From a virus: 62,298 nt of DNA. Where the stretch lies: positions 1 to 62,298 of the IMG/VR virus record IMGVR_UViG_3300012928_000004; one strand, given 5' to 3'. The translations under genes were made by a program, and so were the position numbers. The notes under the pieces are model-generated. The model saw only the letters and a program-made list of their open reading frames with translations. It had not been told where the DNA came from and made no database searches. The first letter of the stretch is position 1, and each line of letters starts with the position of its first letter. This document shows positions 1 to 62,298 of this stretch, in pieces.

Positions 1-358
1 TGGACTTAAATACGCTGCATCAACAATTATATATCTATCAAAAAAGAAGGAAAAGGATGGTAAGACGGTTGTTGGAAATATTATCAAATGTAAAACCACC
101 AAGTCCAGACTAACAAAGGAGAATAACGAGATTGAGACCCGACTTTATTACGACAAGCGTGGACTGGATAAGTATTACGGACTACTGGAGTTGGGTGAAA
201 AGTATGGAGTCTTCCAACGCAAGGGCAATCGTGTCGTTGTTGGTGAATCTTCCGTTTATCCTTCTGCTATTCTTGCCTCTCCTGACAAATATTTCACGCC
301 CGAAGTAATGCAAGCACTGGATGAGTGTGCTGCTAAGGAGTTTAGATATGGATCTTAA
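1..358 (+). CDS. uvsX: UvsX RecA-like recombinase, C-terminal part (5' truncated)
   Basis: The gene is open from the left edge (frame begins at base 2) and ends at TAA 356-358, giving about 118 residues. The segment GLKYAASTIIYLSKKK and the following VVGNIIKCK and LYYDKRGLDKYYGLLELGE resemble the C-terminal third of T4 UvsX, the RecA-family strand-exchange protein of phage recombination-dependent replication. The Walker motifs would lie upstream of the window. Its last 11 bases overlap the next gene, and gp41 helicase follows that gene, which fits a T4-like replication cluster. Confidence 0.88.
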   Translation, partial: GLKYAASTIIYLSKKKEKDGKTVVGNIIKCKTTKSRLTKENNEIETRLYYDKRGLDKYYGLLELGEKYGVFQRKGNRVVVGESSVYPSAILASPDKYFTPEVMQALDECAAKEFRYGS

Positions 359-905
359 AGAATACATTCGTATCTATGACGATGTATTAGATTACAATGT
401 GTGTAAGAATGCTGTTGAATTATTCAAGCATGATGAAAACGTTGTTACACTGAAAGAACCACAGATGTCTTCTCTCAATCTGACCATTGAGTCAGAGCAA
501 AAGAAACATCCAGAGTGGACTGCTGTGCATAACCATTTACTACAAGTCATCTCTGCTGCTGCTCAACAGTATGCTATTGAGATGAAGATGGATAAGTATT
601 GGCCAAGAGAAAACAGTCTAGAGCAAATTAAGATGCATAAATACTGTGCCTCTTCTGGTGATAAGTTTGATTCTCACATTGATGTAGGAAACTACGAGTC
701 AGCACGTCGTTTTTGTGGATTCTTTTTGTATCTAAACGACGTTGACCAAGGTGGAGAAACTTTCTTTGACCACCTAGACTACAAAATTGCAGCAAAGTGT
801 GGTAGAATCGTGTTGTTCCCAAGCAACTGGATGTATCCCTACGCTGAATTGCCTGCTGAGTCTAACGACAAATACACTGTGACCACATATTTACATTATC
901 TATGA
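348..905 (+). CDS. 2OG-Fe(II) oxygenase-like protein (prolyl hydroxylase fold)
   Basis: A 185-residue protein. I chose ATG 348 over an upstream in-frame ATG at 321 because AAGGAG at 335-340 is well spaced for 348. The C-terminal half reads like the P4H-type double-stranded beta-helix: H110-x-D112, then FCGFFLYLND, GGETFF and the terminal TVTTYLHYL. The usual third iron ligand, a His in the FPSxWxxPH segment, appears to be Tyr165 (WMYPYAELP), so catalytic competence is uncertain. In phages such proteins are thought to hydroxylate proteins or nucleic acids; the substrate is unknown. It sits between uvsX and gp41 with overlapping ends. Confidence 0.72.
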   Translation: MDLKEYIRIYDDVLDYNVCKNAVELFKHDENVVTLKEPQMSSLNLTIESEQKKHPEWTAVHNHLLQVISAAAQQYAIEMKMDKYWPRENSLEQIKMHKYCASSGDKFDSHIDVGNYESARRFCGFFLYLNDVDQGGETFFDHLDYKIAAKCGRIVLFPSNWMYPYAELPAESNDKYTVTTYLHYL

Positions 906-2284
906 GTCTAAGAATTGAAGAGGTCGCCCTAAGTAAACTCATCCTCAACGATGAATACTGTAGGAAAGTCCTGCCCTTTGTCAAACCAGAATACTTTGAT
1001 GTCTTTAACCACAAAGTATTGTTTGAAACCCTTGCTGAATATGTCAGTGAGTTTGATGTAACACCAGAGCCTAATGCTCTGATGATTGAGGTTGAGAAGA
1101 GGAAGGATATTACTGAAGATATCTACAATGATATCACTAAATTTCTTGATAACTTAGACAGAGACCACTACAACGATGAGTGGTTGATTGATACCACAGA
1201 AAAGTGGTGCAAAGAAAGAGCAATTTATCTTGCCTTGATGGAGTCTGTAAAGATTGCTGACGGTCAAGACAAGACTCGCACTAAAGATGCTATTCCTAGT
1301 ATCATGTCTGATGCTCTTGGGGTTTGCTTTGATGACCATGTTGGACACGATTACTTACAAGACTCTGATGACCGCTATGATTTTTACCACAGGAAGGAAG
1401 AAAAGATTCCTTTCGACTTGGAATATTTTAACAAGATTACAAAAGGTGGGTTGCCTAATAAGACTCTCAATATCGCACTCGCTGGTACAGGTGTCGGCAA
1501 GTCTCTATTCATGTGCCACATGGCTAGTGCCTGCCTCTTGCAAGGGCGCAACGTTCTCTACATTACATGTGAAATGGCAGAGGAGAAGATTGCTGAACGA
1601 ATTGATGCAAACCTCCTCGACACCCCAATCCAAATCCTAAGCGACCCACTGTTTACTAAAGCAAAGTATCGTGCTAAGATGGATAAGTTGAGACAGAAGA
1701 CACAGGGTAAACTTGTTGTCAAGGAATACCCTACTGCTTCTGCTCACGTCGGTCACTTCGAGTCACTATTAAATGAGTTGTCCCTTAAAAAAGGGTTTGC
1801 CCCTGACATTATTTTTGTTGACTATCTCAACATCTGTGCTAGTAGTAGGTATAAAGGCACTATTGTAAACTCATATACCTATGTGAAAGCAATCGCTGAA
1901 GAGTTGCGTGGACTGGCAGGTAAAATGAATGTGCCTATCATGTCTGCAACTCAGACCACTCGCTCTGGATATGGTAACTCTAATGTAGAGATTACTGATA
2001 CCAGTGAATCGTTTGGTCTACCTGCTACCGCTGACCTTATGTTTGCTCTTATCTCTACAGAAGATATGGAGCAGTTAGGACAGATTATGGTCAAGCAGTT
2101 GAAGAATAGATATAATGACCCAACAATGTATAAGCGATTCGTTGTTGGTATTGACAGAGCGAAGATGAGACTGTATGATTGTGAGCAGTCAGCACAGGAA
2201 GACATCATCGACGCTGGGGATATCCCTGACAATCCTATATCGTATACCAAAACAAAACAATCATTCGACGGATTCAAAGTTTAA
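902..2284 (+). CDS. gp41: Replicative DNA helicase gp41 (DnaB family)
   Basis: A 460-residue RecA-fold hexameric helicase. The Walker A motif GTGVGKS is at residues 195-201 and a Walker B-type strand IIFVDYLN ends around Asp307. The all-alpha N-terminal region and the ITKGGLPNKTLNIALAG lead-in match T4 gp41. It would unwind DNA at the fork and partner with the gp61 primase encoded at 10838-11827. The start codon overlaps the preceding stop as ATGA, so translation is probably coupled. The length is close to T4 gp41. Confidence 0.93.
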   Translation: MSLRIEEVALSKLILNDEYCRKVLPFVKPEYFDVFNHKVLFETLAEYVSEFDVTPEPNALMIEVEKRKDITEDIYNDITKFLDNLDRDHYNDEWLIDTTEKWCKERAIYLALMESVKIADGQDKTRTKDAIPSIMSDALGVCFDDHVGHDYLQDSDDRYDFYHRKEEKIPFDLEYFNKITKGGLPNKTLNIALAGTGVGKSLFMCHMASACLLQGRNVLYITCEMAEEKIAERIDANLLDTPIQILSDPLFTKAKYRAKMDKLRQKTQGKLVVKEYPTASAHVGHFESLLNELSLKKGFAPDIIFVDYLNICASSRYKGTIVNSYTYVKAIAEELRGLAGKMNVPIMSATQTTRSGYGNSNVEITDTSESFGLPATADLMFALISTEDMEQLGQIMVKQLKNRYNDPTMYKRFVVGIDRAKMRLYDCEQSAQEDIIDAGDIPDNPISYTKTKQSFDGFKV

Positions 2285-2285
2285 C

Positions 2286-2942
2286 ATGAATGTAAACAAA
2301 TTTACTAATGAGTTTGACCCTAACAGAGGGGGAGACGACAAAGCAGCAGAAGAAATTAACAGTGCTGCTCGTGACAAAGTAGATGAGGCAGAGCAGTCTG
2401 CACGTAAGGAGATGGATGACACTCCTAAAGATGCTGAGGCAATGAAAGAGAAGATGGGCACTGCTCCCGCTTCAAAGAAAAGAGTTGATAAAAAACTCAA
2501 GGAAAAGAAAGAGGCCGAAAAGAAAGGCAACGAGAAATTTGAGATTGACCTTGACAAATACACTGAGTTTGTTGACCGTGTTACCTCAGATGCATCTAAA
2601 GATATCAATGTCCTGTTGAATCGCTACGGTGAGTTGAAGAAAGCAGGTTGTAACATTGAGCGTCTTGACACAGCAGCATCTGGTATGTCTGCAGAGGGTG
2701 GAGAATTTATGGAGATTGTTAAGAAACTGAAGTTTCAAGGCAAACCATACGACGCTGCTACTAAAGAGCACCTGCAAAAAGAATTGGGTGATATCATGTG
2801 GTATGTTGCACAGGCAGCACTCGCTCTTGACACACGACTTGATGAAATTATCTACATCAATACACTGAAACTTGCAGCAAGATATCCTGGTGGTATGTTT
2901 GAGGTTGGTTACTCTGAGAATCGTGCACCTGGTGACATTTAA
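2286..2942 (+). CDS. mazG: MazG-like nucleotide pyrophosphohydrolase with charged N-terminal extension
   Basis: A 218-residue protein. I used ATG 2286, right after the gp41 stop; an upstream start would run through gp41. The C-terminal half carries a MazG-type all-alpha NTP-PPase core, with the acidic helix E137/E140/E143 (SAEGGEFMEIV) and the second metal motif E166-L-G-D169 followed by IMWYVAQ. The first 100 residues are highly charged, rich in K, E and A. Cyanophage MazG has been proposed to act on (p)ppGpp or on deoxynucleotides; the substrate here cannot be read from sequence. Confidence 0.82.
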   Translation: MNVNKFTNEFDPNRGGDDKAAEEINSAARDKVDEAEQSARKEMDDTPKDAEAMKEKMGTAPASKKRVDKKLKEKKEAEKKGNEKFEIDLDKYTEFVDRVTSDASKDINVLLNRYGELKKAGCNIERLDTAASGMSAEGGEFMEIVKKLKFQGKPYDAATKEHLQKELGDIMWYVAQAALALDTRLDEIIYINTLKLAARYPGGMFEVGYSENRAPGDI

Positions 2943-3544
2943 TGCAGAGCATCATCCCCTCTAACCTTGGATGGTTAGAGGATAAACTTAAACCCGAAGA
3001 GTCTAAACGACTGTGGGATTATATTAGCAAGGCTAAGGATGATGCTAAGTTAGAATTACTAGGGCATATGCACAGTAGTCTTTATCTAAATGATGAAGAC
3101 GACTGGTTTTTTAATAATGTATGTCCACGATTCATTCAAAGATATGGAGATGAGTTTGGTCCTTTCTCTCTTCCTACTGCACGTGCACATCCATACATGA
3201 TTGATAATCTATGGGTCAATGTACAGAAAGAGACAGAATATAATCCATTTCATAACCACTTTGGTGTCTACAGTTTTGTTATCTGGTTAAACATACCAAC
3301 AGACTGGAGAGAGCAGTATGCCTTATGTGATAACTCCAAGGGCACAGCATCTAATTTTGAATTTCACTTCACTAATATCCTAGGTGAGATTACATCTTAT
3401 CAGTATCAACTAGATAAGAGTTGGGAAGATACTATGTTATTCTTTCCGTCAAAATTAAACCATGGTGTCTATCCATATTTTAACTGTGGTGAGAATAGAA
3501 TCAGTGTATCTGGAAACCTATGTCTAAATACTATGGTACAGTAA
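2942..3544 (+). CDS. 2OG-Fe(II) oxygenase superfamily protein
   Basis: A 200-residue protein starting one base before the end of the previous stop. The segment NPFHNHFGVYSFVIWLN gives H104-N-H106, and LFFPSKLNHGVYPY supplies a distal His174. This spacing is typical of the phage cupin-like 2OG-Fe(II) oxygenases with an H-x-H pair. A substrate cannot be predicted. It is one of seven proteins of this general fold in the window, and it closes the operon that starts with uvsX. Confidence 0.7.
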   Translation: MQSIIPSNLGWLEDKLKPEESKRLWDYISKAKDDAKLELLGHMHSSLYLNDEDDWFFNNVCPRFIQRYGDEFGPFSLPTARAHPYMIDNLWVNVQKETEYNPFHNHFGVYSFVIWLNIPTDWREQYALCDNSKGTASNFEFHFTNILGEITSYQYQLDKSWEDTMLFFPSKLNHGVYPYFNCGENRISVSGNLCLNTMVQ

Positions 3545-3553
3545 ACCATAGAT

Positions 3554-4912
3554 ATGGCTAAGGCAAATACAGAAGACGAAATTCTGCTAGCCACTAACAA
3601 AGTCCTTAGAGATTATGACTCTGAGATAATGAGTGCGTCGTCAAAGATGACCCGCATTCGTATCATCAGTGGTGATAGAGTAAAGGCAAAGCAGTCAATT
3701 GAAAGTGCCCTATTACAAGAGCAGATTGAATACTTTGATGCTCTAAAACATCCTAACTATGCAAGAGGATGGCCAGTATCTAGTTTCTCTGGCACAGTAG
3801 TTGAATCTACACAAGGCACACTAACTGAATTTGTATATAAACAGAAAGGTGGTGGAGGAAGTGGTGCTGGTGCCGACATCACAAAGTTAACTGAGTCTGC
3901 ACAGTGTGTATTTGCTGCAGTAAGAGCAGTCACTGGTAAGTCTGATAGTGCTACAGTATTTGACGTTAGTAATATAAGGAAAGCATCTTCAAAGTTTGAT
4001 ATCCCTGCTGACATAGCAAGGAATGATTGTGAGAGAATAAGAAGAGACTTGACAGAAGATTGGATATCATCATGTGACAAGGGTGCCGCTAAGATAATTG
4101 AGAAGTTAGGTAAGAATTACATCTTCCATAGAGGGTCTAAGACTGTCGATAGAATCGAAGGTGCCTTCAAGAGAGTATCTAAGAAGGAAGGTATCAGGAT
4201 GGACCAAAACAAATGGTCTCCTGCTGACATATATCTAATCTCCTCTGCTTTTAATCCTGATTGTTTGGGTGAAGAAGAAAGCATACGAGGATTGAATCAG
4301 TGTATGCAAGAAAGAATACAAAAGAATGTTGCTATTGGTGTATCACTTAAGAAGATAACTGGTGGTGCAGTCATGAAACCTATTAACTTTGATAAGAAAC
4401 AAAAGACTGAGCAGAAGTTTTCTAGATTTGAAATGGGAAAGAAATCTTTAGACGGATACATACATTTCCAGTCTGGAGTTAAGATTCAGTTCAGGACTTT
4501 CGGTGGTAGTAAGTTAACTGGTTGGCAAGGTGAGGTCAAAGGTGCATCAGCAAACCAAGGAAAGATATCTCTTGGTCCTGTCAACCTCTTGATTAAACAA
4601 CATATAGGTGGAGCAAAACAAATTCCTACAACTGCAGCACGTATGGTGGTCAATAACAGAGACCAAGTAATTGCTGACATTAAGAAGGGTATGGCCAAGT
4701 TTGCAAAGGCATCACCTAATGAGTTAAAACTTATCTTTGAAGACCCTAAAATTATTACAGACCCATTCCTATACTCTAAGTGGCAGGCAGTCAAACTATT
4801 TGAATTGATTGACAGTCTCCCTAAGAATAAGAAGGACCAACTCTGTGAGGATTTCTTGCTGTATGCATCATCACAGTCAAGCATCTCAGCACCCTACTAC
4901 AAGCTTGAGTAG
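3554..4912 (+). CDS. Uncharacterised protein with PD-(D/E)XK-like nuclease signature
   Basis: A 452-residue protein whose family I do not recognise with certainty. A Gly-rich linker (KGGGGSGAGAD) lies near residue 100. The middle contains KWSPADIYL at residues 220-228 followed by GVSLKK at 262-267. An Asp in a P-A-D-I strand followed by a beta strand ending in x-K-K is the pattern of restriction-endonuclease-fold enzymes, so Asp225 and Lys266/267 are candidate catalytic residues. The C-terminal 150 residues are basic. It precedes a ligase-like gene across a 58-nt gap that holds a promoter. Nuclease activity is inference; a structural role is also possible. Confidence 0.5.
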   Translation: MAKANTEDEILLATNKVLRDYDSEIMSASSKMTRIRIISGDRVKAKQSIESALLQEQIEYFDALKHPNYARGWPVSSFSGTVVESTQGTLTEFVYKQKGGGGSGAGADITKLTESAQCVFAAVRAVTGKSDSATVFDVSNIRKASSKFDIPADIARNDCERIRRDLTEDWISSCDKGAAKIIEKLGKNYIFHRGSKTVDRIEGAFKRVSKKEGIRMDQNKWSPADIYLISSAFNPDCLGEEESIRGLNQCMQERIQKNVAIGVSLKKITGGAVMKPINFDKKQKTEQKFSRFEMGKKSLDGYIHFQSGVKIQFRTFGGSKLTGWQGEVKGASANQGKISLGPVNLLIKQHIGGAKQIPTTAARMVVNNRDQVIADIKKGMAKFAKASPNELKLIFEDPKIITDPFLYSKWQAVKLFELIDSLPKNKKDQLCEDFLLYASSQSSISAPYYKLE

Positions 4913-4935
4913 GTTGCCAAACTGTCCACTCTGAC

Positions 4936-4964
4936 TCGACACTGCCCCCATTCTGCCCTATAAT
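4936..4964 (+). promoter_or_regulatory. Sigma-70-type promoter, possibly leaderless
   Basis: TCGACA (4936-4941), a 17-nt spacer and TATAAT (4959-4964). The predicted transcription start falls about 7 nt after the -10 box, on or next to the ATG at 4971, so the transcript would have little or no leader. No Shine-Dalgarno motif is visible before 4971. Confidence 0.6.
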
Positions 4965-4970
4965 ATAGAC

Positions 4971-6155
4971 ATGGCAAAAAACACACACCTAGAGCACCTA
5001 GAAGATGACATCTTTAATGAAGGGTCTGCTGGTGCTACCAATGCTCTCAACTTCCTCAAAGCTCTCCGTGATATGCTTTCAGAGGGTAGTGGTGGGTCAA
5101 AAGTAAAGATTACTACTAAGTGGGATGGTGCCCCCGCTGTTATATGTGGTCGCGACCCAGAAAACGGGAAGTTTTTTGTTGGCACCAAGTCTGTATTTAA
5201 TAAGGTAGACGCTAAGATTGTATACACTGATGAGGATGCTGATAGACTTTACGGTGGGTCCACTGTAGGTAGCATTCTTAAGTTGTGTCTTAAGTATCTG
5301 AGTGACCTTCCTATCAAGGGTGTGCTACAGGGTGACCTGTTGTATAGTAAACCACTTAGTAAGATGAGTGGTGAGTATAAATTCAAACCAAACACCATCA
5401 CCTATGTGTTAGATGCTAAGTCGCCTATGGGTATGAAGGTAGGTGCTAGTAAGATGGGCATTGTATTTCACACCACATATACTGGTAACAGTATGTCATC
5501 CCTGTCTGCAGGTTTCGGTGTAGATGTATCCAATCTACAGGGTGTTAAGAATGTAGCAGTATTCTCTTCATCCTTTGACAATATCGGTGGTGCTGCTAAC
5601 CTGACACCTGCTGAGAAGTCTAAACTAAACAGTGTGATTCTATCTGCAGAGAAGTCACTTGCCTCTGGTGGTAAATTCCTTGACACTATCCAAGGTGGTA
5701 AGGGACCCTTCAGTCTACCTGCATTGTTTAAGGTATACTTCAACCAGATTATTAGAGGTGGTAAGATTCCTACCTCGTCATCACAGATGGCAAATGGTTT
5801 CAAACAATTCGTTAGCACTAAGTATACCACTGAGATTGAGAAGAAAAAGACTCTCAAATCTAAGTTAGATTGGACGGAAAGAAAAGCAGAGTCGCTTAAA
5901 TACCTAAATACTAATAGTAATATGATGAATTCTGCACTTGATGGTTTCAAAAACCTGATGGATGCTAAAGTTTTAATCATAAATAAACTCATACAAATCA
6001 AAAGTATTGGGACATTCCTTGAGACAGAGAATGGATTACGTGCCACAAACCCAGAAGGCTTCGTTGCTATCAGGGATGGTGCGGCACTTAAACTTGTAGA
6101 TAGACTGGAATTCTCCAGAGCTAATTTCACTGTTGCTAAAGATTGGGGTAAATGA
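4971..6155 (+). CDS. Nucleotidyltransferase-superfamily ligase-like protein
   Basis: A 394-residue protein. It shows the ordered motifs of covalent nucleotidyltransferases (DNA/RNA ligases): motif I K50-W-D-G53 (TTKWDGAPAV), a following strand with FVGTKS, GVLQGDLLY near residue 117 in the position of motif III, motif IV E362-G-F-V and motif V around A-L-K374-L-V. The gap between motifs III and IV is unusually long, about 240 residues, which suggests an inserted domain. Activity, whether RNA or DNA ligation or adenylyl transfer, is inferred. Its stop overlaps the start of the HxGH nucleotidyltransferase gene, implying coupled production. Confidence 0.55.
   Translation: MAKNTHLEHLEDDIFNEGSAGATNALNFLKALRDMLSEGSGGSKVKITTKWDGAPAVICGRDPENGKFFVGTKSVFNKVDAKIVYTDEDADRLYGGSTVGSILKLCLKYLSDLPIKGVLQGDLLYSKPLSKMSGEYKFKPNTITYVLDAKSPMGMKVGASKMGIVFHTTYTGNSMSSLSAGFGVDVSNLQGVKNVAVFSSSFDNIGGAANLTPAEKSKLNSVILSAEKSLASGGKFLDTIQGGKGPFSLPALFKVYFNQIIRGGKIPTSSSQMANGFKQFVSTKYTTEIEKKKTLKSKLDWTERKAESLKYLNTNSNMMNSALDGFKNLMDAKVLIINKLIQIKSIGTFLETENGLRATNPEGFVAIRDGAALKLVDRLEFSRANFTVAKDWGK
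5978..5985 (+). promoter_or_regulatory. T4-type late promoter CATAAATA
   Basis: CATAAATA lies inside the ligase-like gene, about 167 nt upstream of the ATG at 6152. A further CTAAATA lies at 5904-5910. Either could drive late expression of the downstream gene, which carries a capsid-targeting-like N-terminus. Confidence 0.4.
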
Positions 6156-7273
6156 AATTTCTAGAATTTATTAAAGAGGCAGCGGCACAAGCTGCAAAGA
6201 CAAAGAAACCTTCCACCTCATCGAAGGGTAAATCTGCTGCGGATAAAAAACTTGATGATAAGCATGTTGCTATTACTTTCGGCAGGTTTAATCCTCCCCA
6301 CGCTGGTCATGGTAAACTTCTTGATGCGGTTAAAGCACATGGAGGAGACTCAGGAAACTACAGAATCTATCCCTCAAGGTCACAAGACCACAAGAAGAAT
6401 CCCTTAAGTGCTCAACAAAAAGTTGACCACATGAGGAAGATGTTTAAGCAACATAAGGACGCAATACAAAACAACGAGGCACACAGGAATGTGTTTGATG
6501 TGTTACGTGACCTTCACGATGAAGGACATGAGCATGTTACTATGGTTGTAGGAGATGACCGAGTAAAAGAGTTTGAAGGACTCACTAACAAATACAACGG
6601 TATCCACTACGACTTCAAGAGTATTAATATTAAGTCGGCAGGTGCACGGTCGAATGATTCTGAGGACCCTATCGAGAATCTATCAGCATCTAAGATGCGT
6701 AAACATGCACAGTCTGGAGACCACGACTCATTCCACGGTGGCACTGGTGGTTACAAGGACTCCAAGAAACTGATGGCAGATGTCATCGCAGGCATGACAC
6801 CACCACCCAAGGCAAAGAAACCTAAGAAGGGTGAGTCTGTCCATGAATCTGTATGGGAGTATGCTCCTAAACTGGACTTTGATTCCTTCCGTGACTTCTA
6901 TATGCTTAACCATATCTTTAAGGTAGGTGCACTTGTAGAGCATGACGACAGTGGTATTCGTGGTAACATTGTCCACAGAGGACCAAACTATATTATTATG
7001 AAAGATGGATACGGTGGAGAGCATCGTGCATGGTTACAACATGTGTCTGAAGTAGCACAGTTAGGACCATCAGACCTCAGTCACCAACAAGAAGTTGCTG
7101 CTGACACTACTAAAGACCAGAGTAACTACTCTGCTGATGACGGTAGTGGTAACACATGGAAAGCAGGCACTGATAGATACAGAGAAGCACTACAGAATCT
7201 GACACCTGGTCAAAAACCTGTTAAATTCTCTGACTTTAATGCTCGCATTAGAAAAACAGCTTCAACTAAATAG
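6152..7273 (+). CDS. HxGH nucleotidyltransferase (NMN adenylyltransferase-like) with T4-type capsid-targeting N-terminus
   Basis: A 373-residue protein. Residues 39-60 read VAITFGRFNPPHAGHGKLLD, with the HxGH catalytic motif H50-A-G-H53. SASKMRKHAQ at 178-187 corresponds to the (I/L)SxTxxR nucleotide-binding motif. This is the cytidylyl/NMN-adenylyltransferase fold. The N-terminus MKFLEFIKEAA resembles the capsid-targeting sequence of T4 internal proteins (MKTYQEFIAEA), and I-K-E|A fits the gp21 protease site, so the enzyme may be packaged in the head. The C-terminal 150 residues include an SH3-like stretch (FKVGALVEHDDSGIRGNIV). The ATGA overlap with the ligase-like gene suggests joint function. 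Confidence 0.65.
   Translation: MKFLEFIKEAAAQAAKTKKPSTSSKGKSAADKKLDDKHVAITFGRFNPPHAGHGKLLDAVKAHGGDSGNYRIYPSRSQDHKKNPLSAQQKVDHMRKMFKQHKDAIQNNEAHRNVFDVLRDLHDEGHEHVTMVVGDDRVKEFEGLTNKYNGIHYDFKSINIKSAGARSNDSEDPIENLSASKMRKHAQSGDHDSFHGGTGGYKDSKKLMADVIAGMTPPPKAKKPKKGESVHESVWEYAPKLDFDSFRDFYMLNHIFKVGALVEHDDSGIRGNIVHRGPNYIIMKDGYGGEHRAWLQHVSEVAQLGPSDLSHQQEVAADTTKDQSNYSADDGSGNTWKAGTDRYREALQNLTPGQKPVKFSDFNARIRKTASTK
7266..7272 (+). promoter_or_regulatory. Late promoter-like CTAAATA
   Basis: CTAAATA overlaps the stop codon of the preceding gene and lies 26 nt upstream of the ATG at 7299, the usual distance for a T4-type late promoter in cyanophages. Confidence 0.55.
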
Positions 7274-7298
7274 TATCGTATAGATTTACTTACAACCA

Positions 7299-8174
7299 AT
7301 GACGTTAGAAATGCTGGTCTCTGCAGCACTGATGAACTATACTCAGCAGGAGCAGGGCAAAATTCTACAAGCTATCGAAGAGGATAGACTTCCTAACTCC
7401 ACCCGTCTACAGGAGGGTGTATACAAAGTTATGGAAGCATTCGATGCATATGAACCCGTCGTTGAGGGGTATGCTGGATTCAAGATTGACCGTGAGTCAG
7501 TCGCGAAGAAAAAGAAAGAGCATGGTGACGACCGTAATGTTGGTCGTGTTGTGCAATCAGGTGGTGATTCAATGCTTATCACTGGTAAGAAAGCAGATGG
7601 ACGCTACATCGTTGTCGGTAAGAAAGGTGAGAAGTCTGCACGTGACGCAGCAGACCTTGGGGTAACCAAGAAAGAAGAAGTCATCGGTATTGACATTGAA
7701 GACCTCCATACACAAATGCTTGAGGGCATGAAGCAAGCACGTGCAAACGTTGGTGCAAGCAAGTGTTGGGATGGTTATAAGGCTAAGGGCACTAAGAAGA
7801 AGGGCGACAAAGAAGTCCCTAACTGTGTCAAAGAAGAAGAAATTGAAGAGCGTTACAAAGGTAAGCACGGACAATCTGAGAAAGAGTATCAAGACGGTCG
7901 CTCACAAGGTGGCAAGATGGTCTCTGGTGACTCTAAGATGAGTGGTGCAAAATACTCTCACGGTAGCAGAGTATCTGATGGTGGCGCTGGTCCTCAACCT
8001 GCTGGCGGTTCTAAGAAACCAAAAGCACAAGGTAAGATGGACAACTGGGGCAGAAATGAATTGAAAATGCGTAAAGCAAATCTCAAAGCAAAGAATGAGG
8101 ACTTTATAAATAAACTGTCTACCTCAGGATTGTTTACTGAGGATGAGCTACAGAAAATGGGAGAGATGGAATGA
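7299..8174 (+). CDS. Hypothetical protein, probable virion component
   Basis: A 291-residue protein I cannot assign. An acidic N-terminal region (residues 1-60) is followed by a Lys/Gly-rich middle containing CWDGYKAKGTKKKGDKEVPNCV, with two Cys about 20 residues apart, then low-complexity Gly/Ser/Lys sequence. No enzymatic motif is visible. A late promoter-like site directly upstream points to expression with head and tail genes. The stop overlaps the ATG at 8171. Confidence 0.6.
   Translation: MTLEMLVSAALMNYTQQEQGKILQAIEEDRLPNSTRLQEGVYKVMEAFDAYEPVVEGYAGFKIDRESVAKKKKEHGDDRNVGRVVQSGGDSMLITGKKADGRYIVVGKKGEKSARDAADLGVTKKEEVIGIDIEDLHTQMLEGMKQARANVGASKCWDGYKAKGTKKKGDKEVPNCVKEEEIEERYKGKHGQSEKEYQDGRSQGGKMVSGDSKMSGAKYSHGSRVSDGGAGPQPAGGSKKPKAQGKMDNWGRNELKMRKANLKAKNEDFINKLSTSGLFTEDELQKMGEME
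8105..8112 (+). promoter_or_regulatory. Late promoter TATAAATA
   Basis: A TATAAATA match to the T4 late consensus inside the 3' end of the preceding gene, 58 nt before the ATG at 8171. Confidence 0.45.
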
Positions 8175-8560
8175 ATCCTAAGCCTAATGGTGAGCGTAAT
8201 TATCTACCGACCAAAAAGAAAGGAAACGTAACTATCAATCCTAAAAAGGAGGACCTTATGTCTGAAAATTTAAGAAGGAGAATCCAATCATCGGTAGATG
8301 AATTGAGAGAATCCGCAAAGAAGAAAGCAAAACATATCAAAGCTGCTAAAGCGGGTAAGCGTTGGCAAGACTCTGATGGCGATGGCAAATGGTATGAGCC
8401 TGGTCAGGATGTGAAGAAAGAAGCAGTCGAAGCACCTGAAAAACCTGCCTCAGTCGATGACTCTGCAGCGAAGAAAGCAGCAAAGGATAGAATGAAGGCA
8501 AAGATGATGCAAGCCACTCAAGATATGGATGCAAAGAAGAGTGGACGTATGGCAGGATAA
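8171..8560 (+). CDS. Hypothetical small basic protein with DxDxDG motif
   Basis: 129 residues from the ATG that overlaps the previous stop. A second in-frame ATG at 8258 is preceded by a strong AAGGAGG (8246-8252) and would give 100 residues beginning MSENLRRRIQ; that start may be the main one. The protein is rich in Lys and Ala. RWQDSDGDGKWYEPGQDV contains a D-S-D-G-D-G loop like the calcium-binding loops of EF-hand or dockerin repeats. Function unknown; the late-promoter context suggests a virion-associated protein. Confidence 0.6.
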   Translation: MNPKPNGERNYLPTKKKGNVTINPKKEDLMSENLRRRIQSSVDELRESAKKKAKHIKAAKAGKRWQDSDGDGKWYEPGQDVKKEAVEAPEKPASVDDSAAKKAAKDRMKAKMMQATQDMDAKKSGRMAG

Positions 8561-8596
8561 GAGCCTATATAGGGTAGACCCTATTGGTGATATCAA

Positions 8597-8797
8597 ATGC
8601 TAAATTTCCTTCTTCCTATTGCATACAAAGTAGTAGACAATGCTGTTGCAAAGATTCCTGATGACGCAGAGCTCGGTGAAAAACTGATTGATATCTGTCT
8701 GTTGATTCTTGGCAAAGCAGTGAAACTAACAAAGACTACTGCTGACGATGAATTGCTTGCTCGTGTAAGCGAAGCTATTAAGGCACGCCCAGAGTAA
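8597..8797 (+). CDS. Hypothetical protein, 66 residues
   Basis: A small mostly helical protein with a hydrophobic stretch in the middle (LIDICLLILGKAVKL) and charged flanks. The segment is short for a membrane span and more likely an amphipathic or buried helix. A perfect 7-bp inverted repeat (ATAGGGT/ACCCTAT, 8569-8584) lies just upstream. No family recognised. It sits directly before the late promoter of an Ig-like virion protein. Confidence 0.55.
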   Translation: MLNFLLPIAYKVVDNAVAKIPDDAELGEKLIDICLLILGKAVKLTKTTADDELLARVSEAIKARPE

Positions 8798-8803
8798 TCA
8801 TTG

Positions 8804-8811
8804 TATAAATA
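8804..8811 (+). promoter_or_regulatory. Late promoter TATAAATA
   Basis: An exact TATAAATA in the 47-nt gap between genes, 33 nt upstream of the ATG at 8845. This is one of the clearest late promoters in the window. Confidence 0.75.
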
Positions 8812-8844
8812 ACTTGTAGGAATACAACTTGTCCTCGGAGTAAA

Positions 8845-9687
8845 ATGGCAATCTACGGAACACTTGACGCGAAAGCGATGGGCACCGATGTTGTAGCGAC
8901 TAATGGCGATGCCACAGTTACAACTGCTGGTGACTTCACTGATGCTGCAGATAACCTTGTCAAAGTTGGTGACATCCTTGAGCTTTCAGGTGTTGCTTAC
9001 ATTGTTAAAGAGGTTACATCAGCAACTGCGCTTGAGCTGCACACAACATACGCTGCATCTACTGGCACAGTTAGTGCTGCTGCAGCGGTTAGAAGAACAG
9101 CACCGAAAGCGGTCGCTGAATATGTAGTTAAGGGTGGAGACACCGTTGGTTACGACCTTGTTTTTGTTGACACAACTGAGCAGGGTATCGCTGCAAACAA
9201 AGCACGTGGTATCACTGGACCTGGTTGGTGGTTATACAATACATACACAACTGCCGCAGGTGACACACGTCACAAGGCTGAGTGTCTTGCATTCGTCCAC
9301 GCAACTGCAGCTGCTGCTGGTGATGACGCTGATGATACTGTGGTAGCAGACGCTGCTGCATCTATTGCAATCACAGCACAACCTGCAAACAGCACATCCT
9401 CTTCTGGAGCAGGGACATTCACACTCACTACTGCAGCAACTGGCACACCTGGCACCCTTGCTTATGTGTGGCAGCGTAAGAAAGCATCTGGTAGCAGATG
9501 GACTAACATTACTGCATCCCTTGACACTGGCATCACATATGCAGACTTCACTACAGCAACACTTGCTTACAGTAGTCTTGCAGCAGATGGTCTTGATGGA
9601 TACAAGTATCGTGTGAAAATCACATCCGCAAATGGTATTGAAGAAGTAGTTTCTGATGGTGCAGCAACGCTCACATTCGGAAGTTAA
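8845..9687 (+). CDS. Virion surface-type protein with C-terminal Ig-like domain
   Basis: A 280-residue Ala/Thr/Gly-rich protein with almost no charged clusters, typical of beta-rich phage structural proteins. The N-terminal 95 residues look like a small beta domain (VKVGDILELSGVAYIVKEV). The C-terminal 100 residues have an Ig-like pattern: ITAQPANSTSSSGAGTFTL, then AYVWQRKKASGSRWTNI and YKYRVKITSANG, with the buried Trp and Tyr expected for the fold. Such domains decorate capsids, tails or fibres and bind surfaces weakly. The exact virion location is unknown. Confidence 0.68.
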   Translation: MAIYGTLDAKAMGTDVVATNGDATVTTAGDFTDAADNLVKVGDILELSGVAYIVKEVTSATALELHTTYAASTGTVSAAAAVRRTAPKAVAEYVVKGGDTVGYDLVFVDTTEQGIAANKARGITGPGWWLYNTYTTAAGDTRHKAECLAFVHATAAAAGDDADDTVVADAAASIAITAQPANSTSSSGAGTFTLTTAATGTPGTLAYVWQRKKASGSRWTNITASLDTGITYADFTTATLAYSSLAADGLDGYKYRVKITSANGIEEVVSDGAATLTFGS

Positions 9688-9706
9688 TTAAATTATTAAT
9701 TTCGTA

Positions 9707-10075
9707 ATGCATTTTGATGAATTAAATGACAAAAACTATTTGATGTTTGCTATTAAGCACTACGACAACCCACAGTCGGTTACCGTAGATGACTTCATGG
9801 AAGACATGAAAAAGTTTAAGTATCTGAAGCGGTTGCTTAAGAGATATCTAAAGTCTGGTGTGTTGAGGGTTAACCTTATCCTCAACCACCTTATTATTTT
9901 GTTTAATACCTTTGGTGATGGGACCATCCCATTACTCATGTATAAACTAGGGGAGGAATACTTTCCTATTATAAAAACATTCCTTATATATCTGGACAAA
10001 TATCCAGACATACCTGGAGTGTTTTCTCATATAAATATTGACATGGACGTAAAGGATTTACTGGACAGCATATGA
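9707..10075 (+). CDS. Hypothetical protein, 122 residues
   Basis: A Leu/Ile-rich, probably all-helical protein (FKYLKRLLKRYLKSGVLRVNLILNHLIILFNTFGDGTIPLLMYKLGEEYFPIIKTFLIYL). The regular spacing of aromatic and basic residues suggests a soluble helical bundle rather than membrane spans. No catalytic motif is visible and I do not recognise the family. It starts 19 nt after the Ig-like protein gene and overlaps the next ATG, so it probably belongs to the same late operon. Confidence 0.6.
   Translation: MHFDELNDKNYLMFAIKHYDNPQSVTVDDFMEDMKKFKYLKRLLKRYLKSGVLRVNLILNHLIILFNTFGDGTIPLLMYKLGEEYFPIIKTFLIYLDKYPDIPGVFSHINIDMDVKDLLDSI
10030..10037 (+). promoter_or_regulatory. Late promoter TATAAATA
   Basis: TATAAATA inside the 3' end of the preceding gene, 34 nt before the ATG at 10072. 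The spacing is right for a late promoter serving the next gene. Confidence 0.5.
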
Positions 10076-10455
10076 ATGAAGATGCACCCACAATGAGCGT
10101 AGGTAATGGAGGTTTCACTGGAAACGCATCCAATACTGGACCTAATGCGGGTATCGATCCTCTCATGACTGCCCGTCCTAAGCGTAGAAAATATAAAAGA
10201 AAGAGTGCCAACGTTATTACTAACGTCGGTATTGGTGAGGCGGTTGAAGACAAGGCAGGTTATCTTCCCTACCTAGTGTCTTACGACGGTGCCGAATCTT
10301 ATGTGCTATACTCTAAGAGTGAGTCTGCACTTAAGATAGAACTTAGAAAGATGTATCGACCAGAAAATTTTAAGAAGATTGCCGTGAAACGTCTTTATCC
10401 TACTGAAGTTATTAAATTTTACTGGAATAAACGCCAAGACGCCCTACGAGTGTAA
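10072..10455 (+). CDS. Hypothetical protein, 127 residues
   Basis: The first 45 residues are disordered-looking (Gly, Asn, Thr, Pro) and end in a very basic patch (RPKRRKYKRKS). A compact C-terminal domain follows (YLPYLVSYDGAESYVLYSKSESALKIELRKMYRP). No known motif identifies it. The ATGA overlap with the preceding gene and the late-promoter match upstream favour a late role. The basic patch could bind nucleic acid, but that is a guess. Confidence 0.6.
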   Translation: MNEDAPTMSVGNGGFTGNASNTGPNAGIDPLMTARPKRRKYKRKSANVITNVGIGEAVEDKAGYLPYLVSYDGAESYVLYSKSESALKIELRKMYRPENFKKIAVKRLYPTEVIKFYWNKRQDALRV

Positions 10456-10886
10456 TGTCTGATATAAATTCAGCAATTCTAGAAAGACTAGAAAAGGTGG
10501 TAGACTCCTTACAGGAAAACTCTGTAAAGATGGGTCAACTTCTTGCTGTACACAACGAAAAACTGGACAAGCAAGACAAGATTGACCAAGTTTTGTTTGA
10601 GAAAGTAGATAGAATCCATGCTGACTTATCCAGAGAGACGGACGCTATCAAGAGAGGATGCGAGAGAGACATCCGTCTGGTAGATGACAGACTCCGCATG
10701 ATGGAGAAGAAGATGTGGACTATCGCAGGTGCTCTCACTGTGATAACCTTCATGATTAGTGTGCCAGGTCAAGCGTTAATGAGATCCTTGACAGGTGGAG
10801 AAAACCGTAGTATGCTACCTACAGTAGATAGGCTTGCATGGACTACGTTGAGGACAAATACATTAAATTCCTCAGCGCGAGGTTAG
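10455..10886 (+). CDS. Coiled-coil protein with one membrane segment
   Basis: A 143-residue protein. Residues 5-90 form a charged heptad-rich helix (ILERLEKVVDSLQENSVKMGQLL and onward), followed by a hydrophobic segment WTIAGALTVITFMISVPGQAL at about 91-111 and a short polar tail. The layout of cytoplasmic coiled coil plus a single TM is like that of several phage membrane or lysis-associated proteins, but nothing proves such a role. The 3' end overlaps the primase gene by 49 nt. Confidence 0.55.
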   Translation: MSDINSAILERLEKVVDSLQENSVKMGQLLAVHNEKLDKQDKIDQVLFEKVDRIHADLSRETDAIKRGCERDIRLVDDRLRMMEKKMWTIAGALTVITFMISVPGQALMRSLTGGENRSMLPTVDRLAWTTLRTNTLNSSARG

Positions 10887-11827
10887 ATAGATACAAACAC
10901 GTTAAGCGTGGTTTATACAACTTTAGATGCCCCTACTGTGGTGATTCTCAGAAGAATCGCACGAAAGCAAGGGGTTATTTTTTTCTAAAGAAGACAGAAT
11001 ACATTTACAAGTGTCACAACTGTGGTGTTGGTAGGTCCCTAGCAAACTTCTTAAAGGAGCAAGCGGTGGATTTGTATGACCAATTCTTACTTGAAAAGTA
11101 TCAGCAGGGAATGACTGGGAAAGGTCGTCATACACCTGCACCAAAGATTCCGTCATCAAAACCACACTTCAATAAGACAAAAGACTTGCAGCAGATTTCA
11201 AGTCTAAATAATGAGCATCCAGCAAAGCAATATCTACTAGACAGGAAGATACCTGAGGACCAACTCGGTAGATTCTATTACGTTGACAAGTTTAAGAGTT
11301 GGGTTAACACTCGTAAACCCACCTTCGACAATCTGCAAAACGACAGACCTAGAATTATTATCCCATTGATTGATGCGGATGGTAAATGGTTTGGAGTCCA
11401 AGGGAGGTCCATGTCTCCTAAGTCTCCTCTCAGATACATATCAATTATGTTTGAGGATAAACTTAAACTATTTGGACAAGACCAAGTAAACCCAGAGGAG
11501 ACTGTTTATGTCACAGAAGGACCATTCGACAGTACTTTCATTAGACAAGCTGTTGCTATGTGTGGTAGCGATGTTGACCACCGCAGTTTACCTTATAGGT
11601 CTAGGGTCTGGGTCTTCGACAACGAACCTAGGAATAGACAAATCGTGCAGAGACTCGATTCAGCAATCACAAACGGGGAGACCGTGGTTATATGGCCAAA
11701 GACCATAAAGCACAAGGATATCAATGATATGGTCTTGGCAGGACTGAGACCAGATGATATAATTAAAAAGAATACCTACCAAGGGTTAGAAGCACAAATT
11801 AAATTTACCGATTGGAAAAAAGTATGA
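10838..11827 (+). CDS. gp61: DNA primase gp61
   Basis: A 329-residue primase. The N-terminal zinc finger is C31-P-Y-C34 and C59-H-N-C62, separated by a basic loop. A Toprim catalytic core follows, with YVTEGPFDS (Glu227) and the acidic VWVFDNEP segment. It makes RNA primers on the lagging strand together with the gp41 helicase. The length is close to T4 gp61. It ends in an ATGA overlap with nrdA. Confidence 0.92.
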   Translation: MDYVEDKYIKFLSARLDRYKHVKRGLYNFRCPYCGDSQKNRTKARGYFFLKKTEYIYKCHNCGVGRSLANFLKEQAVDLYDQFLLEKYQQGMTGKGRHTPAPKIPSSKPHFNKTKDLQQISSLNNEHPAKQYLLDRKIPEDQLGRFYYVDKFKSWVNTRKPTFDNLQNDRPRIIIPLIDADGKWFGVQGRSMSPKSPLRYISIMFEDKLKLFGQDQVNPEETVYVTEGPFDSTFIRQAVAMCGSDVDHRSLPYRSRVWVFDNEPRNRQIVQRLDSAITNGETVVIWPKTIKHKDINDMVLAGLRPDDIIKKNTYQGLEAQIKFTDWKKV

Positions 11828-14154
11828 GCGACATTAGTGTTGTTAAGCGTAATGGGGTGGTCGCAGACCTCAATCTAGAGAAAGTACATAAGATGGTAGA
11901 GATGGCCTGCCGTGACCTTGGCGGTGTGTCAGAGTCGCACGTAGAAATGAATGCCAATCTACAATTCTTCGATGGTATTAGGACACAAGACATCCAAGAA
12001 ATTCTTATTAAGTCTGCTAATGACTTGATTTCTTTGGAGACACCTAACTACCAATTTGTTGCTGCACGTCTTCTCCTATTCGGACTTCGTAAACAAGTCT
12101 TTGGAGAGCATCCAGACGATGCTCCACCGCTTCTAGAGCATGTGCAATCATGTGTAGATGAAGGTGTATATGATGAGAGTCTTATTAAACTATATTCCGA
12201 TGAGGAATGGGAAGAGATTGACTCTTACATTGACTATGACCGTGACTATATGTTTACATATGCTGGTCTAAGACAGGTTGCTGATAAATATCTCGTACAA
12301 GATCGCAGCAATGGTCGTCTGTATGAGACTCCTCAGCAGATGTATATCATGATCGCAGCTACTCTCTTTCAAAATTACACACAAGAGTATAGACTCGATT
12401 ATGTAAAACGCTATTATGACGCAATCTCAAAACACAAAATCAACATCCCAACACCAGTCATGGCAGGGGTCAGGACGCCCCTTAGACAATTTGCTAGCTG
12501 TGTGCTTGTGGATGTTGATGACACCCTCGATTCTATCTTTAGCAGTGACATGGCTATTGGCTACTATGTTGCTCAAAGGGCTGGCATCGGTATCAACGCA
12601 GGTAGAATCAGGGGCATCAACAGTAAAATCAGAGGTGGAGAGGTTCAACACACAGGTGTTGTCCCCTTCCTCAAAAAGTTTGAGTCAACTGTCAGATGCT
12701 GCACTCAAAACGGTATCCGAGGTGGGTCAGCGACTGTCCACTTTCCGATCTGGCATCAAGAAATCGAAGACATCATCGTCCTCAAAAACAACAAAGGCAC
12801 GGAAGACAACCGAGTCAGAAAACTCGACTACAGTATCCAACTAAGCAAGTTATTTTATGAAAGGTTTATTTCTAACAAGGACATTTCACTCTTCAGTCCT
12901 CACGATGTCCCTGGTCTTTATGACGCTTTCGGGACTGATGAGTTTGATGATTTGTATGTCCGTTACGAAACAAATACTTCAGTCCCAAGAAGCACCATCG
13001 GTGCTCAAGAATTAATTCTTGCACTACTTAAAGAGAGAGCAGAGACAGGTCGTCTCTATCTAATGAATATTGACCACTGTAATACTCACTCCTCTTTCAA
13101 AGACAAAGTAAACATGAGTAACCTCTGTCAGGAGATTACTCTACCTACTGACCCTATCAGACACATTGATGATGATGGTGGTGAGATTGCTCTGTGCATT
13201 CTCTCTGCTATTAATGTTGGTAAACTTACATCTAACCTTGATGAGTTGGATAACCTATGTGACCTTGCAGTTAGAGGACTGGAAGAGTTGATTGATTACC
13301 AAGAGTATCCTGTTGCTGCTGCAAAACGTAGCACTCTAGCACGTCGCTCACTTGGTATTGGTTTCATTGGTCTTGCTCATTACCTTGCTAAGAATGGTGT
13401 AAAATATGACTCACAAGAGGCATGGGACTTGACTCATAGACTCACTGAATCATTCCAGTATCACCTTCTTAAAGCATCAAATCAAATTGCACAAGAGAAA
13501 GGAGCATGTGAAGCATTCCATCGTACAAAGTATATCGATGGACTTCTACCAATCGATACATATAAGAAGGACGTAGATCAGATTACAAACGAACCTCTTC
13601 ATTATGATTGGGATAGTCTTAGGTCATCTATCGAGGAGCATGGACTCAGGCACAGCACTCTGTCCGCACAAATGCCATCGGAATCTAGTTCCGTTGTGTC
13701 AAACGCAACCAATGGAATCGAACCTCCTCGCGACTACTTGTCCGTTAAGAAATCAAAGAAGGGACCTCTTAAGCAAATTGTTCCTCAATTTAATTCACTG
13801 AAAAATAATTACACACTACTCTGGGACATGCCTTCTAACGAAGGTTACATCAAGATTGTAGCAGTGATGCAAAAGTTTTTTGACCAAGGTATCAGTGGTA
13901 ACTGGTCCTACAATCCAGAAAATTATAATAATAACGAAGTGCCTGTGTCTGTAATGGCACAAGACCTACTTAATACTTACAAATACGGTTGGAAAACCTC
14001 ATACTATCAAAATACATACGATGCCAAGAAAGATATCGATGAGCCTGCCCATCCAATCGGATGGAAAGATGAAGTGCCAGACACTGAAGCTCTTGTAAAC
14101 GATATCCTTTACGGTGCAGAATCGGAGGAAGATTGTGATGGTTGCAAAGTCTGA
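11824..14154 (+). CDS. nrdA: Ribonucleotide reductase class Ia, alpha subunit
   Basis: 776 residues from ATG 11824, which overlaps the gp61 stop; an in-frame ATG at 11812 would add four residues. The key residues are visible: active-site C226 (FASCVLVD), the radical motif N433-L-C435-Q-E437, partner C458 (ALCILSAI), and the C-terminal redox pair C771-D-G-C774. The N-terminal ATP-cone region appears present (VVKRNGVVADLNLEKV). It reduces ribonucleotides to deoxyribonucleotides with NrdB, supplying the large dNTP demand of phage replication. Electrons may come from the phage glutaredoxin at 30694-30942. Confidence 0.95.
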   Translation: MSDISVVKRNGVVADLNLEKVHKMVEMACRDLGGVSESHVEMNANLQFFDGIRTQDIQEILIKSANDLISLETPNYQFVAARLLLFGLRKQVFGEHPDDAPPLLEHVQSCVDEGVYDESLIKLYSDEEWEEIDSYIDYDRDYMFTYAGLRQVADKYLVQDRSNGRLYETPQQMYIMIAATLFQNYTQEYRLDYVKRYYDAISKHKINIPTPVMAGVRTPLRQFASCVLVDVDDTLDSIFSSDMAIGYYVAQRAGIGINAGRIRGINSKIRGGEVQHTGVVPFLKKFESTVRCCTQNGIRGGSATVHFPIWHQEIEDIIVLKNNKGTEDNRVRKLDYSIQLSKLFYERFISNKDISLFSPHDVPGLYDAFGTDEFDDLYVRYETNTSVPRSTIGAQELILALLKERAETGRLYLMNIDHCNTHSSFKDKVNMSNLCQEITLPTDPIRHIDDDGGEIALCILSAINVGKLTSNLDELDNLCDLAVRGLEELIDYQEYPVAAAKRSTLARRSLGIGFIGLAHYLAKNGVKYDSQEAWDLTHRLTESFQYHLLKASNQIAQEKGACEAFHRTKYIDGLLPIDTYKKDVDQITNEPLHYDWDSLRSSIEEHGLRHSTLSAQMPSESSSVVSNATNGIEPPRDYLSVKKSKKGPLKQIVPQFNSLKNNYTLLWDMPSNEGYIKIVAVMQKFFDQGISGNWSYNPENYNNNEVPVSVMAQDLLNTYKYGWKTSYYQNTYDAKKDIDEPAHPIGWKDEVPDTEALVNDILYGAESEEDCDGCKV

Positions 14155-14320
14155 CATCACCGTTACACTAAGCAAGGCACTCCAAGAAGACTTTGAGTCT
14201 TGGTTGGAGTGTTGTCAATCACTACAAGTCACACCTAAGATAAATTCATTTCTACATTATGTCGCAAACTACGGGACAAGCAAAGATGGGAGTCACAGTA
14301 TTCAATCAAAAGAAAGTTGA
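14138..14320 (+). CDS. Hypothetical small protein between nrdA and nrdB
   Basis: A 60-residue frame starting at ATG 14138 and overlapping the end of nrdA (17 nt) and the start of nrdB. The sequence (MVAKSDITVTLSKALQEDFE and onward) looks like a folded polypeptide rather than a shadow for its first 45 residues, and it fills the otherwise empty gap between nrdA and nrdB. The last residues (TSKDGSHSIQSKES) are polar and lie over the nrdB start. No function can be assigned. Confidence 0.4.
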   Translation: MVAKSDITVTLSKALQEDFESWLECCQSLQVTPKINSFLHYVANYGTSKDGSHSIQSKES

Positions 14321-15422
14321 TTCTACAAAACAACCAATGTTTTTTGGTGCACCCTTGGGGATGCAACGTTATGATGAGTACAGGTATCCTGACTTTGACA
14401 GACTAACTCAATCTCAACTAGGATTTTTCTGGAGACCTGAAGAGGTTTCTCTACAGAAAGACCGCGCCGATTATAAAACACTAAACGATCAACAGAAGCA
14501 CATCTATACTTCCAACCTGAAGTATCAAATCCTCCTTGACTCTGTGCAGGGTCGAGGACCAGGCATGGCATTCTCTCCTTTCTGCTCACTCCCTGAGTTG
14601 GAAGGTTGCATGGGTGTCTGGCAATTTATGGAGCAAATTCACTCACGCTCATACACACACATCATTAAAAACGTTTACCCAGATCCTGGTGAAGTCTTTG
14701 ATAAAGTCTTAGACGACGAAAGAATCATGGCACGTGCACAGTCAGTAACAAAAGCATATGACGATTTCCTAGCGGCAGCAGGTGACTGGGCAGGTGGTAA
14801 CATGTGGCAAGGTAGTTGGAAAGATTGTCCTACAGCAGACAGCACTAGACAACACATGAAACGACTGCTCTACAGAGCAGTGGCCAACGTAAATATTTTA
14901 GAAGGTATTAGATTTTATGTATCCTTCGCTTGCAGTTTTGCCTTTGGCGAATTAAAACTGATGGAAGGGTCAGCAAAAATTATTGCTTTGATAGCAAGAG
15001 ACGAATCACAGCATCTTAACATCACTCAGAAAATTCTCAGAAAATGGAGAGAAGGTGATGATGAAGAGATGCAGGTTATTGCAGAAGAAGAAAAAGAAAA
15101 CGTCCGTCAGATGTTTGCAACAGCAGTTGCAGAGGAAAAAGAATGGGCAACCTATCTCTTCTCACAAGGCAGTATGATTGGTCTTAACGAGAGACTTCTC
15201 TCACAGTATGTTGAATGGATTGCAAATCGTAGATTGAAGAATCTTGGTTTGGCACCTCTGTTTGATATTCCCGCAAGAAATAACCCATTGCCATGGACCC
15301 AGCACTGGCTAAATAGCAAAGGGCAACAGAATGCTCCTCAGGAAACTGAGATTGAATCTTACATTGTGGGGGGAATCAAACAGGATGTCGAAGCAAACAC
15401 CTTCGCGGGATTTTCACTTTGA
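14286..15422 (+). CDS. nrdB: Ribonucleotide reductase class Ia, beta subunit
   Basis: 378 residues from ATG 14286 (MGVTVFNQKKVD); an in-frame ATG at 14259 would add nine. The di-iron motifs are present: LPELEGCMGVWQFMEQIHSRSYTHI supplies the E and ExxH helix, and IALIARDESQHLNI the second DExxH helix. This subunit holds the tyrosyl radical needed by NrdA. The terminal residues (SYIVGGIKQDVEANTFAGFSL) resemble the NrdA-binding tail of class Ia beta subunits. It forms the dNTP-synthesis cluster with nrdA. Confidence 0.93.
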   Translation: MGVTVFNQKKVDSTKQPMFFGAPLGMQRYDEYRYPDFDRLTQSQLGFFWRPEEVSLQKDRADYKTLNDQQKHIYTSNLKYQILLDSVQGRGPGMAFSPFCSLPELEGCMGVWQFMEQIHSRSYTHIIKNVYPDPGEVFDKVLDDERIMARAQSVTKAYDDFLAAAGDWAGGNMWQGSWKDCPTADSTRQHMKRLLYRAVANVNILEGIRFYVSFACSFAFGELKLMEGSAKIIALIARDESQHLNITQKILRKWREGDDEEMQVIAEEEKENVRQMFATAVAEEKEWATYLFSQGSMIGLNERLLSQYVEWIANRRLKNLGLAPLFDIPARNNPLPWTQHWLNSKGQQNAPQETEIESYIVGGIKQDVEANTFAGFSL

Positions 15423-15834
15423 ATTTGAGCATTACTGGGGCGGCACTCCGTCCGAGGTGCAACAATTAGAAAGGTGGGGAAAGAAACAGAAAGGAATTAT
15501 CAGATTCCTTGTGCTGAATTTCTTCCTACCTTGGTATGCTAAATGGTGGTTGGATTATAAACTCCAACGAGAGATGTCTTCTGTAGATCGGCAAGCAAAA
15601 GAGTTGCTCGATCATTGGAATGAAGAAGACAAACCACAAACAATCATGGAAACCAGACCATCAGAGGTCGAAGGGTTGGATGACATCTCTATCAGACATA
15701 GAGCGTTTACCTCTTGGCCTCCACCCGACCAATGGTATCAGGGACCACTTGAAGTTTTTACACAAACTGAAGAGGGACTTGAAACGCCAACCACATCCGA
15801 CACCTTACCCGACCCGTGGCAGGAGAAGGAGTAA
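15385..15834 (+). CDS. Hypothetical protein, 149 residues, possibly membrane-associated
   Basis: Starts at ATG 15385 inside the end of nrdB. The N-terminus is polar (MSKQTPSRDFHFEFEHYWGG). An aromatic hydrophobic stretch FLVLNFFLPWYAKWWL lies at about residues 40-55 next to basic KKQKG, which suits an interfacial or single-span membrane helix. The C-terminal third is Pro/Thr-rich and acidic. No family is recognised. It ends the nrd cluster, just before a region of very small genes. Confidence 0.55.
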   Translation: MSKQTPSRDFHFEFEHYWGGTPSEVQQLERWGKKQKGIIRFLVLNFFLPWYAKWWLDYKLQREMSSVDRQAKELLDHWNEEDKPQTIMETRPSEVEGLDDISIRHRAFTSWPPPDQWYQGPLEVFTQTEEGLETPTTSDTLPDPWQEKE

Positions 15835-15851
15835 AAAAAAGAAGTAGCTTG

Positions 15852-15858
15852 CTAAATA
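15852..15858 (+). promoter_or_regulatory. Late promoter-like CTAAATA
   Basis: CTAAATA in the 102-nt gap after 15834 and 79 nt before the ATG at 15937. It is the only promoter-like site I see for the following small genes. Confidence 0.4.
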
Positions 15859-15885
15859 GTTGAGCATGTGCTATCATATGCTTAT

Positions 15886-15936
15886 CGTTCATCCCCTAGG
15901 GGACGCAAGTAAGTCGCGGAACGGAGCGTTCATCCC
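15886..15936 (+). repeat. Leader element with direct repeat and CCCCTAGGGG palindrome
   Basis: CGTTCATCCC occurs at 15886-15895 and again at 15927-15936, immediately before the ATG at 15937. The first copy merges into the palindrome CCCCTAGGGG (15893-15902), followed by a GC-rich stretch unlike the surrounding AT-rich DNA. It looks like a structured leader or regulatory RNA. A 45-codon frame (15866-16003) also reads through it in another phase. Confidence 0.45.
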
Positions 15937-16098
15937 ATGGTTGAGTTACTACTATACTCCAATCTCTCTTGTGCAGATGCTAAGGCATTCTTGGGCAAGG
16001 TAAGGAGGCATGAAGACTTGGAACCCCAAGTCAAAATTGAGTTAATCGAGACTATGAAGGAGGCAACTCCTGATTGTCCATGGGACGCAAACGACTAA
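15937..16098 (+). CDS. Small conserved-type protein, 53 residues
   Basis: ATG 15937 opens a 53-residue frame beginning MVELLLYSNLSCADAKAFL and ending CPWDAND. It contains two Cys (12 and 49). A GGAG at 15923-15926 could act as ribosome binding site at about 10 nt. The pattern of buried hydrophobics followed by charged helices looks like a real small folded protein. I associate this type with cyanophages but cannot give a function. It is preceded by the structured repeat element. Confidence 0.6.
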   Translation: MVELLLYSNLSCADAKAFLGKVRRHEDLEPQVKIELIETMKEATPDCPWDAND

Positions 16099-16139
16099 AG
16101 GAACGGGCCTAAAAATCCAATTACTTTAGGAGTAAACAA

Positions 16140-16283
16140 ATGACTACTATCACATACAGAGGTGTCAAATATGACGCCGAGCAGTACAAGGCAAAGGTAC
16201 TTGAGGAGAGAGACCAACGCAACCGTCACGATATGATGTATCGTGGTATCAAGGTTGAGAGGAAATTCGCCAGCAAGTCCTGA
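16140..16283 (+). CDS. Small protein resembling the cyanobacterial DUF4278 family
   Basis: A 47-residue protein starting MTTITYRGVKYDAEQYKAK. The TYRGVKYD start followed by a second copy-like MYRGIKVE resembles the short cyanobacterial proteins that begin xLTYRGVxYE. TTTAGGAG lies 7 nt before the ATG. The C-terminus is basic. Its role is unknown; the resemblance to a cyanobacterial family suggests it was taken from a host. A terminator follows 14 nt after the stop. Confidence 0.6.
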   Translation: MTTITYRGVKYDAEQYKAKVLEERDQRNRHDMMYRGIKVERKFASKS

Positions 16284-16297
16284 GCGTGATATCAATA

Positions 16298-16319
16298 GAG
16301 GGCGAGTGCCCTCTTTTTT
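16298..16319 (+). terminator. Rho-independent terminator
   Basis: GAGGGC-GAGT-GCCCTC perfect 6-bp stem with a 4-nt loop followed by TTTTTTA. It separates the two small genes at 15937-16283 from the next cluster. Confidence 0.85.
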
Positions 16320-16332
16320 ATTAGGAGCTATT

Positions 16333-16527
16333 ATGAATCACGATAAAGTAAAAGCAATTGCACGTAACCTTAAACTTCTAGCAATCTCTTTGGAGGATGC
16401 TATTAAAGAAGATGTAGAAGCATACAACACACCATCAGATGCTATTAAGGATACTTGGTTTCCTAAGAAACAAGCAGAGAGATTGGGTTATAGATATAGT
16501 GATGACGATGATGGGTATGCAGATTGA
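16333..16527 (+). CDS. Hypothetical acidic protein, 64 residues
   Basis: ATG 16333 is preceded by TTAGGAG. An upstream in-frame start at 16243 would run through the terminator and is rejected. The protein is helical and acidic, with a C-terminal run of four Asp (YSDDDDGYAD) and a FPKKQAERLG segment. No recognised domain. The stop overlaps the TTG start of the nuclease gene, suggesting coupling. Confidence 0.55.
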   Translation: MNHDKVKAIARNLKLLAISLEDAIKEDVEAYNTPSDAIKDTWFPKKQAERLGYRYSDDDDGYAD

Positions 16528-16868
16528 AACCGCAGAGTGCTAAAGCAAAAGGTCGTAACTTCCAGAAGTGGGTAAGAGAAATGCTCATTGAGCATAAAGA
16601 TATCCACCCTGAGGACATCGAGTCCCGTAGTATGGGTGCTGGAGGAGAAGACCTTATCATGGCACGTGCTGCTAGACAGAAATTTCCATTCTCTATTGAA
16701 TGTAAAAATGTAGAGAAATTAAATGTGTATGATGCATACGACCAAGCGTGTGCCAACAGTGGTGACCACCAACCTATACTCTTCATGAAGAAAAACCGTA
16801 AGCAACCGCTGGTTGTGTTGGATGCTGAATGGTTTATTAAGCATTTCGGGGTTGACAGTCAAGGGTAA
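16524..16868 (+). CDS. PD-(D/E)XK-type nuclease
   Basis: A 114-residue protein starting at TTG 16524, which overlaps the previous stop; there is no usable ATG upstream. The pattern GRNFQKWVREML, then SMGAGGEDLIMARAARQKFPFSIECKN gives Asp at GGED and E-x-K in IECKN, the restriction-endonuclease-like catalytic triad. The size fits single-domain phage nucleases or resolvase-like enzymes. It could degrade host DNA or process phage DNA; the specific role is open. Confidence 0.7.
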   Translation: MKPQSAKAKGRNFQKWVREMLIEHKDIHPEDIESRSMGAGGEDLIMARAARQKFPFSIECKNVEKLNVYDAYDQACANSGDHQPILFMKKNRKQPLVVLDAEWFIKHFGVDSQG

Positions 16869-16881
16869 GACCATATATAAT
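16852..16881 (+). promoter_or_regulatory. Sigma-70-type promoter
   Basis: TTGACA (16852-16857), 18-nt spacer, TATAAT (16876-16881). Both boxes are perfect matches. The -35 box lies inside the end of the nuclease gene. It would drive the gene at 16907 and, through coupled starts, the oxygenase and the tRNA. Confidence 0.85.
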
Positions 16882-16906
16882 GATACGGTAGTCAACGGTG
16901 AGCACC

Positions 16907-17053
16907 ATGGACAAAGAGTCGCTTGATTTTTTGGAAGCATCAGTTGAAATTTTAATTGACCAACTTCATTACCTTGCCGACGTAGGTGAGATTGATGATG
17001 CTGAGGCAGTTGCTGACCGTATCCGTGAACTACAGGAGATGAAATCAGAATGA
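16907..17053 (+). CDS. Hypothetical small acidic protein, 48 residues
   Basis: ATG 16907 lies about 20 nt after the expected start point of the perfect promoter upstream. The protein (MDKESLDFLEASVEILIDQL and onward) is a helical, strongly acidic peptide, perhaps one long helical hairpin. The stop overlaps the next ATG as ATGA. Being the first gene after an early-type promoter, it could be a host-interaction peptide, but no function can be seen. Confidence 0.6.
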   Translation: MDKESLDFLEASVEILIDQLHYLADVGEIDDAEAVADRIRELQEMKSE

Positions 17054-17676
17054 GCACAGCAGATGTTGTGCATATGTTTAACGTCCCGATGATTCATTAT
17101 GCCATCGAGGACTGGCGCAACGCTAAAAAAAGAATTACACAAGCACTTCCTCAGATAACTGAGGAGATGCTAGAATCTAACGGAGAAATCTATACTGACT
17201 TCTTCGATGAGCAATTCAAACACTGTCTCCCACCCTACGGAGAGACAGTAATAGACATCCTGCTACCATACTTAAAGGACTTCACGGGTAAGACCCGTTG
17301 TGAATTCACCGACATGTGGTTTCAAACTGCAAAGAGGGGTATGTCACATGGAGTCCACAATCATGGTGCAAGTGGTTGGAGTGCAATACTTTACGTTGAC
17401 TTCAACTATACTGTCCATGCTGCCACCAGATTTTATTCTCCATTTAAGAATCCTTGGAATGGTAATCTAGAAGATTATCAACCACCAGTCAGGGAAGGTG
17501 ACCTAGTTATCTTTCCAGCATCTATTGCACACGAGGCACTTAGAAATGATTCAGAAATACCACGCACAATTATTTCATTTAACTTGCGAGGTAAGGTAGA
17601 TTATGTTAAGCATACTCTGTGGAAAGACGAAGGTGACCCTCGCATTGTGATACCTAGGTATCGCGACGATTGTTGA
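17050..17676 (+). CDS. 2OG-Fe(II) oxygenase family protein
   Basis: A 208-residue protein. SHGVHNHGASGWSAILYVDF provides the H-x-H pair, and GDLVIFPASIAHEALRN the distal His, in the layout of the phage 2OG-Fe(II) oxygenases that begin with a long helical N-terminal region. The RTIISFNLRG strand with Arg fits 2OG binding. It ends two bases before tRNA-Arg and is in the operon driven by the promoter at 16852-16881. Confidence 0.75.
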   Translation: MSTADVVHMFNVPMIHYAIEDWRNAKKRITQALPQITEEMLESNGEIYTDFFDEQFKHCLPPYGETVIDILLPYLKDFTGKTRCEFTDMWFQTAKRGMSHGVHNHGASGWSAILYVDFNYTVHAATRFYSPFKNPWNGNLEDYQPPVREGDLVIFPASIAHEALRNDSEIPRTIISFNLRGKVDYVKHTLWKDEGDPRIVIPRYRDDC

Positions 17677-17678
17677 CT

Positions 17679-17752
17679 GACTCAATAGCTCAGCTGGATA
17701 GAGCAACTGCCTTCTAAGCAGTCGGTCGTAGGTTCGAATCCTACTTGAGTCG
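17679..17752 (+). tRNA. tRNA-Arg (UCU)
   Basis: A complete cloverleaf of 74 nt: acceptor GACTCAA/TTGAGTC, D arm GCTC...GAGC, anticodon stem ACTGC/GCAGT with loop CTTCTAA giving anticodon TCT, and T arm GTAGG-TTCGAAT-CCTAC. The CCA end is not encoded. It reads AGA/AGG codons, which AT-richer phage genes use more than a GC-rich host. It starts 2 nt after the stop of the oxygenase gene. Confidence 0.95.
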
Positions 17753-17799
17753 CTGGGAGTATTCCCCTCCCTGGTACAATCGAATAGGAGAGCAATCTC

Positions 17800-18024
17800 A
17801 TGACTGTTGGACATCGTTTTGCAGGTAGTCTGCAAATTTTGAAGGATGCTGTTAACGGTAACATCGCGTTAGACGTTGAGTATCCAGCCCTTTTCCAAGC
17901 ACTATGTCGTTTCTATAGCGACCAGAGTGCACGTCACGTCCACTTCTGGGGACTTGATGTAGAGGAGGACTACACAATTCTGATTGATAACATGATTGCA
18001 GATGGGGTCTTGGAAACGACCTAA
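17800..18024 (+). CDS. Hypothetical protein, 74 residues
   Basis: A 74-residue protein with an AATAGGAG ribosome binding site about 12 nt before ATG 17800. The sequence (MTVGHRFAGSLQILKDAVNG and onward) looks like a compact alpha domain with FQALCRFYSDQSARHVHFWGLDVEEDY. No motif identifies it. It lies between tRNA-Arg and an oxygenase gene, with 47 nt upstream that hold a short GC-rich inverted repeat. Confidence 0.6.
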   Translation: MTVGHRFAGSLQILKDAVNGNIALDVEYPALFQALCRFYSDQSARHVHFWGLDVEEDYTILIDNMIADGVLETT

Positions 18025-18043
18025 CACTTATTACTAGACCCTT

Positions 18044-18661
18044 ATGTCAGATAACTTAGAGATAACAGCATACAAAGGACGCATTTGTGATAAGCACAAC
18101 GGTGATTTTATCTGGGGTGACTTCATTGATGAGTCCATTGTTGATGGTCTCAAAGATTTCTGGCACAATCAAGACATCATTGCATTTCATGATGGAATGG
18201 TGTTTAACGATGGGGATACTTATGTTGACAAGGACTACAAAGAATCTGTTGACCTACACATCCCCGTCTCCTTATCGCTCAAACCGATTCAAGACTATAC
18301 TCTTGCTTTGCAAGGGGTCTTGAATAAATATACCGAGAGGTTTCCATTTAGTGAACTCTCTCGGTTTTTAATTGTAGAACCTATGTCAATGCAATGGTAT
18401 CCACCTGGCGGAGGATTCAAGCAATGGCACACAGAAAGAGCAAATGCATTGCCAGGCAACGTGTATCGACACCTTGTCTTCATGACATACCTCAACGATG
18501 TCCCTGATGGTGGCACTGAATGGTTTTACCAAGACAAATATGTTCCTGCTCAAAAAGGTTACACAGTTATATGGCCTGCTGATTGGACGCACCACCATAG
18601 AGGTGTCGTTTCCAACACATCAGAAAAAGTTATCATTACAGGATGGTTTTCTTTCGTATGA
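18044..18661 (+). CDS. 2OG-Fe(II) oxygenase (prolyl 4-hydroxylase type)
   Basis: A 205-residue protein. KQWHTERA gives the H-x-E pair, followed by LVFMTYLNDVPDGGTEWFYQ, the strongly conserved P4H core, and WPADWTHHHRGVVS with the distal His. The spacing matches the P4H-type fold, with Glu instead of Asp as the acidic ligand. The substrate is unknown. It is part of a run of small accessory genes. Confidence 0.82.
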   Translation: MSDNLEITAYKGRICDKHNGDFIWGDFIDESIVDGLKDFWHNQDIIAFHDGMVFNDGDTYVDKDYKESVDLHIPVSLSLKPIQDYTLALQGVLNKYTERFPFSELSRFLIVEPMSMQWYPPGGGFKQWHTERANALPGNVYRHLVFMTYLNDVPDGGTEWFYQDKYVPAQKGYTVIWPADWTHHHRGVVSNTSEKVIITGWFSFV

Positions 18662-18670
18662 GGTGCTATA

Positions 18671-18964
18671 ATGCCAAGGTTAGGACAGCAACACATGAAA
18701 CCAGTAGTATTGCTAGAGCGTTTCCCGTATCGCTACGTTGAAACTGGCACTCTAGACAACGGTACACCAGATTACCGTATCCAGAAACTTGATTCTTATA
18801 CTAATCGTTATAAGGACATGTATCTATGTGACAATTCCATGCAACTGGACATCGCCATGGAAGACTTTGAGTATACTAAATGGTTGGACCCTGATGGGGT
18901 GCCTGCCTATGTAAAAGACACAGCACGTAATTACTATGCACAAAACATTTCAGAAAGCGACTGA
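18671..18964 (+). CDS. Hypothetical protein, 97 residues
   Basis: ATG 18671 is preceded by GAGGTG; a second in-frame ATG at 18695 would start MKPVVLLERFPYRYVE. The chain is rich in Tyr and Asp (YRIQKLDSYTNRYKDMYLCDN) and looks like a small beta-containing domain. It overlaps the next gene by 29 nt. No family recognised. Confidence 0.5.
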   Translation: MPRLGQQHMKPVVLLERFPYRYVETGTLDNGTPDYRIQKLDSYTNRYKDMYLCDNSMQLDIAMEDFEYTKWLDPDGVPAYVKDTARNYYAQNISESD

Positions 18965-19277
18965 CGCTCTGAAGGAAGCGTTTAAGGAAGCACTTGAAGA
19001 CGATAACTTCGACCAGAATACTATCAGCGAAGTCTGGAGGCACTATCAAGGCATGAAACGCATTACAAAGGACCTCCCAAAGCATGAGCATACGGATAAC
19101 CGTATCTTCCTGTCCGATGAAAACGGTATGGGTAGTGTGATGACCACAGATTTTTCATCAACATATGCTGCTGGTCCTGTCCACATTCAAGGTGGCGCAG
19201 GCAGTGATGTCATTAGTTTTGAGGATAACCTGAGTATTAATACACAGGACGGTGACGGAACTGTCACATTCATTTGA
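18936..19277 (+). CDS. Hypothetical protein, 113 residues
   Basis: The first 55 residues are a charged amphipathic helix (FQKATDALKEAFKEALEDDNFDQNTI). The second half is Gly/Asp-rich beta-like sequence (MTTDFSSTYAAGPVHIQGGAGSDVI). This split suggests a helical oligomerisation segment plus a beta tip, as in small virion proteins, but the gene lies among early-type genes. The function cannot be assigned. The perfect promoter for hli overlaps its stop. Confidence 0.5.
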   Translation: MHKTFQKATDALKEAFKEALEDDNFDQNTISEVWRHYQGMKRITKDLPKHEHTDNRIFLSDENGMGSVMTTDFSSTYAAGPVHIQGGAGSDVISFEDNLSINTQDGDGTVTFI

Positions 19278-19302
19278 CAAAAGTTTAGATTTCCTATATA
19301 AT
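19274..19302 (+). promoter_or_regulatory. Sigma-70-type promoter upstream of hli
   Basis: TTGACA (19274-19279), 17-nt spacer, TATAAT (19297-19302), perfect in both boxes and spacing. The expected start point is near 19309, giving a leader of about 20 nt before the hli ATG at 19330. Confidence 0.88.
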
Positions 19303-19329
19303 ATTGTAACGTTTCTTAACACACGACAA

Positions 19330-19530
19330 ATGACTGTAATTACTGAAGAAGGCGGACGCCAAAATATGTTTGCCACAGAACCTCCCATGCAATATGATGA
19401 GAGTTACAAGGGTTACGGTCCACATGCAGAGATGCTTAATGGCAGACTTGCAATGTTAGGATTCATCGCTGCCGTCGTTTCATACGTCTCTAGCGGCAGT
19501 ATCTTTTTCTTCGGTGCCTTCGGCATCTAA
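19330..19530 (+). CDS. hli: High-light-inducible protein (Hlip)
   Basis: 66 residues from ATG 19330. The chlorophyll-binding motif is E34-M-L-N-G-R39-L-A-M-L-G-F, followed by the single transmembrane helix FIAAVVSYVSSGSIFFF and the short C-terminal GAFGI. Hlips bind chlorophyll and carotenoid and protect photosystem assembly in thylakoid membranes. The gene has its own perfect sigma-70 promoter and is followed by a second mini-hli and a terminator, so this is a small independent transcription unit expected to be expressed early. Confidence 0.95.
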   Translation: MTVITEEGGRQNMFATEPPMQYDESYKGYGPHAEMLNGRLAMLGFIAAVVSYVSSGSIFFFGAFGI

Positions 19531-19558
19531 TCCATCAATCTATTATAGGAAAACTACC

Positions 19559-19666
19559 ATGACTCCAGAAGCAGAAAAGTTTAACGGTTGGGCAGCTATG
19601 CTCGGCATTGTTGCAGCACTTGGTGCTTATGCAACTACAGGACAAATCATTCCTGGCATCTTCTAA
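19559..19666 (+). CDS. hli: Very short high-light-inducible-like protein
   Basis: A 35-residue protein (MTPEAEKFNGWAAMLGIVAA and onward). It keeps the Hlip core ExxNGxxAMLG and one transmembrane helix ending in GQIIPGIF, but it has only seven residues before the motif and W in place of the conserved Arg. AGGA lies about 10 nt upstream of ATG 19559. It probably inserts in the thylakoid membrane and could pair with the longer Hlip, as Hlips work as dimers. Confidence 0.8.
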   Translation: MTPEAEKFNGWAAMLGIVAALGAYATTGQIIPGIF

Positions 19667-19686
19667 GAAGATTCGCATACATATCT

Positions 19687-19722
19687 GAGAGGTTGATGTT
19701 TAGCATCCCTCTCTATTTTTTT
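19687..19722 (+). terminator. Rho-independent terminator after hli pair
   Basis: GAGAGG pairs with CCTCTC across an inner GATG/CATC stem, followed by TATTTTTTT. It ends the hli transcript and separates it from the lysozyme gene. Confidence 0.85.
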
Positions 19723-19739
19723 CCTTGTTTGTTATTACT

Positions 19740-20291
19740 ATGATTTCTATTCTCTTGGCAGCATCTGTAGGTGCTGTAGCACCAGGCGGAGTGGCAGCAG
19801 ACGCGATTAAACAAACACCTCCTGCAGAAAAGCGATGGGTTTGTGATAGTTGCTCTCCAGAAGAGCAGCAAGCACTATCTTATCTGCAAGAGCACGCTAA
19901 TATCAACGACAAAAATGCACTTGCAACTATTCTTGGGAATATTAGACAGGAGTCTAATTTCCATGCCAATATATGTGAGGGAGGTGCTAGAATTCCTTAC
20001 CACGATTGCCATCGGGGTGGGTATGGCATCATTCAGTGGACCTCAGTAGGTCGATACAATAACCTCGGTAAATTTGCTGAGCGTTTTGACTGTGACCCTT
20101 CAACTTACGACTGTCAACTTCGTTACATGGTTAACGAATCAGTCTTCCAACGTCAACTCCCTTACTTCCAAGGAGGGGGTCAAACCATCACGTACTATAT
20201 GAAACCTGCTTATCGCTGGTTGGGATGGGGTATCAAAGGCAATCGTGAAGTCTATGCTTACGACTATCTAAATAAGATGAGTTACAGCTAA
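19740..20291 (+). CDS. Secreted phage-tail-lysozyme-like protein
   Basis: 183 residues from ATG 19740; an in-frame TTG at 19725 is less likely. The N-terminus MISILLAASVGAVAPGGVAA looks like an uncharged signal peptide or anchor. The rest matches the phage tail lysozyme fold: LATILGNIRQESNF with Glu71 as candidate catalytic acid, then GGYGIIQWTSVGRYNNL. Six Cys could form disulfides outside the cytoplasm. A similar domain is embedded in the 1218-residue tail protein at 47078-50734. It may act as endolysin or in host-wall remodelling. Confidence 0.72.
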   Translation: MISILLAASVGAVAPGGVAADAIKQTPPAEKRWVCDSCSPEEQQALSYLQEHANINDKNALATILGNIRQESNFHANICEGGARIPYHDCHRGGYGIIQWTSVGRYNNLGKFAERFDCDPSTYDCQLRYMVNESVFQRQLPYFQGGGQTITYYMKPAYRWLGWGIKGNREVYAYDYLNKMSYS

Positions 20292-20296
20292 AGGTC

Positions 20297-20473
20297 ATGA
20301 AGAAGTTTGCCCTTGAAATGTGTCACGAAAGAAAGGGTTGGGTCAGATTACAACACTACTCTAATCTAACTGAGCATAAAGCAAACTTCTTATACCGTCT
20401 CTGTGAGATGGCAAGTGATGCTTTTAGCAACCCCAAAACTATGAGAATTGTTGAGCAGAATGAAAATTTATAA
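20297..20473 (+). CDS. Hypothetical small protein, 58 residues
   Basis: ATG 20297 opens a 58-residue frame (MKKFALEMCHERKGWVRLQH and onward) of helical, basic character. It overlaps the next gene's start by 14 nt. A CTAAATA at 20268-20274, 22 nt upstream, may be a late promoter. The composition and tight spacing support a real gene; no function is visible. Confidence 0.5.
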   Translation: MKKFALEMCHERKGWVRLQHYSNLTEHKANFLYRLCEMASDAFSNPKTMRIVEQNENL

Positions 20474-21104
20474 GTTTGGATGCGAGCAATTTACTCCCTT
20501 TGCACCACACTGGGAGTATCTTGTTGCAGAAAAACAAACAGCATCAGATTACTCACCACTTAAGGATGAGATTCTAGAGAAAGAGAAAGATATAATTGCA
20601 CAGTTTGAATACGAGAATGACTGGGGCACAGGACTCGGAAAGAATAGTCTTACTGCACGGTCTAACAGATATAACCTGCTAACGTTTGACAATGCAGGAG
20701 TGTTACGTGAAAACATTAGAAAATTTCACGATGAATTTTTAGAGCATATTGGTATGACCATGCGTGGTCCTATCTATGTGCAGTGTTGGGCAAATGTAAT
20801 GAGAAAGAATGCCAAGATACAGGTCCACTGTCATGGTTTCTCTCCTTACTCTTACCTTAGCGGACACCTATGTGTGCAGGTAAGTGACACTCAAACACAT
20901 TATTATAATCCATATGCTGTAGAGCCATGGTCATCAGACAATCAGAATGGTAAGATGACTCTCTTCCCTACGTGGTTGAAGCATGGCACCGACCGTGTGA
21001 TGGACAGTGAAGAAAGAATCACAGTTGCATTTGACATCATGGATGAGCAAGGGTATACTATAGATGTAAAGGATGACATGAAACCTCACTGGTTTGCACT
21101 ATGA
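20460..21104 (+). CDS. 2OG-Fe(II) oxygenase family protein
   Basis: 214 residues from ATG 20460, chosen over a TTG at 20448. The core reads YVQCWANVMRKNAKIQVHCHG with an H-x-H pair, SYLSGHLCVQVSD, and FPTWLKHGTDRV with the distal His, followed by RITVAFDIM. This is the same architecture as the oxygenases at 2942 and 17050. The substrate is unknown. It overlaps the following gene by 4 nt. Confidence 0.75.
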   Translation: MKIYKFGCEQFTPFAPHWEYLVAEKQTASDYSPLKDEILEKEKDIIAQFEYENDWGTGLGKNSLTARSNRYNLLTFDNAGVLRENIRKFHDEFLEHIGMTMRGPIYVQCWANVMRKNAKIQVHCHGFSPYSYLSGHLCVQVSDTQTHYYNPYAVEPWSSDNQNGKMTLFPTWLKHGTDRVMDSEERITVAFDIMDEQGYTIDVKDDMKPHWFAL

Positions 21105-21394
21105 ATGAAGACTGGCGTTACGATGATGGTAAACTTCACGAGAGACAGATTTGTCTAACGTGTTTGATTCATAACAATATCCCTATAAATAGAGATGTAT
21201 ATGAGTTCTGTAATCATATTGTTAGTAATGGTATCCTTGGGTCTGAATTGCCAACGGAAGAGAATCCGTTGACAGATAAACTTGCAAAACATAACAACGA
21301 TATCTTTGATATGGTTGCACCAACACTCCTAAAAGAATTTAACCTATGGAATAAATTAAATGAAGGAGCCGTCAAGCACCAAAAAAACATGTAA
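21101..21394 (+). CDS. Hypothetical protein, 97 residues
   Basis: Starts as ATGA with the preceding stop. The sequence MNEDWRYDDGKLHERQICLT then CLIHNNIPINRDVYEFCNHIV has three Cys and several His, which might hold a metal, but the spacing does not match a known finger. The C-terminal half is helical. Likely co-translated with the oxygenase upstream; it could be a partner protein. Confidence 0.55.
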   Translation: MNEDWRYDDGKLHERQICLTCLIHNNIPINRDVYEFCNHIVSNGILGSELPTEENPLTDKLAKHNNDIFDMVAPTLLKEFNLWNKLNEGAVKHQKNM

Positions 21395-21494
21395 ACGAAT
21401 AATTAAAGCAGCAAAGAAACATCCTGATTGGTATACCAAAGAGGATGTTATGTATGCTAAGATGATAAAAAAAGCAATCAAAAAGAAGGATTAA
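21360..21494 (+). CDS. Small basic protein, 44 residues
   Basis: ATG 21360, overlapping the previous gene's end by 35 nt and abutting the next ATG. 17 of 44 residues are Lys or Arg; the core HPDWYTKEDVMYAKMIKKAI is a compact helix pattern. It could bind nucleic acid or host polymerase, but that is a guess based on charge. No family name can be given with confidence. Confidence 0.5.
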   Translation: MKEPSSTKKTCKRIIKAAKKHPDWYTKEDVMYAKMIKKAIKKKD

Positions 21495-22961
21495 ATGATG
21501 AGAGTTGTGATTGCAGGTGGCGGCACATCCGCATGGATGACCGCCTCTGCCCTTTGTAAAACCTATCCCAAGTGGGACATTACTATTATTACTGGTGGTC
21601 CTGCCATTGGTGTAGGTGAATCCACAACTCCACACATCAATCAATACCTAGACTACATGGGTATTGATGACATAACTTTTCTTAAAGAGGCAAAGGCAAC
21701 TTACAAAATCTCTTCAAGGTTTGAAGATTTCTCTGGTATAGGTGAAGTCTTTCACTATCCTAATGGACAATCTCTTAGGACTGACCTGACATGGCATCAA
21801 TGGATGTCTGCTAAAGAGTATACAATGATGCTGCCATCATTTGCTGAGGTATTTCAACCTGCTGTTACTATTGCAGAGGCAGGTAAACTTCCCCTCAGTC
21901 ATAAGTTGTTGCACTCATACGACTTATCGAGGGACAGAAGTTTTCACATAGATGGTAAAGCATTTTCAGAGTTTTTACAAAAAACTTACTGTAAAACTAT
22001 TAAGGTGGTTGACAGTAAGATTAAGTCCGTTCGCTACGCGGGATTCAACGTCGAGTATGTCGTGGTCGGTGGAAACCACTTTACCATCGGGGGCGAAAAA
22101 ATTTACGCAGATTTGTATATCGACTGTACTGGTCAGCAAGCAGTTATTGGTGGAAAACAATCCAGTTGGATTCCCTACGACACAATCCTCACGGATACCG
22201 CCCTCGTAAAGAAGGTTGATTACTCTCTTCTCAAACACGAGATGGTCCCCTATACAAATGCTAAGGGGATGTCTGCAGGATGGGAGTGGACTATTCCTAC
22301 ATGGGATTATGTTAGTAAGGGATATGTATTCTCTTCCAAGTATCAGGGACTAGAAGATGCCTTCCTTGAGTTTGCTCAGGAAGAACCTAGTGTCATCAAG
22401 TTTGATAATGGTAGGCACGAGAGAGCGTGGACAGCTAACGTAGTGTCCATTGGACTCTCATATGGGTTTATCGAACCGTTAGAATCTACGAGTCTGTTTA
22501 ACACAGGTCATGGCATCCTCGCCCTCATGGACATTCTGGACGAGAGTCTGCTTCCTGGTCAATTTGCTAGGGACAGATTCAACTTCAATATGTCAGAGCA
22601 TATGGACGGATGGCGTGAGTTTGTCGAAGCACATTACTATTATTCCAAGCGTCGTGACACTCCCTTCTGGAGAGCAGTTACGGATGAGGTGGAGTATGAC
22701 ATGACTGGTGCTCATCAGACTATCATGCAGGCAATGATTACTGGGGAAGAAATTCCTCACGGTCTTGACCCTATTGTGTATATACTGGCAGGGTCTGGTT
22801 ATTCCAACGTGAATTCTAGACTTGACCAGTTCTTTGGGACTGCACCTGAGGCAGATGAATTCAGTGCTCAGCATTGGTTTCTTCATCATCAGAATGTAAA
22901 ACGCTTATCCGACGAGATGCCTACCCAGCATTCTTACTTAGAAAAGACCATCTGGTCTTGA
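21495..22961 (+). CDS. FAD-dependent tryptophan-halogenase-like protein
   Basis: A 488-residue flavoprotein of the tryptophan halogenase family. It has the N-terminal FAD motif MRVVIAGGGTSAWMTA, GVGESTTP, the diagnostic W263-E-W265-T-I-P268 that keeps the family from acting as a monooxygenase, and Lys71 (ATYKISSRF) at the position of the catalytic Lys79 of PrnA. SIGLSYGFIEPLESTSLF matches the second FAD region. These enzymes use FADH2, O2 and halide to halogenate an aromatic substrate; the substrate and the reductase partner are unknown here. It lies just upstream of psbA, whose -35 box overlaps its stop. Confidence 0.88.
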   Translation: MMRVVIAGGGTSAWMTASALCKTYPKWDITIITGGPAIGVGESTTPHINQYLDYMGIDDITFLKEAKATYKISSRFEDFSGIGEVFHYPNGQSLRTDLTWHQWMSAKEYTMMLPSFAEVFQPAVTIAEAGKLPLSHKLLHSYDLSRDRSFHIDGKAFSEFLQKTYCKTIKVVDSKIKSVRYAGFNVEYVVVGGNHFTIGGEKIYADLYIDCTGQQAVIGGKQSSWIPYDTILTDTALVKKVDYSLLKHEMVPYTNAKGMSAGWEWTIPTWDYVSKGYVFSSKYQGLEDAFLEFAQEEPSVIKFDNGRHERAWTANVVSIGLSYGFIEPLESTSLFNTGHGILALMDILDESLLPGQFARDRFNFNMSEHMDGWREFVEAHYYYSKRRDTPFWRAVTDEVEYDMTGAHQTIMQAMITGEEIPHGLDPIVYILAGSGYSNVNSRLDQFFGTAPEADEFSAQHWFLHHQNVKRLSDEMPTQHSYLEKTIWS

Positions 22962-22986
22962 CAAAGTTAGGAAAAGCATATATAAT
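22958..22986 (+). promoter_or_regulatory. Sigma-70-type promoter for psbA
   Basis: TTGACA (22958-22963), 17-nt spacer, TATAAT (22981-22986), all perfect. The TGA stop of the upstream halogenase is inside the -35 box. The start point near 22993 gives a leader of about 150 nt. Confidence 0.9.
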
Positions 22987-22992
22987 AGGATG

Positions 22993-23142
22993 AGTCGTTA
23001 CACAACGACACAATCCATACTTTTGACTCCTTAAACCGAGACCTACAGGGTCATTAAACACGTCTCTCATACCTACACTGGAGGGTGGTGTAGGAATACT
23101 TACCTCAGTGCATACCCCGCACTCATACTTACCCTAAATCAA
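22993..23142 (+). promoter_or_regulatory. Structured psbA leader
   Basis: This 150-nt leader has no gene. It holds CCTACAC...GTGTAGG (23072-23094 area) and AGTGC...GCACT (around 23107-23123) inverted repeats that could form two hairpins before the start codon. Host psbA leaders control translation and stability in response to light; a similar role here is inference. Confidence 0.45.
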
Positions 23143-24219
23143 ATGACTACTCTTTCACGTCAAACGCGACTCTCTAATTGGGAATCGTTCTGCGAGTGGG
23201 TCACAAGCACAAACAACCGTCTCTATGTTGGTTGGTTTGGCGTCTTGATGATTCCTACACTGCTCGCAGCTGCTACATGCTTCATTGTTGCATTTATCGC
23301 TGCTCCTCCTGTGGACATCGATGGAATTAGAGAACCAGTTGCTGGCTCTCTCATGTATGGAAACAACATCATCTCTGGTGCTGTTGTCCCTTCTTCAAAT
23401 GCAATCGGTCTACACTTCTACCCCATCTGGGAAGCTGCTTCTCTTGATGAATGGTTGTATAACGGTGGTCCTTACCAACTCGTTGTCTTCCACTTCTTGA
23501 TTGGCATCTCTGCTTACCTTGGAAGACAGTGGGAATTGTCCTACCGTCTTGGTATGCGTCCTTGGATTTGCGTTGCTTACAGCGCACCTGTGTCTGCTGC
23601 TATGGCAGTATTCCTTGTGTATCCTTTCGGTCAAGGATCCTTCTCTGATGGTATGCCTCTTGGTATTTCAGGTACATTCAACTTTATGTTTGTATTCCAA
23701 GCAGAGCACAACATTCTGATGCACCCATTCCATATGCTTGGAGTTGCTGGTGTTTTCGGAGGGAGTCTCTTCTCCGCAATGCATGGTTCTCTAGTTACTT
23801 CTTCACTCATTCGTGAAACCACTGAGAATGAATCTCAGAATTATGGTTACAAGTTTGGTCAAGAAGAAGAGACCTACAACATCGTTGCCGCACACGGTTA
23901 CTTCGGTCGCCTTATCTTCCAATACGCTTCATTCAACAACTCAAGAAGTCTTCACTTCTTCCTTGCTGCATGGCCTGTGGTTGGTATTTGGGCAGCATCT
24001 ATGGGTGTCAGCACTATGGCATTCAACCTCAACGGATTCAACTTCAACCAGTCTGTCCTAGACAACTCTGGTAAGGTGCTTCCTACTTGGGCAGATGTCC
24101 TCAACCGTGCTAACCTCGGTATGGAAGTAATGCACGAGCGTAATGCTCACAACTTCCCATTAGACCTCGCTGCTGCTGAAAGCACACCAGTTGCTTTGAC
24201 TGCACCTGCGATTGGATAA
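23143..24219 (+). CDS. psbA: Photosystem II reaction-centre protein D1
   Basis: A complete 358-residue D1. It has five transmembrane helices, the Q-type residue at the pheophytin-binding site (GRQWELS, Q129, equal to Q130 in usual numbering), the metal and quinone-site histidines ([25 protein letters not shown]) and the C-terminal HNFPLDLA cleavage site with a 14-residue tail. There is no intron and no frameshift. Phage D1 replaces photodamaged host D1 so light reactions continue during infection. It has its own sigma-70 promoter and terminator. Confidence 0.99.
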
Positions 24220-24243
24220 TAATCCTTTGTCTACACACAATCT

Positions 24244-24270
24244 GGACCTGCCTAGCGGGTCCTTTTTTTT
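24244..24270 (+). terminator. Rho-independent terminator after psbA
   Basis: GGACC-TGCCTAGCG-GGTCC stem (24244-24262) with inner GC pairs, followed by eight T. It isolates psbA from psbD. Confidence 0.9.
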
Positions 24271-24326
24271 CGCTTCAATCATTTTTGCTCCATTAATGTT
24301 ACGTTTAGTAAAAGGATTATTGTCAA

Positions 24327-25382
24327 ATGGTTACAAGCACATTGTCAGTCCCTCAACGGGGGTGGTTCGATGTCCTTGACGACTGGCTTAAGAGAGACCG
24401 TTTCGTTTTTGTTGGTTGGTCTGGACTTCTTCTTTTTCCCACTGCTTATCTCGCTATTGGTGGTTGGTTTGTTGGGACTACTTTCGTCACGAGTTGGTAT
24501 ACTCACGGACTCGCGACCAGTTATCTTGAGGGTGCGAACTTTCTTACTGCGGCAGTTTCTACTCCAGCAGATTCTATGGGTCATTCTCTACTTCTTCTAT
24601 GGGGTCCTGAGTGCCAAGGTAGCTTCGTCAGGTGGTGTCAACTTGGGGGACTCTGGTCTTTTGTGGCGCTCCACGGTGCCTTCGCCCTGATTGGTTTCAT
24701 GCTACGTCAGTTTGAAATTGCACGTCTAGTTGGTATTCGTCCCTACAATGCTATTGCGTTTTCTGGTCCTATCGCTGTTTTTGTCAGCGTCTTCCTTATC
24801 TACCCACTGGGTCAGTCCAGTTGGTTTTTCGCTCCGTCCTTTGGGGTGGCAGCAATCTTTAGATTCTTACTCTTCCTTCAAGGATTCCACAACTGGACAT
24901 TGAATCCTTTTCATATGATGGGAGTGGCAGGTATCCTTGGTGGTGCTCTGCTCTCTGCTATTCACGGTGTCACTGTTGAGAATACTTTGTTTGAAGATGG
25001 AGAACAATCTACAACTTTTTCGGGTTTCGATTCGACTCAAGAAGAGGAAACCTATTCGATGGTTACAGCAAACCGTTACTGGTCACAGATTTTCGGTATT
25101 GCTTTTAGTAACAAGCGTTGGTTACACTTCTTTATGCTTTTTGTCCCTGTCATGGGGCTTTGGACATCTTCTATTGGCATCATTGGGCTTGCTCTTAATC
25201 TCCGTGCTTACGACTTCGTGAGTCAAGAGATTCGTGCCGCTGAAGACCCAGAGTTTGAAACTTTTTATACTAAAAACATCCTCCTCAACGAAGGACTTCG
25301 TGCTTGGTTAGCACCTGTTGACCAACCACATGAAAACTTCGTATTCCCTGAGGAAATACTTCCAAGAGGCAATGCACTTTGA
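24327..25382 (+). CDS. psbD: Photosystem II reaction-centre protein D2
   Basis: A complete 351-residue D2, partner of D1 in the PSII core. It shows helices including [19 protein letters not shown] and the pigment and iron-ligand region [20 protein letters not shown] and WSQIFGIAF, ending [14 protein letters not shown]. The length matches cyanobacterial D2. No clear promoter lies in the 56-nt gap after the psbA terminator, so expression may depend on readthrough or a weak promoter. Encoding both D1 and D2 is common in broad-host-range cyanomyoviruses. Confidence 0.98.
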
Positions 25383-25500
25383 ATACATCCAAGTGTGGGT
25401 TATCACACTACTAATCTTCTTTCTTCTGAATCAGAATACTGATGATGACGATGATGATACAGGCGGCGGTCTAATGCAACCAGCATATGAAGGTCGCTAA
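25372..25500 (+). CDS. Small single-span membrane protein after psbD
   Basis: A 42-residue protein from ATG 25372, overlapping psbD by 11 nt. The N-terminal helix [20 protein letters not shown] spans the membrane; it is followed by a run of six Asp and [12 protein letters not shown]. Such a small acidic-tailed membrane peptide next to psbD could associate with photosystem II, but this is inferred only from position. It is followed by hairpins and a terminator. Confidence 0.6.
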
Positions 25501-25503
25501 ATA

Positions 25504-25522
25504 GATGTGGCTACCCCACATC
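25504..25522 (+). repeat. GATGTGG hairpin
   Basis: GATGTGG (25504-25510) and CCACATC (25516-25522) form a perfect 7-bp stem with a CTACC loop, directly after the stop of the small membrane protein and before the main terminator. It may stabilise the psbD transcript end. Confidence 0.5.
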
Positions 25523-25528
25523 GTCGCT

Positions 25529-25567
25529 AAAAAAGACCCTCTGGCAAAATCCAGAAGGGTCTTTTTA
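25529..25567 (+). terminator. Bidirectional-type rho-independent terminator
   Basis: AAAAAAGACCCT-CTGG-CAAAAT-CCAG-AAGGGTCTTTTTA. The stem has a single bulge, with an A run before it and a T run after it, so it could work in both directions. It ends the psbD transcript. Confidence 0.88.
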
Positions 25568-25573
25568 ATGCTC

Positions 25574-25581
25574 TATAAATA
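25574..25581 (+). promoter_or_regulatory. Late promoter TATAAATA
   Basis: TATAAATA sits between the psbD terminator and the ATG at 25605, 23 nt upstream of it. It marks the downstream giant gene as late. Confidence 0.75.
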
Positions 25582-25604
25582 CCAACGTAAGTAATCTCTA
25601 TAGT

Positions 25605-28600
25605 ATGGCTGGCGAGTCCATTAGATCTATCGTGCAGAGATGTTACACCGCCGCACAGGAGGCAGGTGTTGCTATACCTTTGTCCCAAAGTGACTTGGAC
25701 CAGTTGAGTATCCAAGCACCAGCGTCGTCTGGACCCCTCTCACCATCACAACCAGCAGGCAGTGGACCTGTTGCTCCTCCAGACCCTAGAGATGTCATAG
25801 CGGACCTTGTAGGCAGGTGTTACGGTCCTGGTGTCATACCTAACGCACCTAACACACTTGACCAAGACAACCCACGACCAAGTATTGTACCTCCAGCAGC
25901 AGTGCCAGACCCTATGCCTGGTCAGGTTATTAGGGATGTGATTGGTAGATGTTATCCTGATGGTCTTATCCCACTAGAGGATAACCCTCTTGATAAAGAT
26001 AATCCTACACCTAGGACTCCAGAGGTGCCTCTGACACCAGACCCTACACCCAATGAAGTTATTCAAGAATTGGTTGGTAGATGTTATCCCGACTTAGGTG
26101 ACCTAGGATTACCACCTCTACCTATTGATAAGGATGCTGACTTTGATGGTATTGAGATTGATATCACTGATACAATCGATTGGATTAATGACTTTGTAGA
26201 TATTAAATTCCCTTTCACTGGTCCTATTGTTACTGTCCCTCCCGATGGTCCAGACGGAAAGACTACTGTCTCTATCGGTAAGGATGGTGACCAGTGTCTT
26301 AAGGTTGCTAGGTTACACTCACTAGGACTACTTAAAAAGATTGATAAGGACACCTATAAGCACAAAGAGACTGGTGAAATACTCAAGTGTGAAGGTTTTG
26401 ATGAGGAAGATGATCCTGGTTGGGGTAGGTGTGTAAGGAAAGCAGTTGAATGTATGATGCGTCCTTACATTGGTGGGCAATGGTTGCCACCATCTCCATC
26501 ATGTGAAACATATTGGCCTAGTGGTTGGAGTGCTAACAAGAATGAGATTTGTATTGCTAACTGTTACCCTGATAGACTTGCAGTATATGAGCATGGTCTA
26601 GGTAGTGGTAACTCTACTATTAATGTGAGGTTTAACCACCGTAATAAGAATGGTATGTGGAAGCAGACTGTGATGACCACAGATACTAGCGGCAATAATA
26701 CCAGAGGTTTTATTCGTAATGAAGGTGGTGCTCAAATCTTCAACAGTAATTACTCAGGGACATTCACTACAAGCAGTGGTGGTATCTCTGTCAGCGTTAG
26801 CGTTAATGCTATCCCTGATGGTGGAGACTATGATAGTGAGTGGAAGATTAATAGTTGGTCAGGTAGTGCACCACCTGGCACTACATGGACGCACAATTTT
26901 AACGTAGGTAATAACACAGCATACTTAGACTTTGAAGTGTTTGGTAACGTGGCAGGTGATACCATCTACACTACCAGTGCTACACCTCCTAATGGATATA
27001 GCATCCAGAATAATGGACAACCTATATTCCATGTCCTTAAGGAAGCAATACCTGGCAAGACAGTCCCTATCTTTAATTACTATTCAAGTAGTAAAACTGA
27101 TAGCATGTTGTCTACTAATCCAGGTGCACCTGATGGACCTGGTGCAGGTGAGAGGTCATATATTAATACGCATGGATACATCTTCCAGTATGTTTTAGGT
27201 CATGGTTTTATTACAGCAGCAGATGGACTAGGATATAAACGTAAGACAGAGGACAACATTCAACCACTTGTCAGGTTGTTTGATGCACCACCTTGGGACC
27301 ATCAAGCATGTATTGATGCTGAGATACCGATGGATAGTCCATCAAGGTATAAAGGAAAGAATTCATATCGTATTCCTAAGAAATCTAGACAAGACCTTAG
27401 AGTCACAGTTGACTGTGAGCATGGTGCTGCTGGATACGATAACTCTCTAGGTTTTTACCTAGCAAATGACAATGGACCTCAGAAGGCTTACATCATTGTG
27501 CCATCTGCTAAAGCAAACAAAGACCAAGAGTCTATTGTTGTGCCTATCAAAGACCTTGAGCAGTATGCTGGAGGCACCATGGGATTCTTCATCGTGCCTG
27601 ATGGTGACGAGAGGAATAGTTATGACCGTGGTGATGAGTTTAGTATCAACTCCCACTCTAATGGTCATGGTGCTGGTTTCCGTGGTAGTGGTATTAGTAG
27701 TGCAGAGAATGATTACATTCTATTCTCAGACCACAGGTGGAATCCTGAGGGTGGTAAAGACTATACTAAGTGGGCAGGTAGTGGTAAACAATTCTGGGAA
27801 GACCTTATCGATGGTGACGATGACTATGATGACCTAAAGTTTTACCACATCATTGAGTGGAGGACTGAGAATGATAATTTCGATGGTGTTTTATGCTATG
27901 TCTATGAAGACGCGGCACCACCGAAAGTAACAAGGCCCATCAATCCACAGGTCCAATGTGAAACCAGACTACTTAAGAGTGGTTTCAAAGATATCGTATT
28001 GCAACGTCAGGATTGTGGAAGCATGACTGCTGGCACAGAGCAATACACTATTGACTATGAGTGTGGTAAGTGCACAGGTGGATACAGTAATAGAATGAAT
28101 CAGTCTCAGACTATTGAGGTTGTTACTGGTGGCACATTCTTATTCACTTCTGGTGGTGGTATTACAAATGGTATCCTAGGAGAGTGCACCAAGTTTAAGA
28201 TTAGAGTTAAGAAGAATGGCACTCAGGTTTATGAAAAGAATTGGTTAGCATCACACTGGCCGCCTATTGGTAGTGCTATTACAGGAGAGATTGCTGTATC
28301 TGCAGGCGATACTCTAACCTTTGAGGTGCCTGAGATTATTAATGGTGGTCCTAATGCATCTGTATCACCTGCTCTACACCTATACAATTCAGAGTCCTCA
28401 GCATATGAATCATCATTCAGTATCAATCTAGTGACACTTAATGGTGATGATGTTGTTGCACAGTCAGTAGGTAATCCTGCTACTAACGAGCAGACTAATC
28501 CTAACGGTGAGATTACTGGTCTTGCTATGCAATACAAACCATCAACAGCATCTGAATTTACTTGGATGCCTGGCTCACATAAGAGTGAAAGTTATCATAT

Positions 28601-29612
28601 CGCTGCTGATGACAGCACTAATGGTATTGCTGCTACTAAGGTGTGGGAAGGTGGTAATCCTGTTAGCATGAAACACTTGGATGACAGTGACAATAATCAT
28701 CCTGGCTCAATCAATAGTAACTTCCCTGCCAATGGGTCTATCCGTGGTCATGATGTAAGTAATGAATTCAAATACCCAAGACGAGGGACCTATTCATCTA
28801 CTGCTGAATTGGATGGTTACATTGACACTGGTATCCTTGCTGAAGGTGTCGATGGATATGAAATGGATGCTGAGGAAGCAATCCAAGAGTTGACAGGTAA
28901 CTACAACCACCTCTTAGAAGAGTATCTAATTACTGACTTTGTTGGGACACATATAACCTATGATGACACTGAAGGGTCCAATTGTGTTGAGACATTTGAC
29001 AGATATAAACCTCTACCACTTGCACGTGGAGCACTTCCGTGGTATATTGCTGCAGGAGGCACCGATGACGAGGACTCAGGATTCTATAACTGCGTCACCG
29101 ATACACCAGGTTACTCCATAGGGTCACCAGTGACTTTTTATCATGACTATATACTTGACGGGCTCAAAGGAAAAGATGCCAACATGATTCAAGAACCTGC
29201 TAAGGTTAGAATCGGTATCACTTTCTATTCTTTAATGAATACCAACAATCAGACAAGGACTGCTAGCACAGGAAGATTTTATTACTGGCAAGCAGTTATC
29301 CATGTCCAAGATGTTATCGAGTCTGGAAAAGGATATGCAACTGGGATGGAGTTTGACCTCTTCTGGCCTCCTATCCGTGACAAACGGACAGAGAGAGCAG
29401 GGAGTCCTAACTATCCCGACGAATCAAATTCATATAGACTACCAAGGAAAAACTTGATAGCTTCATATGAAGATGAGGATGCTGTTGATAGGTTTGCTAA
29501 AGAAGTAATCTATCAAGATTCATCTGACACGGAGACTGCTCACTGGTATATGTGTAGCGACAAAAAGAAAGAGCGTGTCAGATTCAAAATTATTATTAAT
29601 GACGTAACCTAA
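25605..29612 (+). CDS. Giant putative virion structural protein with N-terminal RCY repeats
   Basis: A 1335-residue protein. The first 165 residues hold four copies of a (V/I)-x-x-(L/I)-V-G-R-C-Y element with R-C-Y at 12-14, 71-73, 115-117 and 159-161, separated by Pro-rich linkers. The rest is Gly/Ser/Asn/Thr-rich beta sequence with many aromatic residues, typical of adhesins, fibres or whiskers. No enzyme motif is seen. A strong late promoter stands just upstream. It may be a tail or neck-associated structural protein; the location in the particle is unknown. Confidence 0.65.
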   Translation: MAGESIRSIVQRCYTAAQEAGVAIPLSQSDLDQLSIQAPASSGPLSPSQPAGSGPVAPPDPRDVIADLVGRCYGPGVIPNAPNTLDQDNPRPSIVPPAAVPDPMPGQVIRDVIGRCYPDGLIPLEDNPLDKDNPTPRTPEVPLTPDPTPNEVIQELVGRCYPDLGDLGLPPLPIDKDADFDGIEIDITDTIDWINDFVDIKFPFTGPIVTVPPDGPDGKTTVSIGKDGDQCLKVARLHSLGLLKKIDKDTYKHKETGEILKCEGFDEEDDPGWGRCVRKAVECMMRPYIGGQWLPPSPSCETYWPSGWSANKNEICIANCYPDRLAVYEHGLGSGNSTINVRFNHRNKNGMWKQTVMTTDTSGNNTRGFIRNEGGAQIFNSNYSGTFTTSSGGISVSVSVNAIPDGGDYDSEWKINSWSGSAPPGTTWTHNFNVGNNTAYLDFEVFGNVAGDTIYTTSATPPNGYSIQNNGQPIFHVLKEAIPGKTVPIFNYYSSSKTDSMLSTNPGAPDGPGAGERSYINTHGYIFQYVLGHGFITAADGLGYKRKTEDNIQPLVRLFDAPPWDHQACIDAEIPMDSPSRYKGKNSYRIPKKSRQDLRVTVDCEHGAAGYDNSLGFYLANDNGPQKAYIIVPSAKANKDQESIVVPIKDLEQYAGGTMGFFIVPDGDERNSYDRGDEFSINSHSNGHGAGFRGSGISSAENDYILFSDHRWNPEGGKDYTKWAGSGKQFWEDLIDGDDDYDDLKFYHIIEWRTENDNFDGVLCYVYEDAAPPKVTRPINPQVQCETRLLKSGFKDIVLQRQDCGSMTAGTEQYTIDYECGKCTGGYSNRMNQSQTIEVVTGGTFLFTSGGGITNGILGECTKFKIRVKKNGTQVYEKNWLASHWPPIGSAITGEIAVSAGDTLTFEVPEIINGGPNASVSPALHLYNSESSAYESSFSINLVTLNGDDVVAQSVGNPATNEQTNPNGEITGLAMQYKPSTASEFTWMPGSHKSESYHIAADDSTNGIAATKVWEGGNPVSMKHLDDSDNNHPGSINSNFPANGSIRGHDVSNEFKYPRRGTYSSTAELDGYIDTGILAEGVDGYEMDAEEAIQELTGNYNHLLEEYLITDFVGTHITYDDTEGSNCVETFDRYKPLPLARGALPWYIAAGGTDDEDSGFYNCVTDTPGYSIGSPVTFYHDYILDGLKGKDANMIQEPAKVRIGITFYSLMNTNNQTRTASTGRFYYWQAVIHVQDVIESGKGYATGMEFDLFWPPIRDKRTERAGSPNYPDESNSYRLPRKNLIASYEDEDAVDRFAKEVIYQDSSDTETAHWYMCSDKKKERVRFKIIINDVT

Positions 29613-29986
29613 TGAGTGGATTTGGAAAGACTGCTGCCGAGCGGTCCCTAGAGAAATCATCACGAGAGTTAAAAGCACTCCGTAAAATCATCGAAAGGTA
29701 TAAGGACGACCCGAAAGGGAAGCGTAAGATGCTGAAGAAAATGCAGAAGTATTGGAGAAGTAACCTGAGTATTGTGCAGGGTATGGATTCAAAACCTGGC
29801 ACCGATGTGATAAAATCTTTAGAGGAAGACTTGAATGCTGTATCTGAAGTGCTCGACCCACGTCAAGAGGTTGATGAAACAGAATCTAAAACAATCCTTA
29901 AGAAAGAGGATATGTCAGCAATCCGTGATATAATGTCTAAGACCCCTAGAGAGAATGCCAATGCTGAATCTGCACCAGAAATTTAA
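29612..29986 (+). CDS. Hypothetical basic helical protein, 124 residues
   Basis: The ATGA start overlaps the stop of the giant gene. The first 55 residues are a very basic helix (ELKALRKIIERYKDDPKGKRKMLKKMQKYW). The remainder is acidic and probably helical. The composition suggests a nucleic-acid-binding or scaffold-like protein. Late operon membership follows from the coupling with the giant structural gene. No known family. Confidence 0.55.
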   Translation: MSGFGKTAAERSLEKSSRELKALRKIIERYKDDPKGKRKMLKKMQKYWRSNLSIVQGMDSKPGTDVIKSLEEDLNAVSEVLDPRQEVDETESKTILKKEDMSAIRDIMSKTPRENANAESAPEI

Positions 29987-30188
29987 TCATTATAAACAAG
30001 ACGGTCGTCTGCTCGATGCCGAAACCCCTGAAAAGGTAGTCGCATACGGGTGGACAGACAACGGAGTGTCCATTGATGGCTATTATGTGTTGACAGAACG
30101 GCATACTCTCTACTATAATCTACAAGACCAGTTGAAAAGCAAGGTCGCTAGGCAGGACGTAACTGTCACAAGCTCTAGCGTTTCTTAA
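29961..30188 (+). CDS. Hypothetical protein, 75 residues
   Basis: I prefer ATG 29961 (MLNLHQKFNHYKQDGRLLDA) because GAGAG lies 7 nt before it; an ATG at 29955 is too close. The gene overlaps the preceding one by 26 nt. The protein looks like a small beta-rich fold (KVVAYGWTDNGVSIDGYYVLTERHTLYYNL). Function unknown. Confidence 0.5.
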   Translation: MLNLHQKFNHYKQDGRLLDAETPEKVVAYGWTDNGVSIDGYYVLTERHTLYYNLQDQLKSKVARQDVTVTSSSVS

Positions 30189-30198
30189 AATAAACTGG

Positions 30199-30206
30199 TA
30201 TAAATA
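30199..30206 (+). promoter_or_regulatory. Late promoter TATAAATA
   Basis: TATAAATA located 61 nt before the ATG at 30268 in the gap after 30188. With the downstream terminator it defines a one-gene late unit. Confidence 0.65.
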
Positions 30207-30267
30207 AACATCGCGTGACCATTTGTTACGCAATGTAAACTCAATCAAATATCGAGGAAAAAACCAA

Positions 30268-30639
30268 ATGATTAAAATCGCAATCGCATCTGCCGCCGCA
30301 GCTGCTGCAATGGCTGCTCCGACCGTGGCGCTTGCTGGTCCCTACGTTAACGTGGAAACCAATGCAGGATGGACGGGTGATGACTACACTGGAGCAACCA
30401 CAGACGTGCACGTAGGGTATGAGGGACAACTTGGCACCGCTTCATACTATGTCCAAGGTGGTCCAGCAGTAGTTGCTGCTGATGGTGTTGATACTGAAAC
30501 TCGTTTCTCAGGTAAAGCAGGACTTGGTATTCCTGTGAGTGAGGCAGTCGGTGTGTATGGAGAGATGTCTTTCCTTACTGCAGACAAGTCTGACGACCTT
30601 GGAGTCGGTGGTAAGTTGGGTATTAAATACTCCTTCTGA
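30268..30639 (+). CDS. Signal-peptide protein resembling a small outer-membrane beta-barrel
   Basis: A 123-residue protein. The N-terminus is MIKIAIASAAAAAAMAAPTV followed by ALAG, a clear Sec signal peptide with an A-x-A cleavage site. The mature part alternates hydrophobic and polar residues in short strands (PYVNVETNAGWTG, TTDVHVGYEGQLG, ASYYVQGG) and ends GGKLGIKYSF, with a terminal Phe as in outer-membrane barrel proteins. It has its own late promoter and terminator. It may alter the infected cell's envelope or help release; it is probably derived from a bacterial gene. Confidence 0.68.
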   Translation: MIKIAIASAAAAAAMAAPTVALAGPYVNVETNAGWTGDDYTGATTDVHVGYEGQLGTASYYVQGGPAVVAADGVDTETRFSGKAGLGIPVSEAVGVYGEMSFLTADKSDDLGVGGKLGIKYSF

Positions 30640-30656
30640 TACATAATATAAACAAT

Positions 30657-30682
30657 GGGGGATAGGGTCATCCCCCTTTATT
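30657..30682 (+). terminator. Rho-independent terminator
   Basis: GGGGGAT-AGGGTC-ATCCCCC, a 7-bp perfect stem, followed by TTTATT. It ends the beta-barrel gene transcript. Confidence 0.8.
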
Positions 30683-30693
30683 GATTTACTATT

Positions 30694-30942
30694 ATGAAAC
30701 GTCCAGGTAGCACAGCAATTTATACTAGAGCAGGATGTCCTTTCTGCACTAAGATTAAAGAAGTATACAAGAGTAAGGGATGGACATTCGCAGAGTTTGT
30801 CCTAGATAAAAACTTTACAAGAGAACAATTCTATGCCGAGTTTGGCAGGGGTGCCACCTTCCCTCAGATTATTGTTGCAGGACACAAACTAGGTGGTTGC
30901 ACTGAAACCGTGAAGTATTTACGAGAGAATTCCTATCTCTGA
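30694..30942 (+). CDS. grx: Glutaredoxin
   Basis: An 82-residue glutaredoxin. The redox motif C15-P-F-C18 sits in IYTRAGCPFCTKIKEVY. The cis-Pro loop is ATFPQIIV and the glutathione-binding GGCTETV follows. It can reduce the C-terminal disulfide of the phage NrdA. A degenerate paralogue is encoded at 40349-40600. The gene starts a long run of coupled genes through rnh and thyX. Confidence 0.93.
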   Translation: MKRPGSTAIYTRAGCPFCTKIKEVYKSKGWTFAEFVLDKNFTREQFYAEFGRGATFPQIIVAGHKLGGCTETVKYLRENSYL

Positions 30943-31301
30943 TGATGGCAGTAGAAAACAACAAAGAAGAGTTATACACGATCGTTGACCGTGCTTTAGA
31001 TGAAGCAATGACCAACGGTCGATTTCTTTTCAACATGTATAATTATCTGAAGGCAAGCAAGTGGACACGTAGAGCAGTTAATGATTTCATTGAATCATCT
31101 GTCGCCTCTGAGGTAAGTGACACTGTGCAAGAGTTAGATGATTACATTAAGGGTGGAGATAAGTTTATGCGTGAAGCGTATGGACACATCGATAAACCTA
31201 AGGCAAGAAAGATACGAAAGTATCTCTATGGTATACTTGAGGATGCTTGGAAGTATCATGCCGAGAGAAAACCAGGCAGACGTAAAAAAGTTACTAAATA
31301 A
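30942..31301 (+). CDS. Hypothetical helical protein, 119 residues
   Basis: Starts at ATG 30942 (a second ATG follows at 30945) overlapping the glutaredoxin stop. The protein is all-helical with alternating charge (YTIVDRALDEAMTNGRFLFNMYNYL) and a very basic C-terminus (RKPGRRKKVTK). No motif allows assignment. A CTAAATA late-promoter-like site overlaps its stop codon. Confidence 0.55.
   Translation: MMAVENNKEELYTIVDRALDEAMTNGRFLFNMYNYLKASKWTRRAVNDFIESSVASEVSDTVQELDDYIKGGDKFMREAYGHIDKPKARKIRKYLYGILEDAWKYHAERKPGRRKKVTK
31294..31300 (+). promoter_or_regulatory. Late promoter-like CTAAATA
   Basis: CTAAATA overlaps the stop of the preceding gene, 20 nt before the ATG at 31321. The spacing suits a late promoter, though the next genes (rnh) are usually middle genes. 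Confidence 0.4.
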
Positions 31302-31320
31302 AAATAGTTAAGAGGCACGT

Positions 31321-31560
31321 ATGGCAGACCTAAGTTTTCTTTATATCGCCTTCTTTCTAACCATCGGTAGTTTCCTCTTGGGTTCCATTGTATCTTGGAA
31401 TGTCAAGGGGATTTTTGATGAGTGGAGAGAAAAGGCAGACTATGCTGCAATGGTTGTACATCCTGAGATGTATGAGGATGGCGAGCCTGTGGACCCTAGG
31501 GACCTCTTGTACTTGCGTATTACCAATCCAGATGATATACTAGATGATGAAGATGAGTGA
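31321..31560 (+). CDS. Small membrane protein, 79 residues
   Basis: A single transmembrane helix (LSFLYIAFFLTIGSFLLGSIVSW) occupies residues 4-26. A soluble acidic tail follows, ending in DDEDE. The layout suggests the tail faces the cytoplasm. I do not recognise the family. It sits immediately upstream of rnh. Confidence 0.6.
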   Translation: MADLSFLYIAFFLTIGSFLLGSIVSWNVKGIFDEWREKADYAAMVVHPEMYEDGEPVDPRDLLYLRITNPDDILDDEDE

Positions 31561-31566
31561 GTCGAA

Positions 31567-32442
31567 ATGATTCTTGTTGACATGAATCAGGTTTGCATTA
31601 GCAACCTGATGGTGACACTAACAAAGACTAACGAAATTGAAGAAGATTTGATTCGCCATATGGTTTTGAATTCCTTGAGGTTATACCGTAGGAAATTCAA
31701 GAAAGACTATGGCGAATTGATTTTGTGCTATGATAGTAAAAACTATTGGAGGCGCAGAGCATTCCCTTATTACAAGGGCACCCGTAAGAAGGACCGTCAA
31801 GCATCTAAACATGACTGGAATGCTATCTTTGAATTTCTTAATCGCATTCGCGATGAGTTGAAACAGTATCTACCATACAAAGTGGTAGAGGTAGACGGTG
31901 CTGAAGCAGATGATGTAATTGCTACACTGGTCAAAGACCAAGGTCAGCGTAACATCCGTCTGCAAAATAATATGCAACCAGCACAGAAGATTCTTATCCT
32001 ATCGGGTGACAAGGACTTCATTCAGTTGCATAAGTATCCGTTTGTCCACCAGTATAATCCTATTCAAAAGAAGTTTATGAATGGGGTTGACCCGAAGACA
32101 TACATTGCTGAGCACATCATGAAAGGTGACCGCTCAGATGGTATCCCTAACTTCCTGTCCTGTGATGATACATTTGTCTCAGGTAAACGTCAGCGTCCCT
32201 TAGGTAAAGCAAAGTTGTCTCGCTTTGTGGACATGGCACCAGAAGAGTTTACTGACCCTACTACTAGGGAGTATTATAATCGAAACAAGACACTAATTGA
32301 CTTCGATTATATCCCTGAGGAGGTATACGATTCTATTCTAAATACATTTGAGAATACAACACCCTCAATGAGGGGTAAGATGTATCCATATTTCATTCAA
32401 AACAAATTGAATGACCTTCTAGACAACATCACTGATTTTTAA
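31567..32442 (+). CDS. rnh: RNase H / 5'-3' exonuclease (T4 Rnh, FEN family)
   Basis: A 291-residue flap-nuclease-family enzyme. Active-site acidic residues occur in MILVDMNQ (Asp5), LILCYDSKNYWRR, VDGAEADDVIATLV and ILSGDKDFIQL, the standard FEN metal-site order. In T4 this enzyme removes RNA primers from Okazaki fragments and works with gp32, also encoded here. The length is near T4 Rnh (about 305 residues). Confidence 0.9.
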   Translation: MILVDMNQVCISNLMVTLTKTNEIEEDLIRHMVLNSLRLYRRKFKKDYGELILCYDSKNYWRRRAFPYYKGTRKKDRQASKHDWNAIFEFLNRIRDELKQYLPYKVVEVDGAEADDVIATLVKDQGQRNIRLQNNMQPAQKILILSGDKDFIQLHKYPFVHQYNPIQKKFMNGVDPKTYIAEHIMKGDRSDGIPNFLSCDDTFVSGKRQRPLGKAKLSRFVDMAPEEFTDPTTREYYNRNKTLIDFDYIPEEVYDSILNTFENTTPSMRGKMYPYFIQNKLNDLLDNITDF

Positions 32443-32444
32443 GT

Positions 32445-32882
32445 ATGAAACTTATGATTTCTGAGGTGCTTCGTAAAGCACACAATGCAAAGACCAAGGC
32501 AGAGAAAGTTAAAATCCTACAGGATAACAATACTCAAACGCTAAGGTCTATCTTCATCATTAACTTTGATGATAGTTTGGTCTCTCGTATCCCCGAAGGT
32601 GACGTTCCTTACACACCTAATGATGCACCTAAGGGCACAGAGCATACACTTCTTGAGAAGGAAGGTAGCAAACTATATTATTATTTCAAAGGCGGTGCAG
32701 ACAATCTTCCTACTATGAAGATTGAGACTATGTTTATCGCCCTCCTTGAAGGACTCCACAAGTCTGAAGCAGAAGTAGTTGTGCAAGCAATGAATAAAAC
32801 TCTGCACAAGAAATTCAGAATCACACAGGCAGTAGTCAAGGAAGCATTTCCATCTATCGAATGGGGTAAAAGAGGACGATGA
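32445..32882 (+). CDS. Conserved-type hypothetical protein, 145 residues
   Basis: A soluble protein whose N-terminal half is helical (EVLRKAHNAKTKAEKVKILQD) and contains FIINFDDSLVSRIPEGDVPY. The second half has a pair of helices ending in KEAFPSIEWGKRGR. It lies in the position after rnh where T4 has dsbA and gene 33, but I see no resemblance to them. It is tightly coupled: 2 nt after rnh and overlapping the next gene by 4 nt. Confidence 0.6.
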   Translation: MKLMISEVLRKAHNAKTKAEKVKILQDNNTQTLRSIFIINFDDSLVSRIPEGDVPYTPNDAPKGTEHTLLEKEGSKLYYYFKGGADNLPTMKIETMFIALLEGLHKSEAEVVVQAMNKTLHKKFRITQAVVKEAFPSIEWGKRGR

Positions 32883-33136
32883 AAATCTTACAAGAAGCAT
32901 GTAGTCCAGAGGCAGCACTAGATAAATCTCTACCCTACAATGCGTACTTGGTGGAATATAAAGTTGATGGTAATATTACATTTGATATTACTACTAGCAG
33001 CAAACAAGTAGAAATGTTTGACTACTATTATGACAAATACAAAAAGGATTTTATCGGATGGAAACAAGCAGAGGGAAGAGTCAACCCGAAAATTTGGGGA
33101 GGACAATCAAAACCCGCGAAAGAAAAATCAAAATGA
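32879..33136 (+). CDS. Hypothetical protein, 85 residues
   Basis: A compact protein with a Tyr-rich centre (FDYYYDKYKKDFIGWKQAEG) and a basic Lys-rich C-terminus. The NAYLVEYKVDGNITFDI segment looks like a beta hairpin. No known motif. ATGA overlaps on both sides show it is co-translated with its neighbours. Confidence 0.55.
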   Translation: MKILQEACSPEAALDKSLPYNAYLVEYKVDGNITFDITTSSKQVEMFDYYYDKYKKDFIGWKQAEGRVNPKIWGGQSKPAKEKSK

Positions 33137-33417
33137 CACATGATGAAGTTTTCTTCGACCCTCGTAAGAAGGCCGAGCAAGAGGAGCAAGACTTAAAAGT
33201 GACACAGAATATGAGTAAAGAAGAGGAAGAACGCCTCGCTAATATTGCCACTGGTGGTATGGTTGTAGGTGCTATCACTCGGTTGTTTGTTGCACCTGCT
33301 GTGCTAATGTTTGTATGGAATATGGCAATGCCAACCATCGGTATCGCTACTATTGGATACTGGACAGCAATGGGTTTCTATATCATTGCTAACATTCTTT
33401 TCAGACACAATGACTGA
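33133..33417 (+). CDS. Small membrane protein with two transmembrane helices
   Basis: 94 residues from ATG 33133, which overlaps the previous stop. A charged N-terminal half (DPRKKAEQEEQDLKVTQ) is followed by TM segments GGMVVGAITRLFVAPAVLMFVW and TIGIATIGYWTAMGFYIIANIL. Two helices in a small protein are compatible with a holin-like or membrane-modifying role, but the gene lies among replication genes and the role is unknown. Confidence 0.58.
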   Translation: MTHDEVFFDPRKKAEQEEQDLKVTQNMSKEEEERLANIATGGMVVGAITRLFVAPAVLMFVWNMAMPTIGIATIGYWTAMGFYIIANILFRHND

Positions 33418-33532
33418 AAAAGAACCGTGGGAAACTGATGAGGAAGAATACTCTACCGTCCAAGAGGGTGGAGATATTCTTTTTGAAGACCCACCTCAAG
33501 TTAAATTAAAATTTCATGACTATGAAGGATGA
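33410..33532 (+). CDS. Small acidic protein, 40 residues
   Basis: ATG 33410 overlaps the previous gene. The protein (MTEKEPWETDEEEYSTVQEG then FEDPPQVKLKFHDYEG) is highly acidic, with an aromatic basic end. It is short but conserved-looking and framed by ATGA overlaps on both sides. It could be a peptide that binds another protein through its C-terminal tail. No function assigned. Confidence 0.5.
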   Translation: MTEKEPWETDEEEYSTVQEGGDILFEDPPQVKLKFHDYEG

Positions 33533-33696
33533 CTAGACTATGGAGAATATGGAAGTATGCGTTAGGTAGTTTCTCTGATGAGAGGACCAAACGATATGAC
33601 AATTACATTGTTATAGTAAGAAGCTTAATATTCTTTTCTTATCTGGTTACTAATTGTTTTATTACTGCGGGTGTAATCCGCCACTGGAATAACTAA
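33529..33696 (+). CDS. Small membrane protein, 55 residues
   Basis: ATG 33529 overlaps the preceding stop (ATGA) and the stop overlaps the thyX ATG by one base. The sequence begins MTRLWRIWKYALGSFSDE, is basic, and carries one transmembrane helix (VRSLIFFSYLVTNCFITAGVI) before RHWNN. It is a genuine gene by its coupling on both sides, though it is short. It fills what would otherwise be a 164-nt gap before thyX. Confidence 0.62.
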   Translation: MTRLWRIWKYALGSFSDERTKRYDNYIVIVRSLIFFSYLVTNCFITAGVIRHWNN

Positions 33697-34397
33697 TGAC
33701 TAAAGTATGCTTAGTCAGTGTCACACCTGACGCTGAAAAAACTATGGGATATGTTGCTCGTGTAAGCAACCCCAACAACCAAGAAAACCCTAAGGTAGAG
33801 GGTCTTCTTAAGTATTGTATTAAACATGGTCACTGGAGCGTCTTTGAGCAGGCGTACATGACCCTTGAAATCAACACTAGCAGGGCAATCGGTGCTCAGA
33901 TTTTGAGGCATCGCTCATTCACATATCAAGAATTCTCACAGCGGTATGCTGATGCAGGTATGCTTGGTGATATTCCTCTGCCTGATTTGAGGAGACAAGA
34001 CTCCAAGAATAGACAGAATAGTATTGATGACATCGACCACGATACTAAACTGAAGTTTGAGGGTAAGATAGAGGAGCACTTCTTCCAAGCACAACACCTC
34101 TATAAAGAGATGCTAGATGAAGGTATTGCTAAGGAGTGTGCACGTGCTGTGCTTCCATTGGCAACACCAACACGTATCTATATGACAGGCTCAGTTAGAT
34201 CTTGGTTGCATTACATCACCCTGAGGACTGCTAACGGCACACAGAAAGAGCACATGGAGGTTGCAGACCTCTGTAAGCAGCACTTCATCTGTCAGTTTCC
34301 TATCGTTGCTAAGGCAATGGACTGGTGTCCTGAGGATGACTGTAAATGTGATGATGACTATGCTGATTGCTTGCAACCTGCGTTGCGTATTGACTAA
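33696..34397 (+). CDS. thyX: Flavin-dependent thymidylate synthase ThyX
   Basis: A 233-residue enzyme. The ThyX signature is present as R71-H-R-S-F-T-Y-Q-E-F-S-Q-R, with FAD and dUMP contacts; KHGHWSVFEQAYMTLEI precedes it and SVRSWLHYITLRTANGTQKEH follows. It methylates dUMP to dTMP using methylene-tetrahydrofolate and FAD, without needing dihydrofolate reductase. It complements NrdAB in dNTP supply. A C-terminal cluster of four Cys/Asp (CPEDDCKCDDDYADC) is unusual and may bind metal. Confidence 0.94.
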   Translation: MTKVCLVSVTPDAEKTMGYVARVSNPNNQENPKVEGLLKYCIKHGHWSVFEQAYMTLEINTSRAIGAQILRHRSFTYQEFSQRYADAGMLGDIPLPDLRRQDSKNRQNSIDDIDHDTKLKFEGKIEEHFFQAQHLYKEMLDEGIAKECARAVLPLATPTRIYMTGSVRSWLHYITLRTANGTQKEHMEVADLCKQHFICQFPIVAKAMDWCPEDDCKCDDDYADCLQPALRID

Positions 34398-34585
34398 TGA
34401 CTACCAAACTAAGAGCACAAGTAAAATCTAGATGGTATTATATCTTCTGGGGTATCGCTACAGTATCTGTAGTCTCTGGACAGGTATACGTTGGTAATGG
34501 ATACAGAATGATGACGGAGCAGATGGTTAAGATAACCGAAACCTCCAATAAAATTTTTGAAGTGTTGAATCTAACTATAGAATGA
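34397..34585 (+). CDS. Small membrane protein, 62 residues
   Basis: Overlaps the thyX stop by one base. A basic N-terminus (MTTKLRAQVKSRWYY) leads into one transmembrane helix (IFWGIATVSVVSGQVYVG), then a soluble helix. N-terminal positive charge suggests an N-in orientation. Function unknown. Confidence 0.55.
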   Translation: MTTKLRAQVKSRWYYIFWGIATVSVVSGQVYVGNGYRMMTEQMVKITETSNKIFEVLNLTIE

Positions 34586-35220
34586 GTTTCTTAGTACATA
34601 ATCTACCCCCAACTAATGTGTATGTCCGTAAGGAATATCTCTACGACCTAAAGAAAGGTCATGGAGAATTTACACCTGGCATATGGATATCAGTTAAGAG
34701 TGTAGAAGGTAAAGCATTATACTTTGAGACTATGTTGACAGAGTATGGTGCATTGTTTGACAAACTACCTTTGTCTGCATTCGTATGGAAGACAGAGTTA
34801 GATGAAGACCTATCCCTTGATACACTACAGTTGTGGGATTGTTTCGACTATAATATAACTGTCATTCAGAAACCACTCCTAGGACGTTGCTCTTTCTTTG
34901 GTAAGGACAAAAAGATGCACGCTGGCACCTACTTGTTTACAATAGATTCGTGTCACAGTGAGTCATCTACATTGGATATTAACTTCAGTGAGCATGACCC
35001 TGAGCACAAATCATTTAATGTGATACAATTAGATGGTGGGCAGTTTGCTGCTCAACCAAACAACAGAGTAATCTGGAAAGACATGAGTCTTATTCCAGAG
35101 AAAACAATACAACCTGACTTCAATGTCTGCAGTCAAAACTATAGAGTAGAGACATCAGATAAATGGTCAGTAGGACACTCGGATGAGTGGTCTTATAAAA
35201 CTTTAGATGAGGAAAATTAA
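34582..35220 (+). CDS. Hypothetical protein, 212 residues
   Basis: A soluble, mostly beta protein by appearance (PGIWISVKSVEGKALYFETML, LGRCSFFGKDKKMHAGTYLFTID). It has scattered His and Asp but no recognisable catalytic motif. The gene is coupled on both sides by short overlaps. The regular aromatic content suggests a compact globular fold. I do not recognise a family. Confidence 0.58.
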   Translation: MSFLVHNLPPTNVYVRKEYLYDLKKGHGEFTPGIWISVKSVEGKALYFETMLTEYGALFDKLPLSAFVWKTELDEDLSLDTLQLWDCFDYNITVIQKPLLGRCSFFGKDKKMHAGTYLFTIDSCHSESSTLDINFSEHDPEHKSFNVIQLDGGQFAAQPNNRVIWKDMSLIPEKTIQPDFNVCSQNYRVETSDKWSVGHSDEWSYKTLDEEN

Positions 35221-35450
35221 TGCCTACTTATCCCGTACTAAATACCAAAACAGGAGAGACTAAAGAACTCCACATGACTATGAAAGAATATTGTGATTGG
35301 AAGGATGCAAATCCTGACTGGGATAAAGACTGGTCCCAAGGGACTGGGGGTGTGACCTATGGTCAACCAAAACAATCCGATGGTTTCAAAGAAGTCATGA
35401 GCAGGGTGCAAGAAAATCATCCTGGTGCTAATCTGAGTCAATACACCTAA
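35220..35450 (+). CDS. Small protein resembling phage 'regulatory' FmdB-like peptides
   Basis: A 76-residue protein starting MPTYPVLNTKTGETKELHMT, followed by MKEYCDWKDANPDWDKDW. The opening recalls FmdB-type proteins (MPxYxY-C-x-x-C) but the zinc cysteine pairs are absent, so the resemblance is weak and zinc binding is unlikely. It directly precedes phoH and overlaps it by one base. Confidence 0.5.
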   Translation: MPTYPVLNTKTGETKELHMTMKEYCDWKDANPDWDKDWSQGTGGVTYGQPKQSDGFKEVMSRVQENHPGANLSQYT

Positions 35451-36205
35451 TGCCTAGAAAGAAAACCTCACCGAGCTCCAATTCATCCACGTCCTACGCA
35501 GCAAAGAAGATGAAGAGACGCAAACCTATTAATCTGGACCACCTTAAGGTTGTCGAACCGCTGACTCCTAATCAGGAGACTGTGTTTGAAGCGTATGGTG
35601 AAGGCAAAAACCTTGTGCTTCATGGTGCAGCAGGGACAGGTAAGACTTTTATCTCCTTGTATCTTGCACTGCAACAGGTGCTAGACCCTGAGTCACCATA
35701 TGAAAAAGTTTATATGGTAAGGTCACTCGTCCCTACAAGAGAGATTGGTTTCCTGCCAGGAGACCATGAGGACAAATCAAACTTGTATCAGATTCCATAT
35801 AAAAATATGGTGAAGTATATGTTTGAGATGCCAGATGACAATGCTTTTGAGGCACTATACGATAACCTTAGAGCACAGGAGACTGTATCATTCTGGTCAA
35901 CTTCATTCATCAGGGGTGTCACCCTTGACAAGTGCATTATAATTGTAGATGAGTTTAGTAATCTCAACTTCCATGAGCTTGATTCTATTATCACTCGTGT
36001 CGGTGAAGATGCTAAGATTATTTTCTCTGGTGACTACACACAGTCTGACCTTATCAAATCTAACGAGCGTAATGGAGTCCTTGACTTCATGAAAATCCTA
36101 CAGTCTATGCCTTCATTTGAATGCGTAGAGTTTGGTATCGAAGATATTGTAAGGTCTGGTTTAGTCAGAGAGTATCTTGTTTCCAAAATCAATATGGGAT
36201 TTTAA
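35450..36205 (+). CDS. phoH: PhoH-like P-loop ATPase
   Basis: A 251-residue ATPase with Walker A G59-A-A-G-T-G-K-T66 in NLVLHGAAGTGKTFISLYLAL and Walker B-like IIIVDEFSNLN; FSGDYTQSD is the usual sensor motif. PhoH-type genes are very common in marine phages and were first linked to phosphate starvation, although their function in phage is not settled. It is preceded by a basic N-terminal tail. Confidence 0.9.
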   Translation: MPRKKTSPSSNSSTSYAAKKMKRRKPINLDHLKVVEPLTPNQETVFEAYGEGKNLVLHGAAGTGKTFISLYLALQQVLDPESPYEKVYMVRSLVPTREIGFLPGDHEDKSNLYQIPYKNMVKYMFEMPDDNAFEALYDNLRAQETVSFWSTSFIRGVTLDKCIIIVDEFSNLNFHELDSIITRVGEDAKIIFSGDYTQSDLIKSNERNGVLDFMKILQSMPSFECVEFGIEDIVRSGLVREYLVSKINMGF

Positions 36206-36867
36206 TGTTTAATATTATTGGCACACCTACACCTCTCGATGAGTTAGAGAGTAGGACTCTTAATCATGGACGCTTCTATAAAATAGAAGACATCTGGGTG
36301 CCCAGTGTTACAACTGTGGTGGGATTACAATCTAAGCAAGGTATACTTGACTGGGAGAAGAGAGTAGGGTATACTGAAGCTGAGCGTGTCCGCCGTGCAG
36401 CGTCATGGAGAGGCACGAAGTATCATACTATCGTGGAGCACTATCTTAAGAATGAATTGGAGAAAGTTGAGAAGAGCGAAGGTCATCCCGCATACCTTTT
36501 TAGGGCTGCTCGTAAGACTCTTGATCGTATTTCTGATATTCATGTTCTTGAAGCCCCTCTTTTTTCTCGTCGCTTATACATTGCTGGTCGTGTTGATTGC
36601 ATTGCTAAGTTTGATGGTGAGTTAGCAGTCATTGACTTCAAGACAACCAACAGTCTAAAGAAAGAAGAATACCTTGAAAAGTATTTCGTGCAGGAAGCAG
36701 CATATGCTTACATGTATTACGAGATGACTGGTGTAGAGGTAGACAAACTCGTGACTCTTTCCGTTGCAGAGGACGGACAGATGCAAGTCGTAGAGAAGTA
36801 TGATAAAGTGCCTTACATCAACACTCTGATTGATTGGATTCACGAATACCGAGAGTCGATTAAATGA
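36205..36867 (+). CDS. PD-(D/E)XK exonuclease (RecB/Mgme1-like)
   Basis: 220 residues from ATG 36205. The nuclease core is RLYIAGRVDCIAKFDGELAVIDFKTTN, giving G-R-x-D, then I-D-F-K: the RecB-family triad. WRGTKYHTIVEHYL upstream fits motif I with His. The family includes Mgme1-like ssDNA exonucleases. It may process recombination intermediates or degrade host DNA. It overlaps phoH and the next oxygenase gene. Confidence 0.8.
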   Translation: MFNIIGTPTPLDELESRTLNHGRFYKIEDIWVPSVTTVVGLQSKQGILDWEKRVGYTEAERVRRAASWRGTKYHTIVEHYLKNELEKVEKSEGHPAYLFRAARKTLDRISDIHVLEAPLFSRRLYIAGRVDCIAKFDGELAVIDFKTTNSLKKEEYLEKYFVQEAAYAYMYYEMTGVEVDKLVTLSVAEDGQMQVVEKYDKVPYINTLIDWIHEYRESIK

Positions 36868-37487
36868 AAGATACATTCCTTGGCATACCCTTCTATAGAT
36901 TCTATTATAAAGGAGACATAAAGGCAGTCGAGGAAGCATGTCATCGCCTAAACTATCGTCACAATGATTGTAATTGGATTTGGGATGGTGTCCAACTTGA
37001 TGGCACCTCTGGCAGTGACTTACATACACTACCAGAATTCAAAAGACTCTTTGATTGGATAGATGAGTGCTTAGCATTCGTTGCCAATGACATTGGTATG
37101 CCCAATCGTCTCAAGATTAATGCCTCTTGGTCCAATCTAAATAAAACAGGTGATTATTTCTATGACCATACACATGCTAACTGCTTTGTTAGTAGTAACT
37201 ACTATGTGAATGGGTCAGAAGAAACAAAAACCGTATGGCATTTACCTAATCCTTGGTTTAACCAAACCAATATCTGGCCTTGGGGTCAGTGGTCTGAGGA
37301 AAAGTTTTTCCTTACCCATGAAGAACCTACAGAGCCAGGCAAGTATATTGTTTTCCCACCTATGATTAGACACAGAGCAACACCTAATACATCTGAAGAG
37401 GACCGTATTACTATTGCTGCAAACGCATTCCCTGATGGTTTAATTAATGCATCAGGTGTTTCCCATCTAAACGTTAAGGTGTTATAA
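36864..37487 (+). CDS. 2OG-Fe(II) oxygenase family protein
   Basis: A 207-residue protein with FYDHTHANCFVSSNYYVNG supplying the H-x-H pair and VFPPMIRHRATPN the distal His, followed by RITIAANAF. A WHLPNPWFNQTNIWPWGQW insert, rich in Trp, lies between the two halves and might shape the substrate pocket. It is coupled to the exonuclease gene upstream and gp33 downstream. Confidence 0.76.
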   Translation: MKDTFLGIPFYRFYYKGDIKAVEEACHRLNYRHNDCNWIWDGVQLDGTSGSDLHTLPEFKRLFDWIDECLAFVANDIGMPNRLKINASWSNLNKTGDYFYDHTHANCFVSSNYYVNGSEETKTVWHLPNPWFNQTNIWPWGQWSEEKFFLTHEEPTEPGKYIVFPPMIRHRATPNTSEEDRITIAANAFPDGLINASGVSHLNVKVL

Positions 37488-37732
37488 TGAAAGAAATTGA
37501 AGAAAAATTTATGACTCAAGGTAAATTTACCTCACTCGTGGAGTCACGAGTAAAAGATAGTCAGGGTCTTATCAATTATATCGAAGCAGTTACATCTATA
37601 TGTGATGAGTTTGAGATAGAGGTGGAGACTGTGAGTAAACTAATCAGCAAACCATTGAAGGATAAAATCAAATGGGATGCTCAACAACTTAATTACATTA
37701 AACGAACCAGTAGAGGAGTGCTCCCCCTATGA
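37487..37732 (+). CDS. gp33: Late transcription coactivator gp33
   Basis: An 81-residue protein. LINYIEAVTSICDEFEIEVETVSKLISKPLKDKIKWDAQQLNYI follows the pattern of the T4 gp33 core (SYLEATTAFLEENSI...FIPSGIIEKIQSEA). The C-terminus RGVLPL ends in hydrophobic residues, as needed for sliding-clamp contact. Gp33 bridges RNA polymerase and the clamp at TATAAATA promoters. Its presence agrees with the many late sites in the window. Confidence 0.78.
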   Translation: MKEIEEKFMTQGKFTSLVESRVKDSQGLINYIEAVTSICDEFEIEVETVSKLISKPLKDKIKWDAQQLNYIKRTSRGVLPL

Positions 37733-38085
37733 GTAACGATTTTTTCAAAAGCGATGTGGTCCAAGAAGAATTGGAAGACATTCAATCAACATACACAGAC
37801 CTGCTGAAGATGTCGGCAGGTCTTTCTACGTTTAGTCCTGCAGAGAGACTGGACCATATCAATAAGACACTAGAGTTGATTGCTAAACAAAAGGTATTCT
37901 ATTCACGTCTTGCTCTAGCATCCCATGGTATTGATGAAGAGGATGAGGATGCAGCATTCGTAAAGGATAAGATTGACACGCTTTCAACACAATACTCTGG
38001 TGGAATGAATCTTATGGTGATTTTACAGTCGATGGAAGATAAATTAATGGTATGGAAGAAGGAGTTAACTGATGCCGAATCCTAA
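37729..38085 (+). CDS. DUF1825-like protein
   Basis: A 118-residue helical protein (FFKSDVVQEELEDIQSTYTD, then LIAKQKVFYSRLALA). Start, spacing and aromatic positions resemble the short cyanobacterial DUF1825 proteins that begin with FF(D/K)SxxVQEE. Function in either setting is unknown. Being next to gp33 in an overlapping pair suggests a role around late transcription or replication, which is inference from context only. Confidence 0.6.
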   Translation: MSNDFFKSDVVQEELEDIQSTYTDLLKMSAGLSTFSPAERLDHINKTLELIAKQKVFYSRLALASHGIDEEDEDAAFVKDKIDTLSTQYSGGMNLMVILQSMEDKLMVWKKELTDAES

Positions 38086-38221
38086 TGCTTTATGGGAAGA
38101 CATGCAAAAACTGAATGATTTATATGAGGAATTGTTATGGGATGCTGACGACGAGTTGCACATCCACCACGATGGCAAGCGAGTCATCATTGAAAACAAA
38201 ACCAAGAGACGGACCTCTTGA
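38072..38221 (+). CDS. Hypothetical protein, 49 residues
   Basis: ATG 38072 overlaps the preceding gene by 14 nt. The sequence (MPNPNALWEDMQKLNDLYEE, then HIHHDGKRVIIENKTKRR) has a helical acidic start and a basic beta-like end. Its TGA stop lies in the -35 box of the gp32 promoter. Short but likely real, given the fit to the gap. Confidence 0.52.
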   Translation: MPNPNALWEDMQKLNDLYEELLWDADDELHIHHDGKRVIIENKTKRRTS

Positions 38222-38246
38222 CACACCTAAATAACAGTGCTACCAT
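38218..38246 (+). promoter_or_regulatory. Sigma-70-type promoter with embedded late site, upstream of gp32
   Basis: TTGACA (38218-38223), 17-nt spacer, TACCAT (38241-38246, 4/6 match). A CTAAATA late site lies inside the spacer at 38227-38233. This could allow gp32 to be transcribed both early or middle and late. Confidence 0.55.
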
Positions 38247-38293
38247 GATACGGTGGCAAATACAACCACAATACACAACGGAGAAACACTAAC

Positions 38294-39223
38294 ATGTCAT
38301 TCGCATCTCTCAAGTCCAAGTCTGGGTCATTTGATAAACTGACTCAGCAGATTGAAAAGATGTCCAAACCTAAAGGTGCAGGACCTGATGAAAGACTCTG
38401 GAAACCTGGAGTAGATAAGTCTGGTAATGGATATGCCGTAATCCGATTCCTGCCTGAGCCTGACGGTGAAGACCTGCCATGGGCACAAGTCTTCTCTCAT
38501 GCTTTCCAAGGTAACGGAGGATGGTATATTGAAAACAGTCTCACCACTCTCGGTCAAAAGGACCCTGTAGGTGAGTTGAATCGCACCCTCTGGAATAGCG
38601 GTCTGGATTCTGATAAAGAAACTGCTCGTAAGCAGAAGAGGAAACTCTCTTACTACAGCAACATCTATGTGGTCAAGGACCAATTGAATCCTGACAACGA
38701 AGGTAAAGTATTCCTTTACAAATACGGTAAGAAGATTCACGATAAGATTGTGAGTTCTATGCAACCTCAATTTGAGGATGAAGAACCTATCAACCCCTTT
38801 GACCTCTGGAATGGTGCGGACTTCCGTATCAAGATTCAGACCATTGGTGGTTACTGGAATTATGATAAGTCTGACTTCGCTCCTGCTGCTACACTCGGTG
38901 GGTTTGATGATGAAAAACTTGAGTCCATTTGGAAATCACAGTATTCTCTCAAAGAGTTTACTGACCCTGCTAACTTCAAGTCTTACGAGAAACTTGAAGA
39001 GCGTTTGAATATGGTCCTTAACAAGAATGTGAGACCGCAGGTTAGGTCAAACGATGAGTTTGATGGAGAAGATGGAGGGTTTAACGCACCTGACATTACC
39101 AAAACAGAAACTGGCACACGTTTCAACACACCTAGTGGATTCGGTGCTAAAGTAGAAGAAATCAACAAGGCAGACGATGGACCTGACCTTGATTACTTTG
39201 CAAATCTAGCTTCTGAAACCTGA
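38294..39223 (+). CDS. gp32: Single-stranded DNA-binding protein gp32
   Basis: A 309-residue protein. It begins MSFASLKSKSGSFDKLTQQI, the T4-type B domain for cooperative binding. The core includes RLWKPGVDKSGNGYAVIRFLP and YYSNIYVVKDQLNPDNEGKVFLYKYGKKI, an OB fold. The C-terminal tail is acidic (DGPDLDYFANLASET) for protein contacts. The zinc-binding Cys of T4 gp32 appear absent. It coats ssDNA in replication, recombination and repair. Confidence 0.92.
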   Translation: MSFASLKSKSGSFDKLTQQIEKMSKPKGAGPDERLWKPGVDKSGNGYAVIRFLPEPDGEDLPWAQVFSHAFQGNGGWYIENSLTTLGQKDPVGELNRTLWNSGLDSDKETARKQKRKLSYYSNIYVVKDQLNPDNEGKVFLYKYGKKIHDKIVSSMQPQFEDEEPINPFDLWNGADFRIKIQTIGGYWNYDKSDFAPAATLGGFDDEKLESIWKSQYSLKEFTDPANFKSYEKLEERLNMVLNKNVRPQVRSNDEFDGEDGGFNAPDITKTETGTRFNTPSGFGAKVEEINKADDGPDLDYFANLASET

Positions 39224-39510
39224 TGAAAATTATTGCTCTTTCTCTACTCGCTGCTCTCGCTCTTCCTACCAGTGCTGAGGCACTTACGTGGAAAGAATTC
39301 TGGGAACCGTTTGTAGAGGAGCAGCATACTCATCACTACCACCACCGACCTAGGAAACCTAGGTCGTGTCAGGTGTTAGTCCATAGAAAAATATGGGTGC
39401 CTGGTTACTGGACAGGCAGTTACTATCGTGAAGGATGGTGGGAGCGTAGGACTAGGACTAAGTGGGTCCCATGCCGTCACAAGTATCCCTACGAAAGGTG
39501 GGAATACTAA
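39223..39510 (+). CDS. Secreted His/Trp-rich small protein
   Basis: A 95-residue protein with signal peptide MKIIALSLLAALALPTSAEA. The mature part is rich in His, Arg, Trp and Tyr (EEQHTHHYHHRPRKPRSCQV). WVPGYWTG followed by EGWWERRTRTKWVPC resembles the WxxGxW/YxW repeats of bacterial envelope proteins. Two Cys could pair. It probably acts in the periplasm or envelope of the infected cell. The His cluster might bind metal. Confidence 0.6.
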   Translation: MKIIALSLLAALALPTSAEALTWKEFWEPFVEEQHTHHYHHRPRKPRSCQVLVHRKIWVPGYWTGSYYREGWWERRTRTKWVPCRHKYPYERWEY

Positions 39511-39527
39511 GGTCATATATTATTTCA

Positions 39528-39588
39528 CTTTCTGTTCACAGAAAGGTCGAAAAAAAATTCGGGGTATTTTTTGACCCACAGGGTTTTT
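39528..39588 (+). terminator. Candidate terminator region
   Basis: CTTTCTG-TTCA-CAGAAAG (39528-39545) and a second small hairpin ACCC-ACA-GGGT followed by TTTT (39574-39588). Neither is as strong as the other terminators, but the AT-rich 98-nt gap has no other content. Confidence 0.45.
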
Positions 39589-39608
39589 CAACATTTTAAG
39601 AAGGTAAG

Positions 39609-39923
39609 ATGCTCTCAACACAATACCGACTCCGACTGGAGTTTATTTGCAAAAAGATTGCTAATAATGAAGAGGTAAAACTCGAAGATATGGTATGGGC
39701 ACAAAAACTTGCTAAAGTGAATACAACAGCAAATGAGATGTTGAAGATGGCAAGAAGGCAATCTGCTCAAGATATTAAAGAAGGCAGTATGGATGATTTT
39801 ATGAATCGGATGGGACTAGGTGATCCCGACCCATCCAAACATAAAACGGGATTTAGTAATACTGATGAAATTGCTGAATGGTTTCAGCGTGATAAACCCG
39901 AAGATTGGAGGCAACGGGATTAA
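39609..39923 (+). CDS. Hypothetical protein, 104 residues
   Basis: A helical basic N-terminal half (LRLEFICKKIANNEEVKLED) followed by a mixed-charge C-terminus (DKPEDWRQRD). MARRQSAQDIKEGSMDDFMNRMGLGDPDPSKHK suggests a flexible region. No motif recognised. It opens a run of seven small genes without gaps. Confidence 0.55.
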   Translation: MLSTQYRLRLEFICKKIANNEEVKLEDMVWAQKLAKVNTTANEMLKMARRQSAQDIKEGSMDDFMNRMGLGDPDPSKHKTGFSNTDEIAEWFQRDKPEDWRQRD

Positions 39924-39925
39924 TT

Positions 39926-40177
39926 ATGTTTAGTGGATTAGCACAACTATGGGATGCTGTCGATTGGCAGGATGTTCCTATTTTTTTTATTAGTCTATTT
40001 GGTCTTTACTGGGGTAAAAACTGGATTGACCTTAGATTTGCTCGTAAGAAAGCACAGATTGTTTATAAAGTCAAAGTAGTGGGAGATTCCCATATTAACG
40101 TGGACCATGCACATATTGATGCAATTGACCATAATCACGTTGAGGGCAAAATTGCCACTCACGAAGAAACATGGTAG
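39926..40177 (+). CDS. Small membrane protein with His-rich tail
   Basis: 83 residues from ATG 39926; an upstream in-frame start at 39905 lies in the previous gene. One transmembrane helix (VPIFFISLFGLYWGKNWIDL) is followed by a basic stretch and a tail with many His and Asp (DSHINVDHAHIDAIDHNHVE). The tail could bind metal ions. Function unknown. Confidence 0.55.
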   Translation: MFSGLAQLWDAVDWQDVPIFFISLFGLYWGKNWIDLRFARKKAQIVYKVKVVGDSHINVDHAHIDAIDHNHVEGKIATHEETW

Positions 40178-40362
40178 AGAAGTATAACGGTCCTAAAACA
40201 AAAGAAGAGTTAGACGAGGCATTTCGTGAATTTGCAATAAATAGTCAGTTGGCGAATGTTGCCAAACTTCTCAATGGGGAAGTAAAACACTATATTCTCT
40301 CTAATAGTAGAGGCGAAACTTCTTACAAATTTACCATCGAATACAAAGATGCCGAAAATTGA
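40171..40362 (+). CDS. Hypothetical protein, 63 residues
   Basis: A soluble helical protein (KTKEELDEAFREFAINSQLANVAKLL) ending in a beta-like HYILSNSRGETSYKFTIEY. It overlaps neighbours on both sides. No recognised family. Confidence 0.52.
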   Translation: MVEKYNGPKTKEELDEAFREFAINSQLANVAKLLNGEVKHYILSNSRGETSYKFTIEYKDAEN

Positions 40363-40600
40363 CAGAATCGCAGTAGTTTACACTAATGGCAGTCAAGAGT
40401 GTGAAAGAGTCACTTCTCTTATTAGGTCATTAGGTGGTGAATTCCAAGAATATCGTCTAGACCAACATTTTTCTCAAAGAGCATTTGAGCAGGAATTTGG
40501 TCCAGATGCAGATTACCCTCAAGTAGCAATAGGTGCTAGACATATTGGTAATCTCAAAGAAACACTCCAACAGTTACAACAAGAAGGTATTATTAATTAA
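40349..40600 (+). CDS. Degenerate glutaredoxin-like protein lacking the CxxC pair
   Basis: An 83-residue protein with a glutaredoxin fold signature: a strand AVVYTNGSQECERVTSLI in place of the redox loop, DQHFSQRAFEQEFGPDADYPQVAIG with the cis-Pro loop, and ARHIGNLKETLQQL. The normal C-P-x-C is replaced by S-Q-E-C, leaving only the second-position Cys. It is unlikely to be a standard dithiol reductant; it may bind glutathione, or a partner protein. The active paralogue is at 30694-30942. Confidence 0.68.
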   Translation: MPKIDRIAVVYTNGSQECERVTSLIRSLGGEFQEYRLDQHFSQRAFEQEFGPDADYPQVAIGARHIGNLKETLQQLQQEGIIN

Positions 40601-40602
40601 CT

Positions 40603-40800
40603 ATGATAGCTACATTAATACCACATGCTAATTTGCAAGGTGGCGCTGCATTTGCAGTTTTTATTGGTTTTGCAACCATTGTATTAGTTGGGTATGGTAT
40701 ATACTCGACATTTGGACCTGGCGGTAAAGATCTCAAAGATGAAATTGCCGAACATGCTAGAATGCATGAATTGGGTATAGCACACAGTCATAAGAAATGA
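40603..40800 (+). CDS. Small membrane protein, 65 residues
   Basis: One transmembrane helix (GGAAFAVFIGFATIVLVGYGIY) near the N-terminus, then a soluble helix (KDLKDEIAEHARMHELGIAH) ending HSHKK. It overlaps the next gene as ATGA. No homologue recognised. Confidence 0.55.
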   Translation: MIATLIPHANLQGGAAFAVFIGFATIVLVGYGIYSTFGPGGKDLKDEIAEHARMHELGIAHSHKK

Positions 40801-41021
40801 AGAAAGTTGAAAATTCAGAGCAATTGCTAGAACGCTTTGCCAAACGCACAAAACAACTAATTGCTAGAAAAGCAGAGTTGCAACCAGCATATGTTGAGTA
40901 TGTTAAACTAGAAAAAGACCTAATTCGTCTAGAAGGGTCTAAACAGGCAATTGAATATGCTGCATATGGTAAAATGCCTGGTGATGGCAATCATGATAAG
41001 TTTGCAGACCATAAACCCTAA
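40797..41021 (+). CDS. Coiled-coil protein, 74 residues
   Basis: A Lys/Glu-rich helix with heptad spacing (ENSEQLLERFAKRTKQLIARKAELQPAYVEYVKLEKDLIRLE). It looks like a small coiled-coil adaptor. The preceding membrane protein is coupled to it. A late-promoter-like CTAAATA overlaps its stop. Function unknown. Confidence 0.55.
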   Translation: MKKVENSEQLLERFAKRTKQLIARKAELQPAYVEYVKLEKDLIRLEGSKQAIEYAAYGKMPGDGNHDKFADHKP

Positions 41022-41024
41022 ATA
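41018..41024 (+). promoter_or_regulatory. Late promoter-like CTAAATA
   Basis: CTAAATA 23 nt before the ATG at 41048, overlapping the preceding stop. It supports late expression of a gene that carries a capsid-targeting-like N-terminus. Confidence 0.6.
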
Positions 41025-41047
41025 GATAAGTAATAAGTGCAATACCA

Positions 41048-41878
41048 ATGAAGTCATATAGTCAATTCATCTTAGAATACGAGTATATGACTTGTGAAGA
41101 TGAAGAGTTAAAAGAAGGTCTAAGAAAGAGACTAGCGGGTGTTGGTGTTGCTGCAGCATTGGCGGCAGGTGGTGGTATTGCTGACGCAAAGGCAAAAACA
41201 CACACCAGCGGTCATATTAATGTTTCCCATGGGTCACAAGCTGCTAAGGTAACTGATAAGTCTGTTGCAAGTGCTGTAACTAAAGCAATTGACAAACCTG
41301 GCACTGAGCATTCTGCTTCCTCAGAAGTAGGAAAAACCAAAACTACTGTCAGTGGTGGTATCAATGTAAGTGGTAAACTTGGTGGTGGAGATGGTCAGGA
41401 TAAACAAAAAGTGAAGAGGCAGAAGGAAAAGGAGAAAGCTGAGCGTAGGACTCAAAGGAGAGTAGACAAATCTCCAGAAAAACCTGATAAAAAAGCATTT
41501 AATTGGAAGAATGCTAGAAGAGGGTCTGGTCAGGAAGTAAATAAAGAGAAAAATATAAGACATCAGTTTAAGACTAAGACCCGATATGCAGTCCCTACTG
41601 CCACTAAAGGTCATCAGCAACAAGATAAAAAGTTTGGCACCAGTGGTAACAGGACAGCATCTGGACCTAATCAAACAAGTAGGTTTGTAAGGACTGGTGA
41701 TACTCGCTCTGGTGGAGGACAGTATACTAGGACCAGAACTATAGGTGACCCAACAGGATCAGGAAGCACTGGTAATACAGTCAATGCTAATAAATTTAAG
41801 AGACTGTTTGGTAAAGGTGGTAAGTTTAGAAATGTAGACAAGGTGCCCGATAACGTGGGCAAACCATATAAAATGTAA
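41048..41878 (+). CDS. Probable internal head protein with capsid-targeting N-terminus
   Basis: A 276-residue protein. The N-terminus MKSYSQFILEYEY resembles the T4 internal-protein capsid-targeting sequence MKTYQEFIAEA, and I-L-E|Y fits the (L/I)-x-E gp21 cleavage rule. The remainder is Gly/Lys/Thr-rich, very basic and low-complexity (KQKVKRQKEKEKAERRTQRR), suited to packing with DNA. A hydrophobic Ala/Gly stretch (LAGVGVAAALAAGGG) is near residue 30-45. The late promoter upstream agrees. Packaging is inferred by analogy to T4 IPI-III. Confidence 0.62.
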   Translation: MKSYSQFILEYEYMTCEDEELKEGLRKRLAGVGVAAALAAGGGIADAKAKTHTSGHINVSHGSQAAKVTDKSVASAVTKAIDKPGTEHSASSEVGKTKTTVSGGINVSGKLGGGDGQDKQKVKRQKEKEKAERRTQRRVDKSPEKPDKKAFNWKNARRGSGQEVNKEKNIRHQFKTKTRYAVPTATKGHQQQDKKFGTSGNRTASGPNQTSRFVRTGDTRSGGGQYTRTRTIGDPTGSGSTGNTVNANKFKRLFGKGGKFRNVDKVPDNVGKPYKM

Positions 41879-41881
41879 ATT

Positions 41882-42058
41882 ATGAAAAGAATTATTGATG
41901 AAGAGAAAAATACTATTTGGTATTATTCTGAAAGTGGATATCCAACCTACATGGCAATTAGTGTCTATAGAAAAAGGTTACCCTCTTATGAGCATTGCAT
42001 AGCAAGTAAAGAAACTTGGCAAAGACTGTGTGAAACCCATAAACCAACTAAACCATGA
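41882..42058 (+). CDS. Hypothetical small protein, 58 residues
   Basis: ATG 41882 just after the previous stop. The sequence (MKRIIDEEKNTIWYYSESGY then RKRLPSYEHCIASKETWQRL) is Tyr-rich and basic. The stop overlaps the next ATG as ATGA. The fit between two neighbours and the codon use support it. No function visible. Confidence 0.55.
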   Translation: MKRIIDEEKNTIWYYSESGYPTYMAISVYRKRLPSYEHCIASKETWQRLCETHKPTKP

Positions 42059-42303
42059 AAATTACTCCTCAAACGTATATTGATATGAATAAAGAGTTGG
42101 AGGAGGACGGCACTATGCTAAGAATTACTGTCCCAACTCAAGAGCAAATTGACAAGTGGCAGGAAGAATCAAAGAATGCACCGTACATAGAAACGCCACC
42201 TCAAAGAGATATGGTGGCGGAAATGTGGGAAAAGATAGGTATATATACTGCCGAAGAAAGGGAAGCATATAAAAACAAACATCATATTGATAGACAAAAA
42301 TGA
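42055..42303 (+). CDS. Hypothetical protein, 82 residues
   Basis: A polar, mostly helical protein with a conserved-looking VPTQEQIDKWQEESKNAPYI centre and a KHHIDRQK end. It has ATGA overlaps on both sides. No recognised motif. Confidence 0.55.
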   Translation: MKITPQTYIDMNKELEEDGTMLRITVPTQEQIDKWQEESKNAPYIETPPQRDMVAEMWEKIGIYTAEEREAYKNKHHIDRQK

Positions 42304-42497
42304 GAGAGCTTAAGGAATATGATTTTGGGGGTAGACCTCAAAGTGCTATTAATCTCTGTTGTCTTATCAGTGAAATGGAAGGCACATATCAACATCTTAA
42401 ATACATGGGATTTAAGGAAGATATGGAAACCATGGAAGAAATGAAGAAGAGATACTATAAACTCTACTTCAAAAAGAAAAAGGAAGAGAAGGGTTAG
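42300..42497 (+). CDS. Hypothetical basic protein, 65 residues
   Basis: The last + strand gene before the convergent tail pair. It contains GGRPQSAINLCCLISEMEGT and a strongly basic, helical C-terminus (MKKRYYKLYFKKKKEEKG). Its stop overlaps the stop of gp53 on the other strand by 4 nt. Function unknown. Confidence 0.55.
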   Translation: MRELKEYDFGGRPQSAINLCCLISEMEGTYQHLKYMGFKEDMETMEEMKKRYYKLYFKKKKEEKG

Positions 42498-43465
42498 TAA
42501 CCACCACCATATCCACCGCCACTAGAGGAGGAAGAAGAGCTACTGCTGCTAGAGCTACTAGAGGAGGAGCTACTACTGCTAGTAGATTGTCCTTCAGTGT
42601 TGCTGGTGCCGTATTGGTTGGTGGTTGTTATTGTTTCAGTGCCTGCTGCAGAAGTGGTAACTACAGTTGTGCCATCTGCTAACACGTCTCCTGCTTGAAT
42701 AGTTGCTCCCTCGTTGTTGATAGTAATATTTCCATAATCTGCCTCTGAAGCAAACTCGATAGTAGATGTCCGACCAACATTTGTGGAATATGTTGGTTTG
42801 ACTGGAATGAAGTTTTCTTCGACTGCACCTGTGGTCCTCTTATGACCAGTATTGATATCAAGTTCGATGTTGTCCTCGTAACCAACCAATTCCGTAAACT
42901 CATCAACAAATTCTTCTAGATAAGGTTCGCGAAGTATGTATATATTTCTCTTGAATTCATTTTCATTACTCTCATGCTCAAAGTTAGTAACTTCCTTGAC
43001 TACGTGGTCTTTTAGCATCGTAGTGCCATCTGGACGTTTATAAGAGAAACTTTCAGGCACCTGAATACCTTCACGTAGCAATACTACATTCTTTGGACCT
43101 CTAATTTCTCGTGTTTCCCAGTGATGGGTATCCTCTACTTTACCCTTACCATACTTACGCTCACAGTAATCATATAACTCATGCTCTGACATAGGCCATT
43201 CTGAGTAGATATTAGTAATATTGTTAGTAATCAATATAACCCAATCAAACTTAGGGTCATTATAAAATTGCTCAGCAATTTGGTCAGGTCTCTCCTGATT
43301 CTTAATAGTATATTGAGTAAATCCTGTTACTAAAAACTCTATATCATCACGAATTTTAATTCTGCGAAAGATATTTTTCGCTAAAACATACGGGTCATTA
43401 TTGTTTGTCCTATATGTTTGAGTCCTAACGTATACGTCAGGTAGATATGTGAAGTAATTAGACAT
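42494..43465 (-). CDS. gp53: Baseplate wedge protein gp53 with polyserine tail
   Basis: A 323-residue protein. The N-terminal 190 residues match gp53: PDQIAEQFYNDPKFDWVILITNNI is the characteristic LysM-like baseplate wedge region. Residues after 200 are a Thr/Ala-rich extension ending in a run of about 21 Ser and GGGYGGGY. T4 gp53 is about 196 residues, so the C-terminal extension is an addition. It joins the wedge at the baseplate. The gene overlaps gp48 by 8 nt on the same strand. Confidence 0.85.
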   Translation of the reverse strand: MSNYFTYLPDVYVRTQTYRTNNNDPYVLAKNIFRRIKIRDDIEFLVTGFTQYTIKNQERPDQIAEQFYNDPKFDWVILITNNITNIYSEWPMSEHELYDYCERKYGKGKVEDTHHWETREIRGPKNVVLLREGIQVPESFSYKRPDGTTMLKDHVVKEVTNFEHESNENEFKRNIYILREPYLEEFVDEFTELVGYEDNIELDINTGHKRTTGAVEENFIPVKPTYSTNVGRTSTIEFASEADYGNITINNEGATIQAGDVLADGTTVVTTSAAGTETITTTNQYGTSNTEGQSTSSSSSSSSSSSSSSSSSSSSGGGYGGGY

Positions 43466-44498
43466 TTGGATTTATATCGGTAGACTTGAGAGGTTTGCCT
43501 TTGGCATTGAAACCATAACTCTCGCGAGTGAGGAAAGAAGTTTCTTTGAATGCTAATTGCATAGAGTATGCAATAGGACCATAATCATAGTCATCATATA
43601 ATTTATCTTGTGTTTGTAGAGACGAATAATTCCCGTAAGGGGACATATCAAGCTCCATATTCACCAATACCATTTTTGCTGGGAATTGCATCAGTTTTTG
43701 CAATACACCATCACTTCTACCACCTTTCTGGGGTTTTAATTGCTCACTGTCACCTTTACTCACATACCTTACAATCTCCATACGGAAATAGTCTGGAATT
43801 GTTAAAAAGTTGTCACCACTCGTTGCTGGTAACATAGCAATACGAAAGGATTCAATAATATCAACGATTGTTTGCACATCCCTCGCATTCTTGGGTGCAA
43901 ACATGAAGTCAAATCTGTGGTCTCTAAATTCCATCCCTTGAAAGATAGTCTCTTCATAAGGGTTGAATACTTTACCTGTAGTTAATGCTGCAAGGTCATT
44001 GGGATTTAAGCTACCACTACCACCAGTTAGACCAACAACAGTGTTGATTGCTTGTGCACCAAGACTGTATCCTAGTTGTGGTTTTGCAGACTGTGCCATT
44101 TTTTTGACTTGCTCGCCAAACCCTTCACCTATACCACCACCAGCAATAGCATCAGAAGCAGCACCGACAGCTTGACTTCCTACTGGTCCTAAACTAACAC
44201 CATTATACTTTGCTTGATAACCTTCTCTAAGTTTATTGGGCAGATATAGGTAAATAGATTGTTTAATTTTATCACTACTACCTCTAGCTGACTTCCTCTG
44301 TTGGGGCGTCGTTCCCTTATATTTTTTGCCTATATTATTGTAACTGCTGTTATTTCCCTCCTTTGGGTCATAAATACTTATTTTAAGATAATCAACAACT
44401 TCTGTGCCATGTGCATTCTTTTTACGAATTGCACCTGCACTATTTGTTGAGAATGGTCCTAAAGGTTTAGTCCTAGGATATACTAGATTTTGTGCCAT
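43458..44498 (-). CDS. gp48: Baseplate tail-tube junction protein gp48
   Basis: A 346-residue protein. The N-terminus RTKPLGPFSTNSAGAIRKK and the C-terminal half (GMEFRDHRFDFMFAPKN, FKETSFLTRESYGF) match T4 gp48, which caps the baseplate hub and starts the tail tube with gp54. Its start codon overlaps the start of gp4 on the + strand by two bases. A late promoter on the - strand is inside gp4 (44562-44569). Confidence 0.86.
   Translation of the reverse strand: MAQNLVYPRTKPLGPFSTNSAGAIRKKNAHGTEVVDYLKISIYDPKEGNNSSYNNIGKKYKGTTPQQRKSARGSSDKIKQSIYLYLPNKLREGYQAKYNGVSLGPVGSQAVGAASDAIAGGGIGEGFGEQVKKMAQSAKPQLGYSLGAQAINTVVGLTGGSGSLNPNDLAALTTGKVFNPYEETIFQGMEFRDHRFDFMFAPKNARDVQTIVDIIESFRIAMLPATSGDNFLTIPDYFRMEIVRYVSKGDSEQLKPQKGGRSDGVLQKLMQFPAKMVLVNMELDMSPYGNYSSLQTQDKLYDDYDYGPIAYSMQLAFKETSFLTRESYGFNAKGKPLKSTDINPNV
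44369..44376 (+). promoter_or_regulatory. Late promoter CATAAATA for the gp4 operon
   Basis: CATAAATA on the + strand within the gp48 gene, 120 nt upstream of the gp4 ATG. It is the mirror of the - strand site in gp4. Confidence 0.45.
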
Positions 44499-44931
44499 GA
44501 GTTATTCGGGAAAGTATAGACCAACCAATAGAGGAAAGTATAAGGGCGACCCTACAAATATTATTTATAGGAGTTTGTGGGAAAAAAAGTTTATGGTCTG
44601 GTGTGATAAGAATGAAAACGTCATAGAGTGGGGAAGTGAAGAGATTATCATTCCATACATTAGTCCTGTTGATCGTAGGGTACACCGCTATTTCCCCGAT
44701 TTCTACGTTAGAGCACGGACTAGAAACGGCAGGTTTGAGAAGTACATTATTGAGGTTAAACCGAAGGCACAGTGTGCACCGCCCAAGAGACCCAAAAGGC
44801 AGACTCGTAAATACATAACGGAGGTAAAGACTTACGGTGTCAATCAGGCAAAATGGAAAGCAGCGACTGAATACTGTAAAGACCGTAACATGAAATTTCT
44901 CATTCTCACAGAAAAGGAGTTAAACGTGTGA
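44497..44931 (+). CDS. gp4: Head completion protein gp4
   Basis: 144 residues from ATG 44497. The start MSYSGKYRPTNRGKYKGDPT and then YRSLWEKKFMVWCDKNENVIEWGSEEIIIPY matches T4 gp4 (gp50), a head-completion protein with an endonuclease-like fold. PDFYVRARTRNGRFEKYIIEVKPK carries D and E-x-K residues of that nuclease-like core. It would finish the filled head before tail joining. Confidence 0.85.
   Translation: MSYSGKYRPTNRGKYKGDPTNIIYRSLWEKKFMVWCDKNENVIEWGSEEIIIPYISPVDRRVHRYFPDFYVRARTRNGRFEKYIIEVKPKAQCAPPKRPKRQTRKYITEVKTYGVNQAKWKAATEYCKDRNMKFLILTEKELNV
44562..44569 (-). promoter_or_regulatory. Late promoter TATAAATA (- strand) for gp48-gp53
   Basis: TATTTATA on the + strand reads TATAAATA on the - strand, 63 nt upstream of the gp48 start and inside the gp4 coding region. 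It is the only - strand promoter candidate for the two - strand genes. Confidence 0.65.
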
Positions 44932-45398
44932 GTATATTCTCAGATGTTAAAGACCTTGCAGGAGGCAAGAAACAGTCAAAAGAGTGGTATCGCAGTCAAC
45001 TCATGTGGGGACTGGAGTCATACGATGGTGCATTTGCGCCAGGTGATATCATTTTCTATGGTTATGGTGCTGCAACTCCAAAACTACCTTACTATGACAG
45101 ATATCCTATGACACTGATAACTGATGTTGACTATCAGAATCTGCAATTCTCTGGTGGTAACATACATTATCTAAGACCTAGCACACAGGTATCCGTTGCT
45201 AGCACATGGTCTTCTGGTGCTATTACATATCCTTCCCGCTGCCATCATAAATACTTTATGTCTAATGCTAGCAATATAATGAAAGTGCCGAAGGAGTATC
45301 TAAATAACTATACTCCGCTGCCTGTTGAGCAATTTTTGCTTAATGCTGCAGGTCGGTATATCGAGGTCCCTAGCTCTTTTATATGGGGTAAACTATAA
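44928..45398 (+). CDS. Hypothetical structural-type protein, 156 residues
   Basis: The GTG start at 44928 overlaps gp4's stop. It contains GDIIFYGYGAATPKLPYYDRYPMTLITDVD, a pattern I associate with small proteins of T4-like tail/head completion regions, with YLRPSTQVSV and YLNNYTPLPVEQFLL downstream. The exact protein is not recognised. It sits between gp4 and the gp54-like gene, so a virion or assembly role is likely. Confidence 0.6.
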   Translation: MSIFSDVKDLAGGKKQSKEWYRSQLMWGLESYDGAFAPGDIIFYGYGAATPKLPYYDRYPMTLITDVDYQNLQFSGGNIHYLRPSTQVSVASTWSSGAITYPSRCHHKYFMSNASNIMKVPKEYLNNYTPLPVEQFLLNAAGRYIEVPSSFIWGKL

Positions 45399-46157
45399 AT
45401 GGCTGCTAATAATTTCTTAGACTTTAAGGAGTTAGTAACTTCAGGTAAGTATGAACCGTCTCGCTCTAACCTGTTTAGCGTGATGCTTGCTGTGCCACCT
45501 TGCGTTTATTTCAATGATAATAAGTGGCAGGGTAGTGAAGACCGAAGATCTAAGGCAACTAAATCTCATTATGAAGCTATTAACTATCTTGCTAATAGTG
45601 TAACAGTGCCAGGTAGGCGTATCACTACTAGCACAGTTAGAGACATCGGTGCACCACGTAAGTTTGCCACTGATACCGCATTTGGTGACACTCAGATTGA
45701 GTTTATTGTCACTAAAGACATGTATCATAGGTCATTCTTTGAGAATTGGATGCAATATACAGCAACGGACGCTGAGAATCGTGCTGGATTCTATGATGAA
45801 TACACGACCGACTTGATTATAACTAAATGGGAGACAGGTACAAACGTTGTATACAGGCACCCTGCTAATAAATTCAGGGGCGAGCAGTATAGTAGACTCA
45901 ATCGTACTTCTGCTGTATGGTACATGTATGGTGCTTTCCCATATGATATGTCTGAATTGACATTCAATAACGGTCCAACTGAATTAGTTAAATTGAATAT
46001 CTCTTTCCACTTTGAAAGATATAGATTTGACACTATCGGTGGTCAAGGCATCAAATTTGGTGCTAAAAAAGACAAAATCATCGACGATACGTCAGATGTT
46101 CTTGGACACCTTGGATTTGCACCTGCACAGTCAGATGTCTTCCGAGTTGGTGTCTAA
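45399..46157 (+). CDS. gp54: Tail tube/baseplate tube-initiator protein (gp54-like)
   Basis: A 252-residue protein. NLFSVMLAVPP, VTVPGRRITT, FGDTQIEFIVTKDMYHRSFFENW and YPYDMSELTFNNGPTELVKLNISFHFER form the typical tail-tube protein fold. T4 gp54 (320 residues) is the tube paralogue that starts polymerisation on gp48; position and size fit gp54 rather than gp19. Late sites CATAAATA (45246-45253) and CTAAATA (45300-45306) occur in the preceding gene. Confidence 0.72.
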   Translation: MAANNFLDFKELVTSGKYEPSRSNLFSVMLAVPPCVYFNDNKWQGSEDRRSKATKSHYEAINYLANSVTVPGRRITTSTVRDIGAPRKFATDTAFGDTQIEFIVTKDMYHRSFFENWMQYTATDAENRAGFYDEYTTDLIITKWETGTNVVYRHPANKFRGEQYSRLNRTSAVWYMYGAFPYDMSELTFNNGPTELVKLNISFHFERYRFDTIGGQGIKFGAKKDKIIDDTSDVLGHLGFAPAQSDVFRVGV

Positions 46158-46160
46158 ATA
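46154..46160 (+). promoter_or_regulatory. Late promoter-like CTAAATA
   Basis: CTAAATA overlaps the stop of the gp54-like gene and lies 22 nt before the ATG at 46183, ideal spacing for a late promoter. Confidence 0.6.
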
Positions 46161-46182
46161 AATGTAATAGTTATGGAGTATT

Positions 46183-46887
46183 ATGCCCTTACCTAAGCTC
46201 GCTATCCCCGAGTACGAGATGACCCTGCCTGTAACAGGCACAGAAGTGACTTACCGTCCATTCCTCGTTAAAGAAGAAAAACTGCTCTACCTTGCTATGG
46301 AGTCGAAAGACAACAAGCAAATGATTAAGGCAGTTAAGACCATTATTAAGAATTGCACTAATCTTAAGAGTAAGGTTGAAGACCTTGCAACTTTTGAGAT
46401 TGAGTTTATCTTCCTTCGCATTCGTGCTAAGGCAGTTGGTGAAGTCAGTGAATTTAAGATTACTGCACCAGATGATGATAAGACTACTATTTCTGTAGAG
46501 GTACCTCTGCAAGAGGTAGATGTGCTAATTCCTGAAGGACACGAGAGAAAGATTCAACTTGATAAAGAAGTTGGAGTTGTGATGAAGTATCCATCATTGG
46601 ATGCATTTATCCAACAAAACATGAGTGATAATCCTACAGTTGATGACATCTTTGAGATGGCAGCAGCATGTATTGAGCAAGTTTATGACACTGATGAGGT
46701 GTATGACAATTTCTCACATAAAGAAGCACTTGAGTTTCTTGAGAATTTGAATTCGGACCAATTTGCAAAAGTCCAAGCATTTTTTGAGACAATGCCTAAA
46801 CTCTCTTATACTTTGGAAGTATATAATCCAAAGACTAAGGTAAAGAGTGAAGTTGTCCTTGAAGGGCTTGCAAGTTTTTTCGAGTAG
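46183..46887 (+). CDS. gp26: Baseplate hub/tail assembly protein gp26-like, frameshift donor
   Basis: A 234-residue protein. MPLPKLAIPEYEMTLPVTGT, then VTYRPFLVKEEKLLYLAME matches the T4 gp26 family. Its gene ends gca agt ttt ttc gag tag, in which T TTT TTC (46875-46881) is a classic -1 slippery heptamer. The position between a tube-like gene and tape-measure-like genes is that of the tail assembly chaperones (lambda G/GT type), which use such a frameshift. It would work in tail or hub assembly and be absent from, or minor in, the mature virion. Confidence 0.78.
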   Translation: MPLPKLAIPEYEMTLPVTGTEVTYRPFLVKEEKLLYLAMESKDNKQMIKAVKTIIKNCTNLKSKVEDLATFEIEFIFLRIRAKAVGEVSEFKITAPDDDKTTISVEVPLQEVDVLIPEGHERKIQLDKEVGVVMKYPSLDAFIQQNMSDNPTVDDIFEMAAACIEQVYDTDEVYDNFSHKEALEFLENLNSDQFAKVQAFFETMPKLSYTLEVYNPKTKVKSEVVLEGLASFFE

Positions 46888-46926
46888 CCCTATTGCATGA
46901 TAGTCTTGAAAATTATTACAAGACTA
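46875..46926 (+). promoter_or_regulatory. Probable programmed -1 frameshift site and stem-loop
   Basis: Slippery heptamer T-TTT-TTC at 46875-46881, six bases before the TAG stop of gp26. A perfect 8-bp stem TAGTCTTG (46901-46908) / CAAGACTA (46919-46926) with a 10-nt loop follows, with a 19-nt spacer. The -1 frame is open from 46863 to 47078. Shifting would give a fusion of about 298 residues. Confidence 0.65.
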
Positions 46927-47078
46927 ATTTTGCACTAATGCAACACCATAAGTATTCTCTTACTGAGTTAGACAATATGATACCGTGGGAGCGTGACATT
47001 TACGTGACACTCCTTATCCAATTCATTAAAGAAGAGGAGCAACGGCAACAACAGGACAAAAATCGAATGTCTCTCTAA
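46893..47078 (+). CDS. Downstream reading frame of gp26, probably expressed by -1 frameshift
   Basis: A frame of about 61 residues (HDSLENYYKTNFALMQHHKY, then MIPWERDIYVTLLIQFIKEE) with the WERDIY helix found in tail chaperone T-type extensions. There is no ATG before residue 16 and no ribosome binding site before the only candidate start (TTG 46893), yet the frame is well conserved in style. Production as a -1 extension of gp26 is the simplest explanation. Its stop overlaps the ATG of the tape-measure-like gene by one base. Confidence 0.65.
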   Translation: MHDSLENYYKTNFALMQHHKYSLTELDNMIPWERDIYVTLLIQFIKEEEQRQQQDKNRMSL

Positions 47079-50000
47079 TGGCAGCAACTCTTAAAAAGTT
47101 TGTCAAGATTAAACCGATTGATAGCAAGTCAGCTACTGGCGTTAACTTCAATCAAATCCGTAAAGGTATTAACCGTCAAGGTACCCTTATGGATGGTCTT
47201 AGCGAAAACTTTTTTCAGCAGAAGACTATCTTAGAGTTTCAAAATCAATGGCTTGATACATCCACTTCCAAACAAGTACAAGTTGTAGAGGAAGAAAAGA
47301 AAGAGAAAAAGAAACTATTTTCTGACTTCAAGCAACGTCTAAAACGAATGCTTGGAAAGAAAAAGAGACAGAAAGCTGAGGATGCTGCAGAAGAAGGGGC
47401 GAAAGAAGGAGATAAAGACGGAAAGAAAAGACTAGAAGTAGTTAAGAAACCTATATTTAACTTTTTACAAAGTATAGGTAAGTTGCTTGGCAACATTATT
47501 AAGTATTTTGTTATCTACGGTGCCCTCAGTTGGATGGAGAAGAATCCAGAGGGTATACAGAAGTTAGGTAAACTGCTGTTCGCTTTTGGAAAATTTGCCT
47601 GGTGGTTAGGTAAATGGGCTGTAGGGTCTATACTAGATGGTATTACAAACTTAGTTGGCACATTTGAAGATGAAGGAGCAGTCAAGAGAGGACTGAGATT
47701 CTTCTTAGGTGCATTCCAACTTATTGGAGGTATTGCTGGTCTTAGGGCTGTGCAGTATCTTGTCATGCCTTGGAAAATGCTCAAGGATGCTAAGAGAATC
47801 AACTCAGTATTCCAGCAAACTGCAGAAACAACAGAAGAGCTCAAGGCATCTAAGAAAGCAAGATTTAAGGGGTATAAAGATAAGAAGACTGGCGTCATAT
47901 ACTCTGAGAAAGAATATAAAGAGATGCAGAAAGCATCTAAGAGAGCTGATGCAAGAAGAGCAAAGAATGCAGGTAAAGGATATAAGTCTGACCTAAATCA
48001 AAAAGCATTTAACGAGAGGTTTACAGGACAATACGATAAGGCAAGGAAGGGACCCTTCCAGAAGATGCAACAGCGTGGTCGTATCGCTAAAGGGCGACTA
48101 GGCAGAGGCATGGGTAGCATGGTCAAGAAGTTTCCTGGCGGTGGTGCTGGTCTCTTCAGTGTTGTTGGCGGTGGTATGAGAATTGCCTCTGGACTCGCTA
48201 TGGGTGAAGGAGCTGGTGCTGCTGTTGGTGCTGGTGTAGGTCAAGCAGTAGGTGGTATAGCTGGTGCTGCAGCATTGACTGCAGTAGCACCATTCTTAGG
48301 ACCACTTGCACCTATCATTGGTAGTGCCATTGGTGGTTTCCTAGGTGAGTTTGTAGGTAAGAGCATCGGTCCTATCATCGAACCTATATTTGAGCCTATC
48401 AAGAGATACTTTGGTATGCTCTTTAAGGTAGTCAAAGGAGTATTTGGTCCAATACTTGACCCTATTAAGGAGTTGTTTAGTGCTCTATTTGGGTTTATAG
48501 GAGGATTGGCAAACATCCTTATGGATGTTGGTAAGGTATTACTAGACTTTGGTAAGTTTATATTTGGTCCACTATTCGCTGTTATTGGTGAGACGGTTGG
48601 TTTTGTTGTTAACAACGCCAAACGGTTGATGGACCCTAAGAGTGTTGTTGGTGGTATTGCTGACGCACTTACATTTAACCTGTTTAACTTTGATAAGATG
48701 GCGGCAGGTGGTGTCGTCAAATCACCTGTACCACAGATGGCATCTGGTGGTCCTCTTAATGGTCAAATCTCCATCCTGAGAGAAATTGGTAAGGTTATGT
48801 TAGGTGCCATAGTTGGTGCCATAGGAGCATTTGGACCATTTGGGGGACCTGTATTAAGCTTCCTATCAAGTGATATTTCCAAAGCATCAGCACTATTTGG
48901 TGGTAAATCTGTACCTGGTAGCACTCGACTTGGTAGTGCAAAACCTACTATACCTAATATTCCAGAAAACCAGAAGGTAGAAAAGACTGTTGAGAAGTCA
49001 GTAGTAGCAAAGAGAAAACTTGAAAAGGTATATCGCGAAGACTTCCGTAAGGCATTGATGAATGTCCTTTATTCAATTATCCCTGAGGAGAAAACAAAGA
49101 AAAAGAATAGCAGCTCTTCTAGCAGTAGTAGCAGTAGCAGTGGCGATTCTTCTAGTGCATCAGTAGGCAGTTTCTCTGGTGATGCAAATAGTGGTAGCGT
49201 CCAGAAAAAGGGCGTAGCTATTGCCAAGAATTTCAAGAATGAATTGGGCATTACAAAGGAAGCAGCGGCGGCAATCGCTGGTAACTTTGCACATGAATCA
49301 GCAGGGTTTGTTCCTGGCATTAGAGAAGGTGGACCTTTCGGACAAAACTCAAAACCATGGCCTAAGGGCACAGTTGGTAAGGGATATGGATGGGCACAGT
49401 GGACAAACGCTGCGCCTGGAGATAGATACGATAAGTTTATTAAATCATACGGCGGTAACTACGATAAGATTCCAACAAACGAGGATAACTGGAAGTTTGC
49501 TGTCCAAGAGATGAAGGGTCCTGAGCCATTGGGCTCAGAATTCTCTAGCATGACTGATGTTTCAGCTGCAGCAGTCTGGTTTAGAAAGCATTGGGAGCGT
49601 GCAGGTGTCCACCATGATGGTCCTAGAATAGACTATGCTAAGCAATTCTTGGCACAAATGGCGAAAGGTGGAATCTACAAAGGAGAAGAAAAGAAAAGAG
49701 ATATCGGGACTGTTGAGAAGGAAGTCCACACTAGAAAAAGAAAGGAAGAGCGTGCCGCTGGTGGTAAAATTAAAGCAATATACAGTACTGGACCTACTGG
49801 TGGTGATAATATTAAACATGCTATGGGTAAAATGCATAGTTATGGAGACTTTGCACCACACCATAGGGATCCTGGCGGTGAGAAAGGATATGCTGGTCCT
49901 ATCATTGGATTCCAAAAGGATTATAACTTTAGTAACCAAGCAAGTGGAGACCCATGGCCTTCCTCAGGTATTGACGTAGCAATTCCAACACCACTAGAGG

Positions 50001-50734
50001 GTAAAATCTTATATAGAGACCCCACAGCAGTTGCTAATGGTTATGGTAATACTGTGGTTATTAAGACTGCAGAAGGTATGATGCAATTCTCCCACTTACA
50101 TTCTATGGGGAATTTTAAGGTTGGAGATGTAGTTAAGGCAGGCACAATCATTGGTGGTCAAGGTGATACTGCTACAGAAGGCTCATGGCACTTGCACATG
50201 AATGCACCTAAAGCATTGCATGAAAAGTTTATTAATTATATTTCCATGGGGAAAGCTACCTCTGGTGGTACTAGTGGTACTAGAAGTAATAAGGAAAGTG
50301 ATGAATCAAACGATTTAGCCCCTGCAGGATCTAGCGGCAGCACTGCGGGTGGAGAAGAAGAGGAGGAAGTAAAAGTTAAGAAGACACCCATGGAAAACTT
50401 GATGGGTGCATTTGAGCAGTTAGAGAAAGCACTCAACATATTAGCTGGCAATGTTGATGTTGAGACCGCTAGCCCACCACCTGAAACGACGGGCATGGGC
50501 ACCGTGGACTTAGAGCAGATTACACCTACAGAAAAAGTTGAAAAGAATAATCAAAACGCTCAAGAAGTCTTTAAGAAAAAGGCAGAGAAGATGCAAGATG
50601 AAGAGATGTCTGGCGATATAGTTCCTATTGTTGTAACCAAAACAGTTGTCCAACCAGTAATAAATAATACTAGCGGAGGTAAGGGATTCCCTGTCTTCAG
50701 CAAACCTTCGCCTATCCTCACGGGTAAACACTAA
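47078..50734 (+). CDS. Tape-measure-like tail protein with lysozyme and M23 peptidase-like domains
   Basis: A 1218-residue protein. A basic N-terminus is followed by hydrophobic helices (to about 250) and a Gly/Ala-rich membrane-like region (about 360-560). A poly-Ser linker near 680-690 leads to a phage tail lysozyme domain (AGNFAHESAGF, Glu740; GYGWAQWTN), then an M23 peptidase-like domain with SSGID966 and H1038-L-H1040. The His normally before the GxD motif is Ser, so the peptidase may be inactive. Position after the frameshift pair and length suggest a tape measure or hub protein that opens the cell wall. Confidence 0.7.
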   Translation: MAATLKKFVKIKPIDSKSATGVNFNQIRKGINRQGTLMDGLSENFFQQKTILEFQNQWLDTSTSKQVQVVEEEKKEKKKLFSDFKQRLKRMLGKKKRQKAEDAAEEGAKEGDKDGKKRLEVVKKPIFNFLQSIGKLLGNIIKYFVIYGALSWMEKNPEGIQKLGKLLFAFGKFAWWLGKWAVGSILDGITNLVGTFEDEGAVKRGLRFFLGAFQLIGGIAGLRAVQYLVMPWKMLKDAKRINSVFQQTAETTEELKASKKARFKGYKDKKTGVIYSEKEYKEMQKASKRADARRAKNAGKGYKSDLNQKAFNERFTGQYDKARKGPFQKMQQRGRIAKGRLGRGMGSMVKKFPGGGAGLFSVVGGGMRIASGLAMGEGAGAAVGAGVGQAVGGIAGAAALTAVAPFLGPLAPIIGSAIGGFLGEFVGKSIGPIIEPIFEPIKRYFGMLFKVVKGVFGPILDPIKELFSALFGFIGGLANILMDVGKVLLDFGKFIFGPLFAVIGETVGFVVNNAKRLMDPKSVVGGIADALTFNLFNFDKMAAGGVVKSPVPQMASGGPLNGQISILREIGKVMLGAIVGAIGAFGPFGGPVLSFLSSDISKASALFGGKSVPGSTRLGSAKPTIPNIPENQKVEKTVEKSVVAKRKLEKVYREDFRKALMNVLYSIIPEEKTKKKNSSSSSSSSSSSGDSSSASVGSFSGDANSGSVQKKGVAIAKNFKNELGITKEAAAAIAGNFAHESAGFVPGIREGGPFGQNSKPWPKGTVGKGYGWAQWTNAAPGDRYDKFIKSYGGNYDKIPTNEDNWKFAVQEMKGPEPLGSEFSSMTDVSAAAVWFRKHWERAGVHHDGPRIDYAKQFLAQMAKGGIYKGEEKKRDIGTVEKEVHTRKRKEERAAGGKIKAIYSTGPTGGDNIKHAMGKMHSYGDFAPHHRDPGGEKGYAGPIIGFQKDYNFSNQASGDPWPSSGIDVAIPTPLEGKILYRDPTAVANGYGNTVVIKTAEGMMQFSHLHSMGNFKVGDVVKAGTIIGGQGDTATEGSWHLHMNAPKALHEKFINYISMGKATSGGTSGTRSNKESDESNDLAPAGSSGSTAGGEEEEEVKVKKTPMENLMGAFEQLEKALNILAGNVDVETASPPPETTGMGTVDLEQITPTEKVEKNNQNAQEVFKKKAEKMQDEEMSGDIVPIVVTKTVVQPVINNTSGGKGFPVFSKPSPILTGKH

Positions 50735-53700
50735 ATGGCAGATACTAAACCACAAGTAAAGGTGCCTAGAGCAAATCTTTATAAGATGATATCTTATAAA
50801 GGCACAACTGGTGGTGCCAAAAAGTATACTCCACTCTCTGCAGCAAAAGCTATAGGTGATTTGGAAGCAGATATGGGTAATGGTTTTGCTGCCATTACAA
50901 AGGGTATGAATTCCCTTGGCTCAACTATGAATAGCATTGCACTCCAAGTGGAGGGTATGACCGAAGCAATGAAGATTCAAGTTGCAAGGCAAATTGAATC
51001 AGCTAACAAGATTATAAAGGTCCAGAAAGACGCTACTAAAGAGGAGACACAGAGGGAGAAATTAAAGGTAAAGGAAGAAGATAGACGCCGTAAGAAAGAA
51101 GAAAGAGATGAGTCTGAGGAAAATTCTGAGAAGGGTGGTCTATTCAAAAAGATAAGAGAGCAATTCAAAGAAAGCACAAAGAAAGCAGCGGGTGGATTAT
51201 TCTCTGGTCTAGCAAGATTAGCAAAGTTTTTCCTTACTGCAATCGTGGCATTTGGTGTGCTCGATTGGTTAGCAAATAATCCTGAGAAGATTCAGGCACT
51301 TGCTAAAACATTACAAGCATTTGGTAAGGCAATATTTAAGATTACATCATTCCTTGCAGGGTCTGCACTTGATGGACTGATTTCATTCCTAGAAAATCCT
51401 ATCTCAATCAAAGGATTCTTAGGTGCTATACAGTTTGTTTTAAGTGCTGCTCCACTATTTGTGGGCATGATGTTCCTGAAGAATCCTATCGGGACTGTTA
51501 GAGCATTTGCATGGGTGATTGGCACCTTAGGCAAGTCCGTCATGGGCATGTTTAAGGCTGGTAAGATGATGGGCAAGATGCGAGCATTCTCTCGCAATAA
51601 GTTTGCCAAGATAGGAATGGCACTGGGTGCTGGTAGTGCTGCAGCTATGCTGGTCAGCTCACAGGGTGGTAGCACGTCTGAAGTACTGGGTGCTGGTGTA
51701 GGTGCTGGTGCTGGTCAAGCGATAGGTGCACAGATAGGTGCTGCGACTGGTGTACCTGGCATGGGTATGCTTCTAGGTGCTGCTGGAGCAGCCGTAGGAG
51801 GTAAAGCAGGGCAAGGTATAGGTAAGTTACTAGAACCTATTACCAAACCTATTGGTAGATTCTTCACCATGATTGGTGATGTCTTTAATAGTGTGATGGC
51901 ACCTATTAAAGAAACATTCAAGGGATTTTTTGAAGCACTTGGTGGCTTCATGAATGGTATCTTAGATGCTGTTGAGCCACATCTGCCACTGATTACTAAG
52001 ATACTGGGAATTGGTATTCAGGTTGCGTTTGCACCTCTATTCCTAGGTATCAAAGCACTAACTGCTGTGCTTAAATTCTTTACTCCTAAGAAGAATAAGA
52101 AGGGTAAAGATGGTAAAGCAATAGAAGCAAAGTCAAAAGCACGTGGTGGACCTGTTGATATCCCTGTACGTGTGCCTGAAATGGCAGACGGTGGTCAGTT
52201 AACTGCTGGTCCTATTGCATTTGTTGCAACAACTATTGCAGAAGTTACTAATCTCGCTAAAGGTTTGCGAGAGATGATGCTGTTACCATTCAAAGCAATT
52301 GGTTACGGTATTGTATCTGCTATTGGATTCATTGGTAACACATTTGCATCATTCTTACCTGGTCCTCTCAAGAGTATTCTGGGTGCCGCATTAGCACCTA
52401 TTGCTGCTATCTTTGGTATACCACTGTCTGCATTGAAGGTCGGTGGCACAAAATCAATCAAAGGTGATGAGACCGAAAAGGATCCTGGTGCAGAAGTTAA
52501 CCCTGAAGAAGACCTTGACAGTAAAATATTAGAGTCATTCACCAAATCTGGTGATGGCATTATGGCAATCCTAATTAATATTGCAAAAGCATTGTCATTT
52601 AAGTCAAAGGTAGAGCAAGGTCTTGAAAACATAGGAAATGCTGCAACTGGATTCTTTGGTGGAGTTAGGAATTTCTTTGGATTCTCTGAAGGTGGTGTAG
52701 TCCAACCTGCAATAACGCCTGGTTTTGCCTCTGGTGGATGGATTCAAGGACCACATTCAGGTTACCCAGTATCACTAGATGGTGGACAATCTGTTTCCTT
52801 TATTGGTCATGGCACTGAATGGGTAGGTATGAAAGGATTTGCAGGTGGTGGTGCATTTGTTGTCCCGTTTGATACTCCTGCAACCCGTAAAAACAGTGGT
52901 CTTACATCTATGAGAATGCGTGAAGCAGCTGCAGGAGGTTACGCTATGCCGTTTAGTATGGGAGGAGCATTGAAAACAACTATTCCAAAATTTGAAGCTG
53001 GGGGTAGATTTGACCCTAAAGCATATAATAGTAATCCTGATGACAAAAATACAAGAGGTCTAGTCCTAAATGACAAGACATATTATGTCAAATATAATGC
53101 TGACAAAGAAGGAAACGTAAAAGTTAAAGCAGTTAGTAAACGTGTTAAAGCACCTAATCTCTTAGGTATGGGTGAGAAACTTACAAGTGTGCAACCTGGC
53201 AGCGATGAGTTTAATAATATTATTGCATCTGATGGACTGAAACAATCAGTGATGAAGACAATGCGGAAACAGGTTGGGCAGGGTCGCTCTAAGTCATTCA
53301 AAGCATATCCATTGAAAGAGATATCAGTCCATCCACAAGCAGATATTTCATACAAATATAACCAGTCTTACCAGCAGAATCTGGCTGCATGGATGGAGCA
53401 AGGAGTTAAGAAGAAGGAAGCACAAAGACTAGCAGCACGTGCAGCTATGGAGTTTGCAATGCCTAGCAAGGATGGCACAGCAACTACAACTGCAGTACAA
53501 AGAGGTGAGATAGAAGAGAATATAGTTGTTAATGAGAAGGGTGAAACTGCTGATGAATTGACACCACCTCCTGCTAAGAAAGATGAGGATAAAGATAAGA
53601 AGAAGGATGGTGGAAAGAGTCCGATGGAATTGCTAGAGAATGCATTAGAGAAGTTTGGTGATGCTATGTCAGGTAAAGCATTGACTGATGCTGAGCTAAA

Positions 53701-53953
53701 GAAATCCGAAGCAAAGGCAGACAAACAGAAAGCACAAGAGGAAGCAATCACTGCTGCTACTGAAACAAATGCTGCTGCTGGAGTAGGTGATGCTAACACT
53801 ACAGTTGGTAAACCTATTGTCCAAGGACCTGGCGCTGGTAATGATATTCCTATTCCTATTACTGGACTAGATAAACTTGATGCTGATATGTTCCTGATGC
53901 CTCGCTTTGGTCTGATATCAGAATTTAATCAAGATGTGGTGGACCTTAACTAA
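50735..53953 (+). CDS. Second tape-measure-like tail protein
   Basis: A 1072-residue paralogue of the preceding protein. It shares a charged helical start (EETQREKLKVKEEDRRRKKEERDE), LARLAKFFLTAIVAFGVLDWLANNPEKIQ (compare YGALSWMEKNPEGIQ in the first), and a long Gly/Ala hydrophobic middle. The C-terminal part has a Gly-rich beta region and an acidic tail, but no lysozyme or M23 domain. It begins one base after the previous stop. Tape-measure or hub role by position. Confidence 0.68.
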   Translation: MADTKPQVKVPRANLYKMISYKGTTGGAKKYTPLSAAKAIGDLEADMGNGFAAITKGMNSLGSTMNSIALQVEGMTEAMKIQVARQIESANKIIKVQKDATKEETQREKLKVKEEDRRRKKEERDESEENSEKGGLFKKIREQFKESTKKAAGGLFSGLARLAKFFLTAIVAFGVLDWLANNPEKIQALAKTLQAFGKAIFKITSFLAGSALDGLISFLENPISIKGFLGAIQFVLSAAPLFVGMMFLKNPIGTVRAFAWVIGTLGKSVMGMFKAGKMMGKMRAFSRNKFAKIGMALGAGSAAAMLVSSQGGSTSEVLGAGVGAGAGQAIGAQIGAATGVPGMGMLLGAAGAAVGGKAGQGIGKLLEPITKPIGRFFTMIGDVFNSVMAPIKETFKGFFEALGGFMNGILDAVEPHLPLITKILGIGIQVAFAPLFLGIKALTAVLKFFTPKKNKKGKDGKAIEAKSKARGGPVDIPVRVPEMADGGQLTAGPIAFVATTIAEVTNLAKGLREMMLLPFKAIGYGIVSAIGFIGNTFASFLPGPLKSILGAALAPIAAIFGIPLSALKVGGTKSIKGDETEKDPGAEVNPEEDLDSKILESFTKSGDGIMAILINIAKALSFKSKVEQGLENIGNAATGFFGGVRNFFGFSEGGVVQPAITPGFASGGWIQGPHSGYPVSLDGGQSVSFIGHGTEWVGMKGFAGGGAFVVPFDTPATRKNSGLTSMRMREAAAGGYAMPFSMGGALKTTIPKFEAGGRFDPKAYNSNPDDKNTRGLVLNDKTYYVKYNADKEGNVKVKAVSKRVKAPNLLGMGEKLTSVQPGSDEFNNIIASDGLKQSVMKTMRKQVGQGRSKSFKAYPLKEISVHPQADISYKYNQSYQQNLAAWMEQGVKKKEAQRLAARAAMEFAMPSKDGTATTTAVQRGEIEENIVVNEKGETADELTPPPAKKDEDKDKKKDGGKSPMELLENALEKFGDAMSGKALTDAELKKSEAKADKQKAQEEAITAATETNAAAGVGDANTTVGKPIVQGPGAGNDIPIPITGLDKLDADMFLMPRFGLISEFNQDVVDLN

Positions 53954-55320
53954 TGGCAGATAGAAAATCACGGTTATATAAACTCCTTAAGATGGAAATC
54001 GAAACCATCGGTGAGGAAAACTATGACATTAGAGATATTGTCATGGATTTTTCATACTATGAGTCTATCGATTCTCCATTCATAAGATGTGATTTCACTA
54101 TCTTGGATGCTATTGACTTTAATAAAGCATTGATGGGTGGTGAAATTATTAATGTCAAGGTTGTCACTGATTCATCTGGAAATAAACCTCTTAATGTCAA
54201 GTTACGCGTACATAAAATTGGCAGTATTATTAAATCAGAGCGTGGCCAACTCTATATAGTTCATTGCGTCTCTCCTGAGATGTATAACAATGAGATGGAG
54301 AAGGTATTCAAGGCGTTTGGACCTGGCAAAAGTACGAAGGATGTTGACAACATTCCAAAGCACATTTGTAAGAAGTATCTCAAGGCACCTAACAAGAAAT
54401 GTAAGGAAGAAAACTTTGAGCATCATTCAAAGGTTACGTTTATATCTCCTAACTGGAGACCAGTGGATGTCATCTCCTATATGTCAGACAAAGTTTCTCG
54501 TGTAGAAGGGAAAGGGTCTGGTAAAGGATCGAAGTACCAAGCGGGATTTTTATTTTTCGAGAATAGATATGGTTTTCAATTCAAGTCTATTGATTTACTC
54601 TGTTTGGGTGGCGGTACTCCTGATGGGACCGACCTATTTGAGTATACTTATGTCCAACAAGGAGCTGACCCTCCATCAAACGGGGCATACGTTATCGAAA
54701 GCATTACATACCCAGACAAAGCAAACCACCTAAGAAATATGAGGATGGGCACGTTTAAGACTAGTACTATTTCTATTAGTCTATCAAACTTGTCTAGAAG
54801 TCATATGACTAACACTGGTAAGTCAGGGAAGAATGCTCCTGCTGGCACAAATTATAAAGGTAGGGAAATCACATATAAACAGATTTTCCAGAGGGCAAAT
54901 ACTATACATAAAGAACTTCCATTTGATGTGCCTGAGGACTTGTCCAATGCAACATCAACTAGAATTAAGTATAGAATATCACCTTCCTTAAAAAATCAAC
55001 CAGCATTAGGTAACGATCCTGAAAATGGCACAAAAGCAGACACTAATAACATAGCAGTTGCCGAATATGCTTCGGGACGCTATAGTCTGTTACAGGCTGT
55101 GCAACTGACAGTATCTGTACCAGGTAACACAGCACTGACGGCAGGGCAACTTGTCAAGGTAAAGATACCCGCATCGCAAGAAAGCGGAAAGAATGTTAAA
55201 GTAGACATGAAGTATAGTGGTAAATACTTAATTCAAGGATTAACACACATATACACCAGAGAAGGTCTCACTACTAAATTAGTATTGACTCGCGACTCTA
55301 TTATGAAATCAACTTACTAA
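53953..55320 (+). CDS. Baseplate hub protein (gp27-like)
   Basis: A 455-residue protein. The segment DIVMDFSYYESIDSPFIRCDFTILDAIDFNKAL and the INVKVVTDSSGNKPLNVKLRVHKI strand pattern match the hub fold of T4 gp27 and other contractile-tail hubs. HLRNMRMGTFKTSTISISL and the terminal strands KYLIQGLTHIYTREGLTTKLVLTRDS support the second hub domain. It lies between tape-measure-like genes and gp5, as expected for the hub. Confidence 0.7.
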   Translation: MADRKSRLYKLLKMEIETIGEENYDIRDIVMDFSYYESIDSPFIRCDFTILDAIDFNKALMGGEIINVKVVTDSSGNKPLNVKLRVHKIGSIIKSERGQLYIVHCVSPEMYNNEMEKVFKAFGPGKSTKDVDNIPKHICKKYLKAPNKKCKEENFEHHSKVTFISPNWRPVDVISYMSDKVSRVEGKGSGKGSKYQAGFLFFENRYGFQFKSIDLLCLGGGTPDGTDLFEYTYVQQGADPPSNGAYVIESITYPDKANHLRNMRMGTFKTSTISISLSNLSRSHMTNTGKSGKNAPAGTNYKGREITYKQIFQRANTIHKELPFDVPEDLSNATSTRIKYRISPSLKNQPALGNDPENGTKADTNNIAVAEYASGRYSLLQAVQLTVSVPGNTALTAGQLVKVKIPASQESGKNVKVDMKYSGKYLIQGLTHIYTREGLTTKLVLTRDSIMKSTY

Positions 55321-55332
55321 GGTAACTAACCT

Positions 55333-55560
55333 ATGGAAAGCATCGAAAAACATATCGAGAAGGATAAGCAAATTCTCGACAATCCAGAAACAAATCCACA
55401 AATGCGTCGTCACATTGAAAGTGAATTGCATGAGTTGGAAGATTACGCAGAGCATCACAAGAAAGAGATTGAAGCAGGTGACCATCATGACCCTAATCCA
55501 ATCGAACTATTTTGTGACCAGAATCCCTCAGAACCTGAGTGCTTAGTTTACGAAGATTGA
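55333..55560 (+). CDS. cp12: CP12-like Calvin-cycle inhibitor
   Basis: A 75-residue protein. The C-terminus IELFCDQNPSEPECLVYED has the CP12 signature C61-x8-C70 with x-V-Y-E-D, which forms the redox disulfide that closes onto GAPDH. The helical N-terminus (HIEKDKQILDNPETNPQMRR) matches the linker type; the N-terminal Cys pair of plant CP12 is absent, as in other phage forms. The conserved Arg after C70 is Leu. It would bind GAPDH and PRK and slow carbon fixation while talC diverts carbon. Confidence 0.85.
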   Translation: MESIEKHIEKDKQILDNPETNPQMRRHIESELHELEDYAEHHKKEIEAGDHHDPNPIELFCDQNPSEPECLVYED

Positions 55561-55586
55561 CAAAAAAGAAATAATTATATTATAAT
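55557..55586 (+). promoter_or_regulatory. Sigma-70-type promoter upstream of cpeT
   Basis: TTGACA (55557-55562), 18-nt spacer, TATAAT (55581-55586), perfect boxes. The -35 overlaps the stop of cp12. The expected start is near 55593, leaving about 12 nt before the ATG at 55605. Confidence 0.85.
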
Positions 55587-55604
55587 AACCATGTAAGGGT
55601 TGAA

Positions 55605-56060
55605 ATGAATAACTTTGAGGAACTGATTTGTGGATACTATCGAAATCAAAGGCAGGCGATGTCAAATCCTGCCCGATGGCCACAGATTGATATAAAAATA
55701 TGGCAAGTATCAAGCGGCATTATAGAAGCAAAGTCTTGGTACAAATATAAGGGCGAGGAAAACGCATACAACTGGGTCAGATATAGAATGACAAACCAGA
55801 CAGAGACTACAGTCTCTACTGATGTCTTCAGTTATACCCATAATGCTGATTCTTGCCCTTTTACATGGGAATATGATGGCAACTGGTGGACTGGTAAGGG
55901 TGACTGTGTTATCCGTGACTCCCGTTGCGTATCTACTATCAGATTTAATGGTTATGACTATAGGTCCATGGACCAAGGTATCGACATAAATACTGGAAAA
56001 CAACTATGGGGCAAACCTCCAGAGGAAGGAGAATTTCTCTTTGTCCCTGTTGATAAATAA
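55605..56060 (+). CDS. cpeT: CpeT-like phycobiliprotein lyase
   Basis: A 151-residue protein. ICGYYRNQRQAMSNPARWPQ, KSWYKYKGEENAYNWVRYRM and FTWEYDGNWWTGKGDC follow the CpeT/CpcT lyase pattern of a beta-barrel that binds linear tetrapyrroles. Host CpeT attaches phycoerythrobilin to phycoerythrin. The phage form may protect or remodel the light-harvesting antenna. A perfect sigma-70 promoter stands upstream, while gp5 downstream has late sites. Confidence 0.82.
   Translation: MNNFEELICGYYRNQRQAMSNPARWPQIDIKIWQVSSGIIEAKSWYKYKGEENAYNWVRYRMTNQTETTVSTDVFSYTHNADSCPFTWEYDGNWWTGKGDCVIRDSRCVSTIRFNGYDYRSMDQGIDINTGKQLWGKPPEEGEFLFVPVDK
56052..56059 (+). promoter_or_regulatory. Late promoter GATAAATA
   Basis: GATAAATA 21 nt before the ATG of gp5 at 56081. 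Another CATAAATA lies at 55984-55991. Together they place gp5 under late control. Confidence 0.6.
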
Positions 56061-56080
56061 GATTACAACACATTAATATA

Positions 56081-58813
56081 ATGGCGAGAACACGCTCAGA
56101 TTTCTTAGGTAGAGACGGATACACTTGGTGGATTGGTGAGGTTGAGAACAACCAAGACCCTTCCCAACTGGGTCGTGTACAAGTGCGTGTAATCGGTTGG
56201 TATACTGGTGAAGGAGCAGAAGAGGCATATACAAACACACTAAAGACTGAAGACCTTCCTTGGGCTACAGTCCTTCTACCTTCAGATAAACCACAAACTA
56301 AAAACGCTGGCTCAACTACTGAGTTGCAACCTGGCGCAATGGTTATTGGTTTCTTCCTTGATGGGGATGAAGCACAGATGCCTTGTGTACTTGGTGCATT
56401 CAGAGGATTTAGAGAGCTGGATGATGATACCAAGCGTACTGTTATTGCAGATGAAGAGTCTGCTAACAAACAGGCAACTAAAACTCCTGCCCAACAAGAT
56501 ATGGCAGGTAATCTTAGACTTGGTGGTGGACCATTTACTAAGTTGCAGACTAAAACACCATCGACAGCAACTGGTGATATAGAAGAATCGCGTGGTAGTA
56601 TCTCTACTGCTGAGCAATTGCTGCCAGGTAATGCTGTTACCAACCCTATCAAACCACCTATCTCTGGTCAAAGTGTTGCTGACGGTGTTGGTGGACCAGG
56701 TGGTGATGGTTTTGAAGTTGACCTAGAGCGTATGCTCACTGAGCTTGGTGAGATGTCAGCTTCACTAGGTAGAGCTGAGAAGGGTGTGGTATCCCTTGTC
56801 AATGGTATGAAACTTGCTGGTGATAAAGTAAAAGAGCACCTTGGAAAACTTTGTAACTTCCTTTCTGGTGGTATTGCTGGTATCCTTGCACCACTAAAAG
56901 AATTACTCGCAAAGATTATTGCAGAGGTTATCAACGCACTGGTTAAAATTATCTCCAAGTTTATTCCACTTGGCGTTGTTAATGCAATCCTATCACTTGT
57001 GCAGGAGATTTTTGCTATCTTCTGTATGGAAACTCCAATGTGGTTGGGGTTAGTCCAAGCAGCATTATCGGACACGGTTAACTTTGCCAACCAAATGGCC
57101 AGCTTTGCTGTGAACAAAATAGCCAAAGTTATATCTAATGCTATTGGCGATGCTGTTAAAAAGGTTACTGGTCGTATCCTTGATGGTATTACCAAGGCAA
57201 TGGATAGAGTTAAGAATGTTGCTGGTGATGTATTATCTGCTATCTCTATTGCAAAGAAAGCAGCGGGTGCTGCTAGGAGTCTAGGAAAGTCGGTGCAATC
57301 AATTTTTGAAGTTGACTTCACTAAACTAGACTGGGGTAGTTTGATTTCTATCATTAAAATGATTCTTGGTCTTCTCTTTAAGAAAGACTGTGGACGAAAG
57401 ATTAAACGACCGCGAGCTAAACGATGGTATCCACTTATCGGTACAACCGATTGTGATAATGTAAATGATGCTATCGCTGGCACACCATATGAGAAAAATG
57501 TAGAAGACGCATATAGCGGTAAGACTGCACTGCAAGGTGGAAGTTTTATTGATAACCTGTTTAGTGGTATCAATCCATTCCTGCAAGAAACTCAGATGCA
57601 TCTGAATGGTGCAAAAGAAATATTTGATGCAACGCCTGGTAAAGAAAAGAAGATTATCTCTGGACCAGGTGGTGTATCATCATTAGAAGATTCCTATGGT
57701 AATCGTCACACAAATGTCCCAAACAATGAGACAAAAATCATTGCTAAGGATAAGTGTGAAACTATTAAAGGTAACTATGTCTTGACAGTAGAAGGAGACT
57801 TCTATCTAAAAGTCATGGGTAACTACCATGAAGAGGTAACTGGAGCTAAAAACGACCACTCATCAAACGGTCCACAATCTAAATCGTCGGGTAGCTCCAA
57901 GTCTCCAGATAAAACTTCAGGTGGTGCACTCAAAAAAGCAGACACAAACGTTACTGCTAATACTACCAATTCGGATACTTTCAAGAAAAACCCTGATAAA
58001 GTCGCTAAAGGACTGTCTACCGACGTTAATTCACAAAATGACGCTGTAGATAATAAGTATAAAAATAACTTAGAGGGGATTAAAAAGAATAGGATGCAAA
58101 TCCTAAAATATAATAATATTGGTGGTTTCTATCCAGTGGATGAGATTCCATTCCATCCAGAAGCTGACGAGTTTGGTCGCACACCGTGGGGTCCACAACT
58201 TAAAGCAGAACTTGAGGATGAAAAAGAGCAGAAGTCTTCCACTCGTAAAGAAGGTGACCATGAAATCGCCTACACTGGTGAGTTGAAGTTACAAGGCTCT
58301 AAAGTTAAAATCACTGGTATCGAAGCAATTCAACTTAATGCTCAAAACGTAAAAACGGAAGCAAACACCATCGAGAATGTTGCCGATGGTGAAATTATCA
58401 ACGAAGCAAACTGGATTACTTCATTCCTTAACGCAGGTAGATTTGAATTTGTTGCTATCTTCAATCCATTTGCAGCTCTAACTGGACAATTTTCTCTAGT
58501 TAAAGGTGCTATTGTGGATATCACAACAGATACACCATTCCCTGCTATATCACCACCAACACAAACCAGAGTCTGTATATCTACAGCAGTGCCTGGTTCT
58601 ATGAATGATATTATTGCTGGCAGCACGTCAGGAGTCCATAACACGTTTATCGCCGCGCCAACAGGTGTCATCACCGAATTCGTTACAGCAGGTAACATCA
58701 TGAATCAAGTGGTCAGCGGCATGGCGTCCTACTCCGTAGGCACGGGATATATGGCAGTTGGCTGCGGTTTCGGACCAAATCAGGTCTATGGCTTGCCATT
58801 GCTCCTAAACTAG
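56081..58813 (+). CDS. gp5: Baseplate hub/needle protein gp5, without a lysozyme domain
   Basis: A 910-residue protein. The N-terminal OB fold (WWIGEVENNQDPSQLGRVQVRVIGWY, MPCVLGAFRG) matches the start of T4 gp5. The T4-type lysozyme domain is absent; a long helical region (residues about 210-450) replaces it. The C-terminal part has the intertwined beta-helix repeats of the needle (CETIKGNYVLTVEGDFYLKV) and a Gly/Thr-rich tip. The cell-wall enzymes are instead in the protein encoded at 47078-50734. Confidence 0.82.
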   Translation: MARTRSDFLGRDGYTWWIGEVENNQDPSQLGRVQVRVIGWYTGEGAEEAYTNTLKTEDLPWATVLLPSDKPQTKNAGSTTELQPGAMVIGFFLDGDEAQMPCVLGAFRGFRELDDDTKRTVIADEESANKQATKTPAQQDMAGNLRLGGGPFTKLQTKTPSTATGDIEESRGSISTAEQLLPGNAVTNPIKPPISGQSVADGVGGPGGDGFEVDLERMLTELGEMSASLGRAEKGVVSLVNGMKLAGDKVKEHLGKLCNFLSGGIAGILAPLKELLAKIIAEVINALVKIISKFIPLGVVNAILSLVQEIFAIFCMETPMWLGLVQAALSDTVNFANQMASFAVNKIAKVISNAIGDAVKKVTGRILDGITKAMDRVKNVAGDVLSAISIAKKAAGAARSLGKSVQSIFEVDFTKLDWGSLISIIKMILGLLFKKDCGRKIKRPRAKRWYPLIGTTDCDNVNDAIAGTPYEKNVEDAYSGKTALQGGSFIDNLFSGINPFLQETQMHLNGAKEIFDATPGKEKKIISGPGGVSSLEDSYGNRHTNVPNNETKIIAKDKCETIKGNYVLTVEGDFYLKVMGNYHEEVTGAKNDHSSNGPQSKSSGSSKSPDKTSGGALKKADTNVTANTTNSDTFKKNPDKVAKGLSTDVNSQNDAVDNKYKNNLEGIKKNRMQILKYNNIGGFYPVDEIPFHPEADEFGRTPWGPQLKAELEDEKEQKSSTRKEGDHEIAYTGELKLQGSKVKITGIEAIQLNAQNVKTEANTIENVADGEIINEANWITSFLNAGRFEFVAIFNPFAALTGQFSLVKGAIVDITTDTPFPAISPPTQTRVCISTAVPGSMNDIIAGSTSGVHNTFIAAPTGVITEFVTAGNIMNQVVSGMASYSVGTGYMAVGCGFGPNQVYGLPLLLN

Positions 58814-58821
58814 GGTATACT
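58793..58821 (+). promoter_or_regulatory. Sigma-70-type promoter
   Basis: TTGCCA (58793-58798), 17-nt spacer, TATACT (58816-58821), each 5/6 match. Predicted start near 58828, 19 nt before the ATG at 58847. Confidence 0.55.
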
Positions 58822-58846
58822 AGGGAGGTCAATACCACGCCTCCCC

Positions 58847-59038
58847 ATGAGCAACGAGACTTACCTTGAGCACATCTGGGTCAACATTGCACAACGCAAC
58901 ATCAAGATTCTTGACGATGAGGGTTATGATGAGGTCGTACAATATAACTTTGACCAAGACGGTGCTGATGGATTTACAGAGACCATTGCTTCTTTCAAGG
59001 AGCAGGTGCCTGAAGAATTGATTACATATCTATCATGA
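58847..59038 (+). CDS. Hypothetical protein, 63 residues
   Basis: A small acidic protein (MSNETYLEHIWVNIAQRNIK, then DDEGYDEVVQYNFDQDGADGF). It has a possible promoter right upstream and begins a cluster of small genes leading to talC. No function is visible. Confidence 0.55.
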   Translation: MSNETYLEHIWVNIAQRNIKILDDEGYDEVVQYNFDQDGADGFTETIASFKEQVPEELITYLS

Positions 59039-59283
59039 ATAGTATTATTTCATTAACTGTCGAAGAAGTCGAAGCAAATTTCGACTTTGTTTTTTCTCTA
59101 GTAGAGAAAGGACATACAATTAAGATTAACACCGAAAAAGGTGCCGTTATGATGACACCTGTTGCCAAATTACAGGTAGCAGGTGTAGAAATTCCAGAAA
59201 CTCCTGAGGAATTTGTGCCTGACCCCGCTGGGACAGCAGCATATGTATCAGAATCGCTATCAGAAATGACGAAAGATTTTTGA
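59035..59283 (+). CDS. Phd/YefM-like antitoxin-type protein
   Basis: An 82-residue protein. ISLTVEEVEANFDFVFSLVEKGHTIKINTEKGAVMMTPVAKL follows the N-terminal pattern of the Phd/YefM antitoxin fold (xxVxExRxNFxxLLxxVxxGxxIxITxxGxPVAVLxP). The C-terminal tail is acidic and could bind a toxin. No toxin gene is visible beside it. It may neutralise a host toxin or act as a DNA-binding regulator. Confidence 0.55.
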   Translation: MNSIISLTVEEVEANFDFVFSLVEKGHTIKINTEKGAVMMTPVAKLQVAGVEIPETPEEFVPDPAGTAAYVSESLSEMTKDF

Positions 59284-59286
59284 CCC

Positions 59287-59571
59287 ATGAAGAAGATTCG
59301 CATCACACACAACTATTGCTATCTACAAGTTAATTCCACAGATAAAAAGATTGTGCAGATGTGGAAAATCATGGGTATACCATTTACTTTCGATGAATTG
59401 CCTGAGCTTGTGCAAGAGTTAGAAGACGTAAAACTTGACGCTGACACGTCTATGGAGTATACTATGGAAGACCTCTTCCGTTACAGCGATTATTTAATTG
59501 CTGAAGCGTGTCACCCTGTATTATTTGACATGTCAGATATGATAGAAAACTATGAAGAAGTCCCAGACTAG
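59287..59571 (+). CDS. Hypothetical acidic protein, 94 residues
   Basis: A protein with an aromatic start (MKKIRITHNYCYLQVNSTDK) and an acidic helical remainder (FDELPELVQELEDVKLDADT). It has two Cys and no recognised motif. It overlaps the next gene by 20 nt. Confidence 0.52.
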   Translation: MKKIRITHNYCYLQVNSTDKKIVQMWKIMGIPFTFDELPELVQELEDVKLDADTSMEYTMEDLFRYSDYLIAEACHPVLFDMSDMIENYEEVPD

Positions 59572-60109
59572 CATATTCAACGACCATTTCTATTGGAAGT
59601 TTAAGGCACCGAATAAAAAGCAACTAACGCAATTTATTTACGGTCTGGACCAATGTGAGGATGCACCTTGGGGTGAGTTATGCTCTGTTACTAACCTTAG
59701 TATTACAGAGGATATATTCGACCTACTGCAACCGTCTCTTGTTATTTTAGGACAAGAAGTGGAAGCGAGAATGACAGTCTCCATGAATAGACCATGGGTC
59801 AGTCAGTATGTGAGGGGTGACTTTCAAGAGGCACACGATCACAATGATTGTGATTTTGTTGGAGTATTTTTTCCAGAATATAAGGAAGGATACTCCAAAT
59901 TTTATTTTATAGATAGAGGAGTAAACCTACGCAAACCTATCATGGATTTGATGGGTGTGAGAAATAATCATATAGTAGATGTAGAGGGTGGAGATATAAT
60001 TTTCTTTCCAGGTCACATGCTGCATGGCGTCTCAAAACACGACCACAATGATACACGTAGGACACTCTCGTGTAATTTCTTTATCAAACAAATTGACCGT
60101 CAATTATGA
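59552..60109 (+). CDS. 2OG-Fe(II) oxygenase family protein
   Basis: A 185-residue protein. FQEAHDHNDCDFVGVFFPEY gives H-x-H, and GDIIFFPGHMLHGVSKHDHNDTRRTLSCNFF supplies the distal His and the Arg. It is the seventh protein of this fold in the window. The gene overlaps talC by 4 nt, so it may be made together with it. Substrate unknown. Confidence 0.75.
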   Translation: MKKSQTSIFNDHFYWKFKAPNKKQLTQFIYGLDQCEDAPWGELCSVTNLSITEDIFDLLQPSLVILGQEVEARMTVSMNRPWVSQYVRGDFQEAHDHNDCDFVGVFFPEYKEGYSKFYFIDRGVNLRKPIMDLMGVRNNHIVDVEGGDIIFFPGHMLHGVSKHDHNDTRRTLSCNFFIKQIDRQL

Positions 60110-60789
60110 AACTGTTTTTAGATACTGCCGACACTACGATTATTGAAGAGAAATTTTCAACTGGTCTTATTGACGGTGTGACAACCAATCCAACACTTAT
60201 TTTGAAGTCAGGTCTCGACCCTGAGGATGTCTATCAGCGATTGGTAGATATGAATATCCCCGACATTTCTATGGAAGTCGTCGGTAGTTACGAGGAGATG
60301 AAAGAGGAAGCGTATCGTCTAGTTGATAAGTTTGGTAACAGACAAACAACTATTAAGGTGCCTTGCACACCAGATGGACTGCGGTTGTGTTATGATTTGA
60401 ATAATCGTGGCGTAAGAGTTAATGTTACTCTCATCTTCAGTCTTGCCCAAGCAATTCTATCCGCTAAGGCGGGTGCCTATTACGTTTCGCCTTTTGTTGG
60501 TAGATACGATGACAATAGTGTATCTGGTCTGGAGCTTATCAGAAGCATTTCTGAGACTTTCCGTATCCAAGGTGTGAAGACTCAAGTGCTAGCAGCATCA
60601 CTTCGTGATGTATATAAGGTATCTCGATGCTTCTATAATGGTGCTGAAGTGGTTACTATGCCACCTGCCATTTTTGATAAAATGTATAAGCATGTCTTGA
60701 CTGACTCAGGACTTGACCTATTTGACAAAGACTACAATGCAACGATCGCCATGTTATCTGAAACAGTGGGCACCACCACAACTGATTAG
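60106..60789 (+). CDS. talC: Transaldolase (TalC family)
   Basis: A 227-residue TIM-barrel enzyme. MKLFLDTADTTIIEEKF, GVTTNPTLILKSG, the Schiff-base Lys84 in TTIKVPCTPDGL, and GAYYVSPFVGRYDD match TalC/FSA-type transaldolases. It transfers dihydroxyacetone units in the pentose phosphate pathway. With cp12 it would favour NADPH and ribose-5-phosphate production for phage DNA. Phage talC is widespread in cyanomyoviruses. Confidence 0.95.
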   Translation: MKLFLDTADTTIIEEKFSTGLIDGVTTNPTLILKSGLDPEDVYQRLVDMNIPDISMEVVGSYEEMKEEAYRLVDKFGNRQTTIKVPCTPDGLRLCYDLNNRGVRVNVTLIFSLAQAILSAKAGAYYVSPFVGRYDDNSVSGLELIRSISETFRIQGVKTQVLAASLRDVYKVSRCFYNGAEVVTMPPAIFDKMYKHVLTDSGLDLFDKDYNATIAMLSETVGTTTTD

Positions 60790-61198
60790 TAGGATATCAT
60801 GGGATGATTGCCTAGACAAATTGGACCATGATGTTCATGCAGGTTATTGGGGATATGCCAATGACCCTAAAGAAGGTATGATTCCTACGATTGTTACTGA
60901 AGGATTCTATCAACCAGAATCCTTCATAGGTATATCAGAATTGGTTTATTCCACATTCTTTATGAATCGTCTGGATACCTATATTTCATTCTCCAAAACG
61001 TCAACATTTGGCAGACATAATGACGATGTAGATGTTGTTATTGTCAGTGTAAAGGGTGATGTTAGATATACATTTGATAGTGGTGAGCAGTATACTCTTG
61101 AGCCTGGAGATGCTATACATATTCCAGAGGGAACGTATCACGACCCTCAGTGCTTTGGTCCACGCTGCACACTAAGTTATTCTATGGAGAAATACTAA
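60737..61198 (+). CDS. Cupin-like protein
   Basis: I take ATG 60737 (MQRSPCYLKQ), inside the end of talC; a start at 60713 is also in frame and the true start is uncertain. The beta-barrel contains FGRHNDDVDVVIVSVKGDVRYTF and LEPGDAIHIPEGTYHDPQCFGPR, matching the two cupin motifs, with a His in each. The barrel could hold a metal. Its reaction is unknown. Confidence 0.62.
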   Translation: MQRSPCYLKQWAPPQLISRISWDDCLDKLDHDVHAGYWGYANDPKEGMIPTIVTEGFYQPESFIGISELVYSTFFMNRLDTYISFSKTSTFGRHNDDVDVVIVSVKGDVRYTFDSGEQYTLEPGDAIHIPEGTYHDPQCFGPRCTLSYSMEKY

Positions 61199-61200
61199 TT

Positions 61201-61551
61201 ATGGGGATGTTTGACACAATACGATGTTTTTATGATTTAGGTGCAGGTTTCTATCGACGAGAGTTGCAAACTAAAGACCTTCATGGTCTATTGGGTGAGT
61301 ATTGGTTAGACCCATCAGGAAGATTGTTTAGAATAGATTATAGCGGGACACATGATTTTATTGATGATAGCACCGTAAGGACTGTCAAAAATGGTAATCA
61401 TGGTAAGATAACACCTTATTATGTCACTTCAGACGTAACTGTTTATCCATCGAAATGGGATTGTAAATATGCCCCATATCCTAGAATAACTTTACATATC
61501 GAAGAAGGTGTAGTGCAATGGATTAGTAAACCAGATGGAAATCGATTATGA
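61201..61551 (+). CDS. Conserved-type hypothetical protein, 117 residues
   Basis: ATG 61201 (MGMFDTIRCFYDLGAGFYRR, then GLLGEYWLDPSGRLFRIDYSG). The MGMFDTI start is common among small phage proteins whose fold is a beta sandwich; function is unknown. The 3' end overlaps the next gene by 4 nt. Tyr, Trp and Asp are frequent. Confidence 0.6.
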   Translation: MGMFDTIRCFYDLGAGFYRRELQTKDLHGLLGEYWLDPSGRLFRIDYSGTHDFIDDSTVRTVKNGNHGKITPYYVTSDVTVYPSKWDCKYAPYPRITLHIEEGVVQWISKPDGNRL

Positions 61552-62243
61552 AAAGGAAATGGGCGAGTGCTTTTGGACTGGGTATTGCTCTTGGAGTAGC
61601 TACTTGGGTATCAGTAGGTAAAACGGCACCACTAAAGGAGAGTGATTACTACACAAATCATTCTTTGGGATGTATTCTTTTACAAGAATGCAAAGAAGGA
61701 GTAGAAGAAGTATTGTCAGTATATACCATCTCTTCAAGGTATGATAATCCTTCTCGATATGACTCAATTCAAAATGAATTGCATAGTATGCTTATCTCCC
61801 TACACAAAGTAGGTGTTAAGGTATACATTGCACCCGAAAAGTATTTTCCAGTAGGACACCGTGGAGTGTATCATACTGTAAGCAATAATTTCTACCTTAA
61901 TGACGCATACATGGGTCGGCCATCTACACTTATGAGTGTGATGCGTCATGAAGGATGGCACGCTGCACAAGATTGTATGGCAGGCACCATTAATAATAGT
62001 ATGATTGCTATTATTATGCCTGAGGAAGCAGTGCCTCCACTGTGGGCCGAAATGGCAACAAGGACATACAAACATATGCCTAAAGCAATTCCTTGGGAAA
62101 AGGAAGCAACTTGGGCAGGTAAGACTGAGGGTATGACTCAAAAAGCACTTAAGTCTTGTGCTAAAGGGACTATGTGGTCCGATTACGAACCCACACCTTT
62201 AACTAGGGAGTGGTTGGTTAAAAATGGGTACCTCGCTAAGTAG
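61548..62243 (+). CDS. Secreted zinc-metallopeptidase-like protein (HEGWH)
   Basis: A 231-residue protein. The N-terminus KRKWASAFGLGIALGVATWVSVG is a signal peptide or anchor. Residues 134-138 are H-E-G-W-H in SVMRHEGWHAAQDC, the HExxH zinc motif, and a downstream Glu in MPEEAVPPLWAEMA could be the third ligand. Five Cys suit an extracytoplasmic location. The family is not identified. It could trim envelope proteins or peptidoglycan-linked proteins. Confidence 0.6.
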   Translation: MKRKWASAFGLGIALGVATWVSVGKTAPLKESDYYTNHSLGCILLQECKEGVEEVLSVYTISSRYDNPSRYDSIQNELHSMLISLHKVGVKVYIAPEKYFPVGHRGVYHTVSNNFYLNDAYMGRPSTLMSVMRHEGWHAAQDCMAGTINNSMIAIIMPEEAVPPLWAEMATRTYKHMPKAIPWEKEATWAGKTEGMTQKALKSCAKGTMWSDYEPTPLTREWLVKNGYLAK

Positions 62244-62298
62244 CGGATACTTCTCCGATAGATTCCCTCCTGAGATAAATCGTGTCCAAGGAGGGAAA
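62224..62298 (+). CDS. Possible start of a further gene (3' truncated)
   Basis: A frame opens at ATG 62224 (MGTSLSSGYFSDRFPPEINR) and is still open at the right edge. It overlaps the preceding gene by 20 nt. The terminator-like inverted repeat inside it argues against it, so this is only a possibility. Confidence 0.25.
   Translation, partial: MGTSLSSGYFSDRFPPEINRVQGGK
62263..62297 (+). terminator. Terminator-like inverted repeat at the window edge
   Basis: TTCCCTCCT (62263-62271) and AGGAGGGAA (62289-62297) form a perfect 9-bp stem with a 17-nt loop. Whether a T run follows cannot be seen because the window ends there. Confidence 0.4.

Follow-up and report, generated by a model that had tools for sequence, protein, structure and literature searches.

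A T4-type capsid-targeting-like leader on a putative internal head protein of a cyanophage genome fragment, and on many unrelated phage proteins

Does a phage protein in which no domain can be recognised travel inside the head, as its first ten residues would suggest? The question is raised by one gene of a 62-kb IMG/VR virus fragment from an uncultured marine cyanophage, which was analysed over its whole length of 62,298 nt (the window) and is related to S-WAM1, P-TIM40, S-SZBM1 and other Kyanoviridae. Other genes of the window we take to be psbA-like, psbD-like, gp32, gp53, gp48 and gp4, identities that are assumed partly from synteny. The gp53-like baseplate protein (42494-43465, minus strand) has at its C-terminal end a long poly-Ser tract followed by GGGYGGGY.

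The gene in question encodes 276 amino acids plus stop, and its product is called P0001 here (Table 1). The reading frame given by the initial annotation, starting with MKSYSQFILE, was confirmed, and its description of the remaining sequence as basic, Gly-rich and low-complexity was borne out by a pI of 10.2 with 12.7% Gly and 13.4% Lys. The AlphaFold2 model of P0001 was of low confidence throughout (mean pLDDT 43), which is consistent with a largely disordered body. No match to P0001 was obtained in Pfam, in PHROGs, by tblastn on phages or in a first IMG/VR scan, and no domain was recognised. The N-terminal 67 residues returned nothing by tblastn at E 10.

Table 1. Positions in the window of P0001, its predicted parts and the second leader-bearing protein (arrow, predicted cut)
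Feature	Coordinates	Strand	Evidence or remark
CTAAATA late-promoter-like box	41018..41024	+	23 nt before the P0001 ATG
CDS, putative CTS-bearing internal head protein P0001, 276 aa	41048..41878	+	six distinct homologous IMG/VR genes with the same leader
Capsid-targeting-sequence-like leader, residues 1-10 (MKSYSQFILE), with predicted prohead-protease site ILE↓Y	41048..41077	+	Y4, F7, I8, E10
Second predicted prohead-protease site, residues 21-24 (LKE↓G)	41108..41119	+	L21 and E23 invariant in 7-member alignment
Basic n-region, Ala/Gly hydrophobic segment and A-x-A, residues 25-49, signal-peptide/TM-like	41120..41194	+	KD15; A-[QRK]-A conservation
Basic Gly/Lys/Thr-rich body with conserved TTVSGGINVSG and ASGPNQ motifs	41195..41875	+	alignment
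Cytidylyltransferase-like leader-bearing protein, MKFLEFIKEA	6152..7273	+	PF01467, E 1.7e-9; phrog_395, E 5.5e-87

The T4 capsid targeting sequence (CTS) was established with a few proteins of E. coli phages. The prohead protease, gp21, cleaves after L/I-x-E. Mutagenesis of T4 IPIII showed targeting to depend on residues 4 and 7, and processing on residues 8 and 10 (PMC9026906). MKSYSQFILE has all of these positions, those for targeting (an aromatic residue at 4, F7) and those for processing (I8, E10), and six of its ten positions are identical to MKTYQEFIAE, the start of T4 IPII and IPIII. The initial annotation had given the latter 10-mer as the leader of IPI-III; the likeness holds for IPII and IPIII, but IPI starts with MKTFKEFTST and has an I-x-E↓A site at residue 19. 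In P0001 the protease motif is found both at the leader end (I8-L9-E10) and after it (L21-K22-E23). The major capsid proteins of S-CREM2 and S-SZBM1 contain LTE↓A near the expected propeptide end. In T4 itself, the hypothetical protein gp61.1 (NC_000866.4, 18966-19130, minus strand; 54 aa) starts with MKTFKEFIKE and has a Lys/Glu-rich end; going by its leader, gp61.1 may belong to the internal head proteins without having been recognised as one.

Relatives of P0001 were reached only through a neighbouring gene: a scan of 80 loci retrieved with it gave two homologs with E values of 1e-54 and below, and an alignment search then brought the total to six distinct genes (L268, L270 and L271, as repeats of L260 or L257, were not counted). 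Overall identity in the family is 42-52%. All six homologs start with MK[TSA]FS[QK]F[IM]EE and keep the leader, and [FY]4, S5 and F7 are present in all seven members, P0001 included. Of the six distinct homologs, five have Met at position 8 and so do not follow the L/I-x-E rule at the leader end; further L-x-E sites lie downstream. The whole family has L-x-E↓[GS], a stretch of basic residues, a hydrophobic Ala/Gly segment with an invariant A-[QRK]-A, and a basic body that is Gly-rich and contains TTVSGGINVSG. In the cultured phage S-8S53, an 834-aa low-complexity protein (L266:3605-6109) contains a P0001-family module of about 50 aa without the leader, and its gene adjoins a cytidylyltransferase gene.

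A CTAAATA late site had been claimed 23 nt before the ATG of P0001 and was seen there. The same heptamer is the late promoter motif of phage Aeh1 (PMC1524935). All 16 copies in the window are on the plus strand, and 7 of them precede a predicted ATG by 15-26 nt (binomial p 5e-8). In each of the seven family members, the distance from the start of TAAATA to the ATG is 28-30 nt. By its late box, and by the offset conserved in seven members, P0001 would be expressed late, as are the T4-type internal head proteins that bear a CTS.

We consider it probable that P0001 is a late-expressed, protease-processed and probably injected internal head protein with a T4-type CTS. For P0001 itself we infer packaging into the virion, processing and injection, as follows. 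Tyr4 and Phe7 of MKSYSQFILE would dock the protein to the assembling prohead core, a prohead protease of the gp21 type would then cut it after Glu10 and probably after Glu23, and the basic, largely disordered body would remain among the packaged DNA and probably be co-injected. P0001 resembles T4 IPII and IPIII in its 10-residue leader, its basic body and its late promoter, and also in that its body is unrelated to those of other leader proteins. It differs from them in the lack of body homology, in its cyanobacterial host and its greater length, and in having both an additional hydrophobic segment with A-x-A and one more L-x-E site. The downstream L-x-E sites of the family resemble the downstream site of T4 IPI (anti-GmrSD), which follows a MKTFKEF leader, although the IPI body is unrelated to that of P0001. 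Internal proteins with a CTS are known from T-even phages, and a review (PMC9026906) suggests that T4-like phages use the CTS generally as a loading device. The T4 proteins IPI-III enter the host by injection, and each of them inhibits a GmrSD restriction enzyme (PMC12373910), so that defence inhibition is a reasonable guess for P0001; by analogy, its role in the host may be take-over or defence inhibition.

The hydrophobic segment could also be read as the working part of a late membrane or exported protein, on which the leader is coincidental or a relic. The segment has n-, h- and c-region-like parts, its hydropathy (KD15 = 1.7) is the highest N-terminal value of the 48 leader families, and A-[QRK]-A is conserved in all homologs. 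Signal-like internal segments were found in 4 of 885 ORFs, that of P0001 among them. However, the segment is internal and not N-terminal: it starts 30-60 residues in and follows an acidic stretch, an unusual position for an export signal, and the leader with its T4-critical residues is kept by all six distinct homologs despite their divergence. We judge a purely membrane-directed or exported protein unlikely. Unlikely too, and offered tentatively, is an arrangement of two address labels in series, in which the leader would load the head, the cut at L-x-E↓[GS] would free an export or membrane signal, and the protein would insert into or cross the host membrane after injection. The predicted new N-terminus after this cut is GLRKRLAGVGVAAALAAGGGIADAKA in P0001 and SIASRLKAVKRRGAGIAKRAAIAGAAAAALAGGAPAQA↓A in a homolog. 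The P0001 family would then join to its packaging label a possible second, membrane-directed signal; no precedent for a virus-matured, injected and exported effector was found in the searchable literature.

The internal head protein reading also depends on whether the leader is more than a chance resemblance. Gene starts were searched with the pattern MK.[FY]..F[ILMV].E. Among 935 predicted genes of five genomes, seven leaders were observed against 0.005 expected when residues 2-40 were shuffled. Loci with the ATG-anchored pattern numbered at least 120 in IMG/VR, compared with 10 for an ACG-anchored control whose scan was complete. Twelve named phages gave 13 leader matches and none for the reversed pattern, and 13 IMG/VR records picked for having a leader gave 33 against none, with at most six per record. 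Columns left free by the scan were also biased among 47 leader families, with T/S at position 3 in 37 and E/Q at position 6 in 34; P0001 has S3 and Q6. The leader is far beyond chance. Its strict form is not universal, since the strict DNA pattern had no match in S-PM2 or HTVC008M.

Enrichment of the leader among cyanomyovirus virion proteins, on which the initial annotation had made its reading depend, was found. In S-CREM2, for which 52 of 219 CDSs were detected in CsCl-purified virions (PMC10665884, Table 3), five of the six CDSs starting with the leader were in virions (hypergeometric p 0.003, or 0.0006 if position 7 is F), and six of nine when S-SZBM1 was pooled with it (p 0.002); the N-termini of the S-CREM2 virion proteins were already in view when the relaxed pattern was chosen, and these p-values are indicative, not blind. 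The strict DNA pattern, run before the comparison with the table, had two matches in S-CREM2, gp6 and gp154, and both are virion proteins. The five detected were the SAM hydrolase gp6, gp13, the APH-like kinase gp14, gp136 and the cytidylyltransferase gp154, while the leader-bearing gp175 was not detected in the S-CREM2 virion proteome. The leaders of gp6, gp14, gp13 and gp136 are mostly MKx[FL]xxFLxE, and their bodies are unrelated to that of P0001. One of three leader proteins of S-SZBM1 (SSZBM1_140) was detected in its virions; SSZBM1_191 and SSZBM1_192 were not. A kinase of S-CRM01 that has been reported in virions starts with MISFDQFLSE.

The authors of the S-CREM2 study noted that abundant, highly expressed non-structural proteins could co-purify with virions. 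The leader is common to the S-CREM2 enzymes, which argues for packaging over carry-over. It was also considered that the leader might have nothing to do with the capsid and serve late cyanophage genes in general as an N-terminal signal for translation or stability, and TAAATA is indeed present upstream of 44% of leader genes versus 31% of other ORFs. Against this, the leader is missing from the known late proteins of the S-CREM2 tail, baseplate and capsid and is found instead on the non-structural enzymes of the virion and on some of its hypothetical proteins; we regard such a signal as very improbable. The residue rules of the T4 CTS here predict virion cargo of marine cyanophages, and the SAM hydrolase, kinase and cytidylyltransferase of S-CREM2, earlier reported as virion-associated and possibly carried over, are picked out by the leader. 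A literature search largely confined to journals outside subscription brought up neither the P0001 family nor an enrichment of the leader among the virion proteins of cyanophages.

The initial annotation had pointed to two proteins in the window with the same leader and unrelated bodies, and had seen in them a modular system for loading the head. Both proteins are in the window, but the leader of the second is one residue shorter than the T4 form. This second product is 69% identical to SSZBM1_140, which was detected in S-SZBM1 virions. Three cyanophage cytidylyltransferases (S-SZBM1_140, S-CREM2 gp154 and T4-GC190) have been detected in virions by mass spectrometry; the first two of them carry a T4-type leader, and the window protein is a close homolog. 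Such a cytidylyltransferase is a folded enzyme, in contrast to the basic and probably disordered P0001. The modular idea itself gained support, as the first 124 leader ORFs fell into 47 body clusters without detectable mutual similarity, with P0001 as the 48th. The bodies behind the leader include cytidylyltransferase, GNAT acetyltransferase, AAA/kinase-like ATPase and DUF6267, and some match the PHROGs 'internal virion protein' and 'internal head protein'. The leader looks like a general cargo label which marine phages reuse on dozens of unrelated proteins. Bodies resembling ADP-ribosyltransferases (L019, L037 and L079) were plausible by eye and were dropped, having no Pfam support.

If P0001 is loaded into the head, it might still have a structural or scaffolding part in the core, as T4 gp67/gp68 do and IPIII in its assembly role, and stay in the prohead without being injected. 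T4 IPIII affects head morphogenesis (PMC9026906), and a body that is predicted to be disordered, rich in Lys and Gly and without a recognised domain would suit such a function. The distribution of the family is, however, patchy. Nothing resembling the P0001 gene was present in the gp32-gp53 interval of S-WAM1, P-TIM40, S-SZBM1 or Syn33, a full homolog was absent from 50,697 phage records, and none was found in any cultured phage having a virion proteome. Because of this patchiness, accessory cargo fits better than an assembly factor, and we consider a scaffolding role possible but doubtful. In metagenome 3300020463, the 3′ end of contig L265 and the 5′ end of contig L192 match the window flanks at 84-94% and both stop at the P0001 region; the copy of this closest relative is unreadable, as the contigs end on opposite sides of the gene, and the assembly break suggests variation there. 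With the leader as a readable packaging label, candidate injected effectors can be listed from sequence alone, for uncultured phages too, and cyanophage host take-over becomes directly testable.

Two further observations were made on leader-bearing proteins. A GxGxW module (DGHGGWYN or RGFGYWAD) directly follows the leader in cytidylyltransferases (L112:347-1681) and in the S-CREM2 kinase (OR473000.1, 10579-12846, minus strand). The Cas9-like nuclease detected in S-CREM2 virions (OR473000.1, 7704-10313, minus strand) has an internal leader-like sequence, LRFASFMAEA, at residue 17, which begins at a CTG codon and may be the true start of the protein.

Follow-up and report, generated by a model that had tools for sequence, protein, structure and literature searches.

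A probable programmed -1 ribosomal frameshift in the tail assembly chaperone gene gp26 of a T4-like marine cyanophage

The window analysed here is a whole stretch of 62,298 nucleotides (IMG/VR record IMGVR_UViG_3300012928_000004, positions 1 to 62,298) from a marine cyanobacterial virus, and the locus of interest lies between genes for a tail-tube-like and a tape-measure-like protein (Table 1). The gp26 gene runs from an ATG at 46183 to a TAG at 46885-46887, and its product matches the Pfam profile PF12322 (T4_baseplate; E=1.1e-66, 225 bits, above the curated cut-off of 24.5 bits) as well as phrog_150 in the PHROG profile search (E=2.1e-74). Relatives of gp26 were found by tblastn in 704 phage records, mostly cyanophages. 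In a VIA-align comparison of the AF2 model of gp26 (pLDDT 89) with 997 chains, the top two were the HK97 tail assembly chaperone (2ob9) and YqbN (3klu), which we take to be an XkdN-type chaperone, both aligning with residues 1-87 at a modest Z of 5.5 (below 8) and an rmsd of 4.0; a PICI protein (5ir0) followed with a Z of 5.0 on a different part of the model, and the remainder reached a Z of 2.7 or less. A Foldseek search of the PDB with the same model gave no significant match (E 0.66), and a PDB sequence search with the gp26 profile found nothing. The modelled fold of the N-terminal domain is suggestive of similarity to tail assembly chaperones.

Near the end of this short gene, a slippery heptamer of the X XXY YYZ type, T TTT TTC, occupies positions 46875-46881 and is followed by GAG TAG, thus lying 3 bases from the first base of the stop codon and 6 from the last. 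The first-pass annotation had placed this heptamer in the gp26 frame, six bases from the stop, and both the coordinates and the phase were confirmed. The -1 frame is open from 46863 to 47078, as had been stated, and a slip at the heptamer would give a fusion of exactly 298 aa, which contains the motif WERDIY and agrees with the roughly 298 residues expected beforehand. The same holds for the reported lack of an ATG near the start of this frame and of a ribosome binding site: the first ATG is at 46938 and a TTG is at 46893, none of them preceded by a Shine-Dalgarno sequence. The -1 frame matches phrog_634 (baseplate hub assembly catalyst, gp51; E=3.5e-33) and also the C-terminal end of the phrog_150 profile, and its relatives were found by tblastn in 636 phage records, again mostly cyanophages, while a PDB sequence search turned up nothing beyond weak hits, most of them coiled-coil-like segments in proteins of other kinds. 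A second in-frame TTTTTTT occurs in the window at 10978, within a long open frame (10832-11827) and 840 nt from its stop; this run is probably due to chance.

Table 1. Features of the gp26 locus in the window.
Feature	Position	Strand	Basis or remark
Tail-tube-like protein, directly upstream of gp26	45399..46157	+	phrog_45 tail tube, E=2.9e-41
gp26, short tail assembly chaperone (TAC-N / gpG-like), 234 aa	46183..46887	+	PF12322, phrog_150, AF2 model
Shine-Dalgarno-like GAAGGG, putative frameshift stimulator, 8 nt upstream of heptamer	46861..46866	+	family-wide anti-SD pairing
Slippery heptamer T TTT TTC, gp26 frame	46875..46881	+	T TTT TTN in 190/190 relatives; none in T4-type gene 26
TAG stop of gp26	46885..46887	+	one codon (GAG) past heptamer
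-1 frame extension (TAC-C / T-like; gp51 homologue), read after a predicted slip	46881..47078	+	phrog_634; one-frame alignment with T4 gp51
Predicted junction peptide of TAC-NC: LEGLASFFRVALLHDSLENYYK			
Interrupted 18-bp hairpin, dG -13.2, spacer about 5 nt, includes 8-bp stem	46887..46941	+	folding; family-wide selection
Large hydrophobic protein, tape-measure-like, 1218 aa	47078..50734	+	tail lysozyme and M23 domains

Relatives were gathered from IMG/VR and GenBank and comprise 190 single-gene (frameshift-type) loci, some of them duplicates of one contig or phage, which were grouped at <60% protein identity into 50 lineages. An alignment had been proposed as a check on the heptamer, and T TTT TTN is present in frame and at the same protein position in every one of the 190 loci and thus in all 50 lineages, usually 0-6 nt and in a few cases 24 nt from the stop. 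According to their annotation, the carriers belong to Kyanoviridae, Straboviridae (Aeh1, VmeM32), Pootjesviridae, Emdodecavirus and Menderavirus, with Vibrio phage D480 in addition, and cyanophage P-TIM40, the best-scoring record for gp26 (65.5%), has the identical heptamer. Under a synonymous-codon null that uses gene-wide codon frequencies and assumes independence, the product probability of the heptamer over the 50 lineages is 10^-22.4, and the other 11,665 codons of the same genes contain no more than 5 in-frame copies of T TTT TT. Loss of the heptamer, which the first-pass annotation had named as contrary evidence, was not seen among the single-gene relatives, except in an Ackermannviridae-like side branch.

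The members of this side branch (L215-L232; L053, Klebsiella phage Croc_ER14; L054, Vibrio phage K361), which we take to be Ackermannviridae, have an open and homologous -1 extension without a canonical heptamer, reading GAR ATT TTC ATT TAA in the enterobacterial members and CTT TTC AAG TAA in K361. Vibrio phage Bakedbeans (L233), a relative of this branch, retains GAT TTT TTC ATT TAG. Judged by its sequences, the combination of an open -1 extension with a missing heptamer in this branch counts against the frameshift reading.

T4 itself reportedly uses genes 26 and 51, and frameshifting is said to be conserved in several T4-like groups. In T4, Aeromonas 25 and AV108, gene 26 lies on one strand and gene 51 adjoins it on the other, and the same opposite-strand arrangement is present in all 15 T4-type loci from IMG/VR, 14 of which have an intact one-frame gp51. 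In the T4-type contig L153 the gp51 frame stops after 120 aa and gene 26 looks intact; this break may reflect a broken gene, an insertion or a sequencing error. The T4-type gp51 consists of a gp26-like domain and the same C-terminal extension in a single frame. In hhalign searches, whose E-values refer to single comparisons, a profile of 15 predicted fusions aligned with T4-type gp51 over the full length (E=1.2e-20, columns 12-295 versus 5-249), whereas T4-type gp26 aligned with the fusion profile only up to the junction (1.6e-24); T4-type gp26 and gp51 also match each other (8.8e-17). Furthermore, T4 gp51 matches PF12322 as well, so that two copies of this domain are found in each of the three T4-type records (T4, Aeromonas 25, AV108) as against one in each of ten records of other types (8 with the heptamer and 2 Ackermannviridae-like), and one in the window record, which is a fragment. 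In an unrooted tree, T4-type gp26 and T4-type gp51 each form one clade, and both meet the frameshift types at one node. The shape of this tree is consistent with one duplication. The cyanophage-type locus shows the gene in its frameshift form, and T4 has it split and duplicated as genes 26 and 51, a relationship that citing papers credit to Vladimirov et al. (2022).

The surroundings of the heptamer carry two further signals. Upstream, anti-SD pairing scanned in 9-nt windows peaks for windows ending 6-8 nt before the heptamer and is stronger across the family than in synonymous redraws (-6.5 versus -5.0 kcal/mol, z -6.4), and the Glu upstream of the heptamer is encoded by GAG in 19 of 28 cases as compared with 27% elsewhere. 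This Shine-Dalgarno-like element, absent from the first-pass annotation, is under selection and is a putative frameshift stimulator; a dnaX-like role is inferred because the starts available in the second frame are too distant for it to serve initiation. Downstream, the folding energy dips directly after the heptamer, and the 60 nt starting 5 nt past it fold at -10.2 kcal/mol as against -6.4 in synonymous redraws (z -9.4), with z about -2 for two control regions in the same test; the notion that no structure matters here was rejected on this basis. The perfect 8-bp stem-loop described earlier at 46901-46926 is indeed present (TAGTCTTG at 46901-46908 pairing with CAAGACTA at 46919-46926 around a 10-nt loop), but it is not a conserved element, since just 2 of 42 lineages retain all eight pairs. 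The downstream hairpin of S-PM2 is 14 bp long, other lineages have different ones and the median spacer is 11 nt. By these sequence comparisons, downstream structure is selected but the hairpins are lineage-specific, and the 8-bp stem is the version of the lineage to which the window belongs. The reported distance of 19 nt between the heptamer and this stem was reproduced; such a spacer to the strong part of the hairpin is long and counts against the frameshift reading, and it is weak outer pairs that bring the spacer down to about 5 nt.

The neighbouring 1218-aa protein contains Phage_lysozyme2 (7e-20) and M23 (6e-9) domains according to Pfam and gives only weak matches to tape measure PHROGs. 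Its gene begins with an ATG whose A is also the final base of the stop codon in the -1 frame (TAATG, 47076-47080), and no Shine-Dalgarno sequence precedes this start at 47078. In relatives, the next start usually lies no more than 10 nt from the -1 stop, overlaps are common, and the Shine-Dalgarno pairing is weaker on average (-3.4). The overlap without a Shine-Dalgarno sequence suggests that translation of the 1218-aa gene may possibly be coupled to frameshifted ribosomes. A more far-reaching proposal, which we consider rather unlikely, is that throughout the family three dnaX-like elements drive the frameshift, keeping their function while every lineage builds a hairpin of its own, and that the shifted ribosomes go on to translate the tape-measure-like gene, for which a Shine-Dalgarno sequence is often missing; if true, a single slip rate would fix how much of the two chaperone forms and of the tape measure is made relative to one another.

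Taken together, gp26 and the -1 frame very probably form a single gene for a tail assembly chaperone, expressed with the help of a programmed -1 ribosomal frameshift. At the level of sequence, the conservation of the locus, the selection acting on its signals and the homology between the fusion and T4 gp51 are demonstrated. The proposal of the first-pass annotation that gp26 and this frame are the T4-like cyanophage form of G/GT gains strong support from the conserved heptamer, the one-frame gp51 of T4-type phages, the split between one and two PF12322 copies and the fold similarity to the HK97 chaperone. We infer the slip itself, its efficiency and its role in assembly as follows. Most ribosomes would stop at the gp26 TAG and thereby produce TAC-N, the short chaperone of 234 aa. 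In a minority, the tRNAs in the P and A sites would sit on TTT TTC, and these ribosomes would slip back by one base at T TTT TTC, aided by the internal Shine-Dalgarno-like sequence 8 nt upstream and the hairpin just downstream, and would read on to 47078 to yield TAC-NC, of 298 aa. If the analogy with lambda G/GT holds, the tape measure protein would be coated by the short form, while tail tube subunits would be recruited by the C-terminal extension that only the long form has.

A different account of the locus is given by the GenBank annotation of S-PM2, phiN3, D480, phiM9 and AF3, in which gp26 and gp51 are separate genes, and gp51 could be translated separately through termination-reinitiation at a codon after or overlapping the gp26 stop, as an ATG located 2-8 nt past the heptamer end in some lineages would permit. 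The position of the first ATG is, however, not conserved across the 50 lineages (+2 to +95 nt after the heptamer); 28 of them have no ATG until 41-95 nt past the heptamer, that is, inside or beyond conserved residues of the extension, and mean anti-SD pairing before candidate second-frame starts is weak (-1.3 kcal/mol versus -5.7 before the gp26 start). With a first ATG of varying position and such weak pairing, the second frame has no conserved start of its own, and the conserved ATG with a ribosome binding site that had been named as contrary evidence was not found in the relatives. Separate translation also leaves the conservation of the heptamer and the one-frame fusion in T4-type gp51 unexplained, and we regard it as improbable. 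As many relatives carry an ATG just after the gp26 stop, the absence of an ATG is not in itself diagnostic, its value as proof of a frameshift is weakened, and some separate gp51 could be made. None of the GenBank frameshift-type records examined (e.g., L045, L046, L049, L055, L234) joins gp26 and gp51 into one product; the names given to the second frame are gp51, baseplate hub assembly catalyst and hypothetical protein, and its annotated start varies. In hundreds of cyanophage records, gp26 and gp51 are to this day listed as separate genes, and the practical use of the frameshift assignment is therefore a corrected annotation.

The fusion could also arise from an altered mRNA, given that the site is a run of T6-T8, with at least 7 in some lineages, and that a single U inserted by RNA polymerase slippage would restore the same frame and yield an identical protein. 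Most lineages, the window included, nevertheless have six T followed by another base, a run that is short for efficient transcriptional slippage, and stimulators of the ribosomal type are selected both upstream and downstream, which makes this route very improbable. The least credible explanation, in our judgement, is that the heptamer is a by-product of the Phe-Phe at the C-terminus of gp26, nearly invariant in the protein alignment, and that an unrelated gene overlaps gp26 in the second frame. Both the TTT codon and the T before it, which ends the preceding codon, persist whether that preceding codon specifies Asp, Ser (in both codon boxes), Asn or Gly, and phiM9 and AF3 have Phe-Leu at this position, yet keep TTTTTTG. 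Moreover, the heptamer is absent from all eight T4-type gene 26 ends, although Phe-Phe is kept in T4, L144 and L154, encoded as TTC TTT. The peptide does not force the heptamer, since T4-type gene 26, with its similar Gly-Leu-x-Glu-Phe-Phe end, uses GAG TTC TTT.

Frameshifting of the G-T type is conserved in long-tailed phages, with the exception of T4 (Atkins et al., 2016; PMC5009743), and the locus in the window provides the frameshift counterpart of this exception. As in lambda gpG/gpGT, a short chaperone would be accompanied by a low-level -1 fusion, with the C-domain in the -1 frame and upstream of a tape-measure-like gene; there is no detectable sequence similarity to the lambda proteins, however, the slippery site is poly-T where lambda has GGGAAAG, and the extension of about 65 aa is shorter than lambda T. 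Compared with the HK97 chaperone (2ob9) and YqbN (3klu), gp26 has further domains (88-234), and the identity is only 7%. The E. coli dnaX cassette shares with the window an upstream Shine-Dalgarno sequence, a slippery heptamer and a downstream hairpin, but the gene differs, the heptamer of the window is T-rich and not A-rich, and the sequence of the hairpin is not conserved between lineages. In the portions of the literature available to us, no description was found of the upstream Shine-Dalgarno-like element or of selected, lineage-specific hairpins at these loci; the element and the hairpins together form a specific and easily testable cassette. In the tail assembly chaperones of Vandenendeviridae and Andersonviridae (PMC12846349), TAC-N likewise ends in a poly-T motif for a -1 frameshift and precedes the tape measure, but the phage group is a different one and the motif is GTTTTT.

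The closest known system is the TAC-N/TAC-NC pair of T4-like phages (Vladimirov, Gautam and Davidson, 2022; Virology 566:9-15; doi 10.1016/j.virol.2021.11.003). As credited in later papers, that study described slippery signals of the poly-T kind in the TAC-N genes that T4-like phages carry (PMC12846349) and T4-like phages with a short and a fused long gene instead of shifting (PMC10885494). By every indication, this is the same gene pair as in the window, namely the homologues of T4 genes 26 and 51; frameshifting at the T4-like gp26/gp51 locus has thus already been published, and the locus described here adds a member.
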